Assembly: GCF_004362045.1 (NCBI RefSeq)
Contig: NZ_SNWX01000001.1
Span: forward strand, 62,001-126,000
Reading direction: 5' to 3'
Length of the DNA stretch: 64,000 nt
DNA from: Halanaerobium saccharolyticum
GTDB taxonomy: Bacteria > Bacillota > Halanaerobiia > Halanaerobiales > Halanaerobiaceae
The notes beneath the pieces are model-generated. The model was not told the DNA's origin and did not search any database. It saw only the letters and a list, made by a program, of their open reading frames with translations. Made by a program: the position numbers and the translations under genes. Shown piece by piece: positions 1 to 64,000 of the stretch. Within the stretch, counting starts at the first letter, position 1, and every line of letters starts with the position of its first letter.

Positions 1-1
1 T

Positions 2-445
2 CCTGAAGTTAAAGTAATTCACTCTTATGTTGGCGGCTGGGCAGATCCTGCCAAAGGAAAAGAACTTGCTAAGGCTATGATAGAACAGCGAGCAGATGTT
101 ATCTGGGGTGCTGCTGGTCGTTCTGGCCTGGGAGTGCTCAAAGCTGCTGCAGAAAACAATATCTATGGAATTGGAGCTGACTCTAATCAAAATCATGTTG
201 CTCCAGAACATGTTTTAACAAATGGAATGAAATTTGTTAATCACACAGTAAAAAGAGCTGTTAAACAGGTTATAGAAAACAACTTTAAACCCGGAGTTCA
301 TGTCCTTGGTATTGAAGAACAGGGACTGGGTTATACCGAAAGCCTGCTTCCAGCTGAGATTATTAAAAAGTTAGAGAAAATTAAAAATAAAATAGCAGCG
401 GGAGAAATAAAAATCCCGGCCACTATTGAGGCAGCTAGAAAATAA
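2..445 (+). CDS. BMP-family ABC transporter substrate-binding lipoprotein, C-terminal part
   Basis: The gene is cut by the left edge: the frame is open from base 2 with no start in view, leaving about 147 residues. The visible part has the ligand-domain features of basic membrane protein (BMP/Med) family binding proteins: a GGWADPAKGKELA stretch, an AADVIWGAAGRSGLGV-like glycine-rich segment (here RADVIWGAAGRSGLGV), and the late GVHVLGIEEQGLGYTES segment. These proteins bind purine nucleosides at the outer face of the inner membrane and feed an RbsA-type importer. The three genes downstream encode exactly that ATPase and permease pair, so nucleoside uptake is the likely job. A hairpin terminator separates it from the ATPase gene, which would let the binding protein be made in excess. 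Family call is firm; the exact ligand is inferred. Confidence 0.88.
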   Translation, partial: PEVKVIHSYVGGWADPAKGKELAKAMIEQRADVIWGAAGRSGLGVLKAAAENNIYGIGADSNQNHVAPEHVLTNGMKFVNHTVKRAVKQVIENNFKPGVHVLGIEEQGLGYTESLLPAEIIKKLEKIKNKIAAGEIKIPATIEAARK

Positions 446-454
446 CAAATATGC

Positions 455-483
455 AATAGGGACAGAAATGTCCCTATTTTCTT
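455..483 (+). terminator. Intrinsic terminator/attenuator inside the nucleoside importer operon
   Basis: A perfect 10-bp stem (455-464 with 469-478) closes a GAAA loop and runs into a T-rich tail. It sits between the binding-protein gene and the ATPase gene, where partial termination would make the binding protein more abundant than the membrane components. Confidence 0.8.
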
Positions 484-493
484 TCTATTTGAG

Positions 494-2029
494 TTGGAGG
501 TGATGACAATAAATGCTGTTGAAATGAAAAATATTTCTAAGTCTTTTGGTAGTGTTAAAGCAAATGACAGTATAGATTTTTCGGTAAAAAAAGGTGAAAT
601 CCACTGTTTGCTTGGCGAAAATGGAGCGGGGAAGTCAACCCTGGTAAAAATCTTATTTGGTCTTTATAATAAAGATCAGGGCCAGATAAAAATAAATAAT
701 AAGCCGGTAAAGATTAATAATCCAGCCGGGGCAATCAAAGAAAAGATGGGGATGATCCATCAGCATTTTATGTTAGTCGACAGATTTTCTATAATTGAAA
801 ATATTATTGCAGGTCAGGAGCCAACCAGAACCTGGGGGACCAGTATTGATAAAAAGAAAGCTGCAGTTAAGGTTAAAGAAATATCTCAGAATTTTGGATT
901 TGATCTGGATCCGGAAGCATTAATCGAAAATCTCTCAGTTGGAGAACAGCAGCGGGTGGAAATTATGAAAGCTTTATATCGCGAGGCAGAAATACTAATT
1001 TTAGATGAACCAACAGCGGTTTTAACGCCTCAGGAGACGGAAGAATTATTTGAAATCATGGAAAGTTTAAAAGAAGATAATAAAACAATAATTTTTATTA
1101 CTCATAAATTAAACGAAACAATGGAAATTGCTGATCGGATAACTATTTTAAGAGATGGTAAAAAGATAGGAACTGTTAATAAAAATGATACAACTCCGCA
1201 GAAATTAGCTAATATGATGGTCGGGAGAGAGGTTTTGTTAGATTTAGAAAAAAGCAGTAAAAATCCCGGAAAAGAAATTTTTTCAATTAAAAATTTAAGT
1301 TATAAAAACCCGGTCAGCGGTTTAGAACTTAATGAGATAAATATATCTTTTAAAAAGGGAGAGATTGTTGGACTGGCCGGAGTAGAAGGTAATGGACAGC
1401 TGGAGTTAGAAGAAATTATTGCCGGCTTAAAAGCTCCGGACAGTGGAGAAATACTCTTTAATTCTCAAAAAATAACTAAAGTTTCTACCCGGGAGCGGAG
1501 AAATATGGGGCTGGCACATATCCCCTCTGATAGAAATAAATACGGTTTAGTTGGAAACTTTTCTCTCGCTAAAAATATTTTGCTGGGCTCAGAGTGGAAT
1601 CCTGAGTTTAAAAATAAATTTATGATTGATTTTGATTATCTTAATAATTATACTGATCAAATTTTAAAAGAATATGATGTTCGCTTCTCTGGTAAAAATT
1701 CCAGGGCTTCAGAACTATCGGGAGGTAATCAGCAGAAGTTAATTATTGGAAGAGAATTGAGCAGAGGAGCAGAATTTGTTTTAGCAGCACAGCCAACAAG
1801 AGGTGTTGATATTGGGGCTATTGAATTTATACACAGGCAGCTGTTAAAAATTAGAGAAGAAGACAAGGCTGTATTTTTGATTTCGGCTGAACTGGACGAA
1901 CTGATGAGTTTAAGTGATAGAATTCTGGTTATCTATGAGGGGAATATTGTGGCCCGGGGTAAAGTAGAAGATTTTGATCAGGAAGAATTAGGACTCTTAA
2001 TGGCCGGACACAGCAGGGAGGAAAGATAG
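494..2029 (+). CDS. Nucleoside/purine ABC importer ATPase with two ABC domains (NupO/YufO-like)
   Basis: This is the energy-coupling ATPase of an importer for the BMP protein upstream. About 511 residues hold two ABC domains. The first has a full Walker A (GENGAGKST, about residues 41-49), signature LSVGEQQR and Walker B ILILDEPT. The second is degenerate, as is usual for RbsA-type fused ATPases: GVEGNGQLE in place of Walker A and VLAAQPTRGVD in place of the DEPT motif, but with a good LSGGNQQK signature. The start is uncertain. The open frame begins with TTG at 494, but that and the next two candidates lie in or before the GGAGG at 496-500; the spacing of that site points to the ATA at 509, and ATG 524 is also possible. 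The gene ends directly against the next start codon. Confidence 0.9.
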   Translation: MEVMTINAVEMKNISKSFGSVKANDSIDFSVKKGEIHCLLGENGAGKSTLVKILFGLYNKDQGQIKINNKPVKINNPAGAIKEKMGMIHQHFMLVDRFSIIENIIAGQEPTRTWGTSIDKKKAAVKVKEISQNFGFDLDPEALIENLSVGEQQRVEIMKALYREAEILILDEPTAVLTPQETEELFEIMESLKEDNKTIIFITHKLNETMEIADRITILRDGKKIGTVNKNDTTPQKLANMMVGREVLLDLEKSSKNPGKEIFSIKNLSYKNPVSGLELNEINISFKKGEIVGLAGVEGNGQLELEEIIAGLKAPDSGEILFNSQKITKVSTRERRNMGLAHIPSDRNKYGLVGNFSLAKNILLGSEWNPEFKNKFMIDFDYLNNYTDQILKEYDVRFSGKNSRASELSGGNQQKLIIGRELSRGAEFVLAAQPTRGVDIGAIEFIHRQLLKIREEDKAVFLISAELDELMSLSDRILVIYEGNIVARGKVEDFDQEELGLLMAGHSREER

Positions 2030-3079
2030 ATGGCTTTTAATAAAAATCTGAAGGAAATATTATATTCTGTGGCAGCTATAATTTCAGCACTGCTCCTGGG
2101 AGCTCTTTTAATAAAACTTTCTGGTCACAGTGCTCTAAAAGCATATTATTATTTATTTTACGGTGCTTTTGGCAGCACTTATAATATAGCTCAAACTTTT
2201 TTGAAAACAATTCCCTTAATTTTTACCGGTTTAGCAGTTGCTGTCGGTTTTCAGAGCGGTCTTTTTAATATTGGAGCAGAGGGTCAGCTTTATCTTGGAG
2301 CTTTTGCTGCAGCTCTGGCTGCTATTATTTTTTCGAATTTGCCGGGATTTATCTTAATCCCCTTAGCTCTAGCAGCAGGTGCCCTGGCAGGATCTTTATG
2401 GGCAGCAGTACCCGGTATTTTAAGAGCTAAAACCGGTGCTCACGAAGTTATCACCACAATTATGTTTAATTATATTGGAATCTTATTAACTACTTTTTTG
2501 CTGAAGAATTATTTTAAAGAAGAAGGCCCCGTTGATCAGACAAAAAAAATAGCGGAACAGGCAAGGCTGCCGGAATTAGTAGCAAATACTCGTTTGACCT
2601 GGGCTTTATTTATAGCGATTTTTGTTATTATAATAATTTATTATTTATTAAACCACACTGCTTATGGTTATGATTTACAGCTGGTAGGAGAAAATATAAA
2701 TGCTGCCGAATACAGTGGGGTAGATTCGGATAAAGTTATCATTAATACAATGCTTTTGAGTGGAGGAATTGCTGGCCTGGCCGGAAGCACCATGGTTCTG
2801 GGAGTTTTGCATAGATTTATTACCAATTTTTCTCCAGGTTATGGTTTTACAGGGATAGCTGTTGCTGTGCTGGGGAGAAATAAACCGCTGGGAGTTCTGT
2901 TTGCAGCCTTTTTATTTGGGATTTTAGAGTCTGGCGGGATGTCAATGCAGCTTTTTGCCAAAATTCCAGCTGACTTGATGACAATAGTTCAGGGGCTTGT
3001 TATTTTATTTGTTGCCGCACCTTCAATTTTTAAAATCTTAAAAAATAAAAGCGGAATATTTAGAGGTGATAATTCGTGA
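2030..3079 (+). CDS. Nucleoside ABC importer permease 1 (NupP/YufP-like, BPD_transp_2 family)
   Basis: This is the inner-membrane channel half of the importer. The 349 residues form many hydrophobic segments with the family-typical glycine-rich loop (FNIGAEGQLYLGAF, about residue 80) and an EVITTIMFNYIG segment that normally faces the ATPase. ATG follows the stop of the ATPase gene with no gap, and the ribosome site GGGAGG lies inside that gene, so translation is probably coupled. It overlaps the second permease by 4 bp. Subunit identity is clear from the family and the operon; specificity for nucleosides is inferred from similarity of the operon plan to nupNOPQ. Confidence 0.88.
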   Translation: MAFNKNLKEILYSVAAIISALLLGALLIKLSGHSALKAYYYLFYGAFGSTYNIAQTFLKTIPLIFTGLAVAVGFQSGLFNIGAEGQLYLGAFAAALAAIIFSNLPGFILIPLALAAGALAGSLWAAVPGILRAKTGAHEVITTIMFNYIGILLTTFLLKNYFKEEGPVDQTKKIAEQARLPELVANTRLTWALFIAIFVIIIIYYLLNHTAYGYDLQLVGENINAAEYSGVDSDKVIINTMLLSGGIAGLAGSTMVLGVLHRFITNFSPGYGFTGIAVAVLGRNKPLGVLFAAFLFGILESGGMSMQLFAKIPADLMTIVQGLVILFVAAPSIFKILKNKSGIFRGDNS

Positions 3080-4011
3080 ATGTATTAGGCACAATTTTTA
3101 GTATAAATACTCTAGCTGCTGCAATTCGGCTGGTTGTTCCTATTGCTTTAGCAGCAGTAGGGGGAGCTTTCTCCGAAAGATCTGGAGTTATTAATATTGG
3201 TCTGGAGGGTATGATATTAACAGGCGCCTTTGCAGGAGCTGTGGGTTCCTATTACAGCGGCAGTGCTTTTTTTGGTGTTCTGGCTGCATTAGCTGCTGGT
3301 GCAATTTTAGGACTCCTTTTTTCTTTTTTTACAATAGACCTGGAAGCTGATCATGTGGTTGCTGGAGTTGGAATTAATATTCTTTCTCTGGGATTTACTA
3401 CCTGGTTAATGCAGGTTATCTGGGGCCAAAAAGGTGCTTCACCACAGGTTGCTGGTCTGCCTGAAATTAAAATACCAATTCTGGCAGATCTACCTCTGCT
3501 TGGTGATCTTTTAGCCAGTAATTCCCCGATTGTATATCTGATGTTTATCATTGTAATTTCCAGCTGGTATCTATTGTTTAAAACCCCCCTTGGATTACGG
3601 ATCCGCTTTACCGGTGAGCACCCCGAAGCAGCAGATACTCTCGGGATAAACATTCGGTTTATTAAATATTTTTCTGTAACTTTAAGTGGTGTCCTGGCAG
3701 CACTGGGAGGATCTTATTTGTCCCTGGGCCATTTAAACTGGTTTAGCAGCAATATGTCAGCCGGGAGAGGATATATGGCACTGGCGGCCAATATATTTGG
3801 GCAGTGGAATCCACTGGGAGGATTTGCTGCCAGCATGCTTTTTGCTTTTACTGATGCTGTCCAGATGCGATTACAGGGAATGAACTTAAATATAGCTTCT
3901 GAATTTATCCAGATGCTGCCTTATGTTCTGACTGTTCTTATTTTAGCCGGAGCAGTAATTAGATCCAGACCACCGGCAGCCCTGGGCAGTCATTATAAAT
4001 CAAATAAATAA
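3076..4011 (+). CDS. Nucleoside ABC importer permease 2 (NupQ/YufQ-like)
   Basis: This is the second membrane subunit, 311 residues, starting with GTG that overlaps the upstream stop (GTGA). An AGAGGTGAT ribosome site lies just ahead. It has the GVINIGLEGMILTGAFAGA loop that matches the FNIGAEGQL loop of its partner, and a GVGINILSLGFTT helix. The two permeases form a heterodimer in known relatives. This is the last gene of the importer operon; a roughly 200-bp spacer with the rpmE promoter follows. Confidence 0.88.
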   Translation: MNVLGTIFSINTLAAAIRLVVPIALAAVGGAFSERSGVINIGLEGMILTGAFAGAVGSYYSGSAFFGVLAALAAGAILGLLFSFFTIDLEADHVVAGVGINILSLGFTTWLMQVIWGQKGASPQVAGLPEIKIPILADLPLLGDLLASNSPIVYLMFIIVISSWYLLFKTPLGLRIRFTGEHPEAADTLGINIRFIKYFSVTLSGVLAALGGSYLSLGHLNWFSSNMSAGRGYMALAANIFGQWNPLGGFAASMLFAFTDAVQMRLQGMNLNIASEFIQMLPYVLTVLILAGAVIRSRPPAALGSHYKSNK

Positions 4012-4095
4012 AATTAGCACTTTGAGAGTGGAATAAAGAGCAGACTTAACTTCTCACAGGCAGAATAAAGTCTTTCTCTAATTAATTTTTTCTCC

Positions 4096-4124
4096 TTGCA
4101 ACACTAAAAGCCCTGTGTTATAAT
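4096..4124 (+). promoter_or_regulatory. Sigma-A-type promoter for rpmE
   Basis: TTGCAA (4096-4101), a 17-bp spacer and a perfect TATAAT (4119-4124). The predicted start near 4131 gives an 89-nt leader before rpmE. The rest of the 4012-4095 spacer shows nothing recognisable. Confidence 0.78.
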
Positions 4125-4130
4125 AAATCT

Positions 4131-4219
4131 TAGCGTGAAGATTTATGTCTTCAGCCCGATTTTTGAGACATAAAATAATCGGTGTAACAATAATTATGAA
4201 TGCAAGAGAGGTGATATAG
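4131..4219 (+). promoter_or_regulatory. Structured leader of rpmE, possible L31 autoregulatory element
   Basis: Two short hairpins can form in the leader: GAAGA/TCTTC (4137-4141 with 4148-4152) and CCGATT/AATCGG (4156-4161 with 4177-4182). Ribosomal protein L31 leaders that act as autoregulatory sites are known in Firmicutes. Whether this one fits that family needs a covariance-model search; the hairpins themselves are directly visible. Confidence 0.4.
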
Positions 4220-4459
4220 ATGCGTGAAGGAATCCACCCAGACGTTAAAGAAACCACAATAACCTGTGCCTGCGGCGAGGTTTATAAAACTAAGTCAACT
4301 AAAGAAGATATCAGGGTTGAAGTTTGTTCTAGCTGTCATCCATTCTATACAGGAAAACAGCGTAAAGCCAAAAAAGGTGGTCGTGTCGAAAGATTTAATA
4401 AAAAATACGGGATTTCAGACGAAAGCTCAGAAGAAGAATCTGAAAAAGATACTGAGTAG
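4220..4459 (+). CDS. rpmE: 50S ribosomal protein L31, zinc-binding type
   Basis: A 79-residue protein of the large ribosomal subunit. It begins MREGIHPDV and carries the zinc ligands as C16-x-C18 and C36-x-x-C39, so it is the Cys-containing form rather than the zinc-free paralog. HPFYTGKQR is the usual central motif. The last 13 residues are a very acidic tail ([13 protein letters not shown]) longer than in many relatives, in keeping with a salt-adapted proteome. The ribosome site GAGAGGTGAT is well placed. It has its own promoter and is followed by a strong terminator, so it is monocistronic or only weakly joined to tdk. Confidence 0.97.
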
Positions 4460-4487
4460 AACGGAACAGAAATCCTTTTTTTCTGCT

Positions 4488-4516
4488 GCAGGGCTTAATT
4501 GCTCTGCTTTTTTTTT
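4488..4516 (+). terminator. Intrinsic terminator after rpmE
   Basis: A 7-bp GC-rich stem (4488-4494 with 4501-4507, one G-U pair), a 6-nt loop, and a run of nine T residues. Confidence 0.85.
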
Positions 4517-4609
4517 AGAAAAATTTTCAATAACTGGCGATAAAATAGAAAGTTTTGCCTGGAAATTTTAAAGAATTATGATCAGTATTATAATGATGAG
4601 GTGGAATAA

Positions 4610-5188
4610 TTGTATAAAATTACAAAAAGCGGCTGGCTGGAAGTAATTACAGGCCCCATGTACTGTGGAAAAAGCGAAGAACTGATCCGCAGGTTGCGCA
4701 GGGTAAAAATTGCTAAACAGAAAGTAAAAGTATTTAAACCCGTTTTAGATGACCGTTACAGCAAAAAAGATGTTGTTTCTCACAGTGGAAACAGTATAGA
4801 AGCAGTACCAGTTGATCATCCAGAAGAAATTTTAGAAAGAATCGATGCTGCAGTTGATGTAGTAGGGATTGATGAAGCTCAATTTTTTCATGAAGATTTA
4901 GTAGAAATTTGTGAAGACCTGGCTGACAGAGGGATTAGAGTTATTTTGGCCGGACTGGATAGAGATTTTCGCAATCAGCCCTTTGGACCGATGCCGGAAT
5001 TAATGGCCAGAGCTGAATATGTTGATAAACTGCATGCTATTTGTATCCAGTGTGGAGAACCTGCAAGCAGAACCCAGCGCTTAATCGATGGACAGCCAGC
5101 GGCTGCAGATGACCCGGTGATTTTAGTGGGAGCATCTGAGGTTTACGAAGCTCGCTGTAGAAGCTGTCATGCTCTTAAAGGGGAATAA
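4610..5188 (+). CDS. tdk: Thymidine kinase
   Basis: Salvages thymidine to dTMP with ATP in the cytoplasm. The 192 residues fit the type II (bacterial, zinc-containing) family. The P-loop is GPMYCGKS at residues 15-22, the DEAQFF motif is near residue 90, and the zinc lasso is formed by CIQCGEPA and the C-terminal CRSCHA. TTG is the start, 5 bp after a GAGGTGG ribosome site. It leads the cluster tdk-prfA-prmC, a common Firmicute arrangement. Confidence 0.96.
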
Positions 5189-5228
5189 TCTGCTGCCAAT
5201 TTTAAAGATAATATGAGGTGAAATATAA

Positions 5229-6311
5229 ATGTTTGATTTAGAAAACTTAGAAGAAAAACTGGATAAACTGGTTGAGAATTATAAAAAATTAAATTCCAAA
5301 CTCAGTGATCCTGAGGTAATCAATGATAGTGATAAATATCAAAAACTTTTAAAAAAACATGCAAAATTAAAAAAGATAGTAGAAAAATATAAAGAATATA
5401 AAGAAGCAAAAGAGGGTATCGAAGAAGCAGAGGAAATGATGGAGCTGGAAGATGATCCAGAAATGCAGGCTCTGTTTGAAGAAGAAATTGAAGAACTAAA
5501 GCCTAAAAAAGAAAAATTGGAGGAAAAGCTTCCAATTATGCTGCTGCCTGATGATCCCAATGATGAGAAAAACGTTATTGTAGAAATCAGGGCCGGTGCT
5601 GGTGGAGATGAAGCTGCACTTTTCGCGGCTGACTTATACAGAATGTATTCTCGTTATGCAGAAAATAAGGGCTGGAAGGTAGAGATAATGAGTGCCAACG
5701 AGTCTGCTTCTGGTGGCTTTAAGGAAATTATTTTCACAATTGAAGGAACAGATATTTTTAAATATTTAAAGTACGAGAGTGGGGTTCACAGAGTACAGCG
5801 TGTGCCTTCAACTGAGTCCAGCGGTCGGATCCATACTTCTACCGCTACCGTTGCTGTTTTACCGGAAGCTGAAGAAGTGGATGTAGATATCAATACTAAT
5901 GATTTAACTATTGACACCTTTCGCTCCAGTGGTCCAGGTGGTCAGAGTGTAAACACAACTGACTCCGCTATTAGAATTACTCACAAGCCAACCGGTCTTA
6001 CCGTTTCCTGTCAGGACGAAAAGTCACAGCATAAAAATAAAGCTAAGGCAATGCGGATTCTGCGGGCCCGCCTGCAGGAGAAAAAAGAGCAGGAAAAACA
6101 AAAGGAAAGAGCTGAAGCTCGCAAATCACAGGTTGGTACAGGTGACCGCAGCGAGAAAATCAGAACCTATAATTTCCCTCAGGGGAGAGTAAGTGATCAC
6201 CGGATTAATCTGACTGTCCACCAGCTGGATAAAATTCTTGATGGAGAGATGGATCCTGTTATTGAAGCCTTAATTGAGGAGGATAATATCAAGAGATTGG
6301 AGAAGATCTAA
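5229..6311 (+). CDS. prfA: Peptide chain release factor 1
   Basis: Recognises UAA and UAG in the ribosomal A site and triggers peptide release. At 360 residues it has the normal length. The codon-reading tripeptide of RF1 is PST at residues 193-195 (PxT class), and the catalytic GGQ is at 237-239, the site that PrmC methylates. The N-terminal third is a highly charged coiled coil. The downstream prmC gene starts one base after the prfA stop, which places the enzyme and its substrate in one transcript. Confidence 0.97.
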
Positions 6312-6312
6312 A

Positions 6313-7188
6313 ATGAATATTAAAGAACTTCTTAAACGCAGTGATCAGTTTCTGGCTGAACGAGGGATCGAAAGCTCTCGCCTGGATGCTGAAGTACTGA
6401 TGGCAGATCTCCTGGATATGGAAAGGATCAATCTTTATGTAAAATATGATTATCCTTTAAAAAGCAGCGAAGTTGACAGATATCGAGAAATGATAAAAAA
6501 GAGGGCGCAGAGAGTCCCAGCAGCCTATATTACTGAGAAAAAAGAATTTATGTCATTAGAATTTGAAATAAAGGAAGGGGTTTTAATTCCCCGACCGGAG
6601 ACAGAGAATCTGGTGGAGACAGTTATTGAATACTGCCGTCAGAATGAGCTGCAGAGTCCGCAGATAATTGATGTGGGCACAGGTAGTGGGGCCATTGCTG
6701 TTAGTCTGGCTCACTACTTGACTGAAGCTAAAGTTGTAGGAGTTGACCTTGATCCACAGGCCCTAAAAGTTGCCCGCCGGAACATGGAAAAACACGAATT
6801 AAGTGAGCGGATGAGTATTCTAAAAAGTGATCTGCTGGCAGAATTTATCAAAAGGGAGATTAAAGAAATTGATATTATAGTCTCTAATCCTCCTTATATT
6901 TCGGAGGCGGAAATGGAAGAACTGTCACCGGAGGTCAAAAAGGAACCACAAACTGCCCTGAAAGCAGGAGCAGACGGTTTAGATTATTACCGGCGTCTGA
7001 TACCGGAGGCCGAAAAAGTGCTAAAAAATGGTGGCAAAATCTTTCTGGAGATAGGTTATCAGCAGGCTGAAGCTGTCAGCAATCTTTTTGGTAAAAGCTG
7101 GTCTCAGGTGGAAGTGAAAAAGGATTATGCAGAGAATGACAGAATTGTCTCAGCAGTTTTTGAAGCAGTTAAAAAAACTGAGGGTTAA
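6313..7188 (+). CDS. prmC: Release factor glutamine methyltransferase
   Basis: Methylates the Gln of the GGQ motif in release factors using S-adenosylmethionine. About 291 residues from ATG 6313, which has a GGAG site 10 bp ahead. A longer frame opens at 6274 inside prfA but has no such site, so the short form is chosen. The SAM-binding motif is DVGTGSGAIAVSLA, and the catalytic NPPY appears as VSNPPYISEAE. The N-terminal helical domain that grips the release factor is present. Confidence 0.96.
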   Translation: MNIKELLKRSDQFLAERGIESSRLDAEVLMADLLDMERINLYVKYDYPLKSSEVDRYREMIKKRAQRVPAAYITEKKEFMSLEFEIKEGVLIPRPETENLVETVIEYCRQNELQSPQIIDVGTGSGAIAVSLAHYLTEAKVVGVDLDPQALKVARRNMEKHELSERMSILKSDLLAEFIKREIKEIDIIVSNPPYISEAEMEELSPEVKKEPQTALKAGADGLDYYRRLIPEAEKVLKNGGKIFLEIGYQQAEAVSNLFGKSWSQVEVKKDYAENDRIVSAVFEAVKKTEG

Positions 7189-7234
7189 AATAATTAAAAA
7201 ATACTGCTGCAGTAGATGAAGTTAGGTGGAGCTG

Positions 7235-8368
7235 ATGCAATTTAAAACTAAAATAAAAAAAACCGAATATCAAAAAAAATTTGAGTCTGACAGAATTGAA
7301 GGACTTGCTCTGGATTCTGTTTTGAGAAATAAATTAAAAGAAGATCAGGCAGTTATTGAGGCTGCTGACCTCTTAAAAAATGGAGAAGTTGTGGCTCTAC
7401 CTACAGAAACAGTTTATGGTCTGGCGGCAGATGCCATGAATCCGGAAGCTGTAAAGAAGATTTTTAAAGCCAAAGGTCGGCCCCAGGATAACCCGCTGAT
7501 TGTTCATATTGCTGATCAGTCACAGCTTGGAGAGCTGACAGCCGGTAAAACATCTGTAAAAGCTAAAAAATTAATGGAAAAATTCTGGCCGGGACCGCTG
7601 ACAATTATTTTTTCGAAAAATGCGAAGGTGCCTGCTGTAACTTCTGCCGGTCTGCAGACTATAGCAGTCCGGATGCCTGCTCATCCTCTGATGCTGGCTG
7701 TCATTGAGCTTTCTGGACTGGCCCTGGCAGCTCCCAGTGCTAATACATCTGGTTTTCCCAGTCCGACTCGAGCCAGACATGTCTATAATGATCTCAAAGG
7801 AAAAATACCGTTGATTCTTGACGGAGGGCCCTCTCAATTTGGGGTGGAATCAACAGTTATTGATCTGAGCGGAGAAGAGATCCGAGTTTTAAGGCCGGGT
7901 GGTGTCAGCCGCGAAGATATATCTTCTTTTTTAGGAGAAGATGTTAGTTTAGCTGCTGAACTCAAAGATGATAAAGTACTTTCTCCGGGAATGAAATACC
8001 GCCATTATGCGCCCCAGAAAAAATTACACATCTTTAATTTTGAGGACAGAATTTCTGTTTTGAGACAGGCTTTAAAAAGAGCAGAAACAAAAAAAATTGC
8101 TGTTATCACTGCTAGAAAAAGCAAAATAAATATTAAAGATCTTACAGAAGATAATATAAAAATTTTGAGAGTTTTTGATCATGAAGCTCCGGAAGAACTG
8201 GCCCAAAAACTTTTTGATTTACTTAGAAAACTTGATGCTGATCAGAGTATTGAAGAAATTTACATTGAAGAATTAGAGACAGCGGGTATCGGTGAGGCTG
8301 TGATGAACAGGGTTTATAAGGCTGCCGCTGCCGGAGAATATTCTCAGCCAGGAGGTGGAGACAATTAA
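7235..8368 (+). CDS. L-threonylcarbamoyladenylate synthase, long Sua5 type
   Basis: Makes the threonylcarbamoyl-AMP used for the t6A37 tRNA modification. The YrdC/Sua5 domain is clear: ALPTETVYGLAADA, KGRPQDNPLIVHI, KFWPGPLTIIF and the APSANTSG and GVESTVIDL motifs. A C-terminal Sua5 domain (from SPGMKYRHYAPQ onward) makes it the long form (377 residues), like YwlC of Bacillus. ATG 7235 is preferred over GTG 7226 because the latter lies in the AGGTGGAG ribosome site. The coding end overlaps the next frame by 14 bp if GTG 8355 is used. Confidence 0.94.
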   Translation: MQFKTKIKKTEYQKKFESDRIEGLALDSVLRNKLKEDQAVIEAADLLKNGEVVALPTETVYGLAADAMNPEAVKKIFKAKGRPQDNPLIVHIADQSQLGELTAGKTSVKAKKLMEKFWPGPLTIIFSKNAKVPAVTSAGLQTIAVRMPAHPLMLAVIELSGLALAAPSANTSGFPSPTRARHVYNDLKGKIPLILDGGPSQFGVESTVIDLSGEEIRVLRPGGVSREDISSFLGEDVSLAAELKDDKVLSPGMKYRHYAPQKKLHIFNFEDRISVLRQALKRAETKKIAVITARKSKINIKDLTEDNIKILRVFDHEAPEELAQKLFDLLRKLDADQSIEEIYIEELETAGIGEAVMNRVYKAAAAGEYSQPGGGDN

Positions 8369-8852
8369 AAAGATTTTATTTGTTTGCACGGGAAATACAT
8401 GTAGAAGTCCAATGGCAGAGTATTTATTAAAAGAATTGATATCAGAAAATGATGAACTTAAATTAAAAAAATGGGAAGTTCTTTCAGCTGGAATTTCGGC
8501 TGTTAAAGGTGCTGAAGCCAATGAAAAGGCAAGTTCTGTGATGAAAGAATTAAATATTGATCTTTCCGATCATATTTCTCATAATATTGAAGAGATCGAG
8601 CTAGGTCAGGAAGATTTAATTATTACTATGACCCGCAAGCACAGTCGGGCCCTGGTCCTCAGACATCCAGATTTAGCCGATAAAATTTTTACTTTAAAGG
8701 AATTGAGTGAGCTGGATACTGATTCCAGAGATATTCAGGATCCTTTTGGTCTTTCCGAAGAAGTATATAGAGAGACCCGGGATGAAATTCAGAAGAATTT
8801 AAGGTTTTCCTTAAAAAAACTAAAGAATATTGAGTTGATTGAGGAGGACTAA
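8355..8852 (+). CDS. Low-molecular-weight phosphatase (protein-arginine/tyrosine phosphatase family, YwlE-like)
   Basis: A cytoplasmic phosphatase of the LMW-PTP fold. The P-loop is VCTGNTCRSPMAE, with catalytic Cys and Arg. Thr after the Cys-x-Gly-Asn part is typical of the arginine phosphatase YwlE, and the gene follows a ywlC homolog as in Bacillus, so protein-arginine phosphatase is a fair guess. The acid-loop Asp is in IQDPFGLSEEVY. The start is odd: GTG 8355 lies inside the GGAGG site (8351-8355). The family's usual first residues MKKILFVCTGN align with the ATT codon at 8364, exactly 8 bases after the site, so an AUU start is likely. The stop is secure. Confidence 0.9.
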   Translation: METIKKILFVCTGNTCRSPMAEYLLKELISENDELKLKKWEVLSAGISAVKGAEANEKASSVMKELNIDLSDHISHNIEEIELGQEDLIITMTRKHSRALVLRHPDLADKIFTLKELSELDTDSRDIQDPFGLSEEVYRETRDEIQKNLRFSLKKLKNIELIEED

Positions 8853-8896
8853 GCTTCTTTAAGTAGAATAATATTAATATGAAGGGAGAAATAATT

Positions 8897-9526
8897 TTGA
8901 GTGAATTACATGTAATGGACCATCCGTTAATCAGACACAAAATTGCAATAATGAGGGACAAAAATACCGGCCCCAAAGAATTTAGGGAGCTGGCCGATGA
9001 GGTAGCAACTTTAATGGCCTATGAGGTAACAAGAGATATGCCTTTAGAAGATGTAGAAATTGAAACTCCGATTACCAAAGGCAAATTTAAAATGATAGCC
9101 GGTAAAAAATTGGGGATTGTGCCAATTTTAAGAGCCGGACTGGGGATGCTGGATGGAGTTCTAAAACTGATTCCTGCTGCCCGGGTTGGTCATATTGGTT
9201 TATATAGAGACCCTGAAACACTGGAAGCTGTTGAGTATTACTGTAAACTTCCAACTGATATTCAGGAAAGAGATTTACTGGTAGTTGATCCCATGCTGGC
9301 TACAGGTAATACAGCTATGGAAGCAATTAAGTTTATTAAAGATAGAAATCCGCGCAGTGTTAAATTAATGGTACTGGTTGCAGCTCCAGAGGGAGTTAAG
9401 AAAATTCAGGATGCACATCCCGATATTGATATCTGGACAGGTGCACTGGATGAAAAATTAAATGATCATGCTTATATTGTTCCCGGCCTTGGTGATGCAG
9501 GGGATAGGCTTTACGGTACTAAATAA
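8897..9526 (+). CDS. upp: Uracil phosphoribosyltransferase
   Basis: Salvages uracil to UMP using PRPP. TTG 8897 gives 209 residues, the normal family length, and has an AGGGAG site 8 bp upstream; the open frame also extends back to ATG 8879, which would overlap that site. The protein begins [15 protein letters not shown], and the PRPP-binding loop is [12 protein letters not shown]. The late [13 protein letters not shown] motif contacts uracil. A long palindrome follows the stop codon. Confidence 0.96.
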
Positions 9527-9531
9527 AATTT

Positions 9532-9609
9532 GGGTACCGGGTACTTGTAAAAATTTACCATAAATATTGGAGTTTGTGTCTGGTTAATTTTTACAAGTAC
9601 CCGGTACCC
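9532..9609 (+). repeat. Long palindromic element (24-bp perfect inverted repeat, extended to 29)
   Basis: The arms 9532-9555 and 9586-9609 are perfect reverse complements (24 bp, beginning GGGTACCGGGTACTTG). After one mismatch they pair for 4 more bp, leaving a 20-nt loop (9561-9580). There is no U-tract directly after it, so it is not a classic terminator, although it will form a strong hairpin in the upp transcript. Its arm shares a TACCGNNTACTTGT core with the terminal repeats of the element at 18551-18816, which suggests one family of small mobile repeats. No open frame lies inside. Confidence 0.85.
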
Positions 9610-9628
9610 TTTAGGGGAGGTAAGATAA

Positions 9629-10669
9629 TTGCTTTATCTGGCTGCTTTTATAATTACTTTAATATTATCCTTAATCATAACTCCCGTTATTATCAGGCTG
9701 GCGCATCAGCTTAATTTTATTGACCGACCGGGAGAAAGAAAAATAAACAAAAAGGTGATTGCTACAGCAGGGGGGACTGCAATTTATCTTGCCTTTATGA
9801 TTCCTCTCAGGTTTTTTCTGCCTGCCAATCAGACAATTACAGGGATCATGGTAGGTGGAACGTTTATGCTGATTTTAGGACTGCTGGATGATAAGTTCGA
9901 AATTTCTGCACCCATAAAGTTTATTGGTCAGATAATAGGTGCTCTGATTTTAATTTATTATGGAGTTAAAATTAATTTTATCACCAACCCGTTTGGCGGT
10001 TTTATCTATCTTGGTATTTATACAGTTCCTTTTACAGTTTTCTGGATTGTTAGTATCATTAATACTATTAATTTGATTGATGGTCTCGATGGCCTGGCAG
10101 CAGGAGTTTCAATTATCGCAGTTTTAACCCTTTTTGCAGTTGCGCTGCAGGAAAATCAGGTTACTGCTCCGATGCTGGCAGTTTTACTTGCCGGAAGCTG
10201 TTTTGGCTTTTTAAAATATAATTTTAATCCCGCTAAAATTTTTATGGGGGATACGGGCTCCATGTTTATCGGCTATATTATTGCGGCTGTTTCGATTACA
10301 GGTGCTCTAAAGAGTGCAGCAGCTGTGACGATTTTTGTGCCGATGCTGGCCCTGGCAATTCCAATCATGGATACTACTTTTGCTATTATTAGAAGAATAT
10401 TTAATGACCGCCCAATTGGAGAGGCTGACCACGGACATATTCACCACCGGCTGCTGGCAATTGGAATGAATCAGAAACAGGCAGTTCTTTCCGTTTATAT
10501 GATCAGTGCAATCCTGGGTACAGTTGCTTTTGTCATTAATGGAATTAAATTTGATCATGCTTTAATTATCTTTATTTCAGTTATTTTAATTATTATTTAT
10601 GGAGCCAAAAAAATCGGAATTTTTTCTGTAGAACTTCCTCAGGAAGGATGTTCCCTGGAAGACAGTTAA
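9629..10669 (+). CDS. Undecaprenyl-phosphate sugar-1-phosphate transferase (WecA/TagO/MraY family)
   Basis: A polytopic membrane enzyme that moves an N-acetylhexosamine-1-phosphate from a UDP-sugar to undecaprenyl phosphate, starting a surface polysaccharide. The 346 residues carry the family motifs in order: GLLDDKFEISAPIKF (Asp pair for Mg), NTINLIDGLDGLAAG, FNPAKIFMGDTGSMF, and the cytoplasmic HIHHRLL loop. The last motif and the lack of a pentapeptide-type pattern favour the WecA/TagO branch over MraY. TTG start with GGGGAGG about 11 bp ahead. In an LPS-bearing cell it may begin O-antigen or another glycan; the acceptor chain is not shown by the sequence. Confidence 0.9.
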   Translation: MLYLAAFIITLILSLIITPVIIRLAHQLNFIDRPGERKINKKVIATAGGTAIYLAFMIPLRFFLPANQTITGIMVGGTFMLILGLLDDKFEISAPIKFIGQIIGALILIYYGVKINFITNPFGGFIYLGIYTVPFTVFWIVSIINTINLIDGLDGLAAGVSIIAVLTLFAVALQENQVTAPMLAVLLAGSCFGFLKYNFNPAKIFMGDTGSMFIGYIIAAVSITGALKSAAAVTIFVPMLALAIPIMDTTFAIIRRIFNDRPIGEADHGHIHHRLLAIGMNQKQAVLSVYMISAILGTVAFVINGIKFDHALIIFISVILIIIYGAKKIGIFSVELPQEGCSLEDS

Positions 10670-10828
10670 TTGTAAGAAGATAGTTAATTGTAGTAAACAA
10701 ATTTATTGGAGCAATTCTCTCCTCTGTTTGTTTGTTTTTTACAGAATTTAAGTGGTTGAAGATATAAAATAAGTATTGTATAAAAACTTGTTCTTTTAAA
10801 TATTTTGTTGTTAATTTCACAAGTGAGC

Positions 10829-10857
10829 TTGCAACTTTAGTCTTAATATAATAAAAT
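10829..10857 (+). promoter_or_regulatory. Possible promoter of the ATP synthase operon
   Basis: TTGCAA (10829-10834), a 17-bp spacer and TAAAAT (10852-10857) lie just ahead of atpZ. The 209-bp gap after the transferase gene otherwise holds a short tandem repeat (AGTTAATTGTA twice, around 10667-10693) and a weak GGAG/CTCC hairpin near 10708-10724. Confidence 0.42.
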
Positions 10858-10878
10858 ATGACAAAGGTAAGATAAAAA

Positions 10879-11100
10879 ATGGATAACAAAGATTGGCGTC
10901 AAATTATGCGTGGACTTGCTCTGTTAACAGAAGTTGGTCTGGTGATAGTCGTCTCTGGAGGTATTGGTTTTGGGGCCGGTTATTTAATTGATAGTTTTTT
11001 TGATTTTGATCTTTTATTTAAATTATCAGGATTAATTGTTGGTCTGGGGGCCGGCTTTTATTCTGTTTACAAACTATTAATGTCGACTTTTGATGATTAA
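10879..11100 (+). CDS. atpZ: AtpZ/AtpI-family small membrane protein of the ATP synthase operon
   Basis: 73 residues with two hydrophobic hairpin segments (about 14-37 and 44-66) separated by a short acidic turn (DSFFDFD). Proteins of this size and pattern open many Na+-type F-ATPase operons (AtpZ/AtpQ) and are proposed to help ion uptake or assembly. It is the first gene after the predicted operon promoter and is followed by an unusually T-rich 117-bp spacer. The family call rests on size, topology and position. Confidence 0.75.
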   Translation: MDNKDWRQIMRGLALLTEVGLVIVVSGGIGFGAGYLIDSFFDFDLLFKLSGLIVGLGAGFYSVYKLLMSTFDD

Positions 11101-11217
11101 ATAAAAAGCCATTTTTAAATTTTTCTGTTCTTTTTCAGTTTAGTTTTAGTTATTTTTAAATTTGATTTATTTTAAGTTTTGTCTTTTTAAACTATTTTTA
11201 CGAGAGGAGGAATAATT
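11101..11217 (+). promoter_or_regulatory. Unusual U-rich spacer ahead of atpB
   Basis: The 117 bp between atpZ and atpB are strongly enriched in T on the coding strand, with repeated TTTTTAAATTT blocks and little possible pairing, ending in a strong GAGAGGAGG ribosome site. An unstructured U-rich stretch ahead of a membrane-subunit gene could act as a translation enhancer or an RNase E/Y entry site; that is an inference. Confidence 0.35.
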
Positions 11218-11877
11218 TTGAATCCAGGTCCGAAGATATTATTTTATCTTTTTGGAAAAGATTTTTTACCGATTACTGACACCCTGATTGTTGGCTGGGT
11301 TTCTGTAATTATTATTTTAATAGGTGCTAAATATTTAACCACCAGTTTAACTATCCGACCTAACGGTAAGCAGAATGTAGCAGAGTTTATAATAGAAATC
11401 ATTTATAAACAGATTGAACCTATGCTGCCGGGAGAAGGCTGGAGATTCCTTCCTTTTATTGCGACTATTTTTATTTACGTTGGAGTTGGAAATCTGATTG
11501 GAGTTGTACCCGGTGTCACCAATCCGACTGGTGATTTAAATACCACCCTGGGACTGGCACTGGTAGTATTTGTTGTCACTCAGTATGAAGGAATGCGGGA
11601 ATATGGTGTCTGGGGATATATAAAAAGTTTTGCCGAACCGGTAATCTTTTTACTTCCAATTAATATCATAGGAGAATTAGCGAAACCTATTTCTCACTCA
11701 TTTCGTCTTTTTGGTAATATTGTTGGTGGAGGTATAATTATAACACTTATTTATCAGGCAGCTCCGTTTTTAATTCCCGTACCACTACATGCCTGGTTTG
11801 GGATATTTGTTGGTGCAATTCAGGCTCTGATCTTTGGAATGGTTGCTATTGCCTATATTTCAGTTGCTAAGTCTTAG
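11218..11877 (+). CDS. atpB: ATP synthase F0 subunit a
   Basis: The stator channel subunit, which gives ions access to the c ring. 219 residues with about five membrane helices. The essential Arg is R163 in the segment ELAKPISHSFRLFGN. TTG start with GAGGAGG 6 bases ahead. Directly followed by the first of two c-subunit genes. Confidence 0.95.
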   Translation: MNPGPKILFYLFGKDFLPITDTLIVGWVSVIIILIGAKYLTTSLTIRPNGKQNVAEFIIEIIYKQIEPMLPGEGWRFLPFIATIFIYVGVGNLIGVVPGVTNPTGDLNTTLGLALVVFVVTQYEGMREYGVWGYIKSFAEPVIFLLPINIIGELAKPISHSFRLFGNIVGGGIIITLIYQAAPFLIPVPLHAWFGIFVGAIQALIFGMVAIAYISVAKS

Positions 11878-11883
11878 TCTTGA

Positions 11884-12156
<273 letters not shown>

Positions 12157-12196
12157 CTTTGTAATAATTGAGAAGTAAATGATTAAGGAGTAATAG

Positions 12197-12604
12197 ATGA
12201 AAGATATTGATGATCCACAAAAAGTACAGAAAGAAATCCTGAAAAAAACTTATTTGATTTCTTTGCTGCCAATTATATCTTCTTTACTGGCAGGAGAATA
12301 TGATGTTACCCTCGGCTTTATTTTTGGCCTGGTAATTGCAACTCTTCTGTTAAGATTAAAATATAATAACATAATTAGGGCATTGAGTATGGAAGAAGAA
12401 TCAGCTGAAAAGTTTATCAGAAACAGATACTTTTTAGAATATGCTCTTTATTTTCTGGTTCTGGTTACTGCCGTTAGACATGCCAGATTAAATTTCCTGG
12501 CAGCTGCAGTAGGTTTGTTTATGATTAAATTTGTTGTGATTTCATGGTCAGTTATTGATTTACTTAAAGATACTTTTCAAAGTAAAATTGATGAGTATAA
12601 ATAA
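12197..12604 (+). CDS. AtpI-like ATP synthase assembly protein
   Basis: 135 residues with four hydrophobic segments and charged ends. Length, topology and place match AtpI-type proteins, which aid assembly of the c ring. Here it lies between the two c-subunit genes, an unusual position, since AtpI normally opens the operon. That role is at present filled by the AtpZ-like gene at 10879. ATG 12197 has AAGGAG upstream. The assignment leans on context; sequence motifs are few. Confidence 0.65.
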   Translation: MKDIDDPQKVQKEILKKTYLISLLPIISSLLAGEYDVTLGFIFGLVIATLLLRLKYNNIIRALSMEEESAEKFIRNRYFLEYALYFLVLVTAVRHARLNFLAAAVGLFMIKFVVISWSVIDLLKDTFQSKIDEYK

Positions 12605-12620
12605 TGATTTTTGTTTTTAA

Positions 12621-12899
<279 letters not shown>

Positions 12900-12912
12900 T
12901 TTAAGTCTGTAA

Positions 12913-13028
12913 TTAAGTCGGGAGAGTAATTCTCCTGACTTAATAGTACTTACTATATTATTTGTTTGTCAGCCCATCTTATAATGATGGGCCGCTAATA
13001 AAATCGGCAGCTTTAATTGTCGTTTTTT
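12913..13028 (+). promoter_or_regulatory. Three tandem hairpins between the c-subunit and b-subunit genes
   Basis: Hairpin 1 has a 13-bp stem (12913-12925 with 12931-12943, one G-U). Hairpin 2 is a perfect 7-bp stem (12972-12978 with 12986-12992). Hairpin 3 is a short stem (13005-13009 with 13018-13022) followed by six T residues, so it looks like a weak terminator. Together they split the operon into F0 a/c and b/F1 parts and could favour extra c-subunit mRNA. This is the 189-bp gap between c2 and atpF. Confidence 0.6.
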
Positions 13029-13100
13029 ATAAAATTTTTGAGTATAAATATTTTGGGCAGAAATTAAGCCTGAATTATCTTTCAGGAGGTGAATGTACTC

Positions 13101-13601
13101 TTGGTTAATATTAACACTACAATGTTATGGCAGTTAGTAAACTTTTTTGTTTTAATGTTTTTACTAAAAAGATATCTCTATTCTCCAGTAAAAGAGATAC
13201 TGGATAAAAGAGCCGATCAGATCAACAGTGATCTGGATCAAGCCGAAGAGACACGCGAAGAAGCAGAAGAACTTAAAGCAGAATATGAGCAGAAACTTAA
13301 AAATGCTCATAATGAGGCTCAAAAAATTGTAGATAAAGCAGAAAGTAGAGCCAACAAAAAAGCAAAAGATATTATAAATAAGGCAGAAGATAAAGCTGAG
13401 AACTTAAAGGCCAAAAAGTTAGAAGAGATTGAACAGGCCAAAAAGGAGGCAGCAGCTGAACTCAGAGACAATATTGCTGATTACACAGTTCAGGCAGCAA
13501 ATAAACTAATCCAGGAGCAGTTAAACGAGGACAAACATCAGCAGATGATTATGGACTTTATAGACCAGCTTGATAAAGAGAAACTGGGTGAACTGCAATG
13601 A
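13101..13601 (+). CDS. atpF: ATP synthase F0 subunit b
   Basis: Peripheral stalk: one N-terminal membrane helix (about residues 8-26) followed by a long charged coiled coil rich in Ala, Glu and Lys. The frame opens at GTG 13089, but that codon is in the GGAGG ribosome site (13085-13089); TTG 13101 is the better start and gives 166 residues. It overlaps atpH by 4 bp (ATGA). Confidence 0.93.
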   Translation: MVNINTTMLWQLVNFFVLMFLLKRYLYSPVKEILDKRADQINSDLDQAEETREEAEELKAEYEQKLKNAHNEAQKIVDKAESRANKKAKDIINKAEDKAENLKAKKLEEIEQAKKEAAAELRDNIADYTVQAANKLIQEQLNEDKHQQMIMDFIDQLDKEKLGELQ

Positions 13602-14158
13602 GAAATGAAGTAGCATCTAAATACAGTCGTGCTTTATTTGGACTGGGAAAAGACCATGATAATCTATTGGAATTAAAAAGAAATTTGTCTGAATTCTGGC
13701 AGCTGGTACAGGAAAATGAAGATTTGAATATGCTTCTTTTCCATCAGCGGATAACTCCAGAAGATAAAAAAAGAACTCTGGAGAAAATCTTTGCTGAAGA
13801 GCTGGATCAGGATATTTTACATTTTCTTTTTATCTTAATTGAAAAAAGAAGAGAGTTTTTTCTGGAATCAATTCTCAAAGAATTCAATACACTGGTTGAT
13901 GATGCGGAAAGCATTTTGCATGTAGAAGTTACATCAGCTGTGGAATTAAATGATTCGATGTTAAATAAATTAAAAGAAAAATTAGATTCACTATTAGATT
14001 ATAATATTCAGATTGAAAATAAAGTTGATCAAGAAATCATTGCTGGTATTGTTCTGAAAATTGAAGATTATATTATCGATGGCAGCCTGTTCTATGAGCT
14101 CAACTCACTGAAGCAGAAGCTAAAATCGATTCCAGTAAGTAAGTTAGGGGTGAATTAA
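13598..14158 (+). CDS. atpH: ATP synthase F1 subunit delta
   Basis: Links the b-subunit stalk to the top of the alpha/beta hexamer. 186 residues: an N-terminal helical bundle ([13 protein letters not shown] start is typical) and a C-terminal two-layer domain ([15 protein letters not shown]). ATG overlaps the atpF stop, and atpA starts two bases after its own stop. Confidence 0.94.
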
Positions 14159-14159
14159 T

Positions 14160-15740
14160 TTGAAACTGAGACCTGAAGAAATAAGTTCGATTATCAAAAA
14201 AGAAATAGAAAATTATGGACAAAAATTAGAATCCGTGGGTGTCGGTACTGTATTAGATGTAGGTGATGGTATTGCTCATGTCTACGGACTTAAAGACGCT
14301 ATGTCCGGAGAACTTCTGGAATTTCCCAATGAAGTCTTTGGAATGGCTTTAAACCTTGAGGAAGATAATATCGGGGTTGTTTTACTCGGTGATGAGACAT
14401 TAATTGAAGAAGGTGATGATGTAAAACGCACCGGCCGGGTAGTGGAGGTGCCGGTTGGAGAAGCTCTTTTAGGAAGAGTTGTTAATCCACTTGGACAGCC
14501 GCTTGACGGTAAAGGTGCAATTGAAAGTGATACATATCGACCTGTAGAATCGGAAGCACCTGGTGTTGTTGATCGTCAGCCTGTAGAGGTTCCCCTGCAG
14601 ACTGGTCTAAAATCAATTGATGCGATGACTCCAATTGGTAGAGGCCAGCGTGAATTAATTATTGGTGACCGTCAGACTGGTAAAACAGCGATTGGTATTG
14701 ATACAATTATCAACCAGAAAGATAATGATGTGATCTGTATTTATGTAGCTATTGGACAGAAAAATTCAACCGTAGCTCAGCTTACAGAAAGACTGAGAGA
14801 AGAAGGAGCAATGGATTACACTATAGTAGTTTCTGCTACAGCAAGTGAGCCAGCTCCGATTAGATATATCGCACCTTATGCCGGTTGTGCTATGGGTGAG
14901 CATTTTATGTACGAAGATGATCGAGATGTATTAATAATTTATGATGATCTTTCCAAACATGCGGTAGCTTATCGTGCCATGTCACTTCTTTTAAGAAGAC
15001 CACCTGGACGTGAAGCATATCCTGGTGATGTATTTTACTTACACTCACGGTTATTAGAGCGGGCCGCCAAGTTGAATGATGATTTAGGTGGAGGTTCTTT
15101 AACTGCCCTGCCGATCATTGAAACCCAGGCTGGAGATGTTTCCGCTTACATTCCTACCAACGTTATTTCGATCACTGACGGCCAGATTTATCTTGAGAGT
15201 GAGCTGTTCTTCTCAGGTGTAAGACCGGCTGTTAACGTAGGTATTTCTGTATCTCGTGTTGGTGGTAATGCACAGATTAAGGCGATGAAGGATGTTGCCG
15301 GTACACTGCGGCTTGACTTATCACAGTATCGTGAACTTGAGGCTTTTTCCCAGTTTGGATCTGACCTTGATAAGGCAACTCAGCAGAAACTTGCTCGTGG
15401 TGAGAGAATTGTAGAGATTTTAAAACAGGATCAGTATTCACCAATGCCGGTGGCAGAACAGGTTATTATTATTTATACGGTGACTAATGGTCATTTAGAT
15501 GAGCTGCCTGTTGATAATTTGGGCCGTTTTGAAGAAGAATATCTTAATTTTATAGACAGTAATTACCCTGAAGTAAAAGAAGAAATAATTGAATCAGGAA
15601 AATTATCTGATGAACTTAAAGAAAAATTGAATGAGATGGTTAAAGAGTTTAAAGATATGTTCGAGATTCGAAAAAATACTATTGTAGATATGGATTCTAG
15701 CGAATCTGATACCGAAGCAGAGGAAGCTGAGGTGAAATAA
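14160..15740 (+). CDS. atpA: ATP synthase F1 subunit alpha
   Basis: Non-catalytic nucleotide-binding subunit of the F1 head. 526 residues; Walker A is GDRQTGKT at 169-176, and [16 protein letters not shown] includes Walker B. It is about 20 residues longer than common homologs owing to a very acidic C-terminal tail after residue 500 ([14 protein letters not shown]). TTG start with AGGGGTG upstream inside atpH. Confidence 0.97.
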
Positions 15741-15742
15741 CA

Positions 15743-16678
15743 ATGCAGAATATGCGAGATATTCAGCGGCGGATAGGGAGTGTTAAGAACACTCAAAAGA
15801 TTACCAGAGCCATGAAAATGGTTGCTGCCGCCAAACTGAAAAATGCTCAGAATAGAGCAGAAGATGCCCGGCCATTTTTCAATAAAACAGTGGAAGTTTT
15901 AAGAGGTGTATTTACCAGAACTAAAGAAGCAGCCCACCCACTTTTAGCAGAAAGAGAAGGGGGCAGGCATCTGGTAATTGTTATTACAGGAGATCGAGGT
16001 CTCTGTGGAGCTTATAATCACAAGGTGATTGATCTGGCCGAAGAAATTGTGGAAACAGAAGAAGAAGTTTCTTTAATGGTTCTTGGGCGAAAGGCACGGG
16101 ACTATTTTCGACGTCTGGATACAGATATTATGGCTGAATATGTTCAGCTTGATGATTACCCTGGTTATGGTTTTGCCAACAATCTTGCTGATGAGATTAT
16201 TCATCATTTTGAAGCAGAAGATGTCAATAAGGTGTCGATGATTTATACCCACTTTAATTCTGCTATCAGTCAATCAGTAAAAAATATGCAGCTCTTACCG
16301 GTAGAAAAGTTTGCGGAAGAGGCAGAAAAACCTGAAACTGAGCAGAAGGAGCCTGTGGAAGCTGAGATGGATGCTGAAACGGATGCTGAAACAGTAGAAG
16401 AAGAGGGAGAAAAGAAATATGTAGATTATATTTTCGAACCCTCTCCGGCTGAAGTTTTTGATAATATTTTACCTCAGTATTTAATTAATGTTATTTATTC
16501 AGCCCTTCTGGAGTCTAAAGCAAGTGAGTTTGGTGCCCGGATGACTGCCATGGACTCTGCGACTGAAAATGCAAGTGAGATGATAGATGATCTAACCCTT
16601 AAGTATAACAGAGCTCGTCAGGCAGAAATCACTAAGGAAATTACAGAAATTGTTGGTGGAGCAGAGGCACTTAAATAA
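15743..16678 (+). CDS. atpG: ATP synthase F1 subunit gamma with an acidic insertion
   Basis: The central rotor shaft. N- and C-terminal coiled-coil helices are typical (RRIGSVKNTQKITRAMKMVAA and the end segment MTAMDSATENASEMIDDL). At 311 residues it is about 25 longer than usual. The extra length is a low-complexity acidic stretch at about 191-225, rich in Glu, Asp, Ala and Thr, inserted in the globular domain. It lies where sequence and length vary among gamma subunits, so it is likely a surface loop. Confidence 0.95.
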   Translation: MQNMRDIQRRIGSVKNTQKITRAMKMVAAAKLKNAQNRAEDARPFFNKTVEVLRGVFTRTKEAAHPLLAEREGGRHLVIVITGDRGLCGAYNHKVIDLAEEIVETEEEVSLMVLGRKARDYFRRLDTDIMAEYVQLDDYPGYGFANNLADEIIHHFEAEDVNKVSMIYTHFNSAISQSVKNMQLLPVEKFAEEAEKPETEQKEPVEAEMDAETDAETVEEEGEKKYVDYIFEPSPAEVFDNILPQYLINVIYSALLESKASEFGARMTAMDSATENASEMIDDLTLKYNRARQAEITKEITEIVGGAEALK

Positions 16679-18115
<1,437 letters not shown>

Positions 18116-18118
18116 CCA

Positions 18119-18550
18119 ATGGCTGCTGCACCAAAAATTCAGCTTGATGTGGTAACACCGCAAAAATTAGCTTATAGTGAACAGGTAGATCTGATAGAAG
18201 GACCTGCAATTGATGGTCTGATTGGTATTTTGCCTGACCATGCACCTTTAGTAACTGCAATGCAGATTGGAGTTGTAAGAGTTGTTAAAGATGGTGAGGA
18301 AATTCAGATAGCTATCAGTGAGGGTTTTATGGAGGTTCAGCCTGATCGGATTAATCTGGTGGTTAGAACCGCCGAACTGCCGGAAGAGATTGATATTGAG
18401 CGGGCGGAAGCTGCAAAAGAAAGAGCAGAAGAAAAGCTGGAAAAAGGACATGACAAAGTTGACTTTGCTAAAGCAGAAGCAGCCTATGATCGTGCTCTGG
18501 CCCGCCTCAAAGCCGCCGGTCATCAGGATCACGGCTATGATCGTTTATAA
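18119..18550 (+). CDS. atpC: ATP synthase F1 subunit epsilon
   Basis: Rotor base and brake. 143 residues: an N-terminal beta sandwich ([36 protein letters not shown]) and a C-terminal helical hairpin rich in Ala, Glu and Lys. The last residues HQDHGYDRL are not conserved, and the stop codon is the base just before a terminal inverted repeat of a 266-bp element, so the end of the gene and the operon terminator may have been remodelled by the insertion. Confidence 0.95.
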
Positions 18551-18816
18551 CACCTACCGTTTACTTGTCGACTTATGTCGATAAATGTAGAAAAGGGTAT
18601 GAGTTTATAAAACTATATAAATAGAAAAGGGCCCCCAGGGGCCCTTTTTCAGTTTAAAAGATAAAAAGTTATTAATGATAAATTGCAGTCATCAATATAT
18701 AAAATTAATTTCTTCATCTTTAAATCTGGCTTTATATTTCATCGCTTCAGTGCTGAGTAATTCCCCTGCTGATCAAAATTATATTTCGACAAAAAACGAC
18801 AAGTAAACGGTAGGTG
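18551..18816. mobile_element. MITE-like element with 20-bp perfect terminal inverted repeats
   Basis: The ends 18551-18570 and 18797-18816 are perfect 20-bp reverse complements beginning CACCTACCGTTTACTTGTCG, and similarity goes on inward with shared TGTCGA blocks. The 226-bp interior has no credible gene; it holds the terminator for the atp operon. There is no obvious target duplication. A related core (TACCGNNTACTTGT) occurs in the palindrome at 9532-9609. Size, termini and lack of a transposase fit a non-autonomous miniature element; the parent element is not in the window. Confidence 0.72.
18625..18649 (+). terminator. ATP synthase operon terminator
   Basis: A stem GGGCCC/GGGCCC (18629-18634 with 18639-18644), preceded by four A and followed by five T, with a CCAG loop. 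It lies inside the MITE-like element. Confidence 0.88.
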
Positions 18817-18874
18817 CACGTGAGGTGTACATCTCGAACTTAAAATGTTAAAATATTAAGAGGAGGGTATAGTT

Positions 18875-19435
18875 ATGACAAATGATAATGAAAGCAAATT
18901 AGAAAAAAAAGCTCGTGAGGGAGCTTTTGGTCCGACTGAAATTAAAAAAGGTGAAAAAAATAGATTTCTGGGTGAATATGAGGAACGAGTTATTGCCTAT
19001 TTGACAGAGGATCAGGTTAAAGAAACAGCTTTATACCCCGAGATAAAAGATGTTTTAAAAAGTAGTGAAGCAAACAAGCTGATTATTAGAGGAGATATCG
19101 CTAAAAAACATATCTCAGATTATATAAAATGGGCCCGGGAAAAAGGAATTCGATTTAATAGAAAAAACTCTCCGGAGTTCCGGGGAAATGTAGCGCTGGC
19201 AGTTGCTGGAAAAGATGCTGTAACTCAGCAATTTGGTCGGATTCCGGACCGTGAGGAAAAGTTGCAAAAAAAGGGTTTATCTGATAATATTATAAGGAAT
19301 GCAGGCTCATTGCTCTGCGGGGATTGTTGGAAGGAATTAATGGAAAAAGCGCCGGAGGAAAAAATTAATTATAAAAAGGCCGGCATATTCGATAAATTAA
19401 CAGGTGCCAACTGTGTAGGCTGTCAAAATAAATAA
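18875..19435 (+). CDS. DUF1694 (YueI-like) protein with two added CxxC motifs
   Basis: 186 residues of unknown function. The N-terminal two thirds match the YueI/DUF1694 pattern (FLGEYEERVIAYLTEDQV, residues 31-48; a glycine- and hydrophobic-rich central part ending in VALAVAGKDAV). The C-terminal part adds two CxxC pairs, C148/C151 and C180/C183, that could bind a metal; I do not know them in the Bacillus type. ATG with AGAGGAGGG ahead. The gene stands alone between the MITE-like element and murA. Confidence 0.75.
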   Translation: MTNDNESKLEKKAREGAFGPTEIKKGEKNRFLGEYEERVIAYLTEDQVKETALYPEIKDVLKSSEANKLIIRGDIAKKHISDYIKWAREKGIRFNRKNSPEFRGNVALAVAGKDAVTQQFGRIPDREEKLQKKGLSDNIIRNAGSLLCGDCWKELMEKAPEEKINYKKAGIFDKLTGANCVGCQNK

Positions 19436-19523
19436 CTGACATTTATTAATGAATGATTGAAGGATAAAATTTGATCTGGATTTTAAAGAAGGAATGATTT
19501 ATTTTAGAAAGGGGCTTTTAGAG

Positions 19524-20774
19524 GTGGACAAGTATATTATACAGGGTTTAAATCCACTTACAGGAGAAATTAAAGTTGGGGGAGCAAAAAATGCGGCTTT
19601 GCCAATTATAGCTGCATCTTTACTTGCTGACTCTCAGGTTGTTTTAGATGACATTCCACGACTTAGAGATGTAACCAATTTATGCAGTATTATTGAAGAT
19701 ATGGGTGCAAAAATAGAAAGAAATAAAAACCGGATTATTATTGATCCAACCGGGGTATCTAAAACCGAAGCAGATCATGATTTAGCCAGGAAACTGCGTG
19801 CTTCTTATTATATATTGGGAGTGATGCTTGCCAGATCAGGGCATGCAAGAACTACTCTTCCGGGAGGATGCAATATTGGTAATCGTCCTATTGATCTTCA
19901 TCTTAAGGGGTTTAGGGCTCTGGGAGCAGAGGTTAATTTAGACCATGGGGTTGTTGATGTAAAGGCTGATAAATTAAAAGGAGCAGAGATTTATCTTGAT
20001 TATCCAAGTGTAGGGGCCACTATTAATATTATGATTGCTGCCAGTCGGGCTGAAGGTAAGACCATTATCGAAAATGCGGCCCGGGAGCCAGAGATTGTAG
20101 ACCTGGCAAACTTTTTGACCGTGATGGGAGCTAATATTAAAGGTGTAGGTACAGATATCATCAAAATTGAGGGTGTTGATGAGATGCATGGAGTTGAACA
20201 TCGAATCATACCTGATCGAATCGAGGCTGGTACATATATGATAGCATCGGCTATCACTGGTGGAGATGTATTTGTCCGCAATGTCCTGACTGAACACGTA
20301 AAACCATTAATCGCTAAAATGCATGAGATGGGTATTACTGTAGAAGAAGACATAGCAGGTGTCAGGGTTAAAGCAGGTAATGACTTAAAGGCCGTTGATG
20401 TTAAAACATTACCTTACCCGGGTTTTCCTACAGATATGCAGTCTCAAATGATGGCTTTGCTGACTCAGACTGATGAGACAAGTTTAATTATTGAAACAGT
20501 CTGGGAAAATCGTTTTATGCATGTAGATGAACTGAAAAGAATGGGAGCAGAAATTAAAATTGATGGTCATAGTGCTCTCATCAAACCGGCCCCCCTGACT
20601 GGTGCCGAAGTTAGAGCTACCGATCTGAGGGCAGGTGCTGCACTTATTCTGGCCGGACTGGCTGCCGAAGGACAAACAGAGGTCAAGGATATCTATCATG
20701 TAGAGCGGGGATATGAAAATATAGAAAAGAGGCTTCGAGAAGTTGGAGCCTCAATAAAGAAAGTATCTGAGTAA
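19524..20774 (+). CDS. murA: UDP-N-acetylglucosamine 1-carboxyvinyltransferase
   Basis: First committed step of peptidoglycan synthesis: adds enolpyruvate from PEP to UDP-GlcNAc. From GTG 19524 (AAAGGGG 10 bp ahead) it has 416 residues, a normal length. Lys22 lies in the GGAKNAALPI motif and the catalytic, fosfomycin-sensitive Cys is C116 in PGGCNIGNRP. A longer frame opens at ATG 19494, but the extra residues are unlike the family. A terminator follows. Confidence 0.96.
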   Translation: MDKYIIQGLNPLTGEIKVGGAKNAALPIIAASLLADSQVVLDDIPRLRDVTNLCSIIEDMGAKIERNKNRIIIDPTGVSKTEADHDLARKLRASYYILGVMLARSGHARTTLPGGCNIGNRPIDLHLKGFRALGAEVNLDHGVVDVKADKLKGAEIYLDYPSVGATINIMIAASRAEGKTIIENAAREPEIVDLANFLTVMGANIKGVGTDIIKIEGVDEMHGVEHRIIPDRIEAGTYMIASAITGGDVFVRNVLTEHVKPLIAKMHEMGITVEEDIAGVRVKAGNDLKAVDVKTLPYPGFPTDMQSQMMALLTQTDETSLIIETVWENRFMHVDELKRMGAEIKIDGHSALIKPAPLTGAEVRATDLRAGAALILAGLAAEGQTEVKDIYHVERGYENIEKRLREVGASIKKVSE

Positions 20775-20784
20775 ATAAAACCTG

Positions 20785-20806
20785 CCGCTGATATTTCAGC
20801 GGTTTT
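20785..20806 (+). terminator. Intrinsic terminator after murA
   Basis: A perfect 7-bp stem CCGCTGA/TCAGCGG (20785-20791 with 20796-20802), TATT loop and a TTTT tail. Confidence 0.85.
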
Positions 20807-20856
20807 CTGTTTTGAAAGTTAGTTTTTGCTTTTCAATAAAACAAGGTGGTGAAAAA

Positions 20857-21810
20857 ATGATTACAACAGTGACATTGAATCCAGCTATTGACCGCGAATA
20901 TTTTGTTGATAAGAATGAAGTTATGAAAAACCAATTTATTTATAATGATGAAGACTTAAAAATTTACCCGGGGGGAAAGGGTTTAATTAGTGCAATTAAC
21001 TTTAAGTCTTTAGGTTATCAGGATGTTCAAAACATTGGTTTTGTTGGTGGAAAACAGGGAATGTTCTTCGAAAAAATGGTCCAGAAACAGGATATTATCA
21101 GCAACTATATTTATACCGAAAGTGAAATTAGAAACAATGTTAAAATAATTGGTCGAGAACCTGCAACTTATACTCAGTATAATGATTATACTTATCGGGT
21201 AGAAAAAGAAGAGGTAAAAGAATTAATTGTTCGTTTTAAAAGATCGATTTCCGAGAGTAAATGTATTTTAATCTCCGGCTCAGTACCTGAGGGAGTAGAT
21301 TTTGATATCTATCAGCGTTTAATAAAAATTGCAAAGGATAAGGGAAAACACGTATTTCTGCAGGCGAGTGGAGAGGCTTTAAAACTGGCTTTGAAGTCAA
21401 ATCCAGATATAGTGACCCCTTATTTTAAGCACCATAAAACAATTCTGGATATGGAAATGAACGATAAAGAAGATTATATTAGAGCAGGTAAAGAGATTCA
21501 AAAACAGGGTGCAAAAAGAGTGATGATTCCCTTCCACTGTGACCGACTGCTTTTTGATAAAAATGGAGATGTCTATCAGTTATCACCTAAAGGGTACTGT
21601 ATTGTTAACTGGCTTGGCTCCAGTGATGCTTATAATACAGGCTATCTTGATTATGCGTTTCAGACAGAGGACTTCGATTTTTTAGAAGCTAATCTGCGTG
21701 GAGGAGCGGCAGCTTTATGGATAGCAGAGAATAAAGAAATTTACTTACAGAACCGGGAAGATTATAATTCCTATCTTGATCGACTGGAAATTAATAAGCT
21801 GGAGGTGTAG
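20857..21810 (+). CDS. PfkB-like protein of the 1-phosphofructokinase branch, several kinase motifs altered
   Basis: 317 residues from ATG 20857 (AAGGTGGTG ahead; a TTG-started frame from 20812 is rejected). The N-terminus MITTVTLNPAIDREYFV and PGGKG (38-42) show the 1-phosphofructokinase/tagatose-6-P kinase branch. The anion-hole motif is GSSDAY (254-259) instead of GAGDAF, with the Asp kept. The usual KPN-x-x-E segment is replaced by TPYFKHHK, and the ATP-site SLG segment by PFHCD. Activity is therefore doubtful or changed. It is followed three bases later by a CBS-domain gene, which suggests a nucleotide-sensing partner. Confidence 0.78.
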   Translation: MITTVTLNPAIDREYFVDKNEVMKNQFIYNDEDLKIYPGGKGLISAINFKSLGYQDVQNIGFVGGKQGMFFEKMVQKQDIISNYIYTESEIRNNVKIIGREPATYTQYNDYTYRVEKEEVKELIVRFKRSISESKCILISGSVPEGVDFDIYQRLIKIAKDKGKHVFLQASGEALKLALKSNPDIVTPYFKHHKTILDMEMNDKEDYIRAGKEIQKQGAKRVMIPFHCDRLLFDKNGDVYQLSPKGYCIVNWLGSSDAYNTGYLDYAFQTEDFDFLEANLRGGAAALWIAENKEIYLQNREDYNSYLDRLEINKLEV

Positions 21811-21813
21811 AAA

Positions 21814-22284
21814 TTGAGTAATGTAAGAGATTATATGATCCGGACTATGAATTCAGTTACTCCTGATGACAGTATTCGCAAAGCTATAATTTTAATGTAT
21901 AGGTCAGAGCAGTCAGTGCTGCCGGTAGTGAATCATCAAAACCTTTTTGTGGGAACTATCTACAGTAATAATATTCTGAAGAACATAATTCCAGAAAGTT
22001 TTGGCTTTCTGGACAGCAGCCGTCTTTTTTATGAAGTTAATGAAGCGGTAGAAAACTTAAAATATGTTAAGGACGAAAAAGTTGAAAAGTATATGGCCCG
22101 CAATCGAGATGCGGTTAAAGAAGACAGTGATATGAAAAAACTTGCTGATATTATGCTTAACAACAAAGAATCTGTACTGTTTGTAACAAATGATAATGGT
22201 TTTTTGAGAGGTTTTATTGAGAGATCTAACCTACTGCATTATTTATTAGATGAAACAGAATCCAAAACAGCTGCTGAAGAATAA
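21814..22284 (+). CDS. CBS-domain pair protein
   Basis: 156 residues made of two CBS motifs (about 4-60 and 84-150) with no other domain. CBS pairs bind adenosine nucleotides and regulate partners. TTG start with GGAGGTG about 9 bp upstream inside the end of the PfkB-like gene, so the two are co-transcribed and probably coupled. It may be a regulatory subunit of that protein; this is inferred from the gene pair alone. Confidence 0.82.
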   Translation: MSNVRDYMIRTMNSVTPDDSIRKAIILMYRSEQSVLPVVNHQNLFVGTIYSNNILKNIIPESFGFLDSSRLFYEVNEAVENLKYVKDEKVEKYMARNRDAVKEDSDMKKLADIMLNNKESVLFVTNDNGFLRGFIERSNLLHYLLDETESKTAAEE

Positions 22285-22345
22285 TTTTTCTATTTATAAG
22301 TTTACAAGGAGATAAGGAAAGTAGAATAAAAAAAGAGGTGTAGTT

Positions 22346-23659
22346 ATGAATGAGCTAGAATCAATTTCCGTTCTTATAGTTGAAGAATGGTTGGTTTTGA
22401 ATAATATTTCCAATAAAGAACTTTACTTAATTTCAATATTTTTACTTTTTGCTTTTTTAATAGTTTTACTGGCTAAAAAGTATAAAATACCAATAGTAGT
22501 AGGATATGTCTTTCTGGGTATTTTAATGAGTCCAGATATAATTTCTTTACTGCCGCTGATAGATCAGGAGTTTACAAATTTTTATACATTTATTCTCGCA
22601 AATCTGAATTATGTAACCACAATTGCTCTGTCATTTATTGCTTTTACCATCGGTAGTGAACTTTCGATAAAAACAATAAAAAGGCTGGGGAAAAACATAT
22701 TATATATAGCCTTACTTGAGTCATTTGGAGCTTTTGTAGTTGTTACCACGGCTATTTATCTTATCGGTAACCCGCTCTATATGGCACTCCTATTTGGTGC
22801 TATTGCTTCTGCAACAGCTCCGGCAGCAACGGTAATGGTTTTAAAAGAATATAATGCGGAAGGACCTTTGACTTCAACCATTATGGCGGTTGTTGGTCTG
22901 GATGATGCTCTTGCTTTAATAATTTTTTCGCTAATCAATCCGATTGCCTATTCTCAGTATCTGGGCGGAGCGGGAGAACCATTAAATTTATCAGCCTTAA
23001 TTATATATCCGCTGACAGAGATTTTTGGATCTATTTTTGTGGGTCTGGCTCTGGGATATGCAGCTCAGTATTTGCTAACTATTTTTAATGAAAAAACGAG
23101 AAAAATATTGACTATTGTCACGACCATAATTTTGAGTTCTTCTATAGCAGTATTTTTTGAATTTTCACCTTTAATTGCCAATATGTCAGTTGGATTTGCA
23201 ATTAAAAACTTTGCTAAAAAGAATCTGCAGATTTCCGAATATCTGGATACCTTAACAATTCCTCTTTATGCGATGTTTTTTATAATTGCAGGTACAGAAA
23301 TTAGATTTTCCGAAATGGGTTCCCTTAGTTTTCTGCTGATAGCCTTTAGTTATTTAACAGCACGGATCATCGGTAAGGTGGGGGGGTCAACTTTAGCTGC
23401 TAAAGTTTCGGGAGCACCAGAGGCAGTAAAAAAATATATCGGCCTTGGACTATTACCCCAGAGTGGGGTAGCAATTGCTCTGGCTTATACTGTGCAAAAA
23501 CAGTATACTCAGGAAACTGAAGTCGGACTTTTGATTTTCAATACTCTGCTGTTGACCGCAGCGATAACTGAAGTGGTCGGACCTCTCTTAACTAAATATG
23601 CTGTAGTCAATGCTGGAGAAATAAATGCTGGAAATCAGTCCCGGGAAGATTATAGTTAA
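22346..23659 (+). CDS. Cation/proton antiporter (CPA2/KefB-type Na+/H+ exchanger)
   Basis: 437 residues, about 12 membrane helices. The GYVFLGILMSP helix, SFIAFTIGSEL, SATAPAATVMVLKEY and GLDDALALI (ion-binding Asp pair) identify the monovalent cation:proton antiporter fold. No C-terminal TrkA-N domain is present. In a cell with a Na+-type ATP synthase this would link proton and sodium gradients or balance salt. ATG with AGAGGTG site. Confidence 0.88.
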   Translation: MNELESISVLIVEEWLVLNNISNKELYLISIFLLFAFLIVLLAKKYKIPIVVGYVFLGILMSPDIISLLPLIDQEFTNFYTFILANLNYVTTIALSFIAFTIGSELSIKTIKRLGKNILYIALLESFGAFVVVTTAIYLIGNPLYMALLFGAIASATAPAATVMVLKEYNAEGPLTSTIMAVVGLDDALALIIFSLINPIAYSQYLGGAGEPLNLSALIIYPLTEIFGSIFVGLALGYAAQYLLTIFNEKTRKILTIVTTIILSSSIAVFFEFSPLIANMSVGFAIKNFAKKNLQISEYLDTLTIPLYAMFFIIAGTEIRFSEMGSLSFLLIAFSYLTARIIGKVGGSTLAAKVSGAPEAVKKYIGLGLLPQSGVAIALAYTVQKQYTQETEVGLLIFNTLLLTAAITEVVGPLLTKYAVVNAGEINAGNQSREDYS

Positions 23660-23723
23660 TTTTAATTTCATTTTAAGATTGATCGTTTATAATAAAAAGT
23701 AGGTATAAGAAAGGAGTATGCTA

Positions 23724-24758
23724 TTGAACTTATTAAATAAATTTAGTAAAAAAATTGCAATTGACCTGGGAACAGCCACAGTTATAATTTATGAGAGTGA
23801 CAAAGGTATTGTTTTACAGGAACCTTCTTTTGTAGCTCTTGATAAAAATACGAATAAAATAATTGCGGTTGGGGAAGAAGCCCGGCGGATGCTGGGAAGA
23901 ACTCCAGGCAATATCGAAGTTATTAGACCCTTAAAAGATGGTGTAATAGCAAATTTTGAGGTCGCCGAAATGATGCTCAAAAGTTTTTTGAAAAAAGTTG
24001 GGGTTAAAAGTAGATTTATTAAGCCCTTGATTATGGTCTGTATACCTGTTGGAGTTACCGGGGTGGAAAGCCGTGCAGTTTTAGAAGCGGCAGTTCAGGT
24101 TGGAGCTCGCAAGGCATTTTTGATTGAAGAACCGGTTGCAGCTGCAATTGGAGCAGGTCTTAGAATTGAAAAGGCAGAAGGTAATATGATAATTGATATT
24201 GGGGGAGGAACAACAGAAATTGCTGTTCTTTCTCTGGGTGGAATAGTTGTCGGGGAGTCGATCCGGGTTGGTGGTGACAAATTTGATGAAGCTCTGGTAC
24301 GTTATGTTCGAGAAAATTATAACTTAGTTATCGGAGAATCAACTGCGGAAGAAATTAAAATAAACATCGGCAGTGCAGATCCCAATTATTCTGCTGTGTA
24401 TGAAGTTAAAGGTAGAGATTTAATGACAGGACTGCCCAGACATATAGAGTTAACCGCCCAGGAAACTCATAAAGCTTTTAAGGAACTGCTTGATAATATT
24501 GCTCAGGGCGCCCGGCGGGTTTTAGAAAAAACTCCACCAGAATTATCAGCTGACATAGTCGAAAAAGGTATCATTTTGACCGGTGGAGGTTCTCTACTGG
24601 AGGGTCTGGATAAATTTATTAGTCGGCAGACAGAAGTTGGAGCCTTTGTAACTGATGATCCCCTGATCTGTGTTGCAGAAGGAACCGGACAGGCTTTAAA
24701 TGAGTTAGACAAAATATCAAATGTATTAAGCACAGGTGATCAGGGCATTTTATCGTAA
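23724..24758 (+). CDS. MreB-like bacterial actin
   Basis: Cytoskeletal ATPase that guides cell-wall growth. 344 residues from TTG 23724, which sits 7 bases from the AAGGAG site; ATG 23718 is too close to it. The actin motifs are phosphate-1 IDLGTATVIIY, phosphate-2 MIIDIGGGTTEIAVL and adenosine ITGGG-like LTGGGSLLEG. MreB is normally followed by mreCD; here the next gene is an exported protease and an outer-membrane cluster, so it is probably a paralog (MreB or Mbl type). Confidence 0.9.
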   Translation: MNLLNKFSKKIAIDLGTATVIIYESDKGIVLQEPSFVALDKNTNKIIAVGEEARRMLGRTPGNIEVIRPLKDGVIANFEVAEMMLKSFLKKVGVKSRFIKPLIMVCIPVGVTGVESRAVLEAAVQVGARKAFLIEEPVAAAIGAGLRIEKAEGNMIIDIGGGTTEIAVLSLGGIVVGESIRVGGDKFDEALVRYVRENYNLVIGESTAEEIKINIGSADPNYSAVYEVKGRDLMTGLPRHIELTAQETHKAFKELLDNIAQGARRVLEKTPPELSADIVEKGIILTGGGSLLEGLDKFISRQTEVGAFVTDDPLICVAEGTGQALNELDKISNVLSTGDQGILS

Positions 24759-24781
24759 AAGTAACTGGAGAGTGATTAAAT

Positions 24782-26677
24782 TTGAAAAAAATTATGAAAA
24801 AGGTTTTATTTTTTATTCTAATAGTCTTAATTCTCAGCAATACCCCAGTGCTTGCCGCAGATAACATTATGCCTTTAGAGGAAGTAGAAGCAGGAATGAC
24901 AGGCTATGGAAAGACTGTTTATTCTGGAAGTAAAATTGAAAAATTTGAAGTGAAAATAATTGATGTACTCGACAACCGCAGTCTGGATCAAGATTTAATA
25001 TTAATTAAATTAACCGGTGATAAAGCAGAAAAATATGGTGGAATTGCTGCCGGAATGAGCGGCAGTCCTATTTATCTTAAAGATCGTATAATTGGGGCTA
25101 TTGGCTATGGATGGAATAATAGTAATCACCTTTATGGTCTGGTGACCCCGATCGAGAGAATGCTTAAGCTGCTCGAAGATAATGATTTTAAAGAAACAAG
25201 CGGTAATTTTAGTGACTTTGAACTTGAAGAATTTACACCAGGAAAAAATATTATTAAAACAAAAAGTCCAATTATGGTTAGTGGAATTAACGGTCGAGCT
25301 TTAGATAGACTGGAGAAAAAGCTGGCCCAATTAAATCTAAGTGTTATTCCCAGTTCAGGGATTGAAGAGGCAGATAAAAGCAGTGAAAAACCTAAACCAG
25401 GAGAGGCGATTGCTGTGCAGCTGGTAAGAGGTGATATCAGTGTAGCTTCAATTGGTACCCTGACTTATGTGGATCAGGGGCAATTTTTGGCTTTTGGTCA
25501 TCCCTTTACCAATCGAGGTCGGGTAAATTATCTTCTGAGCCGAGCTCATATAAATGCTGTTATTCCCAGTACAGAACAGCCTTTTAAACTCGGTTCACCT
25601 TACAACAGGCTTTTAGGTTCAGTAACTCAGGACAGAGGGGCTGGTATTGCAGGAAGAATTGATACATATCCCAAAATTACTCCTCTTTATATCTCTGTCT
25701 CCAAAAATGGGCAGCTGGTTGAGGAAGTCAGCCTGCAGATTATTAATGATGAGTATTTATTTTCCTCTCTTGCAAATAGTGCTGCTCTGCAGGCAGTAGA
25801 TTCGGCACTGGATAGAATTGGTCCCGGTTCTGCAGTCTCCCGTCTTAAAATCATGGGGAGAGGTCTACCTGAGCTGCAGGTAAAATCCAGCAATATGTAT
25901 TACAGTCAGAATGATATTGGAAGTACAGCTTTATCCGATTTTTCTCAATTGTTAGATTTGATTCTGACTAATCCGTTTACAGATGTTAATTTAATTGATA
26001 TTCGCTTAGAACTGGATTTTAATCGGAGTCATAGTGTGGCTTTGATTCAGGAAGCAAAGGTCTTAAACGAAAAAATATATCCCGGGGATAAGTTGAGAGT
26101 TGAAGTAACCCTCCACCGCTATCGCAATGGCACAAAAACGAAAATGATTACCATGAAAGTACCCGAAGATGTGGAACCTGGTATAGCCACCCTCTTTGTT
26201 GATGGAGGTTATACAGGCGAGACAGTGCGGCCGGAAGATACTGAACCCATGCAAAATCAGAGCCTGGGTGGATTAAATGAAGCTGAAATTTCTGGCCACA
26301 AAAGTTTGGAATCCATGTTAAACGATTATTTAGATTCACCGGATAACAATGATCTTATTTTACAGCTTTATCCTTCCTATGCGGCTCCTATCTATCAGGA
26401 GAGCAGTGAGCAGCCTCCGGGACAGAAGTCTGTCGGAAATAAAGAAGGCGAAGATAACAAACCGGAAAACAAAGAACAAACTGAAAATGAACAGAAGCCG
26501 GAAGAAGTTAAAGGTGCTAAAGATGCTGGAAATCTGGAGGAAGAAATAAAAGAGCGATATTCTACCGAATATGTGCTGGAAGGTAGTTTGAATCTTGATC
26601 TAGAAATCTTAGCTTCGCCCACAGCAGAAAGTGATTCAGCTGCAGGATGGGAAAAAGACGAAAAATTAAGGCAGTAA
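24782..26677 (+). CDS. Exported SpoIVB-type S55 peptidase-domain protein
   Basis: 631 residues. An N-terminal signal or anchor (about 5-26, ending VLAA) precedes an S55 peptidase domain: MPLEEVEAGMTGYGKT at about 30-45 and the serine motif GMSGSP at 91-96, with GHPFTNRG further on. Middle and C-terminal parts are beta-rich; the last 100 residues are a charged, Glu/Lys-rich linker and tail. S55 is best known from SpoIVB of spore formers, but here it opens an outer-membrane operon with TamB and BamA, so an envelope role is more likely. TTG start after a GGAGAGTG site. Confidence 0.8.
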   Translation: MKKIMKKVLFFILIVLILSNTPVLAADNIMPLEEVEAGMTGYGKTVYSGSKIEKFEVKIIDVLDNRSLDQDLILIKLTGDKAEKYGGIAAGMSGSPIYLKDRIIGAIGYGWNNSNHLYGLVTPIERMLKLLEDNDFKETSGNFSDFELEEFTPGKNIIKTKSPIMVSGINGRALDRLEKKLAQLNLSVIPSSGIEEADKSSEKPKPGEAIAVQLVRGDISVASIGTLTYVDQGQFLAFGHPFTNRGRVNYLLSRAHINAVIPSTEQPFKLGSPYNRLLGSVTQDRGAGIAGRIDTYPKITPLYISVSKNGQLVEEVSLQIINDEYLFSSLANSAALQAVDSALDRIGPGSAVSRLKIMGRGLPELQVKSSNMYYSQNDIGSTALSDFSQLLDLILTNPFTDVNLIDIRLELDFNRSHSVALIQEAKVLNEKIYPGDKLRVEVTLHRYRNGTKTKMITMKVPEDVEPGIATLFVDGGYTGETVRPEDTEPMQNQSLGGLNEAEISGHKSLESMLNDYLDSPDNNDLILQLYPSYAAPIYQESSEQPPGQKSVGNKEGEDNKPENKEQTENEQKPEEVKGAKDAGNLEEEIKERYSTEYVLEGSLNLDLEILASPTAESDSAAGWEKDEKLRQ

Positions 26678-26710
26678 TAAACATAGTCAATGATTTCTGG
26701 AGGTTTTTAA

Positions 26711-29700
26711 ATGGATAAGCAAATTAAATATCTATTGGGAGTTTTAATTGTACTGCTTATCTCAGCTTATTTTTTAAGTTTGCTGGTAGGCTTACCCCAA
26801 TACTTTGAAGAGGATATTATTGCTTTTCTGGAAGAAAGATTTTCAGGCAATATTTCTTTCAGCTCTGTCTCTTTATGGCCTCTAAATAGAATTCGACTCA
26901 ACAATTTTGAGTTTACTGCCAGAAATGGAAGCACTTTTAAAGCCGAAAGTCTTAACCTGGATTACAGCCTGAATTTTAATGAGGAAGAAATAGTTAAGGT
27001 TGAGTTTATAGAACTGATTGGGGCAGAAATTGAAGTTCAGGGAGATTTTATTAATTTAAATCAGAACTTGTCTGCTTCAGATTGGCGGCCAGGAGCTAAG
27101 AGGCCGGGGGCTAATTTGAGTAATGCTGATTTTTTATCTGCCCTCAGTCTGCCCGATTTTTTTGCTGATATAAATGTAAATATTAGAAATTCAAATTTGG
27201 TATTAAAGACAGCTGCTCTTAATCTGGAGTTAACTGATCTACAGCTCGGATTAGAAGCAGAGAGTACTGAGAGCTATAAACTTAATTTTTCTGCAGGAGT
27301 AATGATTAAACAGCTGCAGCTCGAAAATGATTTAGAGCTCAATGATTTTAAGATAAGTAACTTAGATTTAAAATTTAAGAAGAATAAGGGCACTGCGGAA
27401 CTCTATTTTGCAGGGGAAAGCCTTGAGCTGGCAGCAGCAGCTGCTAATCTGCAGAGGAGTAAATTTAATTATCAGGATTTTGAGGTTGATCTCAAAACTC
27501 TTCAGGGTCTGGCTTCTGTAAGAGGTGAACTCAGCTTTAAAAATTATCAGCTCAGCAGCTATCAAAGTCAGATAACTGTTGAGGATTTAACTCTTCAGAG
27601 CAGCTATAACTATGCTCAGGGAGAGAAGGAAAAGCTAACTTTATCTTCACCAAGTTTAAAAATTAAGGCTGCAGGTCCTGAACTGAGTTTAGTGATCAGT
27701 GAGAATACAATTTTTGTTGATCAGAATCCTGTTAATTTGAGTCTGAAGATTGATCAATCCCTGGATTACAGGTTAAAAGTAGAAGCTGAAAACTTTAATT
27801 ATGATTATCGGTTTTTAGCTCCTTATTTGAATAAAGGTGTTTTTGACTTTAATTTTAATCTCAGTACAGCCAGTAATCAGCTGCAGATTGCTGCCGCAGA
27901 AATTTCTGCGGCAGAGCTGAGCAGCCAATATATGGACTTAAATTCAGCAGATATCTCTTTGATGTTTGATCAGGATGAATTTTTTCTTAATAAGGCCGAA
28001 ATTTCCCTGGCTGATGAAAACCAGCTGGCTCTAAAAGGAAGTTATAATTTTGAAAATAAAAATTATTTTTTAACTGCAGAGGCGAAAAATTTTATTTTAT
28101 CAGAAAATTTGATTTCTAACCTGACCCGGATTGAATTTTTTGCTGAGAACAATTATCTGGCCCAGCTCAATCAGATTAAAGACAGGCGGCTGGATTTTAA
28201 AATTGATGCAGCCGGGCTTTACGGTCAACAGCAGGGGCTGTCAGCAAATGGAAATTTAAATTTATCTTTTAAAACTGCAGCTGCCGGATCATATTTTAAG
28301 GTAGACAGTTCTTTCTGGTATACAGATCAGAAGCTGCTGCTTAATTCTTTTAAAGTTATTTCTGATTACGGCCGGCTGGATCTGATGGGCGAGCTTGATT
28401 TTGGGACTGAAAAACTGCAGCTTCGCTATGCAGCTCGCCATCTTGAACCACAAATTATAAACGAATTTTTGGCCCGGGAAGCTTCAATTTTGACTGAATT
28501 GAATCCAAATATTACCTACCTGGAAGGCTCGATTCTGGATAGTTTTACAAATCCAACAGTTAATCTCAGGTTGAATATGAATCAATTAGAATATGATAAT
28601 TATCTTTTAGAAGATCTGATGCTTTCTGCAGTTTATGAAAATGATAATCTGAAGATAAATGATTTTCAGGCAAAAATTGCCCAGGCTTCAGTTACTGCGG
28701 CAGGTGAGATTAAAAATCTTTCCCGACTGGGAGAAGCAGAGCTTAATCTAAATGTAAATAGTCAGGATTTATATTTCCAGGATATAGCAGCCTTTGCCGG
28801 ACAAAAATTACCCTTAAGTGGGGAAGTTCAGATCCAGGCAGCTTTTAGCGGCAGAGTAAATGATTATAATCTTAATCTGAGTTTAAAAGCAGATAACAGT
28901 ATTCTGGAATTTGATGGTCAGGAAATTGAATTTTCAAATCTGCAGGCAGAAATCAGCCGCGAAAATGGTGACTTTATAATTAATGATTTAGCTGCTGAAC
29001 AGCAGGATCTACAGCTGACTGCTGCCGGTAGCTTTAATTTCAGCCAGGGATTTGATGTAGATTTACAGTTGGATGGTTTTCAACCTGCCAATTATTTGAA
29101 TGATTATCAGTATGCTGCAGACAACCTAAATGGCAGCCTTTCTCTGAGCGGAAAGATCAGAGGGAAGCTGGAAAATATAACTGTTGATTTTGAACTTGAT
29201 TCTCAGGATTTGAGTTTTTCTGAACTGGGAATTGAGATTAATGACAACTCATTTAGCTATAATATAAATGAAAATCTGATTTCGATTGATCATTTTAATT
29301 TTTCTGCTGCTTCCGGCAGCTATAACTTAAGTGGTAGAATTTTTGATTTAAGTAGTCAAATAAAAACAGAGCTAGAACTTGAGCTGCTGGAGGTTCCAAC
29401 CAGAAACCTGGTTCTTCAGTTTGCTAATTTTTATCCACTGGCAGAAGATTTGATCTTTGCCGGTTCGATAGATTTTAAATCTCAGGGATTAGATTACCAG
29501 GCAGAGGTTGATATTAATGCTGATGCTCAAACAGGTTCAGGTAATCTGTCCTTAAGTGGTACAGTTAGCGAAAATATGGCTCTTAACTTTGAGGCTTCAA
29601 AGCTGGCACTTAATGTTAATTCCAGTCAGTATGGTTTTAATTTCAAATTAAATAGTTTATTGGATTTTAGTGGAAGTATAGAGGGAAGCCTGCAGGCTCC

Positions 29701-31147
29701 AGTGGTGAGGTTAACTCATCAGCTGCGGGAACTAACTCTTAACAACAACAGCGTGGAACTGGTAGAAGGAGAAATAATTCTGGAAAGCAGTCGGAGGTTT
29801 TCGATTTCAGAAAATCTAGAGTTCAGTCAGGGTGGAGAACTGACATTAGACGGCAGCTATTCTCTGATTGATGACCAGTTAAATTTAAGTTCTAATCTTG
29901 AATCTCTTCCTCTGGGCTTTTTGATTTCTTTTCTGGGAGAGGGTTATTCTGCTTCCGGCAGTATTAATGGTTCTTTTAGAGCGGAAGGAAGCCTGGAGTC
30001 TCCAGCACTAGAAGGGGAGCTGAAAATAGGAGCTGAATATTTAGAACTCGGTCTCAGTCATCGGATAGAAAATTTGCAGGGAACAATCAGCCTCGCTCAG
30101 GGAAAGGCAGTGGTAGAGAATCTAGATGGAAATTTTGCTGAAGGTCAGTTTTCTGTCAACGGCAGGCTAAATTTCTTGAATTTAGAAAACTTCTGGAATT
30201 TATCCTTAACTGGGCAGAATTTATATTTGGAACACGGTTCGCTGGCAGGTAATTTTGATGCAGATTTAAATTTCACTGGACCCTTATTAAATCCTCTGCT
30301 GGAAGGAGATTTGCTAGTTCATGATTTTGTGATTGGAATTCCCTTTGAATGGCCTGAAACTGAGGTCGATTCGAATGCTTTTGTGCCCAGGATTAACTTA
30401 GATATTACACCTGGAGAAAATGTAAGAGTGGAAAATGAAAATATGGAAATAATAGTGCAGAGAGGAAGTCTTAATCTGCAGTTTAATAATAGTCTGGCTG
30501 ATCCGCTTTCACTGGAAGGGCGTTTGCGCAGTCAGGAAGGTGAATTTACCTATTATAGTTCTTATTTTAATCTTGAAAATGCAGAAGCAGTATTTAGTCC
30601 GGTTAACGAAAATGATATTCCCGAGCTCAGTGTTAATGCGGTTACCTATGCCGGTGGATATGAGATCACTATCAACCTGAGAGGACCTGCAGATAATATG
30701 AGGATTACTCTGAGTTCTGATGCGGATCTTACCCAGGATGAGATCCTAAATCTTCTGTCCACCCGGGGAGCTCTTGGTTCTGCTATTATCGGTGGAGAAG
30801 ATATAGGGGTTCAAAATATTATCTGGCAGGAGCTGACGAGGATTGTAAATTCATTTTTGCAGCAGGGTGTAATCTCTGATCTTGAGTCAGATTTTGAAAC
30901 GATATTTTCACTTGATAGAGCAGAGATAGATGCCCTTCAGTTTGGAATGGAGAGAGAATTTACTATTTATTTAGGTAAAAATATTACAGATAGATTGTAT
31001 ATAGAGTATGCCAATTATTTTAATCAGGAAGGAAGAGGAGCAGAATTATCCTTTGAATATCAATTAACAGAACCAACTGTTCTTAAGGGTACTTATTTTG
31101 GTGATCAGGAGTATCAAATTAGTATAGAAACAGAAATTGAATTTTAG
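26711..31147 (+). CDS. tamB: TamB-like envelope protein (DUF490)
   Basis: 1478 residues. One N-terminal membrane anchor (about 7-27) is followed by a very long repetitive beta-strand region rich in Asn, Leu and Ser, and the C-terminal TamB/DUF490 domain (about 1130-1478, with GEFTYYSSYFNLENAEAVF, LTQDEILNLLSTRG and a final YQISIETEIEF). TamB-like proteins form a hydrophobic groove spanning the periplasm and are tied to lipid transport and barrel assembly. It is placed directly before bamA (12 bp), and no separate tamA is present, so it may work with this BamA. Confidence 0.93.
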   Translation: MDKQIKYLLGVLIVLLISAYFLSLLVGLPQYFEEDIIAFLEERFSGNISFSSVSLWPLNRIRLNNFEFTARNGSTFKAESLNLDYSLNFNEEEIVKVEFIELIGAEIEVQGDFINLNQNLSASDWRPGAKRPGANLSNADFLSALSLPDFFADINVNIRNSNLVLKTAALNLELTDLQLGLEAESTESYKLNFSAGVMIKQLQLENDLELNDFKISNLDLKFKKNKGTAELYFAGESLELAAAAANLQRSKFNYQDFEVDLKTLQGLASVRGELSFKNYQLSSYQSQITVEDLTLQSSYNYAQGEKEKLTLSSPSLKIKAAGPELSLVISENTIFVDQNPVNLSLKIDQSLDYRLKVEAENFNYDYRFLAPYLNKGVFDFNFNLSTASNQLQIAAAEISAAELSSQYMDLNSADISLMFDQDEFFLNKAEISLADENQLALKGSYNFENKNYFLTAEAKNFILSENLISNLTRIEFFAENNYLAQLNQIKDRRLDFKIDAAGLYGQQQGLSANGNLNLSFKTAAAGSYFKVDSSFWYTDQKLLLNSFKVISDYGRLDLMGELDFGTEKLQLRYAARHLEPQIINEFLAREASILTELNPNITYLEGSILDSFTNPTVNLRLNMNQLEYDNYLLEDLMLSAVYENDNLKINDFQAKIAQASVTAAGEIKNLSRLGEAELNLNVNSQDLYFQDIAAFAGQKLPLSGEVQIQAAFSGRVNDYNLNLSLKADNSILEFDGQEIEFSNLQAEISRENGDFIINDLAAEQQDLQLTAAGSFNFSQGFDVDLQLDGFQPANYLNDYQYAADNLNGSLSLSGKIRGKLENITVDFELDSQDLSFSELGIEINDNSFSYNINENLISIDHFNFSAASGSYNLSGRIFDLSSQIKTELELELLEVPTRNLVLQFANFYPLAEDLIFAGSIDFKSQGLDYQAEVDINADAQTGSGNLSLSGTVSENMALNFEASKLALNVNSSQYGFNFKLNSLLDFSGSIEGSLQAPVVRLTHQLRELTLNNNSVELVEGEIILESSRRFSISENLEFSQGGELTLDGSYSLIDDQLNLSSNLESLPLGFLISFLGEGYSASGSINGSFRAEGSLESPALEGELKIGAEYLELGLSHRIENLQGTISLAQGKAVVENLDGNFAEGQFSVNGRLNFLNLENFWNLSLTGQNLYLEHGSLAGNFDADLNFTGPLLNPLLEGDLLVHDFVIGIPFEWPETEVDSNAFVPRINLDITPGENVRVENENMEIIVQRGSLNLQFNNSLADPLSLEGRLRSQEGEFTYYSSYFNLENAEAVFSPVNENDIPELSVNAVTYAGGYEITINLRGPADNMRITLSSDADLTQDEILNLLSTRGALGSAIIGGEDIGVQNIIWQELTRIVNSFLQQGVISDLESDFETIFSLDRAEIDALQFGMEREFTIYLGKNITDRLYIEYANYFNQEGRGAELSFEYQLTEPTVLKGTYFGDQEYQISIETEIEF

Positions 31148-31159
31148 GAGGCCAAGGAA

Positions 31160-32845
31160 ATGAAAAAAAGTTTAGTCACAGTAGTCTTTATTGCAGCAAT
31201 CCTGCTGAGTTTTTCTATCACAGCTGCAGCTCAAAACATTCCAATTGATGAAGTTACTAAAATCTCGGTTAGAGGTAATGAATATGTAGGTGATTTTGAG
31301 ATTTTGAATGCAGTTCAGACAGAGGTTGGTGATCAGACAAGTCAGGAAGCACTGCGTTCTGACATGCAGTCAATTTATGATCTCGGTTATTTTTCGGATG
31401 TAAATATAGTTTTCGAAAATTTTGAGGGGGGCCTGCATGTTATATTTGAAGTTGTGGAAAATCCGGTCTTGAAAAAAATTGAGCTTTCCGGTTATGAAGG
31501 ATTATATACAGCAGCTTCAATAAAAAAAGAACTTGACTTACAAACAGGAACTGTTTTAAATGTTAAGAAGATGAATCAAAACTTAAAATCGTTTCAGGAA
31601 AAAATGCAGAATGACGGCTACGTTCTAGCTCGTTATAAAAATGTTAATATTTCAGAAAAAGGTGTACTGACAGTTAAAATTAGTCCCGGTCACCTGAGTG
31701 CTGTCGAAATTAAAGGTAACACAAAAACCGAAAATTATGTTATTCTGAGAGAAGTGCCGATTGAAGCCGGAGATATAGTAAATATCAATAAAATCCAGAA
31801 GGGTTATCAAAATTTACACCAGCTGGAATACTTCAAAAACATTAATCCCGAATTAGTTCGGGTAGAAGGTGAAGATAATCAGGCCAGATTGGTGATTAAT
31901 CTAGAGGAGGCCAACACCGGACGCCTTAATTTTGGTGGTGGATATAGTTCCACAGACGGCTGGCTTGGATTTGTTGATGTCAGCGAGAAAAATTTATTTG
32001 GAAATGGTCAGAATATTGGAGCCAGATGGCAGTTTGGTGATACTACAACTTATTCTTTAAACTTTTATGAGCCCTATCTCCTGCGCAGTGATTTTTCTTT
32101 CGGGTTCAGTGTCTATGATCGCGAAAAAGAAAGAACCAATGCCGCAGATGAAGATTATATCAGAAAAAGCAGAGGGGGTAGTATAACTTTTGGTCATCCA
32201 CTTCCCAAAAACTGGAGGACTTCACTAAAATATAGAGCTCAGGATACAAAAGAAACCTGGAGTGACAGCGGTGAAACATTTTATGATAAGAGTCTGCGTT
32301 CTTTAACTCTTGGTTTTAGTAGAGACACCTCCAACAGCAGATTTCACCCAACTTCTGGTTCAATCAATAATTTTGAAATTGAGCACGCTGGAGATTTTAT
32401 TGGTGGAGAAATGAACTTTACTAAATTTACCTGGGACAGCCGCAGATATTTTCCTGCTTTCAGTGATCATGCAATTGCAGCCAGGATGAAGCTCGGCTTA
32501 AGTGAACCGAGAACTCCTCTCGCAAGTGAGGAATATGATCTTGGTGGCTCAGATAGCCTGCGCGGTTATCAGCGGAGTGATTTTGATGATGCTGTTCCAA
32601 ACAACAATCTATTATTATTAAATCTGGAATACAGAATTCCCTTCAATGAAAGCTTTACCGGAGTTCTATTTACTGATGCCGGTAATGTCTGGGAAGATCG
32701 AGAGAGTATTGCCCTTGACGACCTGCATTATGGTTATGGACTGGGAATGAGGATGAACACTCCTGTTGGACAGCTCCGCCTTGATTACGGCTGGGATGAG
32801 GAACAGGATGGACGGCTGCACTTCAGTATCGGTAATACATTCTAG
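31160..32845 (+). CDS. bamA: BamA/Omp85 outer-membrane barrel assembly protein, three POTRA domains
   Basis: 561 residues. Signal peptide 1-24 (ends AAAQ), three POTRA-like domains (about 30-98, 99-172 and 173-252), and a C-terminal 16-strand-type barrel starting at NFGGGYSSTDG and ending with HFSIGNTF, a proper final Phe. The lid-lock region is seen as SLRGYQRSDF. Proteobacterial BamA has five POTRAs; the short form is typical of diderm Firmicutes. No BamD or lipoprotein partners are visible here. Confidence 0.94.
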   Translation: MKKSLVTVVFIAAILLSFSITAAAQNIPIDEVTKISVRGNEYVGDFEILNAVQTEVGDQTSQEALRSDMQSIYDLGYFSDVNIVFENFEGGLHVIFEVVENPVLKKIELSGYEGLYTAASIKKELDLQTGTVLNVKKMNQNLKSFQEKMQNDGYVLARYKNVNISEKGVLTVKISPGHLSAVEIKGNTKTENYVILREVPIEAGDIVNINKIQKGYQNLHQLEYFKNINPELVRVEGEDNQARLVINLEEANTGRLNFGGGYSSTDGWLGFVDVSEKNLFGNGQNIGARWQFGDTTTYSLNFYEPYLLRSDFSFGFSVYDREKERTNAADEDYIRKSRGGSITFGHPLPKNWRTSLKYRAQDTKETWSDSGETFYDKSLRSLTLGFSRDTSNSRFHPTSGSINNFEIEHAGDFIGGEMNFTKFTWDSRRYFPAFSDHAIAARMKLGLSEPRTPLASEEYDLGGSDSLRGYQRSDFDDAVPNNNLLLLNLEYRIPFNESFTGVLFTDAGNVWEDRESIALDDLHYGYGLGMRMNTPVGQLRLDYGWDEEQDGRLHFSIGNTF

Positions 32846-32959
32846 AGACCTATCTAATTTATAAAATTTAACTTTATAAATTGTATAATTTGATTATAAT
32901 TTAATTAAGAACAGAGATTAGACTGAAAAAGAAATGATACAGTCTGGAGGAATTCGAAT

Positions 32960-33412
32960 ATGAATTGGAGTGACCGCAAGTTTCAGACTGCAGTTCTGCT
33001 TTTATTAATATCTATTTTAGCTGCAGTAATCCTGCTTGGGGTGCTGACAGAAGATGAAGCTGTTGATAAAGCAGCTTATGTTAATTTAGAGCGAGTTTTT
33101 GAAGAACACCCAGCAAAAACCGCTGCTGAACAGACCTTAAATCAAAAAGCAGCGGAATATCAGCAGCAGCTGGAATCGAAAGCAGAAGAACTGTCAGGGA
33201 CCGAGCAAAAAGAGGTGTTAGCAGAATATCAGCAGCGGCTGCAGGATCTGGAATCTGAACTGTTAGCTTCAGTTACAGAAGAAGTGGAAAAAGTAATTAA
33301 AGAGACCGCTGCCGAGAAAAAGGTAAAATTTGTGTTAGAAGAAGAGCAGGTTTTATATGGTGGTTATAACCTGACTGATGATGTACTGAAGAAATTAAGG
33401 GAGGAATGGTAA
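32960..33412 (+). CDS. Skp/OmpH-like periplasmic chaperone
   Basis: 150 residues. A membrane anchor or uncleaved signal (about 10-29) precedes AAYVNLERVFEEHP, the usual start of the OmpH domain, then a coiled-coil arm (about 60-115) and the returning strand VLEEEQVLYGGYNLTDDVLKKL. Skp holds unfolded barrels before BamA. It follows bamA after a 114-bp AT-rich gap that may contain a weak promoter. It may remain tethered to the inner membrane. Confidence 0.85.
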   Translation: MNWSDRKFQTAVLLLLISILAAVILLGVLTEDEAVDKAAYVNLERVFEEHPAKTAAEQTLNQKAAEYQQQLESKAEELSGTEQKEVLAEYQQRLQDLESELLASVTEEVEKVIKETAAEKKVKFVLEEEQVLYGGYNLTDDVLKKLREEW

Positions 33413-33493
33413 CTGGCTGTTTGATTTATTTTACTTTTTAATCTCCAGCCGGGACTAATGTTTAAGGCTGAGCAGGGAAAGGAGAGAGGCAGA

Positions 33494-34381
33494 ATGGATA
33501 AACATGATTATCATTTTATCTCAATAAAGTTTTTAACTGCAATTTTAATGGCTTTAGTTTTTGCCTTTCTCTTTGTTTATGTTTTTACTCCTCAGCTGAG
33601 AGAGGATTACCCTATTTACAGCCTGCAGAAGAGCAGTCTCGAGCTATCAGAAAGTCCAGCTCTTTTTGCTTCCTCACCTCAAAATATGGAAGTGACAATG
33701 ACTGCTGAGAAGTTGAGATTTAAGGAAAAACTGAAAGATAGAAGCTTTGAACTGATGGAGCAGAGTAAAAAAACCATGCTGGCGGTTATTAGCGCCAATT
33801 ATTTAGAAAAGATGAATGGATTAAGAGAAAAGCAGATGCTGGCTCTGGAGGCTGAAAGAAGGCGGCTTGAAGCAAGAGAGAAAAGATTATTGCAGGAAAA
33901 ACGGCAGGAATTAGAAGCGGAGCTTTCTCAAAAACTGCAGCAGCTGCGGCAGGAAATACGAAATAAGTATTCTGATTTTAATCAGGAGCAGATCAGGGAT
34001 AATTACCTGAAGATGATTAATCTCAGACTTAAAATTGAATTTATTGCTCGAAACGAGAGTGAAAGAGAAAAATATCAGCAGCAGCTGGAAAAAGTAAAAG
34101 CCGAACAGCAGGCACTTATAGCCCGGAAAAATTCGGAATTGAATGAGAGTATTTCTCACAGGACCAGTTTGCTGATTATGGAGTTTAATCAGCAGTATGC
34201 AGCTTATAGAGAACAGTTAAGAACTCAGCAGCGAGAGATTCTTTCTCAACTGAGGACAAAAATTGAAAATGAGCTGGCCGCGGCCAGAAAAGAAATAAAA
34301 AGCGATTTAGCTGCCGCCCGGGAACAAAAAGCAGCCAATATGGAGCAGCTGATAAAAAAGACAAAAAAAGAGTATTACTAA
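33494..34381 (+). CDS. Membrane-anchored coiled-coil protein in the Skp cluster
   Basis: 295 residues from ATG 33494 (AAGGAGAG ahead). One membrane segment (about 11-32) is followed by about 200 residues of long charged coiled coil rich in Gln, Glu, Arg and Lys. I do not recognise a family. It lies between two Skp-like genes and its coiled-coil could extend the holdase idea to a longer arm, but no OmpH core motif is visible. Unknown function, clearly exported or periplasm-facing. Confidence 0.7.
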   Translation: MDKHDYHFISIKFLTAILMALVFAFLFVYVFTPQLREDYPIYSLQKSSLELSESPALFASSPQNMEVTMTAEKLRFKEKLKDRSFELMEQSKKTMLAVISANYLEKMNGLREKQMLALEAERRRLEAREKRLLQEKRQELEAELSQKLQQLRQEIRNKYSDFNQEQIRDNYLKMINLRLKIEFIARNESEREKYQQQLEKVKAEQQALIARKNSELNESISHRTSLLIMEFNQQYAAYREQLRTQQREILSQLRTKIENELAAARKEIKSDLAAAREQKAANMEQLIKKTKKEYY

Positions 34382-34395
34382 TTCAGGAGGTTTTA

Positions 34396-34749
34396 ATGAC
34401 AATGCATTATTATCGGAAAGCCGCTGCAGTATTTATAATTGTGCTGGTTTTAATCCTGCCCCTATTTTTAGAAAAAGAAGAAAAAACAGCAGTAATTAAT
34501 TTAGAGCAGGTAATTATCTCCAGTACCTATCTCAGTCAGATAAAAGCTGAAAGCTCAGCTGATCAAGCAGCAGATGGAGTTTCAATAAAAGAAGCAGAAA
34601 ATAAAATAATGAAAACTCTAAAAACAGAAGCGGCAGAACTGGCAGCAGAAAAAAGCTACAGCAGTATTTTAATTGATCAGGCAATCTATCAGGGTGGTAA
34701 AAATGTTACTCAGGAACTGGCTGCCCGGATAGATAAAAACTATAAATAA
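34396..34749 (+). CDS. Short Skp/OmpH-related protein
   Basis: 117 residues. It has an N-terminal membrane segment (about 9-25), then TAVINLEQVIISSTYL and the C-terminal SILIDQAIYQGGKNVTQELAAR, which match the two ends of the OmpH core in the protein at 32960. The coiled-coil arm between them is nearly gone (about 40 residues). It could cap or mix with the longer chaperone. AGGAGG ribosome site 5 bp ahead of ATG 34396. Confidence 0.68.
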   Translation: MTMHYYRKAAAVFIIVLVLILPLFLEKEEKTAVINLEQVIISSTYLSQIKAESSADQAADGVSIKEAENKIMKTLKTEAAELAAEKSYSSILIDQAIYQGGKNVTQELAARIDKNYK

Positions 34750-34853
34750 ATATTGACGGCAGATAGATAAAATGATGGTTAGAATAATAAAAAAAATGAT
34801 AATTAGGATCATAAAATATAACATGATAGTTTTTTGAGGGGGATAATATTAAA

Positions 34854-35918
34854 TTGACAGCAAATAATCCAAAAATCAGTTATCAGCTCCGGGAATTAGC
34901 AGAAATTACAGCATCTAAGATCAGGGGAAATGAAAAAACATCTGTTGATAATGCCCGGGGAATAGAAGAAAGCAATCAAAATTCAGTTACCTTTGCTGAT
35001 CAGAAAGAATATTTAATTAAAGCCTTAAAATCTGAGGCTGCAGTAATTGTCAGCGACTATCGAATCTGTGAACAGCTGGATTCAGAATTAAAGGAGAATA
35101 AAAGTTTTTTGCTGACAGATAATCCGAGGCGAGTTTACGCTCAGATTGCTGATTTATTAACACCGCGTCCTTATGATAATCGAGAAATTTCTACTAAGGC
35201 TGTAATAGATGAATCAGTAAAGAAGGGGGAAAATATTTCTATCCATCCCGGGGTAGTTATTGCCCAGAATGTGGAAATCGGAAATAATACCGTTCTCGCA
35301 CCAGGAGTAATTATAGGACCGGATGTAGAAATTGGGGATAACTGCTTATTACATCCAGGGGTGATTGTCGAAAGAGAAACAATAATCAGGGATGATGTTA
35401 TAATCCAATCCGGTGCTGTAATTGGTTCTGATGGCTTTGGTTTTGCTACAGACGAAAACGGCCACCACAAAATTCCTCAGCAGGGAAATGTAATTATTGA
35501 ATCAGAGGTTGAGATTGGAGCCAATGTCACAATTGATCGGGGAGCAAGTGGACCGACCGTTATCAAACAGGGGAGCAAACTTGATAATTTAATTCAGATC
35601 GGACATAATGTCGAAGTTGGCGAAGAATCACTCTTAATTGCTCAAACCGGTATTGCCGGCAGCACAAAACTGGGCCGCAGAGTAACTCTGGGTGGACAGG
35701 CCGGAGTTGTGGGGCATATTAAATTGGCTGATAATACGACAGCAGCAGCCAGAGCAATGGTTACCTCAGCCACAAGTGAGGGTGATTTTATCTCAGGTGC
35801 TCCGGCTCAAATTCACCGCAAAGCCCTTAAAGAACAGGCATATTTAAGGCGGCTGCCGAGATATATTGATAAAATTAAGCAGCTGGAAAAAAGGCTGGCA
35901 GAACTGGAAAATAAATAA
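34854..35918 (+). CDS. lpxD: UDP-3-O-acylglucosamine N-acyltransferase
   Basis: Third step of lipid A synthesis. 354 residues: N-terminal uridine-binding domain, then a left-handed beta helix of hexapeptide repeats (about 110-320). The catalytic His is H251 in the [10 protein letters not shown] segment. A C-terminal helix ([16 protein letters not shown]) helps trimer packing. TTG start after GAGGGGGA. It opens the lpx group lpxD-lpxC-fabZ-lpxA-lpxI-lpxB. Confidence 0.95.
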
Positions 35919-35987
35919 TCCTTGAATTATAAAGCCAATAAATATATAATAAACTATTGAAAGGCTTTTAATGAAAGGATGACAATT

Positions 35988-36845
35988 TTGTATATAGAAA
36001 AAGAAAAACAAAAAACACTTAAAAAAGAGATTTTAATTGAAGGTATCGCCCTGCATTCCGGGAAAGATGCAGCAATCAGACTGAAAGCAGCTCCTGCTGA
36101 TACAGGAATTATATTTTATCGTTCTGATTTAGATAAAAGGATAAGGCTTAAAGCAGAACCGGGCTCAGTGGTTAATTTAGTTAGAAATACAACTATTGGC
36201 AGCCGGGAAATTAAGGAAGCTAAAGTAAGTACAGTCGAGCATTTAATGGCAGCTATCTGGGGTAGTGGAATAGATAATTTAGAAGTTGAAGTTTCTGGTC
36301 CGGAGATTCCGGTTATTGATGGGAGTGCTTATCCCTATTATCAGCGGATTATGGACAGTGGACTTAAAGAACAGCCGCAGCAGAGAAAAGTTTTTAAAAT
36401 TGAAGCTCCAATATATGTCCGTCAGCATGATTCATATATTACTATTTTACCATATGCCGGTTTTAAGATTTCCTATACTTTAGATTATCAACATCCAGTA
36501 ATCGGAAGCAGTTATTTTGAGTTCGATGCTGAAAAAATAGATTTTGGAGAAGAAATTGCAAAGGCCAGAACTTTTGGTTTTGCAGAAGAGGTGGAAAAAC
36601 TGCATAAACGGGGTCTTGCTCTGGGAGGTAATCTGGAGAATGCTGTTTTAATAGAAGCAAACAAAACAGTTAATCCACTCAGATTTGAAAATGAATTTGT
36701 AAGACATAAAATTCTGGATGTGATTGGGGATATGTTTTTAAATGGCAGAATAATGGGCCATATTATTGCGATTAAATCTGGACACAGGCTCCATGTTAAA
36801 CTGGCGGAGAAGATCAGAGAAAAAATGCTTGAGGAGGAAAATTAA
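35988..36845 (+). CDS. lpxC: UDP-3-O-acyl-N-acetylglucosamine deacetylase
   Basis: Zinc enzyme of the committed step of lipid A synthesis. From TTG 35988 (AAAGGATG ahead) 285 residues. Zinc ligands: H85 in STVEHLMAA, H240 and D244 in the HKILD motif, and the catalytic H266 in SGHRLH. Not fused to FabZ, which is the next gene. ATG 35979 is an alternative but abuts the ribosome site. Confidence 0.96.
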   Translation: MYIEKEKQKTLKKEILIEGIALHSGKDAAIRLKAAPADTGIIFYRSDLDKRIRLKAEPGSVVNLVRNTTIGSREIKEAKVSTVEHLMAAIWGSGIDNLEVEVSGPEIPVIDGSAYPYYQRIMDSGLKEQPQQRKVFKIEAPIYVRQHDSYITILPYAGFKISYTLDYQHPVIGSSYFEFDAEKIDFGEEIAKARTFGFAEEVEKLHKRGLALGGNLENAVLIEANKTVNPLRFENEFVRHKILDVIGDMFLNGRIMGHIIAIKSGHRLHVKLAEKIREKMLEEEN

Positions 36846-36846
36846 T

Positions 36847-37296
36847 TTGAGTAAGTTAAATGAGATCATTGATATTAGTGTAATCAAGTCAATTTTACCC
36901 CATCGTTACCCTTTGTTATTAGTAGATAGAATCGAGGAAGTACATAAAAAGGAATCGATTATTGGGATAAAAAATGTAACAATAAATGAGGAGTTTTTCT
37001 TAGGTCACTATCCTGATCATCCAATCATGCCGGGAGTTTTAATTGTAGAGGCAATGGCACAGGTGGCAGGGATTTTAATTTATTATAGTTTTGAAGAAAT
37101 GGAAGATAAACTTCCTATCTTTACAAGTATTGATAAAGCAAAATTTAGAACACCTGTTAAACCTGGTGACCAGCTGAAAATTAAGGTGGAAATGGTAAGA
37201 TTACGCAAAAGGGTTTCTAAAGTTAGAGGAGAAGCTTATGTGGGCGATAATCTTGCTGCAGAAGCAGAAATGATGTTTACTTTTGAAGAGAAATAA
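36847..37296 (+). CDS. fabZ: 3-hydroxyacyl-ACP dehydratase
   Basis: Removes water from 3-hydroxyacyl-ACP in fatty acid synthesis, competing with lipid A for the same acyl chains. 149 residues from TTG 36847 (GGAGG 9 bp ahead); longer frames run into lpxC. Catalytic H54 and E68 lie in GHYPDHPIMPGVLIVEAMAQ. Placement within the lpx operon allows a balance of phospholipid and lipid A. Confidence 0.96.
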   Translation: MSKLNEIIDISVIKSILPHRYPLLLVDRIEEVHKKESIIGIKNVTINEEFFLGHYPDHPIMPGVLIVEAMAQVAGILIYYSFEEMEDKLPIFTSIDKAKFRTPVKPGDQLKIKVEMVRLRKRVSKVRGEAYVGDNLAAEAEMMFTFEEK

Positions 37297-37359
37297 ATTG
37301 ATAATTTGGGAAGGGGAATGATAGTCTTGGCAGCAGAGAAAAAGGGAAAGGTGCTCCAC

Positions 37360-38136
37360 ATGAGCAATATTCACGATACAGCAATTGTTGCTCCTGGAGC
37401 CAAAATAGGGAAAAATGTTGAAATTGGACCTTATGCTATTATCGGTGAAAATGTTGAAATTGGGGAAGGTACAGTAATTGGACCCCATGTAGTGGTTAAA
37501 GGTTGGACTCAAATAGGTAAAAATAATGAGATTTTTCATGGGGCTTCTATAGGTTTTGAGCCTCAGGATTTAAAATTTGATGGAGAAAAAAGCTATCTCT
37601 TTATTGGAGATAATAATACAATAAGAGAAAATGTTACTATCCACCGGGGGACCGCCGAAGGCGGAGGGGAGACAAGAATTGGAAATGATAATTTAATTAT
37701 GGCCTACTGTCATGTAGCACATGACTGTCAGCTGGGCAGTCATATTGTGATGTCCAATGCAACAAACTTAGCAGGTCATGTGGCTATTGAAGACTATACG
37801 GTAATTGCCGGAATGGTTGGAGTCCACCAATTTGTACGCATTGGTAAAATGAGTATGGTTGGAGCCCATTCTAAAGTAGTAAAGGATGTACCTCCCTATA
37901 TTTTGGTTGATGGACATCCGGCCGGAGTTAATGGAATCAATGTTGTTGGTTTAAGACGCAATGGTGTTAGTCCTGATATGCGGAGAGAAATTAAAAAGGC
38001 CTATAAAACTCTCTACCGCTCTAAGTTAAATATTGATGAAGCAATAGAAAAAATGGATCAGGAATTGGATGCCAGTGAAGAAATCGAACATTTTCTGCGT
38101 TTCCTGCGTAATGCCAGCCGCGGAATCTGCCGGTAG
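37360..38136 (+). CDS. lpxA: UDP-N-acetylglucosamine O-acyltransferase
   Basis: First step of lipid A synthesis. From ATG 37360 (AAAGGTG 8 bp ahead) 258 residues, a standard length; the open frame extends to 37306 but the extra residues are not family-like. Hexapeptide beta helix, catalytic H121 in CHVAHDCQLG, and a helical C-terminal domain. Confidence 0.95.
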   Translation: MSNIHDTAIVAPGAKIGKNVEIGPYAIIGENVEIGEGTVIGPHVVVKGWTQIGKNNEIFHGASIGFEPQDLKFDGEKSYLFIGDNNTIRENVTIHRGTAEGGGETRIGNDNLIMAYCHVAHDCQLGSHIVMSNATNLAGHVAIEDYTVIAGMVGVHQFVRIGKMSMVGAHSKVVKDVPPYILVDGHPAGVNGINVVGLRRNGVSPDMRREIKKAYKTLYRSKLNIDEAIEKMDQELDASEEIEHFLRFLRNASRGICR

Positions 38137-38145
38137 GTGTAATTA

Positions 38146-38976
38146 ATGACTAAAAAAGCTTTAATTGCAGGCTGGGGTGATCTGCCGCGAATCTGGGCTG
38201 AAAAAGCCCAGGCTGCAGGAGAAGATTTTATTGTAATTAAAATTGCCGGAGAAATTACAGCTGAATTCTCTGATTTAGACTGTGCAGAATATACGGTAAA
38301 TTTAACTCAGCTGGGAGAGATACTCGAGATTTTAGAAAAAGAAAAAATCAAAGAAGCTGTCTGGCTGGGGAAAATACAGAAAGCACATCTTTTTGCTGAT
38401 TTTAACCCGGATCAGAAATTACAGCAGCTGCTGGCCCAGCTGCCTGATTTAAATGATGATACAATCCTGATGGCCCTGGCTCTGGAATTTATAAACTCCG
38501 GAGTTAAGCTTCTGCCCCAGACCTATCTTTTAGAAGATCAGCTGGCAGAAGCCGGTATTCTGGCCGGAGAAATTAGGACTGAGTTAAAAAAGGATTTAAT
38601 TTTTGCTTTCGAGACTGCCTATAATCTGGGCCGCTTTGACATCGGTCAGACAGCTCTGGTAAAAGATGGAGCTGTGATGGCTCTGGAGGCAATTGAAGGC
38701 ACAGATCAGGCCATAAAACGGGCGGCTAAATATGGGGGCCCGGGAGTTGTAATGGCCAAATGTAGCAAAAGTGATCAGGATCTTCGTTTTGATCTTCCTA
38801 CAGTTGGTCTTAAAACTCTGGCAAATTTAATTGAAAATAAGGCAGCAGCCTTAATTATTGAGGCGGGTAATACATTTATTTTAAATAAAGAAGAATTCTG
38901 CCGCAGAGCAGCTGCAGAGGGAATTGTTGTTGCTGCTGCAGAATATAAAGAAGGGGAGTTAATCCTACCTTGGTAA
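38146..38976 (+). CDS. lpxI: UDP-2,3-diacylglucosamine diphosphatase, LpxI type
   Basis: Cleaves UDP-2,3-diacylglucosamine to lipid X; LpxI is unrelated to LpxH and attacks a different phosphorus. 276 residues with GWGDLPRIWAEKAQ at the start, GRFDIGQTALVKDGAVMALEAIEGTD in the catalytic half and a C-terminal segment GNTFILNKEEF. Placed between lpxA and lpxB, overlapping lpxB by 7 bp. Confidence 0.94.
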   Translation: MTKKALIAGWGDLPRIWAEKAQAAGEDFIVIKIAGEITAEFSDLDCAEYTVNLTQLGEILEILEKEKIKEAVWLGKIQKAHLFADFNPDQKLQQLLAQLPDLNDDTILMALALEFINSGVKLLPQTYLLEDQLAEAGILAGEIRTELKKDLIFAFETAYNLGRFDIGQTALVKDGAVMALEAIEGTDQAIKRAAKYGGPGVVMAKCSKSDQDLRFDLPTVGLKTLANLIENKAAALIIEAGNTFILNKEEFCRRAAAEGIVVAAAEYKEGELILPW

Positions 38977-40115
38977 AAATAATGGTTTCTGCAGGTGAAG
39001 TATCTGGTGATATGCATGCTGCGGCAGTCCTGAAAAAAGTAAAACAAAAAAATGATAGTGTTCAAATTTTCGGGATGGGCTCAACTGCCCTTAAGGAAAT
39101 GGGAGCAGAGATTTTAATTGACCCTACCGAAATCAGCACTATTGGTTATATAGAAGCCCTAAAAAATATTAGACAGCATTTTAAACATCTTAAGCAGATG
39201 AAAAAAATTCTGCGGCAGCGCCAGCCGGATCTGGTGTTTCTGGTAGATTATTCTGCCTTTAATATGAAAATGGCAGAGGCCTGCAGTCAGGAAGGAATTA
39301 AGGCTGTTAATTATTTTCCACCTTCTGCCTGGGTTTACAATAAGCGCAGAGCCAGCAAAATGGCAGCTTATGGAACCCACATTGCAGCAGTTTTTCCCAT
39401 GGAAAGAGATGTTTATCAGGCAGCCGGAGCTGAGGTGACTTTTGTCGGCCACCCGCTGGTAGATCTGGTAGAAGTTGAAAAATCAGAGGCAGAAATCAAA
39501 AGAGAACTTAATCTTAAACCGGAACAGCTGGTAGTTTCGCTTTTTCCGGGCAGCCGCAGGGGAGAAATCGAATCCCTGCTGCCGGAGATGCTGCAGGCAG
39601 CTCAAAAAATAAAAAGAGAAAAACCGGAGCTTAAATTTTTGCTCTCAGCTGCAGAAGGAATTAAGGTTGATTATTTAAAATCTTTTACCGAAAAATTTGA
39701 TTTTGAGCTTAAAATCATTCAAAAAAGAAATTATCAGTTAATGAAGATTTCAGAATTTATAATTTCAGCTTCAGGGACCACAACCCTGGAAGCATCGATT
39801 TTAAATACCCCGCAGATTATTGCCTATCAGGCAGCTTTAACCACCTATCTGCTGGCAAAATATATTTTTAAGGTTGAATTTGTGGGTCTGCCCAATATAA
39901 TTGTCGGGCAGGAAGTTGTACCAGAACTTTTGCAGAATGATTTTAAGGCAGAAAGGATTGCTGAACTTGCTTTAAACTGGCTAGATCACCCTGAAGAACT
40001 CAATCAAATAAAAGAGAAACTGCAGACTGTCCGCCAGAAACTCGGTGGAGGAGGAGCAGTGGAAAAAACAGCAGACTTACTGCTTAGAGAAGGAGGGCTA
40101 AAAAATAGTGGATAG
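38970..40115 (+). CDS. lpxB: Lipid-A-disaccharide synthase
   Basis: Joins lipid X with UDP-diacylglucosamine. 381 residues; GT-B fold with AGEVSGDMHAA at the N-terminus, FPPSAWVYNKRR, LFPGSRRGEIESLLP and SGTTTLEASIL. TTG 38970 is the likely start, overlapping lpxI; ATG 38982 would also be possible. It overlaps lptC by 8 bp. Confidence 0.95.
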   Translation: MVKIMVSAGEVSGDMHAAAVLKKVKQKNDSVQIFGMGSTALKEMGAEILIDPTEISTIGYIEALKNIRQHFKHLKQMKKILRQRQPDLVFLVDYSAFNMKMAEACSQEGIKAVNYFPPSAWVYNKRRASKMAAYGTHIAAVFPMERDVYQAAGAEVTFVGHPLVDLVEVEKSEAEIKRELNLKPEQLVVSLFPGSRRGEIESLLPEMLQAAQKIKREKPELKFLLSAAEGIKVDYLKSFTEKFDFELKIIQKRNYQLMKISEFIISASGTTTLEASILNTPQIIAYQAALTTYLLAKYIFKVEFVGLPNIIVGQEVVPELLQNDFKAERIAELALNWLDHPEELNQIKEKLQTVRQKLGGGGAVEKTADLLLREGGLKNSG

Positions 40116-40677
40116 AAAAAGTATTTTTTTAGCGCTCTTTATTTTTATTATTATAGTTTTTTCTTTATATTTTAGTCTGGAGGAGAATCCGATTATAACT
40201 CCAGAATCACCTGCAGAGAATCAGCAGCTGCCTGAGGCAGAGCTGCAGGGAGTAGAGTTAACTATCTATAATGATCAGCAGAATCATCGGCTTAGACTGC
40301 TGAGTGAGCAGGTGAAAAGATTTGAGTCAGAACAGCGGCTGGATCTAAAACCTGTAAAAATTAAAGTGTTTAATAAGTCTACTGGCGAACTGCTTTATAC
40401 ACTAACTGGTGATTCTGGCAGCTATTACAGCAGTCGGGGTTATATAGAGCTGCGGGGTAATGTAGTAGTTGAGAGTGACCGCTATCAGATTAAGTCAGCG
40501 GCTCTGGATTATTATCTTAATCGAAATTATTTAGAGGGCAGAGGTTCAGTTAAAATTACAGGCAGTGGTTTTAATTCCCGGGCTCAGAGTTTTCGTTCTG
40601 ATCTTAATCTGAATAATTTAAAACTTTTTGGAAATGAGGATCAGGCTGAAATAAATTTTGATAATCTTGACGAATGA
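40108..40677 (+). CDS. lptC: LptC-like LPS export bridge protein
   Basis: 189 residues. One N-terminal membrane helix (about 7-23) then an OstA-type beta-jellyroll (LTIYNDQQNHRLRLLSEQV, GDSGSYYSSRGYIELRGN). LptC receives LPS from the inner-membrane LptBF complex and passes it to LptA. GTG start overlapping lpxB. Confidence 0.9.
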   Translation: MDRKSIFLALFIFIIIVFSLYFSLEENPIITPESPAENQQLPEAELQGVELTIYNDQQNHRLRLLSEQVKRFESEQRLDLKPVKIKVFNKSTGELLYTLTGDSGSYYSSRGYIELRGNVVVESDRYQIKSAALDYYLNRNYLEGRGSVKITGSGFNSRAQSFRSDLNLNNLKLFGNEDQAEINFDNLDE

Positions 40678-40728
40678 TAAGTAAGAATGATTAGTCCAGC
40701 GGACTATTTCAGGTGAGGGGCAATAAAA

Positions 40729-41415
40729 ATGCGAAGAAAAATTTTATTATTTTTTATAATTTTTATTTTGACATTAACTGCAAATGTAAGTGCGGTTAGA
40801 GAATTGAATGGTGATAAACTCAATTTTGAGCAGACTGAACAGGGTCAGGTATTTAGGGCCGCCGGTAATGTGGAGTTGATTTATGATGAGCTCCGGATAA
40901 CTGCTGCCGGGGAAGGAATATATCGCCGTTATAACGGAGAAATTGAATTCAGAAAAAATGTGAAGCTTTATTATCAAAATTTTACAGGTCAGGCGGATAA
41001 ACTGACTGGAAATGTAGAGGAAGAAATTTTTCATTTAATCGGAAATGCTCAGATTGAAGGAGAAAATTCTTATCTAGAAGCCGATAGGATTGATTTTTAT
41101 CAGGGCCAGCAAAAAATAGTGGCTCAGGGTAATGCCTATCTGGAGTATCAAAATTTCTGGGCGGAAGCAGATAAGATTAGCTATTTTCTGGACCAGGAAT
41201 TAATTACTCTCACCGGTAATGTAAAGGGAGAGCGAAACGGAGAGAGTTTTACTGCTCAATCAGCAGAGATTAATCAGAAAACCGAAACAGTTAAACTCAC
41301 AGGTCAGGCAACCTTAAGATTCAGCGAAAATGAGAGTGAAACTTCAGCAGGCAGTGCTAACTCAGGGGCTGATAATTCTGAAAGCAGCAGTAAGAGTGGA
41401 GCAACGGAGGAATAA
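40729..41415 (+). CDS. lptA: LptA-like periplasmic LPS carrier (OstA domain)
   Basis: 228 residues with a signal peptide (about 1-22, ending VSA), then repeated beta-strand units of the OstA/LptA jellyroll (FRAAGNVELIYDELRITAAG, FRKNVKLYYQNFTGQADKL, LTGNVKGERNGESFTAQ). The last 30 residues are low-complexity Ser/Gly/Glu. LptA units stack to make the periplasmic bridge. GTGAGGGG ribosome site. Confidence 0.92.
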   Translation: MRRKILLFFIIFILTLTANVSAVRELNGDKLNFEQTEQGQVFRAAGNVELIYDELRITAAGEGIYRRYNGEIEFRKNVKLYYQNFTGQADKLTGNVEEEIFHLIGNAQIEGENSYLEADRIDFYQGQQKIVAQGNAYLEYQNFWAEADKISYFLDQELITLTGNVKGERNGESFTAQSAEINQKTETVKLTGQATLRFSENESETSAGSANSGADNSESSSKSGATEE

Positions 41416-41419
41416 ATAG

Positions 41420-42139
41420 ATGACTATTAAAGCTCAGGGATTGATTAAAGAATATAATAAAGAAAGAGTGGTCAATGAGGTTGATCTTAAGGTTGAGCGG
41501 GGTCAGATAGTCGGGCTGTTGGGACCTAATGGTGCCGGTAAGACTACCACTTTTTATATGATTCTGGGACTAATTAATCCTGATGGGGGGCAGATTTTCT
41601 TCGATCAGCATAATATTTCCAGCCTGCCTGTCTATAAGCGGGCAAGGCTTGGAATCGGTTACCTGCCCCAGGAAGCGTCAATTTTTCGCAAACTAACAGT
41701 TGGAGAAAATCTGGCGGCGATTTTAGAACACAGAGACTTAAGTGACCAGAAAATCGAAGCCGCGATTACTGAATTATTGGCAGAATTTCATATTGACAAT
41801 CTCAGAAACCGCAAGGCTTTTCAGCTTTCTGGAGGGGAAAGACGTCGGGTTGAGATCGCAAGGGCCCTGGCAGCTGATCCGGACTTTATTCTGCTGGATG
41901 AACCCTTTGCCGGAGTCGATCCGATTGCAGTTAATGATATTCAGGAGATAATTCGTTATCTTAAAAACCGGGGACTCGGGGTCCTGATTACCGATCACAG
42001 TGTGCGCGAAACTCTTTCGATTACAGATCGAGCCTATATTATGCATGAGGGAAAGATTTTACTTTCAGGAACCTCAGCAGAAATAGCAGAAAACGAGCAG
42101 GCCCGCAAATTTTATCTGGGCGATAAATTTCAAATATAG
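41420..42139 (+). CDS. lptB: LPS export ABC transporter ATPase
   Basis: 239 residues. Walker A GPNGAGKTT (35-43), signature LSGGERRRVEIARALA, Walker B FILLDEPFAGVDPIA and the H-loop ITDHSV. Drives LPS extraction from the inner membrane by the next gene product. Confidence 0.97.
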   Translation: MTIKAQGLIKEYNKERVVNEVDLKVERGQIVGLLGPNGAGKTTTFYMILGLINPDGGQIFFDQHNISSLPVYKRARLGIGYLPQEASIFRKLTVGENLAAILEHRDLSDQKIEAAITELLAEFHIDNLRNRKAFQLSGGERRRVEIARALAADPDFILLDEPFAGVDPIAVNDIQEIIRYLKNRGLGVLITDHSVRETLSITDRAYIMHEGKILLSGTSAEIAENEQARKFYLGDKFQI

Positions 42140-42153
42140 AGAGGTGCAGTTTT

Positions 42154-43254
42154 TTGAAAATACTTAATAAATATATTTATAAAGAATTGATAGCACCTTT
42201 TTTCTTTGGGGTGGCAGCTTTTACCGGCATCTTTATTGGTACAGACTTAATTTTTGAGTTAACCGAATATTATACCCGCTGGGGAGTGGAGGTTTTTACC
42301 TTGATCAGGCTTTTCTTTTTGAGCCTGCCCGAGATAATAGTGCTTACTTTCCCGATGGCTTCTCTTTTGGGAACAATTATGGCCTATAATCGGCTTTCTG
42401 GAGACAGCGAAATCACGGCCATGAGAGCCGGCGGAGTCAGCATAATTTCTATTGTGCTGCCTGCTTTAATCATGGGGCTGGTGACAAGTGGAGTTACTAT
42501 CGGAATCACAGAGTTTCTGGTACCCAGAGCCAATTATAGAGCGGAACAGATAATGTATCAGGCCCGCCACGGGGAGCAGAGACCGGAGACTCAGTACGAT
42601 TTATTTTTAACCCCGATGGACAGCAGTACCCGCCGACCGGATTATATGCTCTATGCCCACAGTTTCAATGGAGATAGTGGTGTGATGAAGGATGTAGTGG
42701 TTCAGAGTTTCGAAAATGGCAGCCCTGATAGTGTTTTAGAAGCTAAAAGAGCAGAATGGCTGAGTGATGGCTGGCACTTTTACAATGGCACGATTTACTT
42801 TCTGGATGCAGAAGGCAGACGTCCTGCCCTGGAGTTTGATTCCTATCGCTCACGGGAGGAAATTCATTCTCCGGGCCGGGCCGGACAGCTTGGCAAAAAT
42901 ATAGATGAGATGAATATTCGGGAACTAAGTGAGCAGATTGCTCTGATGGAAGAGCAGGGGCGGACAGCCTATGAGGAACGGGTAGAACTGCATCATCGTT
43001 TTTCTATCCCCCTGGCCAGCTTTATTTTTGCTCTGCTGGCAGCACCACTGGGTATTAAACCACAGCGTTCGGCTGGTTCTGCCACCGGATTTGGAATCAG
43101 TATTATAATTATTTTTATCTATTATGTTTTAATGACAGTCGGAGATGCCCTCGGCAGTCAGGGAACAATTCAGCCCTGGCTCGGGGCCTGGCTGCAGAAT
43201 ATTGTGATCTTCATTGTTGGAGTTGGAATGCTGATTAAGACTGCCAGACAGTAA
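42154..43254 (+). CDS. LptF/LptG-type LPS export permease, single copy here
   Basis: 366 residues of the YjgP/YjgQ family: about six membrane helices, three at each end, around a periplasmic jellyroll (about 110-270). FPMASLLGTIMAYNRLSGDSEITAMRAGG is the coupling region, cited here by its ends FPMASLL and TAMRAGG. Proteobacteria use an LptF/LptG heterodimer; only one such gene follows lptB, so it may form a homodimer or pair with a gene outside the window. TTG start with GAGAGGTG. Confidence 0.9.
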   Translation: MKILNKYIYKELIAPFFFGVAAFTGIFIGTDLIFELTEYYTRWGVEVFTLIRLFFLSLPEIIVLTFPMASLLGTIMAYNRLSGDSEITAMRAGGVSIISIVLPALIMGLVTSGVTIGITEFLVPRANYRAEQIMYQARHGEQRPETQYDLFLTPMDSSTRRPDYMLYAHSFNGDSGVMKDVVVQSFENGSPDSVLEAKRAEWLSDGWHFYNGTIYFLDAEGRRPALEFDSYRSREEIHSPGRAGQLGKNIDEMNIRELSEQIALMEEQGRTAYEERVELHHRFSIPLASFIFALLAAPLGIKPQRSAGSATGFGISIIIIFIYYVLMTVGDALGSQGTIQPWLGAWLQNIVIFIVGVGMLIKTARQ

Positions 43255-43329
43255 ATTTAAAGGAGAGCGAAAAAGTAAGTTTAGCAAAATGTTTTTAAAT
43301 GATTATATTTTAGGAAAGGATGGGTAAAA

Positions 43330-45084
43330 ATGAATAAAAACCTAAAAGGTATCCCCCTGGGAATAGACAATTTTAAAGAGCTGATAGATAAAAATGCTTA
43401 TTTTGTTGATAAGTCACTTTTGATTGAGAAAGTTATCAATAATACAAGTAAAATAATGCTTTTTACCCGTCCGCGCCGATTTGGCAAAAGTTTAAACTTC
43501 TCGATGCTGAAATGTTTTTTAGAAAACCCGGAATGCAGAAAGTTTGATAATGAAGCTCAAAGTTATGAATATCTTTTTAAAGAATTAGATATTGCAGAAG
43601 AAAAGGCTTTACTTGCAGAACATCAGGAGCGCTATCCTCTGCTCAATTTTTCTTTCAAAAAAATAAAGGCTAATCACTGGCAGGAGGCTGCTTATCTTTT
43701 AAAAGAAGAAATTGCAAGAGAGTATAAGCGGCATCGTTATTTACTGGATTCTGAGCTGCTGTCAGATTTTGAAAAAAATGAATATCAAAAACTGATGCGT
43801 AAAGAAGCTCAGATTTTCAATTACAGTTCTGCAATCAAAGAACTAACTGATTATTTAAAAAGATATTTTAATGAAAAAAGCATTGTTTTAATAGATGAAT
43901 ATGATACTCCTCTCCATTATGCTAAACTAAATGGCTATTATAATGAGATGCTAAATTTTATGAGGGCTTTAATGGTTGATGGGCTTAAAGGTAATGACAG
44001 TCTGGAAAAAGGTGTTGTTACTGGAATTATGAAAATATCACAGGAAAGTATTTTTAGTGCTTTTAATAATCCGGAAACAAATACAATTATTGATTCTTTT
44101 TGTGCGGATAAATTTGGTTTTACTGAGGCTGAAGTTAAAGAAATGCTTGCTTATTATTCTATCAGTGATCAGCTGGATACAGTTCGGGACTGGTATAATG
44201 GCTATCTTTTCGGTGATCGAATAGTGATTTATAATCCCTGGAGTATTCTTAATTATGTTAAATCCAATCCCCGGCAGCCCAAAACATACTGGAATAATAC
44301 GGGTGACCCGGAGCTGATTAAAGAAGCACTGCAGCTGGATCAGAAAAAGGGAAAAGAGTATTTAGAGAAATTATATCAGGGGCAGTCGCTGACAGTAGAA
44401 GTTGACAGCAATATTATCTATGATTATGTATTTAATGATGTTGATAAAGCCCTGAGCTTTTTACTGCACAGCGGTTATTTAAAGGCTGAGCAGTGCAGTG
44501 AACAGTATCAAAAATACAGACTCAGTATTCCCAATCGGGAAATTAGGTTGATTTTTAAAAAAATTCTGGCTAACTGGTTTAATTTTGAGGAACAGAGTGG
44601 AGATTTAATTGTGGATATGTTAAACTCTTTAATCAATGGTGATTTGAGTAGTTTTGAAATTCATCTCCAGGATTTAATACTTGTCAGCAGCAGCTATTAT
44701 GATGCAGCTGCTTCTACCAGGGTGCTTTCGGAAAAAGGTCAGGAAAAAGAAAGACAGGAAAATTTTTATCACGGCCTGATTTTAGGTTTGATGACTTATT
44801 TATCTGATCAATATTATTTAGAAAGCAATAAAGAGTATGGGCTGGGAAGAGCTGATATAGTGCTCCTGCCAAAAGATAAGGATCAGAATGCTTTTGTGAT
44901 GGAATTTAAAAATGAGTATACGACTTCTGATATTTCGGCTGCAGCTGCGGCCGAAAAAGCAATACAGCAGATAAATGAACAAAAATATGCAGCAGCTTTA
45001 AAAAAGCAGGGGTTAAAGAAAGTATATAAACTGGGAATTGGTTTTAAAGGTAAAGAACTGGCATTGAAAACAGAGATTGAATAG
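43330..45084 (+). CDS. AAA-ATPase with C-terminal PD-(D/E)XK nuclease-like domain (AAA-ATPase_like/DUF1703 family)
   Basis: 584 residues. The N-terminal AAA_like domain begins LKGIPLGIDNFKELI with Walker A TRPRRFGKS (46-54) and Walker B VLIDEYDTPL. The C-terminal domain has the nuclease-type residues GRADIVLLP and FVMEFKNEY (D..E-x-K). Such genes are often present in many copies per genome and may be selfish or defence-linked; their function is not known. It breaks an otherwise uniform envelope operon between lptF/G and DUF3084, with no repeats or transposase at its borders. Confidence 0.85.
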   Translation: MNKNLKGIPLGIDNFKELIDKNAYFVDKSLLIEKVINNTSKIMLFTRPRRFGKSLNFSMLKCFLENPECRKFDNEAQSYEYLFKELDIAEEKALLAEHQERYPLLNFSFKKIKANHWQEAAYLLKEEIAREYKRHRYLLDSELLSDFEKNEYQKLMRKEAQIFNYSSAIKELTDYLKRYFNEKSIVLIDEYDTPLHYAKLNGYYNEMLNFMRALMVDGLKGNDSLEKGVVTGIMKISQESIFSAFNNPETNTIIDSFCADKFGFTEAEVKEMLAYYSISDQLDTVRDWYNGYLFGDRIVIYNPWSILNYVKSNPRQPKTYWNNTGDPELIKEALQLDQKKGKEYLEKLYQGQSLTVEVDSNIIYDYVFNDVDKALSFLLHSGYLKAEQCSEQYQKYRLSIPNREIRLIFKKILANWFNFEEQSGDLIVDMLNSLINGDLSSFEIHLQDLILVSSSYYDAAASTRVLSEKGQEKERQENFYHGLILGLMTYLSDQYYLESNKEYGLGRADIVLLPKDKDQNAFVMEFKNEYTTSDISAAAAAEKAIQQINEQKYAAALKKQGLKKVYKLGIGFKGKELALKTEIE

Positions 45085-45099
45085 TCAAATTTTAAGGAG

Positions 45100-46410
45100 G
45101 TGGAGATTATTAACGCATTTGTTATTATAGGAGCAGTTGTTATTTTAAGTGGTTTAATTGCTTATCTTGGTGATCGGATTGGGATGAAAATGGGTAAAAA
45201 GAGAGTTTCCTTATTTGGTCTCCGCCCCCGTTATTCTTCAATTATTATTACCATTGTTACCGGAATTTTAATCGCAGTTCTTTCAATTACTATTTTACTG
45301 GCAGTTTATTCTGAATTAAGACAGGCCTTATTTAATATTAATGATGTTTTAACAAGACTTGAATATTTAAATGAAGAGCTGGAAAATAGAGATCAGCAGC
45401 TGGCTGCAAAAGATCAAAAGTTGGCGGCTAAAGATCAGGAACTGGCAGAGCTGCAGAAGGAAATCGAAGCAAAAGAGAAAGTGATTGCGAACAAAGAGGC
45501 TGAAATTGAGGCCAGAGAAGCAGAAATAGCGAAAAAAGATCAGGAAATAGCTGCTGTAGAAAGTGAACTGAAAAAGTTAACCCAGAATAGAGACGAGCTG
45601 CAGAATCGGGTAAACGAGTTAAGTTCACAGCGGAAAAAATTGGAATCTCAGGTGACAGAACTGCAAAATCAAATATCCGAACTGGAAGCAGACTACGGCA
45701 GGCTGCGGGAAGTAGCAAATCAGCTGCAGGCTGGTGTAATCTATTATATGGGTGAGGATATGGTTTACCAGAAGGGTGATATAATTTATACCGATGTCCT
45801 CGAAGGAGGGCGCAGTGAGCAGGAAACAATTTCTGCCCTGAATAAATACCTGCAGGCAGCCAATCAGGTTGCAACCAAGAAAGACATTGAGGTCAATCAG
45901 GAAACCGGGATGGCTCTGCGTTTACAGACAGAGGATATTTTAAATGCTGCCCGGATAATCTATAATATGGAACCCGGCAGTAGAGTGATTGTTTCTCTGG
46001 TAGCCAGAGTTAATGTTCCTCAAAATGACTGGCTTTATGCAAACTTCCAGCTTTACGAGGACTTTAAAGTATTCGAAAAAGATCAGCTGATCAGCAGCAG
46101 AACAATTAGTGCTGAACAGAGCAGTGAGGAAATTGAAACTGAACTGGAAGCACTACTGCAGGATATTAATAAAAAAGCAATTAATCAGGGACTTTTACCT
46201 GACAGCTCAGGCCAGGTTGGCAGTATTAACTTCAGTCAGTTTTATGATCTGGTTAATAGAGTTCGTTCTGCCAGTGGTAAGGTAAAGGTAAATATTTATG
46301 CAGATACAGATATCTGGCGGCGGGATAGATTGAGCGACAACTTAAGATTCGAACTGGAAGATAAGGTGGCAGAGGAGTCAGCTGCCGGGGAGGCCGATAA
46401 TAATGAGTGA
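45100..46410 (+). CDS. DUF3084 membrane coiled-coil protein
   Basis: 436 residues. Two N-terminal membrane helices (about 5-23 and 48-70) flank GDRIGMKMGKKRVSLFGLRPR, the DUF3084 hallmark. A long coiled coil (about 80-210) rich in Glu, Gln and Lys with repeats of the type LAAKDQ follows, and the C-terminus is globular. Unknown function, envelope-related by position. GTG 45100 falls in the GGAGG site (45096-45100); ATT 45109 is spaced 8 bases from it and may be the real start. Confidence 0.85.
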   Translation: MEIINAFVIIGAVVILSGLIAYLGDRIGMKMGKKRVSLFGLRPRYSSIIITIVTGILIAVLSITILLAVYSELRQALFNINDVLTRLEYLNEELENRDQQLAAKDQKLAAKDQELAELQKEIEAKEKVIANKEAEIEAREAEIAKKDQEIAAVESELKKLTQNRDELQNRVNELSSQRKKLESQVTELQNQISELEADYGRLREVANQLQAGVIYYMGEDMVYQKGDIIYTDVLEGGRSEQETISALNKYLQAANQVATKKDIEVNQETGMALRLQTEDILNAARIIYNMEPGSRVIVSLVARVNVPQNDWLYANFQLYEDFKVFEKDQLISSRTISAEQSSEEIETELEALLQDINKKAINQGLLPDSSGQVGSINFSQFYDLVNRVRSASGKVKVNIYADTDIWRRDRLSDNLRFELEDKVAEESAAGEADNNE

Positions 46411-46816
46411 TTTACTGGCACTTGATCCCGGCAGTGATAAAGTTGGTACTGCAGTTTTGAACTATGAGAAAGAGGAAAAAGAAAAAACAATAGTAAAAAA
46501 AGAGGAACTTCTGGATCACCTGGAAGAAATTTTTAGTCATTATCAGATAAAGGAAGTAGTAATTGGCAGTGGAACCGGGGCTGAGGCAGTAAAAGAAATG
46601 ATCAGCCGTACTTATTCTGATCTCAAAATTACACTTGTGGCAGAAGAATATACAACTGAAGAAGCTCAGGCCCGTTATTTAGAGCAAAAGCCGATGTCCA
46701 ACTACGAAAAACTGCTGCGTAAAATAGTCAGCTGGAAGATTAAAAAACCGCTTGATGACTACGCAGCTCTGATAATTGGTGAAAAATATCTCGAAACTAT
46801 TGACGAAAACGATTGA
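46403..46816 (+). CDS. YqgF/RuvX-like RNase H-fold protein
   Basis: 137 residues. LLALDPGSDKVGTAVL and VVIGSGTGAEAV fit the RNase H fold of YqgF-type pre-16S nucleases and Holliday resolvase relatives, and late DDYAALIIG provides the acidic pair. It is more divergent than a standard RuvX, and overlaps DUF3084 by 8 bp, a pairing that hints at a shared task. Last gene of the superoperon. Confidence 0.75.
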   Translation: MSDLLALDPGSDKVGTAVLNYEKEEKEKTIVKKEELLDHLEEIFSHYQIKEVVIGSGTGAEAVKEMISRTYSDLKITLVAEEYTTEEAQARYLEQKPMSNYEKLLRKIVSWKIKKPLDDYAALIIGEKYLETIDEND

Positions 46817-46856
46817 AACTGGTATAATTGAGATTGAGGATACACAAAAATTAAAT

Positions 46857-46886
46857 TTGACAGATAACTCAATTTACTGTTATAAT
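46857..46886 (+). promoter_or_regulatory. Strong promoter of the SLH porin gene
   Basis: A perfect TTGACA (46857-46862), an 18-bp spacer and a perfect TATAAT (46881-46886), the best promoter match in the window. Transcription would start near 46893, leaving a leader of about 240 nt. Confidence 0.85.
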
Positions 46887-46892
46887 TTAATT

Positions 46893-47133
46893 TGCAAATT
46901 GATAACATAATAATGCTTATAAACTCGACGCTAAAATGCGGCAGAAAGGAGGTGCCCCCCGAAGCTGCGTAGTGGTAGGGTTATAAGAGTTCTAAGATAC
47001 TTATTTTAAATCTTTTGGACAGATGAAGAGGAAACTAGGTAACTCGCTCGGATGTCCTCTATGATTGTATAAGTTATTAGAACTTATATATTGAAAAGAA
47101 AAAGTTAGAAAACAATCAAGGGGGATTTTAATA
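46893..47133 (+). promoter_or_regulatory. Long structured leader RNA of the SLH porin, with mutually exclusive pairings
   Basis: The segment 46981-46995 can pair with CTTATAA at 46916-46922 (7 bp) or with TTAGAACTTATA at 47077-47088 (12 bp with a 2-nt bulge). The latter can instead close its own hairpin (47068-47075 with 47081-47088, 8 bp). Inside lies a stem-loop with GGAGGTG and CCCCCC (46949-46961) framed by GCAG/CTGC, and a second domain framed by GGACA/TGTCC (47017-47056). The alternative pairings look like a switch or an mRNA stabiliser. I tried to fit SAM, c-di-GMP, lysine, guanidine and T-box patterns and found no match. Confidence 0.6.
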
Positions 47134-48939
47134 ATGAAAAAACTTACAATTACAATTGCTTTAATCTTAATCGTAGCATTAGCTATGCCTGCATTTGGTC
47201 AGTCATTCTCTGACGTGCCAAGTGATCACTGGGCATATGATGCAATTAACAAATTAGTTGCTGCTGGTATCGTCGAAGGTTATCCTGATGGCGAATTTAA
47301 AGGTAGCCAGAACATGACTCGTTACGAAATGGCTGTTATGGTTAGCCGCGCTCTAGATCAAATTGCTGATGCAAGAGAAGATCTTGTTGACAAAGTTGAC
47401 GAAATGGGCGAAGGTCTAACTACAGGTCAGGCAGAAGATGTAACTGCTATCGTTAAGTCTTTAATGGAAAAGAACACTGATAAAACACTCAGTGATCAGG
47501 AAGCTAAAGAAGTAGCAGATATCGTTGATGCTTTAACATTCGAATTAGCTGCTGAGCTTAAAGTATTAGGCGCAGATGTTGATGCTGTAGAATCTGACTT
47601 AGCTGAAGTACAGGAAACTGTAGCTAAATTAAAAGCTGATATGCCTCAAGACAACATTGAGTTTGGTGCTACAATCGATACTTTTGCAGAAGTTGCTAAT
47701 TATGGTGACAATCCAGCTGCAGTTATCGAGCTCTGGGCTGATGGAGACGCTTTAGATATTACCGCTCCAACTACAACTGATGAAGAAGATGCAGAAGATT
47801 TCCCAGCAGAAAAGAAATTCTGGCAGGAAATTGGAATTGACGCTACTGGTGAATTAAATGGAGCAAGCTTTAATCTTGCTGTAGATACTACTACTAATGT
47901 ATTTACTGAAGAAGATACTGTTTTTGACAGCAGTGTTTATACTGTTGAAGAAGATGGTTTGAGTTTAGCTGTTGATAGTGCTTTATTAGAAGTTGCTTAT
48001 AATGACTACGGAGTTAAGTTAGGTGACTTAGATGGATATACAGCTTCCTCATACTTTGTTGATGACGAAGATATGGAAGGTATGGAAATGACAGCTTCTT
48101 ACATGGGTAATGACATCACTGCTTTTATTTTGGGTGAAGATTATGATGTTGATACAGATTACTATGGTGTTCATGTAAGTAGAGAAATGGACTTCGGTAC
48201 TGTTACTGGAAAAGTATATCAGGCTAGTTTTGATTTAGAGACTAAAGATGTTACTGATGTAGCTGTAGAAGTAACTGATGTAGCTGTTACTGATATGATT
48301 ACTGTTGGTGGAGAAGTTGTATTTAATGATACTGAAACAGAAAGCGATACCTTATTCAATGTTAATGCTGAAGCAAAAATTAGTGACGCATTAACTGTTG
48401 ATGGTATGTTTGAAACTGTTGGCGAGAACTTTGAGTCAGCAAGTGTATTAGGTGATCTTGAAGAAGCTAATAATTACGATAAGTTTAATGTGGGTGCTTC
48501 ATATGTAGTGAATGAAAACAATACAGTTACTGGTGACTATACATTAGTTCAATCTGATGCAGCTGGTAATAATGAAGATAAGAGCACTGTAGAAGTTGCA
48601 CTTGACAACACTTATGGTAAGTTTACTAATAATGCATCTGTTGCTTATACTATGAATGATGGCTATACAGATGGTCACGATACTACAGTTATCGAATTGG
48701 GTACTGAGTATGCCTGGAATGAAACCACTACTCTTGGTGCTGCTTTAGTTAACAAGAATGAAGAAAAAGCTGCAGGTAATGTAATCAGCTATAACTACCT
48801 AAAGGGTACTATGGATAAAGAGTTAGCTGAAAACATGAGCTGGAATACTGAACTTAAGTATATCACAGGTGAAGTTGGAACAGCTAATACTGAGGGAACA
48901 GGTAATGCACTTACTACTTCCTTATCTGTAAGCTTCTAA
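47134..48939 (+). CDS. SLH-domain outer-membrane porin (OmpM type)
   Basis: 601 residues. Signal peptide about 1-22, then one SLH domain ([21 protein letters not shown] start, about 24-85), a coiled-coil spacer (about 90-172) and a C-terminal beta barrel (from about 176) ending SLSVSF. OmpM proteins are the main porins and wall tethers of diderm Firmicutes: the SLH domain grips the peptidoglycan and holds the outer membrane down. Codon choice is biased and regular, as in a highly expressed gene. GGGGG ribosome site, strong promoter, long leader and a strong terminator support abundant expression. Confidence 0.9.
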
Positions 48940-48969
48940 ATATGGCTTATAGCTAAAAGATACAAAAAC

Positions 48970-48998
48970 AACCCGGGGGATTTATTCCCTCGGGTTTT
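48970..48998 (+). terminator. Terminator after the SLH porin gene
   Basis: An 11-bp stem (48970-48980 with 48986-48996, one G-U pair), 5-nt loop and a T tail. Confidence 0.88.
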
Positions 48999-49046
48999 CT
49001 ATATTTATAGGAAAAAAATAACAAAATATTAGGAGGAAATATAAAA

Positions 49047-49730
49047 ATGAAGAATAAAATTATGGTGTTAATGATAGCTTTGATGTTGGTAGGACTTATG
49101 GCAGGTAATGCAGCAGCTGCTGAGTGGAAAGCAGTTGGTGGTATGGCAATTACTAATGTAACATTAGACAAATGGAATTCTACCATTGATGATTTGAATA
49201 CACTAGTTGCGAGTGATTTTAAAGGTGCAATAGCAACAAGTAATATTGAAAAAATGGAAAATATTGATAGGGTTCCTATGATTTATGTGGGGGCTAAAAA
49301 AAGATTAAACAATAAATGGACTACAACTGTACAATATGAACGTATCTTTGGTGCAGTAGAAACAAACTTTGATTCTGCAGTGGGAAGTGGGTCTGCAGAG
49401 ATAGATGTAGCTTTAAATGGAATTGGTATTCTTGCTGATTACAGTTTAAATCAAAGATGGTCTTTAGGTGGAGGAATAGCGTTTTATAAAGGTACTAAAG
49501 ATAAAGATTTTGAAGGGCAGGCTTTTGCTGCTTCTGGCTTAGTAGATAAAGAAGTTGATTTAGATGCAGTTAGTTATCGTCTGGGGGTTGGTTATGAAAG
49601 ATCTTTTGCTGATAACTGGGATTTTAATGCTGGTTTAGATTACTTATATCTTGAGATGGATGATGATGAAGAAGGCAACGTATACAGTAATGGATTTTCC
49701 TATACTGCAGGTTTAACATATAGCTTCTAA
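49047..49730 (+). CDS. Small outer-membrane beta-barrel protein
   Basis: 227 residues. A signal peptide (about 1-25, ending AAAA) is followed by alternating strands typical of an 8-strand barrel (OmpW/OmpX-like pattern: WTTTVQYERIFGA, WSLGGGIAFYKG, YRLGVGYERSF) with the terminal GLTYSF ending in Phe, the signal read by BamA. No named family is recognised. AGGAGG ribosome site, own terminator. Confidence 0.78.
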   Translation: MKNKIMVLMIALMLVGLMAGNAAAAEWKAVGGMAITNVTLDKWNSTIDDLNTLVASDFKGAIATSNIEKMENIDRVPMIYVGAKKRLNNKWTTTVQYERIFGAVETNFDSAVGSGSAEIDVALNGIGILADYSLNQRWSLGGGIAFYKGTKDKDFEGQAFAASGLVDKEVDLDAVSYRLGVGYERSFADNWDFNAGLDYLYLEMDDDEEGNVYSNGFSYTAGLTYSF

Positions 49731-49750
49731 AATTAAATCTATTGAAAAAG

Positions 49751-49781
49751 AAACCCCATTCGAAATTAGAATGGGGTTTTT
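49751..49781. terminator. Bidirectional terminator between convergent genes
   Basis: An 11-bp stem (49751-49761 with 49769-49779), flanked by A-rich and T-rich tracts on both sides, so it can serve both the barrel gene and the opposite-strand chemoreceptor gene. Confidence 0.85.
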
Positions 49782-49823
49782 AAAAATAAATACTATTTAA
49801 TTTTTAGCGAACAATAAATTTTT

Positions 49824-51539
49824 TTAGTTATTTTTCAGCTTAAACTGCTTAACCAGGTCAGAAAGTGTACTTGCTGTCTGAACAAGATCTTCTGAGGCCT
49901 GAGCAATAATCTTGGTTGATTTAGACTGTTCTTCACTGGCAGCAGCTACTCCTTCTGCATTGTGGGCAGCTTCTTCGCTTACAACTGCTATTTCTCTAAC
50001 TGCAGACTTGGCAACTTCACTATTTTCATTCATCCGCTGACTCTGTCTTTCAATTTTGTGGATTAACTGATCAAGGTTTTCTGCCGCACTGATTATTTCT
50101 GTAAAAGCAGCAGAGGTTGTATTAATTTCTGTCACACTCTCTTTAACCTTGTTTTCGTTTTCATTCATTTTAGTTACAGTGTTTTTTACATCTTTTTGAA
50201 TGGAGACAATTAAATTGGAGATATCTCCAGTAGCTGCAGCGGATTGCTCTGCCAGTTCTCTGATCTCATCGGCTACTACAGAAAATCCTCTTCCTGCTTC
50301 ACCGGCTCTGGCTGCTTCGATGGCAGCATTTAAGGCCAGTAAATTTGTCTGGGCTGCAATGTTATTAATTAAATCAACAATCTCTCCAATTTTTTCGGAG
50401 GATTGGCCCAGGGAATCAATTACCTGTGAGGTTAAGCGGGTGTTTTCACTGACTTGCTTAAAACTCTGTTCAGAATTTTTAAGGGACTGATTACCTTCTT
50501 TAATGTTTTTCATCACATTTTTTGACTGTCCGGCCATCGACTCAGTATTATTGGAGACTTTAGTAATATCTTCCGCCAGAGTATCAATGATCGAAGATAC
50601 TTCTTCTACCTGGGCGGATTGTTCTTCAGCCCCGGAAGCTATCTGCTGCACAGAATTTCCAATTTCATCGGCTGAGGCGGACAATTCCTCTCCTGTAGCA
50701 GTTAAATCCTGACTGGAACTGCTCAGCTCATCTACTGTATTATCAATCCCCAACATTACACTTTGTAAACTTTCTATCATTTTCTTAAATGAGCCTGCCA
50801 GTTTTCCGATTTCATCTTCCTTATTTAAATACTTATCTTTAATTTTTACTGCTAAATTTCCAGCTGCTATTTCTTCTGCATATGAACTTAAGTCTTTTAG
50901 GGGTTCTGTCATTTTAAGCACAAAAACAAAGATTAAAATGGAGATAATTAATCCAGAAATAAGAGCAAAGAGAGCTGTATTAACTGTAACTCCATTTACC
51001 ATCTGGTTAACAAAGGCCATTGAGGTCCCAACAGACCAGATACCAATGATTTCGTTCTGAGCATTCCGAATTGGCTGGTAGGCTGTTTGAAAGAGTTTCC
51101 CTACAACGTTTGCTTCACCATGAAATTCTTTTCCCTGCCTGAGTACTACTTCTTTAACTTCCTCAGAAACCTGAGTCCCAACTGCTCGACTGCCGTCTAC
51201 CATTACATTGGTTGCAACTCTGGTATCTCCGGCGAAAATAGTGACGATGTTTCCCTGAGTTAATTCTCCAATCCGATCAACTATTTCAAAGTTGCCATTT
51301 ATTAAGGTTTCACCTTTATATAATTGATCTCCTCTTAATTCCCATTCTCCTGGATACTCGAGATCGATAATCTCATAACCAGTAGCTAAATCTGCATTTG
51401 CTTTAATTGTGGCTGCATTTTTTGCCTCTTCAGTTGAAACATCTCTGATGCGGTAAATAATGCCTCCTGTCATTAGTATAATCCCTGCAACAACTATCAA
51501 TAATATTTTGTACTTGATTGATAAATTCTTGATTTTCAT
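49824..51539 (-). CDS. Methyl-accepting chemotaxis protein with single Cache domain
   Basis: 571 residues. TM1 (about 11-29), an extracytoplasmic single Cache-type sensor (about 35-185, with [17 protein letters not shown] and [10 protein letters not shown]), TM2 (about 188-211), HAMP (about 212-265) and a methyl-accepting signalling domain with the hairpin tip [20 protein letters not shown]. It senses a small solute and steers CheA. A sigma-28-like promoter lies upstream, which fits a motility regulon. ATG has GGGAGG ahead. Confidence 0.95.
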
Positions 51540-51584
51540 TTAATTCCTCCCATTATAGAATTTAGTGTAGTGGTCTTAACTACA

Positions 51585-51611
51585 TTATCGACAAAATTCG
51601 ATAAAAAGTAA
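51585..51611 (-). promoter_or_regulatory. Sigma-28-type promoter for the chemoreceptor
   Basis: On the minus strand: GTCGATAA (-10, 7 of 8 to the consensus GCCGATAA) and TTACTTTT (-35, 5 of 8) with the standard 11-bp spacer, about 46 bp upstream of the start codon. The rest of the 51540-51779 gap shows nothing clear. Confidence 0.5.
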
Positions 51612-51779
51612 ATTCTAAATCGGGGCAATTTTGTCTCATAGTAATTGTTATCATTTAATATCTCTATTATACTCGCTTTCTTTACTGTTTAAACAGGGAT
51701 TGTAGCTTTAAAATAAGTTATTTTATTCTCAAATAGAAAACAGAATTAATATAAGTTTTTAATGTTTAACAAAGTATTT

Positions 51780-52472
51780 TTATAATAAAATTCTGTTGAT
51801 TACTTCCGGATAACCACTAACCATCAGCAGTCCAAAAATAATCAGCAGGGTACCAGTTATTTTATTTACCAGAGGTAGATATTTATTAAAAGCTTTTAAC
51901 CTTGGAAGCAGATAGTCCATAAATAAAGCTGTGATAAAAAATGGAAGAGCCAGCCCAACTGCATAAATAAAAAGCAGCAGTCCCCCCTGAAAAATATTTT
52001 CCCTGGTGCTGGCGGTAATTAAAATTGAACTTAAAATTGGTCCAATACAGGGTGTCCAGCCCACTGCCAGAATTACTCCCATGCTAAAGGCTCTTAAATT
52101 TCCGGTCAGAGAATTGGGAAGCTCAAATTTCTTTTCTCGATAAAAATAATTAATTTCCAGGATTCCAGTTAAATGAAGACCAAAAATAATAATTACTGTG
52201 CCTCCAATCTGCATCAGTAAACGCTGGTTTCTAATTAAAAATTTGCCCAGAAAAGTAGCGGAAAGTCCCAGAAGAACAAAAATTACTGTAAAACCGGCAA
52301 TAAAGCTCAGAGCAGTAATAATTATAGAAAGCTCATTTTTCTTTTCCTTTGCTTTAGCATAATCACCAACAAGATAGGAGAGGTAAGTTGGGATCAGCGG
52401 TAAAATACAGGGTGAAAAGAAAGATAATAGTCCTGCCGAAAGTGCTGCTATAAAGCTGAGATCTGCTGTCAT
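51780..52472 (-). CDS. CcdA-type thiol:disulfide transport protein
   Basis: 230 residues, six membrane helices. The two redox Cys are in FFSPCILPLIPTYLS and GWTPCIGPILSSIL, the halves of the internal repeat. CcdA/DsbD proteins pass electrons from cytoplasmic thioredoxin to extracytoplasmic thiols. No cytochrome c genes are near, so it more likely keeps envelope thiols reduced. ATG with GAGGTGG ahead. Confidence 0.92.
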   Translation of the reverse strand: MTADLSFIAALSAGLLSFFSPCILPLIPTYLSYLVGDYAKAKEKKNELSIIITALSFIAGFTVIFVLLGLSATFLGKFLIRNQRLLMQIGGTVIIIFGLHLTGILEINYFYREKKFELPNSLTGNLRAFSMGVILAVGWTPCIGPILSSILITASTRENIFQGGLLLFIYAVGLALPFFITALFMDYLLPRLKAFNKYLPLVNKITGTLLIIFGLLMVSGYPEVINRILL

Positions 52473-52634
52473 TTGACCACCTCATTTTTGTTTTTGTTGA
52501 TTAAATTATATAACACTATATCCAGATAGACAAATATAATATTTTGTAAAATAAAAGCGGGCACCATCTGGATTATTTGGCTTATATCTGTTATACTTAT
52601 ACTGTGTAACAAAAAAGAAAGGAGGCAGGGCAAG

Positions 52635-53621
52635 ATGAAAAAAATATTTCTATTTTCTTTAATAATAATTATCTTATTTAGCTTTAGTGCTGCAGCTCAG
52701 GAAGCCGAGATTGCAGATCTCGAAAATGAAAACTTAGAAAATCTGGACCTGTCTCATGAAAAATCTTTTTCCGATTCAGCGAGGAAAGAACTGCTGGGGA
52801 TTGCTTCTCAGTTCGAAAGTCCGACTGATATAGAAAATATTGAAATAGATAACAGCAGTTTTAATTTAACCGGAAATGGAACTCAGTCCAATCCAGGTTT
52901 ACAGCTTTTATCTGATTTGAATTTTAATACAGCTTATAATGAAGAAATTATTGATGACAAAATAGTAAGTGAAACTCAGCTGCAGTTGGAATATGCAATT
53001 AACTCCCGTGCTTTAATTAGAGCCGGTTACAGTCTGGCCAATCGAGAATGGTGGGAGGTTCAGCGACCTCAAACTGAAGCGGAGGAGACTCTTCCGGAGC
53101 CGGAGTTAAGTATAAATAGTGCTCAGACACCAGAGATCACTAATAATTCAGAACGAGTATTTAAAGAGGAAAATGAGGTCAGCCGCAGCCTTGGATTGGC
53201 CTATCAGACCAGTGATCGTTTTACGGTGTCTGCTGACTTTATAGAAAATAATGATCTAAATAGTTTTAATAATGACCTTGATTTAAATGCGGACTCTACA
53301 GTTTTTGGTCTGCAGTATAAGGATCCACTGGGGACAATTAGAGCCAGTTATCAGGTTGATTTAAATGATGAGCTGACCCAGAGAATAACCGGAGTTGAGC
53401 TTGCTTTTGATAATCTGGCAACTTTCAGTGCTTCCTATAAACTATTGGATCCGTCGGATCTGGAGTCAAAACTAAAAGCACAGACTGCCTGGGATTTAGG
53501 ACTGGGAGTTAATATAAATGAGAACTATGGTTTGAATCTTGGATATGAACTGATCCAGAATAAAGGTGAGGAAGAGGTTAGCGAAAGAAATATTAGCGCT
53601 TCTTTCGAAATAAATTTCTAA
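52635..53621 (+). CDS. Predicted outer-membrane beta-barrel protein, family unknown
   Basis: 328 residues. Signal peptide about 1-21 (ends SAAAQ), an acidic N-terminal third, then regular beta strands of the type ALIRAGYSLANREWW and LGLAYQTSDRFTVSAD, ending ISASFEINF with a terminal Phe. The strand pattern and last residue suggest a barrel of 10-14 strands. I recognise no named family. It begins a group of envelope genes with the exported protein that follows (16 bp apart). Confidence 0.68.
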   Translation: MKKIFLFSLIIIILFSFSAAAQEAEIADLENENLENLDLSHEKSFSDSARKELLGIASQFESPTDIENIEIDNSSFNLTGNGTQSNPGLQLLSDLNFNTAYNEEIIDDKIVSETQLQLEYAINSRALIRAGYSLANREWWEVQRPQTEAEETLPEPELSINSAQTPEITNNSERVFKEENEVSRSLGLAYQTSDRFTVSADFIENNDLNSFNNDLDLNADSTVFGLQYKDPLGTIRASYQVDLNDELTQRITGVELAFDNLATFSASYKLLDPSDLESKLKAQTAWDLGLGVNINENYGLNLGYELIQNKGEEEVSERNISASFEINF

Positions 53622-53637
53622 GGATGGTGTAGTTAAT

Positions 53638-54570
53638 TTGTCATTAAAAATAAGAAACATTACAGTCTTGGTTATAGTATTTTCAATAATTTTAACACCG
53701 TTAATGCCCTTTTATCAGCTGCAGGCTGCCGGGATTATTCCCCTGGATGGACTGGCAGAAGCTGAAAAGCTTCTCTATGGCTCAGTCTCCAATGAACCTA
53801 TCCTGGATCGGGTTGCTGCTGTGGAACAGAGTCTTTACCAGGCTAAACAGTCGGGTTCAATTGTTCAGAGAACAGAGAAAATAATTGCTGATCTTTTTGA
53901 AACAACTGAAAAATCTCCTTCTTTAGTTTTTCTTTTTAATACAGTCGAATGGGCTGTGAGTGGAGAAATTGGCAGTTCAAATCTGCTGCAGAGAATTAGC
54001 AACCTGGAGAAGATGGTCAGTGGGGAAGTAAATAAAGGTCCACTTAAAGAGCGGATCAAAAAAATTCACCAGTTAACAATTAGTGGTAAAGAGATGCCGG
54101 TTAAGCTGGTAGAAAGCAGGACTGATCAGCTAATTCGGATTGAATTACAGCAGGAAATTAATTCTGATACTGCCAGCAGAGGCGAAAAAATTTCTTATCA
54201 GGTAGTACAGGATGTAAAAATTGACAATGTTTTAATTATCCCTGCTGGAACTACTGGCGAACTTGAGGTTACGGAAATTAAGGAAGCCGGGAAAATGGGT
54301 CAGGATGGCGATATAAAAATTGGTTTTCCTGAATTGACAACGATTGATGGAACTTCGCTGGGAGTTGCCATTGAACAGGAGGCTCAGGAAGAAAATGAGT
54401 CACAGAAACTGGCTATTGGAGCCAGTGTTCTGGGAACTGCATTATTAGGTTTACCTGGAGTTGTTGTTGGCTATTTTGTTGAAGGTGAAGAAGAAACAAT
54501 TCCTGCAGGTTCAGAACTGTATATTCAGGTTACTGAACGAAAAAAAGTCAGGGGTTTAGTTTTAGAATAA
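53638..54570 (+). CDS. Exported protein with tandem helical repeats and a C-terminal beta domain
   Basis: 310 residues. Signal or anchor (about 8-30). Residues 35-150 hold three or four degenerate repeats of about 35 residues around a core like LEKMVSGEVNKGPLKERI (EKLLYGSVSNEPILDRV, VEWAVSGEIGSSNLLQRI). The C-terminus is a beta-rich domain with a Gly-rich hydrophobic stretch (GASVLGTALLGLPGVVVG). The repeats resemble those found in other Firmicute surface proteins. Function unknown. TTG start with AAGGATGGTG. Confidence 0.65.
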   Translation: MSLKIRNITVLVIVFSIILTPLMPFYQLQAAGIIPLDGLAEAEKLLYGSVSNEPILDRVAAVEQSLYQAKQSGSIVQRTEKIIADLFETTEKSPSLVFLFNTVEWAVSGEIGSSNLLQRISNLEKMVSGEVNKGPLKERIKKIHQLTISGKEMPVKLVESRTDQLIRIELQQEINSDTASRGEKISYQVVQDVKIDNVLIIPAGTTGELEVTEIKEAGKMGQDGDIKIGFPELTTIDGTSLGVAIEQEAQEENESQKLAIGASVLGTALLGLPGVVVGYFVEGEEETIPAGSELYIQVTERKKVRGLVLE

Positions 54571-54579
54571 ATTAGATCT

Positions 54580-54603
54580 AACCTGCCAGAAGGCGGGTTT
54601 TTT
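54580..54603 (+). terminator. Intrinsic terminator
   Basis: An 8-bp stem (54580-54587 with 54592-54599, one G-U), AGAA loop, six-T tail. Confidence 0.85.
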
Positions 54604-54655
54604 CGTATTTCAATAAATTATACTGGCAGAGATAAACTTTGAAGGAGTTAGTATT

Positions 54656-56428
54656 TTGCAGACTATCAAGAACAGCTTATTTCAGCTAAATAAATATGCA
54701 GTATTTATTCTGCTCTCTTTCTGCCTTCTTTTTGTTTTTAGTTTTAATGTAAAAGCAGCAGAATATACAGTTCGGGGAGAAGAAATAACCTTTATGCAGC
54801 AGTCCGGCCTGGTGATTTTTGAGGGTTCTCCTGTTTTTAAGACTGCTGATTTCACTCTGAGAGCTGATAAATTTGAGCTTGATACTCAAAAAAATGAGCT
54901 GAAGGCTTTTAATAAAGTAGTGATCGAGTCAGAAAAAGATGACCTGCGGGGAGAAAGACTGGTTTATAATTATGAGACAGAAACGGGAACTCTTTATGGG
55001 GCAGAGGGTAGTGTCGGGGAAATTAATTTTTCTGCTGCCAGACTTAATATTTTGTCAACCTCTCCCGCTGCAGGAACTATGCAGTCAGCGGTTATTACTC
55101 CCTGTATTCGCAGAGAGCCGCATTATCATCTTGAGGCAAAAGAAGTTCGAATCAATCCCGATAATACAATAACCTTTCACCATATTGTTCCTCATATAGC
55201 GGGGATTCCTGTTTTTTATCTTCCCTATTATTCAGTCACCTATGACCCAGATGGGGAAGATGGCGAAAAACTCCAGGATGCTTTTCCTGTCCCCCAGTTT
55301 GGCTATGATGAGCGGGGAATGACAGTTGAGTTTTCCTATCCCTATCAGATTGGCAGCAAAAACAGCGGCAAAATTTATTACTGGAAAGCAGGTTCCGGGG
55401 TAGAACGGGATGAAACCCGGGAATTTGTTAATAATCACCAAATTACTGCTGATTTGAGCTTCAAAAATCGTTATTATTACCTTTATGATTATGATTTTGA
55501 GGATGAGGAGTTAGATGATGAGGAGGAAGAGTTTAGTACTTCTCTGCTTTATACTCCCGGTAATTTGAGTCTGGAAACAGGACTGCTCAGGGATCTTTTG
55601 CCTGAGGAAGCTGTGGATAGATATTTTGTAGATGCAGATTACCGTTTTGATAATGGTTTAAAGACGGGAGTCCGGAAGGAATATGATCCTGAACTGAGGG
55701 ATATTGTTAAAACAGTTTATACAGCTGGTTATACTTTTGAGACTGGAGTTAGAGCTTCTTTAAGACAGGAATATGATAGGGAAGAATTAATCAAAGAAAA
55801 ATATAATTTAAGCCACAGTCAGACAGCGGTCAACTGGAATCTTAAATATGTAGATGGAGAAGATTACAATTACTATCCCTATCTTGATCTTTCTTTTCCG
55901 GCAGTTTATTCTTTTAAGGCCTCAGTTGGAACCGGTCGGGTAGAAAATGGTGGAGTAGAATTAAATAAACATAGATTCAATTTAAACTATAATAACAGCT
56001 GGCAGCTGCCGGCAGGATTTTCCTATCATTTGAGCTATAATTATCGTCTGGATCACTACCGCAGCGGCTATGATCAGAACTATCACTTCTCTGTTTTAAA
56101 TACTGGATTTCGCTATCACAGGAATTTAAGTGATAAATTACTGCTGCAGTCCGGTCTTTTTTATAAAAAGGACACTGTTCGCGGTCAGTCACCATTACCC
56201 GATGATCGAGAAGAGGAAGAGCGGCTGCTCAATCCATCTCTCTCACTTTCTATTGCTGGGGATTATCCACAGTCGGTCTGGTCCATTGAAAGTGATGGCA
56301 GTTATGATTTAGAAAACGAAGAATGGGATGAGATTAATCTACGCCTGCGCAAAAAAGAGGACTGTTTTGATTTTTTTATAGGCTATGAGTTTGTAGATCA
56401 GAGTATCAATTTTGGTTTTTCAATTTAA
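54656..56428 (+). CDS. lptD: LptD-like LPS-assembly outer-membrane protein
   Basis: 590 residues. Signal peptide (about 10-34, ending VKA), an N-terminal OstA jellyroll (FEGSPVFKTADFTLRADKF, GERLVYNYETETGTLYGAEG), a central part with ITPCIRREPHYHLEAKEV and IAGIPVFYLPYYSVTYDP (LptD signature), and a C-terminal barrel. At 590 residues it is shorter than E. coli LptD (784). Only one Cys in the mature part is clear (TPCIRR), so the disulfide pairs of E. coli cannot form. It lies 11 kb from lptABC, with no LptE visible. Confidence 0.9.
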   Translation: MQTIKNSLFQLNKYAVFILLSFCLLFVFSFNVKAAEYTVRGEEITFMQQSGLVIFEGSPVFKTADFTLRADKFELDTQKNELKAFNKVVIESEKDDLRGERLVYNYETETGTLYGAEGSVGEINFSAARLNILSTSPAAGTMQSAVITPCIRREPHYHLEAKEVRINPDNTITFHHIVPHIAGIPVFYLPYYSVTYDPDGEDGEKLQDAFPVPQFGYDERGMTVEFSYPYQIGSKNSGKIYYWKAGSGVERDETREFVNNHQITADLSFKNRYYYLYDYDFEDEELDDEEEEFSTSLLYTPGNLSLETGLLRDLLPEEAVDRYFVDADYRFDNGLKTGVRKEYDPELRDIVKTVYTAGYTFETGVRASLRQEYDREELIKEKYNLSHSQTAVNWNLKYVDGEDYNYYPYLDLSFPAVYSFKASVGTGRVENGGVELNKHRFNLNYNNSWQLPAGFSYHLSYNYRLDHYRSGYDQNYHFSVLNTGFRYHRNLSDKLLLQSGLFYKKDTVRGQSPLPDDREEEERLLNPSLSLSIAGDYPQSVWSIESDGSYDLENEEWDEINLRLRKKEDCFDFFIGYEFVDQSINFGFSI

Positions 56429-56542
56429 ACTGACTGTATTAATTCTGCTCAGGCAAAGGTTAATAGGATTGGATGAATTTTCATAAAATCGCAGAACTTT
56501 TTCCTTTTGTCATGATAAGATAAAAGAAAAAGGATGATTTTT

Positions 56543-57256
56543 GTGAAAAAGAGTACATCATTTATTTTAACTGTCTCTATTAATTTGACTCTGATCTATT
56601 TGATTATCCTCTTAATTATCTTCAGTCTTTTTTCGACTCCAGCTGCAGCTAAAAACTACCAGCCGGAAATCAGCGGCAGTTTTGAAAGCGGAGATAAGCT
56701 GTATACTGACCCCGGGATTTTGGAAGGCGATGAGGATCAAGTAGTGGACTATTACCGCTATGATAAGCAGTGGCTGCGCTATAGACAGCAGCTTGCGGTG
56801 GGCGAATATTATTATCTTAAAGTTCAGCGGCAGCAGAGGATTTATGAGCAGAGTGAAACCTATGACAATTTAAATTTAGAAACAGAAGCCAATTATACCT
56901 TTTATCTGAATGATAAACTGCGCAGCAGGTTTAAGCTGCTGCTGCGGGATAAGGACTATCTGGAAGCAGAAAGCAAGGATTATCAGCTGGCCAGACTGCA
57001 GTATACCTTACAGTATGAGTTAAACGAAAAACATGATTATGAGCTTATACTCCAGCGGCAGTGGACTGAATATGAGATTACACCCGAAGATGATTACCGT
57101 TTAAATCGCATTTCATTAAAATGGGGCTGGGATTTAAGTGAGAGACTTGACCTGGATACTAAAATCCAGTTTGACCAGCAGCTTAACGATCAGAACTCTG
57201 GCAGAACAGATAAGAGCGGCCGTAAAATTTCATTTAAATTTAGATATAAACTCTAA
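56543..57256 (+). CDS. Predicted exported beta-rich (barrel-like) protein
   Basis: 237 residues from GTG 56543 (AAAGGATGAT ahead; ATG 56534 overlaps it). Signal segment about 8-37, ending TPAAA. The mature part alternates strands rich in Tyr, Arg and Gln (YYYLKVQRQQRIYE, YTLQYELNEKHDYELIL) and ends ISFKFRYKL. A periplasmic or outer-membrane beta protein is likely; no family recognised. Co-directional with lptD, 114 bp downstream. Confidence 0.6.
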   Translation: MKKSTSFILTVSINLTLIYLIILLIIFSLFSTPAAAKNYQPEISGSFESGDKLYTDPGILEGDEDQVVDYYRYDKQWLRYRQQLAVGEYYYLKVQRQQRIYEQSETYDNLNLETEANYTFYLNDKLRSRFKLLLRDKDYLEAESKDYQLARLQYTLQYELNEKHDYELILQRQWTEYEITPEDDYRLNRISLKWGWDLSERLDLDTKIQFDQQLNDQNSGRTDKSGRKISFKFRYKL

Positions 57257-57278
57257 TTTTTCTTAATTCTTTAAAAAC

Positions 57279-57307
57279 TTTATAATAAAAATTATTTGTG
57301 ATATAAT
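57279..57307 (+). promoter_or_regulatory. Promoter of the phosphoglucomutase gene
   Basis: TTTATA (57279-57284), a 17-bp spacer and a perfect TATAAT (57302-57307), ahead of the gene starting at 57367. Confidence 0.48.
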
Positions 57308-57366
57308 ATTTTCAATGAGTATAACAAATAATTTAGATCGTTTATCAACAAAGGAGTTGATCAATT

Positions 57367-59112
57367 TTGAGTTATATGTCCAGATATCGCGATTGGCTTG
57401 TAAGTGATTATTTTGATGAAGAAACTAAACAGGAACTGGAAGCCATTCAGGATGATGAAGCAGAAATTGAAGATCGTTTTTATAAAAATATGGATTTTGG
57501 TACAGGTGGTATGAGAGGTAAAATGGGTGCTGGAACCAATAGAATCAATAAATATGTGATTCGGAAAGCAACCCAGGGGCTGGCAAATTATATTATTAAC
57601 TACAGTGATGATGGTCAGGAAAAAGGGGTAGTAATTGCCTATGATTCCAGACATAACTCACCAGAATTTTCACTGGAGGCAGCACTTGTACTGGCAGCAA
57701 ATGGAATCAAGACTTATTTGTTTACCGGAATGAGAGCCACTCCGGAACTTTCGTATGCAGTTAGAGAACTAAATGCAATTGGGGGAATTGTTGTAACTGC
57801 AAGCCATAATCCACCGGAATATAATGGGTATAAAGTCTACTGGGAAGATGGTGGACAGGTAGTTCCCGGGCAGGCCAGAGATATTATTGCCGAAATTGAG
57901 GAAATCGATGATTTTTCCATTGTTAAAACAATGGATGAGATGGAGGCCGTAAATGAAGGACTGCTTAATTATATTGGGGCTGAGATTGACGAAAGTTATC
58001 AAAAAACTTTAATTGATATTTTACCAGATACAGAATTAGCATTAGAGAAGGGCAGCAATTTAGCAGTAGTTTATACTCCACTACATGGAACTGGAAGTAC
58101 AATTGTCCCCCAGCTTTTAAGTGAACTGGGTTTTTCTAATTTACATGTTGTGCCGGAACAGGCAGATGGAGATCCTGATTTTTCTACTGTGGAGAGTCCT
58201 AATCCTGAAGACAGAGAAGCCTTTGAACTTGCTTTAAAACTGGCCGAAAAAAAAGACGCTGATTTAATTATCGCAACTGATCCTGATTGTGATCGGATGG
58301 CACCTGCAGTTAAAGATGCTGAGGGTAATTATCAGTTTTTAAATGGAAATGAAACTGGCGTCTTATTTGCTGATTTCCTTTTACGAGAGGCTAAAGCAGC
58401 AGGTAATCTACCGGATAATGGGGTAATTATAAAATCAATTGTGTCTACAGATATGGTTTTAGATATTGCAGCTGATTATGGGGTAGAGGTGCTTGATGTT
58501 TTAACAGGGTTTAAATTTATCGGAGAAAAAATTACTGAATTTGAAAAAACAGGTGAAAAAGAATTTATTCTGGGCTTTGAAGAAAGTCTTGGTTATTTAA
58601 TTGGTAAACATGCTCGTGATAAAGATGCAGCTGCTGCAGCCGGACTTGCTGCGGTTATGGCCTTAAAATATAAGGAAGAAGGAGTAAATCTGCTTCAGCG
58701 TCTGGCAGAATTACGAGAAAAATATGGCTACTTCCTCGAAGATTTAGAATCAATTCGGCTGGAAGGTAAAGAGGGACAGGAAGTCATTACTAAAACCATT
58801 GCCAGCCTCAGGGAAGAAAGCCCCGAGAAAATTGCTGGTCGTCAGGTTAAGGTAGCTAAAGACTTCAAACTGGCTAAAACCACTTATTTAGAAGAAGATA
58901 GAGAGGAAGAAATTAAACTTCCCAAATCCAATGTCCTGCAGTATTTACTCGAAGGTGATGCTAAACTGACAATTAGACCTTCAGGTACTGAGCCAAAACT
59001 TAAATTTTATTTTGCGGTACGCGAAAAAGATCAGGCAGCTGCAGAATCTGAATTAGCAGAATTTAAAGAAAAACTGATGGCAGAAGTGGAAGAGATAATG
59101 GATGATTTTTAA
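57367..59112 (+). CDS. pgcA: Alpha-phosphoglucomutase (PgcA type)
   Basis: Interconverts glucose-6-P and glucose-1-P, feeding UDP-glucose made by the GalU enzyme encoded 3 kb downstream. 581 residues, four-domain alpha-D-phosphohexomutase: the phosphoserine is S146 in TASHNPPEYNGYK, the metal loop is TDPDCDRM, the sugar loop FEESLGYLIG, and the phosphate loop RPSGTEPKLKFY. The length suits the Firmicute PgcA form. TTG start after AAGGAG. Confidence 0.93.
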   Translation: MSYMSRYRDWLVSDYFDEETKQELEAIQDDEAEIEDRFYKNMDFGTGGMRGKMGAGTNRINKYVIRKATQGLANYIINYSDDGQEKGVVIAYDSRHNSPEFSLEAALVLAANGIKTYLFTGMRATPELSYAVRELNAIGGIVVTASHNPPEYNGYKVYWEDGGQVVPGQARDIIAEIEEIDDFSIVKTMDEMEAVNEGLLNYIGAEIDESYQKTLIDILPDTELALEKGSNLAVVYTPLHGTGSTIVPQLLSELGFSNLHVVPEQADGDPDFSTVESPNPEDREAFELALKLAEKKDADLIIATDPDCDRMAPAVKDAEGNYQFLNGNETGVLFADFLLREAKAAGNLPDNGVIIKSIVSTDMVLDIAADYGVEVLDVLTGFKFIGEKITEFEKTGEKEFILGFEESLGYLIGKHARDKDAAAAAGLAAVMALKYKEEGVNLLQRLAELREKYGYFLEDLESIRLEGKEGQEVITKTIASLREESPEKIAGRQVKVAKDFKLAKTTYLEEDREEEIKLPKSNVLQYLLEGDAKLTIRPSGTEPKLKFYFAVREKDQAAAESELAEFKEKLMAEVEEIMDDF

Positions 59113-59175
59113 TTTAGTTATAGAACAATAGATTTAAGCTGGCTAATAAAATAACTGGCAGAATCGCAAAAAACA

Positions 59176-59198
59176 AAAGGGAGGCGCTGCCTCCCTTT
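59176..59198 (+). terminator. Terminator after pgcA
   Basis: A perfect 10-bp stem (59176-59185 with 59189-59198) with a 3-nt loop. The T tail is short. Confidence 0.7.
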
Positions 59199-59238
59199 AC
59201 TGCATTATTGGTCTTTCCTGTAAAAATGAGGTGTTATT

Positions 59239-61119
59239 ATGAAAAAACATTTTTTGATTTTAACATTATTTATTATTTTCACCACTGTTTTTGGCTGCAG
59301 CAGTTCTCTGGCGGCTGAAGTGACTCCACCTGCCGGAGCTGATGCTGTGAATTTAACAAATATTGCCTTTGATGGTGAGAGTTATCTGGTAGAAAACTAT
59401 CAGGAATTCAAAAATAGAATAGAAAGTCAAAAACAGCCCACTGTAGCTCTTGCTTTATCTGGAGGAGGAGCCAGAGCAATTGCCAATCTGGGAGTAATTA
59501 AAGCTCTGGTAGAAAATGATATTCCAATTGATCTGATGACCGGAACCAGTATGGGAGCAATCATTGCTACACTTTACGGCAGTGGACTTTCTGTTTCTCA
59601 AATGGAAGAAATTGTGACAGATACTCCTTTTGCCAGTCTTTTTAATTTTGGTGGAGGGGCTTTACTCAACAGTGAAAAAGTAAATATTTTTCTGGAGGCG
59701 GTTGCACCTCGAAAACGTCTGGAGAATTTTCTGATTCCTACAGCTCAGCTTAGTTTTGATCTGGCTTCAGGGAAAAAATATCTGGCAACACAGGGAGAAA
59801 TTTCAGAAGTGCTGCAGGCATCTTATTCTATTCCGGGATATTTTCCTATTCACTCTCGAGAGGGGCATTATTTTATGGATGCGGGTGTGCTGGAGTCGAC
59901 TCCTGCTAAATCAGCAGCTTTACTGGGAGCAGATTTTGTGATTGCAACTCACACTCCAGAAGGCAGCAGTAATTATGATTATGGTAGTGCTTTTCAGTCA
60001 GCCAATCGGTTTTTAGAAATTATTCAGAGTAGATATTCCGGCCAGATTCTGGAAAGATACGCCGACTTTATTATTACCGCCGATGTAAAAAATTATTCTT
60101 TTATGGACTTTAATTATGCCACCAGACTTGTAGAAATCGGTTATCAGGAAACTATAAGCAGGATCCCCGAATTAAAAAGGGCACTGAAAAAAGAAAACAT
60201 TTCTCTTCGTGACCCGGAAGCAAGAAAAAAATACAATCTTGATGATGAATTACGGGATCTGGAATATAACCGCTTAATTGTCAAGGAAAGTGAGATCAGT
60301 CCTTTGATTTATTATGGTCGTGATTTTTCGCCTTTTAATCAGGATTTATTCAGGACACCCCTCAATAAATTTCAATTTGGAGTAGAATTTCATCACAATA
60401 AACTGAGATTATCTTTTCTGGGGGCTGACAGCTGGTCAGAGGGTTATACAGCTGCTCTCAGAGTCAAAAAGCTGACAGATAGTATTGATTTTTATTTAAA
60501 ATATAAAAATGACTATGATTCTGCTGCAGATGATGATTATGAGGCTGAACTCAAATATTTTGGCAGACGTTTTAACTTCTCTGGAGGTTACGGCAGCCGC
60601 AGCGGTAAAGAATATTATCTTTTAGGAAATGATTTTCGCTATTTAGGTGAAAATTTTCAGTGGCAGTCAGAAAATGATCTTTTCTTAACTAGAGAGGAAG
60701 GAAATCTGAATCTTTTGAGTTCCCAGCTAATCAATTATGATTTTACAAAAGCGTGGAGCATCGGAACTGAAGTGGTCTACAACAGCAGTGATTTTGTGGA
60801 ATCTCCACTTATCTATCGCGGCCAGGAACTTGCAGAAAATACTGACCTACAGGCTTCGTTAAATTTTAATTATAATTATAATCTGCAGCTTCCTGTCCAG
60901 CTTTTAAACTTTCTGCAGCTGACTGATATCGGTGGTTATTTATTTGTTGATTACTATAATGATCAGGAGCAAAATCAGGAAGGGTTGGCTGTTGGTCCGG
61001 CTTTTAATTCCCGACTTTACCTGCTGGGACTTAAACCCGTAGAACTTGAGCTGTTTGCGGCCCATGATTTTGAGATTGAAGATCAGCGTTATGGACTGCA
61101 GTTTTCCTATAGTTTTTAA
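59239..61119 (+). CDS. Patatin-like phospholipase fused to an outer-membrane barrel
   Basis: 626 residues. Signal peptide (about 1-26), then a patatin domain (about 68-310): oxyanion loop SGGGARA (74-80), nucleophile S104 in GTSMG (102-106), and D214 in YFMDAGV, so the Ser/Asp dyad is intact. The C-terminal half (about 350-626) is a barrel of the bacterial surface antigen type ending GLQFSYSF. This plan is like PlpD of Pseudomonas (type Vd autotransporter), but no clear POTRA is seen. It could hydrolyse phospholipids at the cell surface or trim the outer leaflet. It sits between pgcA and galU. Confidence 0.85.
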   Translation: MKKHFLILTLFIIFTTVFGCSSSLAAEVTPPAGADAVNLTNIAFDGESYLVENYQEFKNRIESQKQPTVALALSGGGARAIANLGVIKALVENDIPIDLMTGTSMGAIIATLYGSGLSVSQMEEIVTDTPFASLFNFGGGALLNSEKVNIFLEAVAPRKRLENFLIPTAQLSFDLASGKKYLATQGEISEVLQASYSIPGYFPIHSREGHYFMDAGVLESTPAKSAALLGADFVIATHTPEGSSNYDYGSAFQSANRFLEIIQSRYSGQILERYADFIITADVKNYSFMDFNYATRLVEIGYQETISRIPELKRALKKENISLRDPEARKKYNLDDELRDLEYNRLIVKESEISPLIYYGRDFSPFNQDLFRTPLNKFQFGVEFHHNKLRLSFLGADSWSEGYTAALRVKKLTDSIDFYLKYKNDYDSAADDDYEAELKYFGRRFNFSGGYGSRSGKEYYLLGNDFRYLGENFQWQSENDLFLTREEGNLNLLSSQLINYDFTKAWSIGTEVVYNSSDFVESPLIYRGQELAENTDLQASLNFNYNYNLQLPVQLLNFLQLTDIGGYLFVDYYNDQEQNQEGLAVGPAFNSRLYLLGLKPVELELFAAHDFEIEDQRYGLQFSYSF

Positions 61120-61144
61120 CATTTATAAAATTTAATGTTATAAT
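61116..61144 (+). promoter_or_regulatory. Promoter of galU
   Basis: TTAACA (61116-61121, overlapping the stop of the patatin gene), a 17-bp spacer and a perfect TATAAT (61139-61144). Confidence 0.75.
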
Positions 61145-61199
61145 GTTAGTGAGGATAAATTTTTGCTTGATCAAAGGATATTATATGAGGAGTGATAAT

Positions 61200-62069
61200 A
61201 TGAAAATTAAAAAAGCGGTAATTCCAGCAGCCGGCTGGGGGACCAGGTTATTACCTGCAACCAAAGCTCAGCCCAAGGAAATGCTGCCCATTGTAGATAA
61301 GCCAGCTATTCAGTATATCGTTGAGGAAGCTGTTGCAGCAGGAATTGAAGATATTTTAATTATTACCTCCAAAGATAAACAGAGTATTGAAGATCACTTT
61401 GATATATCTCAGGCTCTGGAGGATGCTCTGGAAAAACAGGGTAAAACTGAGCTTTTAGAAATGGTACAGGATATCTCGGAGATGATTACCATTCACTCAG
61501 TCAGACAGAAAGAACAAAAAGGACTGGGTCATGCGATCTATTGTGCTAAAACTTTTGTCGGGGATGATCCATTTGCAGTTTTGCTGGGTGATGATATAAT
61601 TCATTCCGAAAAACCTGTTATCCAGCAGATGATAGAGATCTATGAGGAAAAAGAAGCACCAATTTTGGGCTGTAAAACCGTACCCGAAAAGGATGTCAGT
61701 AAATATGGAATTGTTAATTACAGCCGCCGGGATGGAGATGTTTATAAAGTTGAAGATATGGTCGAGAAACCTTCTGCTGCAGAAGCCCCCTCCAACCTTG
61801 GGATTTTAGGCCGTTACATTATCACCCCGGAAATTTTTGATATTTTAGAAAACACCCCTCCGGGAAAAGGAGGAGAAATCCAGCTGACTGATGCCTTAAA
61901 AACTATGCTCGATCAAAGGGAAGTTTTTGGATATGATTTTGAGGGTAAGCGTTATGATGTTGGCAACAAAATGGGCTTTTTAAAGACTACAGTCGAGCTG
62001 GCTCTGGCCAGGGAAGACCTGGGACCTGAATTTAAACAGTACTTAAAAGATTTAACTGAAGATTTTTAG
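61200..62069 (+). CDS. galU: UTP-glucose-1-phosphate uridylyltransferase
   Basis: Makes UDP-glucose for surface glycans. From ATG 61200 (GAGGAGTG ahead) 289 residues; a longer frame from TTG/ATG 61143 would overlap the promoter. Nucleotide loop PAAGWGTRLLPATKAQPKEMLP (quoted ends: PAAGWGTR, KEMLP), GLGHAIYCAK and the EKP motif in VEKPSAAEAPSN. It converges with the gene on the other strand, only 6 bp away. Confidence 0.96.
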   Translation: MKIKKAVIPAAGWGTRLLPATKAQPKEMLPIVDKPAIQYIVEEAVAAGIEDILIITSKDKQSIEDHFDISQALEDALEKQGKTELLEMVQDISEMITIHSVRQKEQKGLGHAIYCAKTFVGDDPFAVLLGDDIIHSEKPVIQQMIEIYEEKEAPILGCKTVPEKDVSKYGIVNYSRRDGDVYKVEDMVEKPSAAEAPSNLGILGRYIITPEIFDILENTPPGKGGEIQLTDALKTMLDQREVFGYDFEGKRYDVGNKMGFLKTTVELALAREDLGPEFKQYLKDLTEDF

Positions 62070-62075
62070 ATAAGT

Positions 62076-63713
62076 TTAGAATTTGAAAAATTGAGCAAGA
62101 GTTTCCTGATCAAAATCTGGAGTCAGAAGGGTTTTCAATTCTTCTATATTTTCAGGTTTTTCCAGAATAAGTCGGGAGGCTCTTTTGCTTCCTATACCCG
62201 GTATGGCTTCCAGCTCTTTTTTGCTTAAATCGCTAAATTTCTGGGGCCATTTTAAGGCGGTGATGGAGCGGTAACCGTGATCCACAACTTTTGCTTTTTT
62301 AAAAAAGTCAGCTGGCTGGTCGATTACTGCAGTTAAAATAGGATAGGTTCCCAGCTGGCGGCAGTAGTTGAGACTTCCTTTTTTCTTTTCCGAATAAAGA
62401 TCAGTTAAAATAACACCCCGGGGAAATACTTTTTTCAGCATCTGATGGTTGATTCTTTTATTTATTTTTTCTTTATATTTTTTAAATTCTCCCTGAGAGT
62501 ATTTTACTTCGGGATAGCTGCCCAGGCGGACAACCTGACGGATATTGATCCTTCTGAGCAGCAGATCATCAGTAAGTAATTTTTTGAGAAATTGATAGTT
62601 GTGCTTTAGAGTTTTCTTGCTTTCCCCGATCAGTCCGTGCAGAAAGTTGAGGCCGGGCAGTAATTTGGGGATTCCATTTTCCCTTCTGCCCCCAATTTCG
62701 TTCATTAATTTGATGGCAAAATAATTTTCCTGGCTGCTGCTGTCTATATTGTTTTTCTTTAGAACCTCAGGGTCAGCAGATTCGAGGCCAAAGGCTGCAG
62801 TATCACCGGCAGTATTATATTTGCTAATTATTTCTATAATCTCAGCTGCTTTTTCGGGATGGCGGGCAATTTCGGCCGGATTCATATTATCCATATGCAG
62901 CACCTTTAGCCCGGGATCAGCCTGACGGATCCCCTGATAAAGTTCTCTAACTTGAGCCGGATTTAAGCTGAAGCTGCCATTGTCCTCTACAGCTCCATAG
63001 AGCAGGAGGTCAGTCTGACTGCCCAGGCGGAAGTGGTGGATTCCGGCTGCTGCCAGTGCTTTAACCTCAGCTGCTACTGCTTCCGGACTGCGGCTGTAGC
63101 TTAGTTTCTTTAATCGTTCACTGCAGAAAGCACAGTGACTTAAGCGGGGACAGCCTCTAAATGTTTCTAACTCAGCCACTATTTTTGGATAATTGGGATG
63201 TCTTGTGAGCAGAGATGCACCGCTTAAGGCAAATTGATTGATATATTTTTCGATTTGTGGGGGCGAAATTTCTATTTCATTTAGACGTTCAAAGATATCA
63301 ACTGCAGCAATTTCTGCTGTCAGAATATCATAATCATCCTTAAATTTAGCTTTCATTTTTTCTATTAAAGTTATCGGACCCCCCAGAACCTTGGTTGGAT
63401 AAAATACTTTTTGGCCGATTTCCTTAATTTCTGCGGCTGTGGCAGGCTGACCGCCGAGATAGTGACCGGGGACTGTGGTACCGGCTATCAAAATTACTAT
63501 ATCTTCAGCTTCCATTTTTTTGAGTTCATTTTCTTTATTGGCTCTAAAATTATCAATGCTTAAGTAACTAAGATTATCCGGGTTAATTCCTGATTCAAGT
63601 AAGGCTCCCCAGAGATAACGAATATGGGGTGAAACATAGGGAGGAACCCCCAGGCAGGAAGGTTCATCTAAATAGCCATCGATCACAGTAATTTTTAACT
63701 GGGTATTTTTCAT
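62076..63713 (-). CDS. Radical SAM protein with C-terminal helix-hairpin-helix (COG1031-like)
   Basis: 545 residues. The N-terminal part resembles a B12-binding-like Rossmann domain (about 5-150, GQPATAAEI and VLGGPITLIEKM). The iron-sulfur Cys are C188, C194 and C197, a Cx5Cx2C spacing rather than the common Cx3Cx2C, in the segment FRGCPRLSHCAFCSE. The C-terminus has a helix-hairpin-helix (LEAIPGIGSKRASRL). This architecture matches COG1031, known mainly from archaea, whose reaction is unknown. The HhH suggests a nucleic acid substrate. It is flanked by AT-rich DNA. Confidence 0.82.
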   Translation of the reverse strand: MKNTQLKITVIDGYLDEPSCLGVPPYVSPHIRYLWGALLESGINPDNLSYLSIDNFRANKENELKKMEAEDIVILIAGTTVPGHYLGGQPATAAEIKEIGQKVFYPTKVLGGPITLIEKMKAKFKDDYDILTAEIAAVDIFERLNEIEISPPQIEKYINQFALSGASLLTRHPNYPKIVAELETFRGCPRLSHCAFCSERLKKLSYSRSPEAVAAEVKALAAAGIHHFRLGSQTDLLLYGAVEDNGSFSLNPAQVRELYQGIRQADPGLKVLHMDNMNPAEIARHPEKAAEIIEIISKYNTAGDTAAFGLESADPEVLKKNNIDSSSQENYFAIKLMNEIGGRRENGIPKLLPGLNFLHGLIGESKKTLKHNYQFLKKLLTDDLLLRRINIRQVVRLGSYPEVKYSQGEFKKYKEKINKRINHQMLKKVFPRGVILTDLYSEKKKGSLNYCRQLGTYPILTAVIDQPADFFKKAKVVDHGYRSITALKWPQKFSDLSKKELEAIPGIGSKRASRLILEKPENIEELKTLLTPDFDQETLAQFFKF

Positions 63714-64000
63714 GACAAATTCCTTTCTAAGATATTGATTTGCTGTTTTAAGTTCTCAAAAAGAATTTAAAAGAGCAGATTATTGTTCGATAATTGTTCT
63801 ATAATTGGAGTTAAATAAGTATTTATTGTGATTTATAACTTTATTATAACATAAAGCTCAATTTTACGAAAAATACGGGGATAAATCAGAATTTAAAGCA
63901 GGATTTGGGAGATTGAGATAAAATATATATAAGTAGAGAAAAAAGTGGTGGTTAATGGATTTGAAAATACTGCTGGAGTAATTATTATTTGATTATTTAT
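63714..64000. other. AT-rich non-coding end of the window
   Basis: No credible gene in 287 bp. On the minus strand a TATAAT-like hexamer lies near 63841-63849, possibly part of the promoter of the radical SAM gene. An apparent ATG at 63957 after GTGGTGG opens only an 8-codon frame. Confidence 0.5.

Follow-up and report, generated by a model that had tools for sequence, protein, structure and literature searches.

Stav et al. (2019) described the SLH motif, a riboswitch candidate from Thermovirga lienii without a ligand, with 80 examples in Synergistaceae, Clostridia and Negativicutes, and according to the main text of that paper about 60% of these precede genes for SLH-domain proteins and the rest genes of unknown function (PMC6429828). 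A different precedent is the STAB-SD of Bacillus thuringiensis cry3A, a Shine-Dalgarno (SD)-like sequence within the 5' UTR that matches the 3' end of 16S rRNA and from which no translation starts (PMC4113751). Among outer-membrane proteins, the E. coli ompA mRNA is stabilised by its 5' UTR (PMC2777011) and Yersinia ompA is under the control of an RNA thermometer (PMC8245352). OmpM is a porin that also ties the outer membrane of diderm Firmicutes to the cell wall (PMC10628300), and in the literature we found no report on its control in these bacteria.

The leader described here precedes an OmpM-type porin gene of Halanaerobium saccharolyticum and contains an unused (decoy) SD as well as a strand complementary to the true SD (anti-SD). 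Leaders of this kind lie ahead of SLH porins or other barrel-type proteins, which is the gene context of the SLH motif, and they are found in Halanaerobiales and Negativicutes, which agrees with its taxa, Halanaerobiales being classed in Clostridia at the time of that description. Because gene context and taxa agree so well, we consider the leader to belong probably to the same class, on a comparison of descriptions rather than of consensus sequences. If it does, the class is already known as an orphan candidate, to which our analysis contributes a wide distribution, likely barrel proteins as the non-SLH targets, the decoy SD and a proposed switch based on the anti-SD; the main text of Stav et al. 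mentions neither a decoy SD nor an anti-SD, nor a barrel identity of the non-SLH targets (PMC6429828). The SLH motif goes unmentioned in PMC8632094, PMC7266159, PMC11109978 and PMC10043782.

The other precedents are matched in part. The decoy SD resembles STAB-SD in being a complement of the 16S 3' end that mostly lacks a start codon, but it is situated in the loop of a conserved stem beside a C-run and within a larger structure, and stabilisation by it is only putative. As in translational riboswitches with an anti-SD, a single strand would alternate between an upstream partner and the SD, although here the masking strand belongs to a long conserved hairpin and the loop motif falls outside the Rfam classes; by computation, the leader combines the conserved receptor-like domain and the expression platform on the SD that mark a riboswitch. 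The enterobacterial ompA 5' UTRs are likewise structured leaders that set the abundance of a major outer-membrane protein, but they act through 5' stem-loops, the sRNA MicA with Hfq, or melting, and we see no sequence relation. Rfam 15 gave nothing at the gathering threshold in the window (the whole 64,000-nucleotide stretch analysed), nothing relevant in the leader at E values up to 5, where a permissive search yielded solely an irrelevant 14-nt match, and nothing in the leaders of 12 relatives, in agreement with the view of the initial annotation that no known class fits.

The porin locus and the fold of its leader

The initial annotation, made from the letters of the window, had placed a perfect promoter and a leader of roughly 240 nt ahead of an SLH porin gene, and both are borne out by the features below.

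46857..46886, + strand: sigma-70-type promoter TTGACA-N18-TATAAT, matching 12 of 12 consensus positions, with TG preceding the -10
46916..46987, + strand: domain I, closed by stem P1 (46916-46926 with 46978-46987)
46928..46969, + strand: stems P2 and P3 within domain I; P3 pairs TGCGGC from 46937 with GCTGCG at 46964-46969
46943..46954, + strand: decoy SD AGAAAGGAGGUG, complementary to the 16S 3' end at all 12 nt, in the loop of domain I
46955..46960, + strand: C-run, a possible partner of either the decoy SD (GG.GG/CCCC) or the true SD
46989..47083, + strand: domain II (hairpin II), from alignment A1 and the consensus fold
47028..47045, + strand: motif II GAGGAAACUAGGUAACUC, an apical stem with a 12-nt loop, consensus GAGGnAACnnGGnnACUC
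47055..47068, + strand: anti-SD UCCUCUAUGAUUGU, the 3' strand of domain II, with 13 of 14 positions able to pair with the true SD region
47112..47125, + strand: true SD region ACAAUCAAGGGGGA, with the SD AAGGGGG at 47118-47124
47134..48939, + strand: gene of the SLH-domain outer-membrane porin (OmpM type) proposed to be regulated, 601 aa with C-terminal Phe (from the ORF list)
48970..48996, + strand: intrinsic terminator 3' of the porin gene, an 11-bp stem and a T tract

With the -35 at 46857-46862, a spacer of 18 nt and the -10 at 46881-46886, transcription would start near 46893, which gives a leader of 241 nt up to the ATG at 47134. The porin matches the Pfam SLH family (PF00395) at E = 3.2e-15. 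Another sequence resembling a strong promoter (TTGACG-17-TATAAT with TG) is present at 46800-46828, overlapping the 3' end of the preceding gene, and may give rise to a longer porin transcript. To the 5' side, at 38970-46816, lies an outer-membrane gene cluster whose ORFs, named by eye from the ORF list, resemble lipid A disaccharide synthase, LptC/LptA/LptB-like proteins and an LptF/G-type permease, in agreement with the outer-membrane locus of Halanaerobiales and Negativicutes (PMC5007114); a 584-aa AAA-ATPase-like ORF within it (43330-45084) is seemingly unrelated to the cluster. Directly 3' of the terminator, a small signal-peptide protein of 227 aa with a C-terminal Phe (49047-49730), which has no such leader, is likely another outer-membrane barrel.

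Folding of the leader as a single sequence proved little, since it beats shuffled sequences only modestly (z = -1.85), and the leader was therefore examined comparatively. Among 66 aligned leaders the pairs of domain I can form in 93.7% of cells, compared with 66.5% in shuffles, and the covariation score is 0.616 against 0.174 in shuffles and at most 0.125 with partners slid; the score profits from an alignment fitted to the structure, but the slid controls come nowhere near it. P1 is paired in 95.7% of cells and all 11 of its pairs have two-sided changes, and such changes occur at every pair of P3 (paired in 90.6%) and P2 (82.4%). Restricted to the order, the score is 0.325 against 0.203. Compensatory changes, which the initial annotation had named as the check on its stems, are found in all main stems, and the comparative evidence for a structure far beyond chance supports its proposal of a switch-like structured leader in front of the porin.

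Domain II consists of a base stem P4 (GUUCUAA/UUAGAAC, 46989-46995 with 47077-47083), followed by a variable middle part and an apical hairpin; stem P5 pairs 46999-47004 with 47069-47074, and the GGACA/TGTCC that the initial annotation assigned to a second domain are indeed found at 47017-47021 and 47053-47057. The apical loop at 47028-47045, which had been missed, is the most widely conserved part of the leader. Ten positions of motif II are invariant among 46 diverse sequences, and its stem covaries (0.334 against 0.146 shuffled), with GAG/CUC replaced by AAG/CUU in four leaders (L101, L109, L110, L111). A divergent motif II, AGAAAACAUGAACACU, occurs in two leaders of one genome (L083 and L099), where the second G of both GG steps is jointly changed to A, hinting that these two positions may contact each other. 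Resemblance of motif II to the 16S segment GUAACAAGGUAAC was considered as mimicry and dropped, as the matching positions vary.

The alternative pairings proposed initially fared less well. Pairing of 46981-46995 with 47077-47088 in place of 46916-46922 is possible within the genus, but the extra pairs are lost outside it; mutual exclusion of P1 and P4 is likewise confined to the genus, P1 and P4 being adjoining stems that form together, and the hairpin 47068-47088 is not conserved beyond the genus. What stands is a structured, switch-like leader without an Rfam family, and what falls is the exact set of exclusive pairs. The exclusion that comparison supports is a different one, in which the true SD (47112-47125) would be paired by the 3' strand of hairpin II (47055-47068) or, as a separate case, by the C-run of domain I.

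Spread of the two domains

By plain DNA similarity the leader is found in all 12 genomes of the genus and as fragments across the order. A covariance model of domain I (R1) finds it in 30 of 38 genomes and 15 of 17 genera of the order, and a broader domain I model (R2) in 47 of 59 genomes of the class and in 39 of 398 sampled across the phylum. One R1 match (L084) was false and was not matched by R2, and one R2 match in Negativicutes (L125) was also false. The matches inspected, comprising every match from beyond the class and the majority of those within, precede signal-peptide proteins, mostly SLH porins. Some of the non-SLH targets match Porin_4 or SlpA_C, and the complete ones end in Phe. 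A C-terminal Phe is a trait of outer-membrane barrels, and from their sequences the non-SLH targets are likely to be such barrels. One genome (L117) has a tandem pair of leader copies, of which the copy before a non-SLH protein keeps domain I and lacks motif II.

A recognisable domain I is absent from most Negativicutes: 200 genomes gave one real match (L124), and a second case (L149) is a relative in the same small family. Motif II, on the other hand, is present in SLH porin leaders of Anaerovibrio and a Veillonellaceae genome, and a model of the motif II hairpin alone (R3) matches 357 of 380 Negativicutes genomes at E <= 0.5. As this threshold admits chance matches a stricter count was made from the table, in which the best match is at E <= 0.01 in 328 of the 380. 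The top Negativicutes loci that were parsed lie 36-109 nt 5' of an SLH porin start in 26 of 28 cases, and in 464 kb of the H. saccharolyticum genome the only good match is that in the window (E = 1.5e-5, the next being 2.3). Because of this reach of R3 we regard motif II as the core of the leader and domain I as an addition, or as a part lost in most Negativicutes.

Possible alternative partners of the SD

The true SD is of an unusual kind for this genome: among 369 roughly called starts in about 460 kb, a GGGGG-type SD occurs at 7% and AAGGGGG at 1.9%, yet SDs of the G5 type are present in nearly all domain-I leaders. In the window the anti-SD pairs with the true SD region at -18.1 kcal/mol (p = 0.0003, dinucleotide shuffles). 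Across 22 groups the 3' strand of hairpin II pairs with its own SD at -13.9 kcal/mol and with the SDs of other families at -12.3 kcal/mol (median p 0.000), and this cognate excess survives omission of the G-run (first 30 nt, p 0.003); the 5' flank used as a control gives no significant excess (p about 0.15-0.18). The same holds for 17 groups of Negativicutes (-12.8 against -10.5 kcal/mol, median p 0.000; 5' flank control p 0.69), and there the excess is found with normal GGAGG SDs. These duplex tests rest on a few dozen related lineages. One lineage (L056) has swapped the pair for GGUUGUUU with AAACAACC, and the pairing is weak in L055, L062 and L110. Because this strand finds its alternative partner in the SD in two classes that are only distantly related, we take the anti-SD as the main mechanistic evidence.

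In some Negativicutes (L154-L156) the true SD region recurs almost unchanged in the 5' strand of hairpin II (as UAAGGAGAGAUU in L154). Mimicry of the SD by this strand is suggestive in L154 but was not retained (p 0.076).

The computed energies of the two states in the window are -52.8 kcal/mol with the SD free and -50.4 kcal/mol with the SD masked, values that leave aside pseudoknots, salt and co-transcriptional folding. The masked state is the minimum-energy fold in two Negativicutes groups (L165, L171), and in many leaders it lies 5-20 kcal/mol above the closed hairpin, so that masking would need help or co-transcriptional folding.

Domain I offers the SD a further partner. The initial annotation's full but unused ribosome-site sequence opposed by CCCCCC is confirmed as AGAAAGGAGGTG at 46943-46954, with CCCCCC directly 3' of it. 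The 16S tail reads GGATCACCTCCTTTCT in the 14 genomes of the class where the exact pattern matched, and this pattern was not found in the draft assembly to which the window belongs. The computed duplex with the 16S tail amounts to -22.6 kcal/mol for the decoy SD against -10.3 kcal/mol for the true SD. An SD-like decoy, nearly always GAAAGGAGGUG, and a C-run are present in the matches inspected; in one leader (L107) the decoy is changed to GGUGG with the remainder intact, one of the few breaks in 16S complementarity. A short leader ORF behind the decoy was considered and rejected, most leaders having no start codon there (one lies 4-11 nt 3' of the decoy in only 12 of 74).

The C-run pairs with the true SD of the window at -12.0 kcal/mol. 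Over 24 family-level groups the cognate energy is -12.87 compared with -12.10 kcal/mol shuffled (median p 0.005), and within the order no cognate excess is found (p 0.49). Family f10, whose SD is GGAGG, sets CCUUGAUUG against CAAUCAAGG with nine pairs in place of the usual C-run pairing; in this family the C-run takes over from the hairpin-II anti-SD, which is absent. In the family represented by L113, L119 and L120 the C-run has become CCCUUGAUUG and the SD CAAUCAAGGAGG, 9 pairs being kept and the hairpin-II anti-SD lost.

Models for control of the porin

With a structure shared by hundreds of diderm Firmicutes and with sequences able to cover the SD, the leader very probably controls the amount of porin made. 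The reading that we prefer, and to which we give slightly better than even credence, is that a conserved cis-acting RNA adjusts translation of the major porin by making its SD accessible or not. Computed support comes from the structure, the covariation, the gene association, the SD complementarity and, in H. saccharolyticum, the near-balanced energies of the two states. Hairpin II with its invariant apical loop would be the sensing part: closed by its own 3' strand it would leave the SD free, whereas a swap of partner by this strand would cover the SD and block initiation. In Halanaerobiia and several other lineages an added domain would place a strong decoy SD beside a C-run able to cover the true SD. 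A 30S subunit may park there, the decoy serving to load ribosomes or else to shield the 5' portion of the mRNA, and occupancy of the decoy would then influence the C-run's choice of partner; such a docking place is suggested by analogy with STAB-SD (PMC4113751). The direction of switching is that which we infer, with a protein or a small molecule as the presumed signal at the loop, and the invariance of motif II argues for a specific partner. It counts against a switch that a factor contacting only the apical loop does not obviously discriminate between the two states.

A version of the switch with a protein as the signal in place of a small molecule is a substantial possibility, although we would not bet on it: an RNA-binding protein, sensing for example the envelope load, would lock hairpin II open or closed via motif II, which is short, hairpin-borne and nearly invariant, as is typical of protein sites. 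CsrA was considered for this role and rejected, as the element in motif II is GGnnAC and the residue after the second GG is A, T or C, so that the strict ANGGA of CsrA sites, with its constant GGA in hairpin loops, is not conserved. Alternatively the leader might stabilise the mRNA and not switch at all, the decoy binding 30S subunits and stopping the 5' exonuclease RNase J1 as the cry3A STAB-SD does, and the hairpins acting like the 5' stem-loops of ompA to give a long-lived mRNA for an abundant protein. A decoy complementary to the 16S 3' end over 12 nt without a mismatch, and in most leaders not followed by a start codon, fits this well, as do the precedents, STAB-SD doing exactly so (PMC4113751) and the E. 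coli ompA 5' UTR being stabilising (PMC2777011), and the porin is expected to be very abundant. We nevertheless consider it unlikely, for it leaves unexplained both the invariant loop positions of motif II and the independent anti-SD of Negativicutes, most of which lack the decoy domain.

Two simpler readings were also considered. An RNA thermometer or salt sensor, in which the leader simply melts without a specific partner, has a precedent in Yersinia ompA (PMC8245352) and would suit a halophile in which the SD can be masked and the two states lie within 2-3 kcal/mol, but it needs no loop sequence conserved across classes, whereas the loop positions of motif II are invariant in Halanaerobiia, Negativicutes and others; we regard it as the least probable of the alternatives. 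Chance complementarity, by which the conserved structure is real and the SD pairing a by-product of a G-rich SD and C-rich stems, draws on the ease with which G-runs pair with C-runs and on the modest size of the cognate excess (about 1.5-2.3 kcal/mol). It appears improbable, given that the excess persists without the G-run and recurs in Negativicutes with ordinary SDs, and that the 5' flank controls have none.

The preferred reading, translational control through the SD, can be extended further: diderm Firmicutes would have received, together with their outer membrane, an ancient RNA switch governing how much porin they make, in which the invariant loop senses an envelope signal and, in many lineages, a ribosome-trapping decoy SD and a competing C-run tie translation to free 30S subunits. 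In this full form we think the proposal is doubtful, and we know of no precedent for porin translation responding to free 30S subunits through a decoy SD and a C-run. The near-maximal unused SD nonetheless raises directly the question of ribosomes parked on leaders. A gene and a leader shared by two distant lineages would fit common descent, or joint transfer of gene and leader, and bear on the ancestral status of the Firmicute outer membrane (PMC5007114). One RNA element before the porin genes of Halanaerobiia and Negativicutes is also a convenient object for experiment, in genetically tractable lineages among others.
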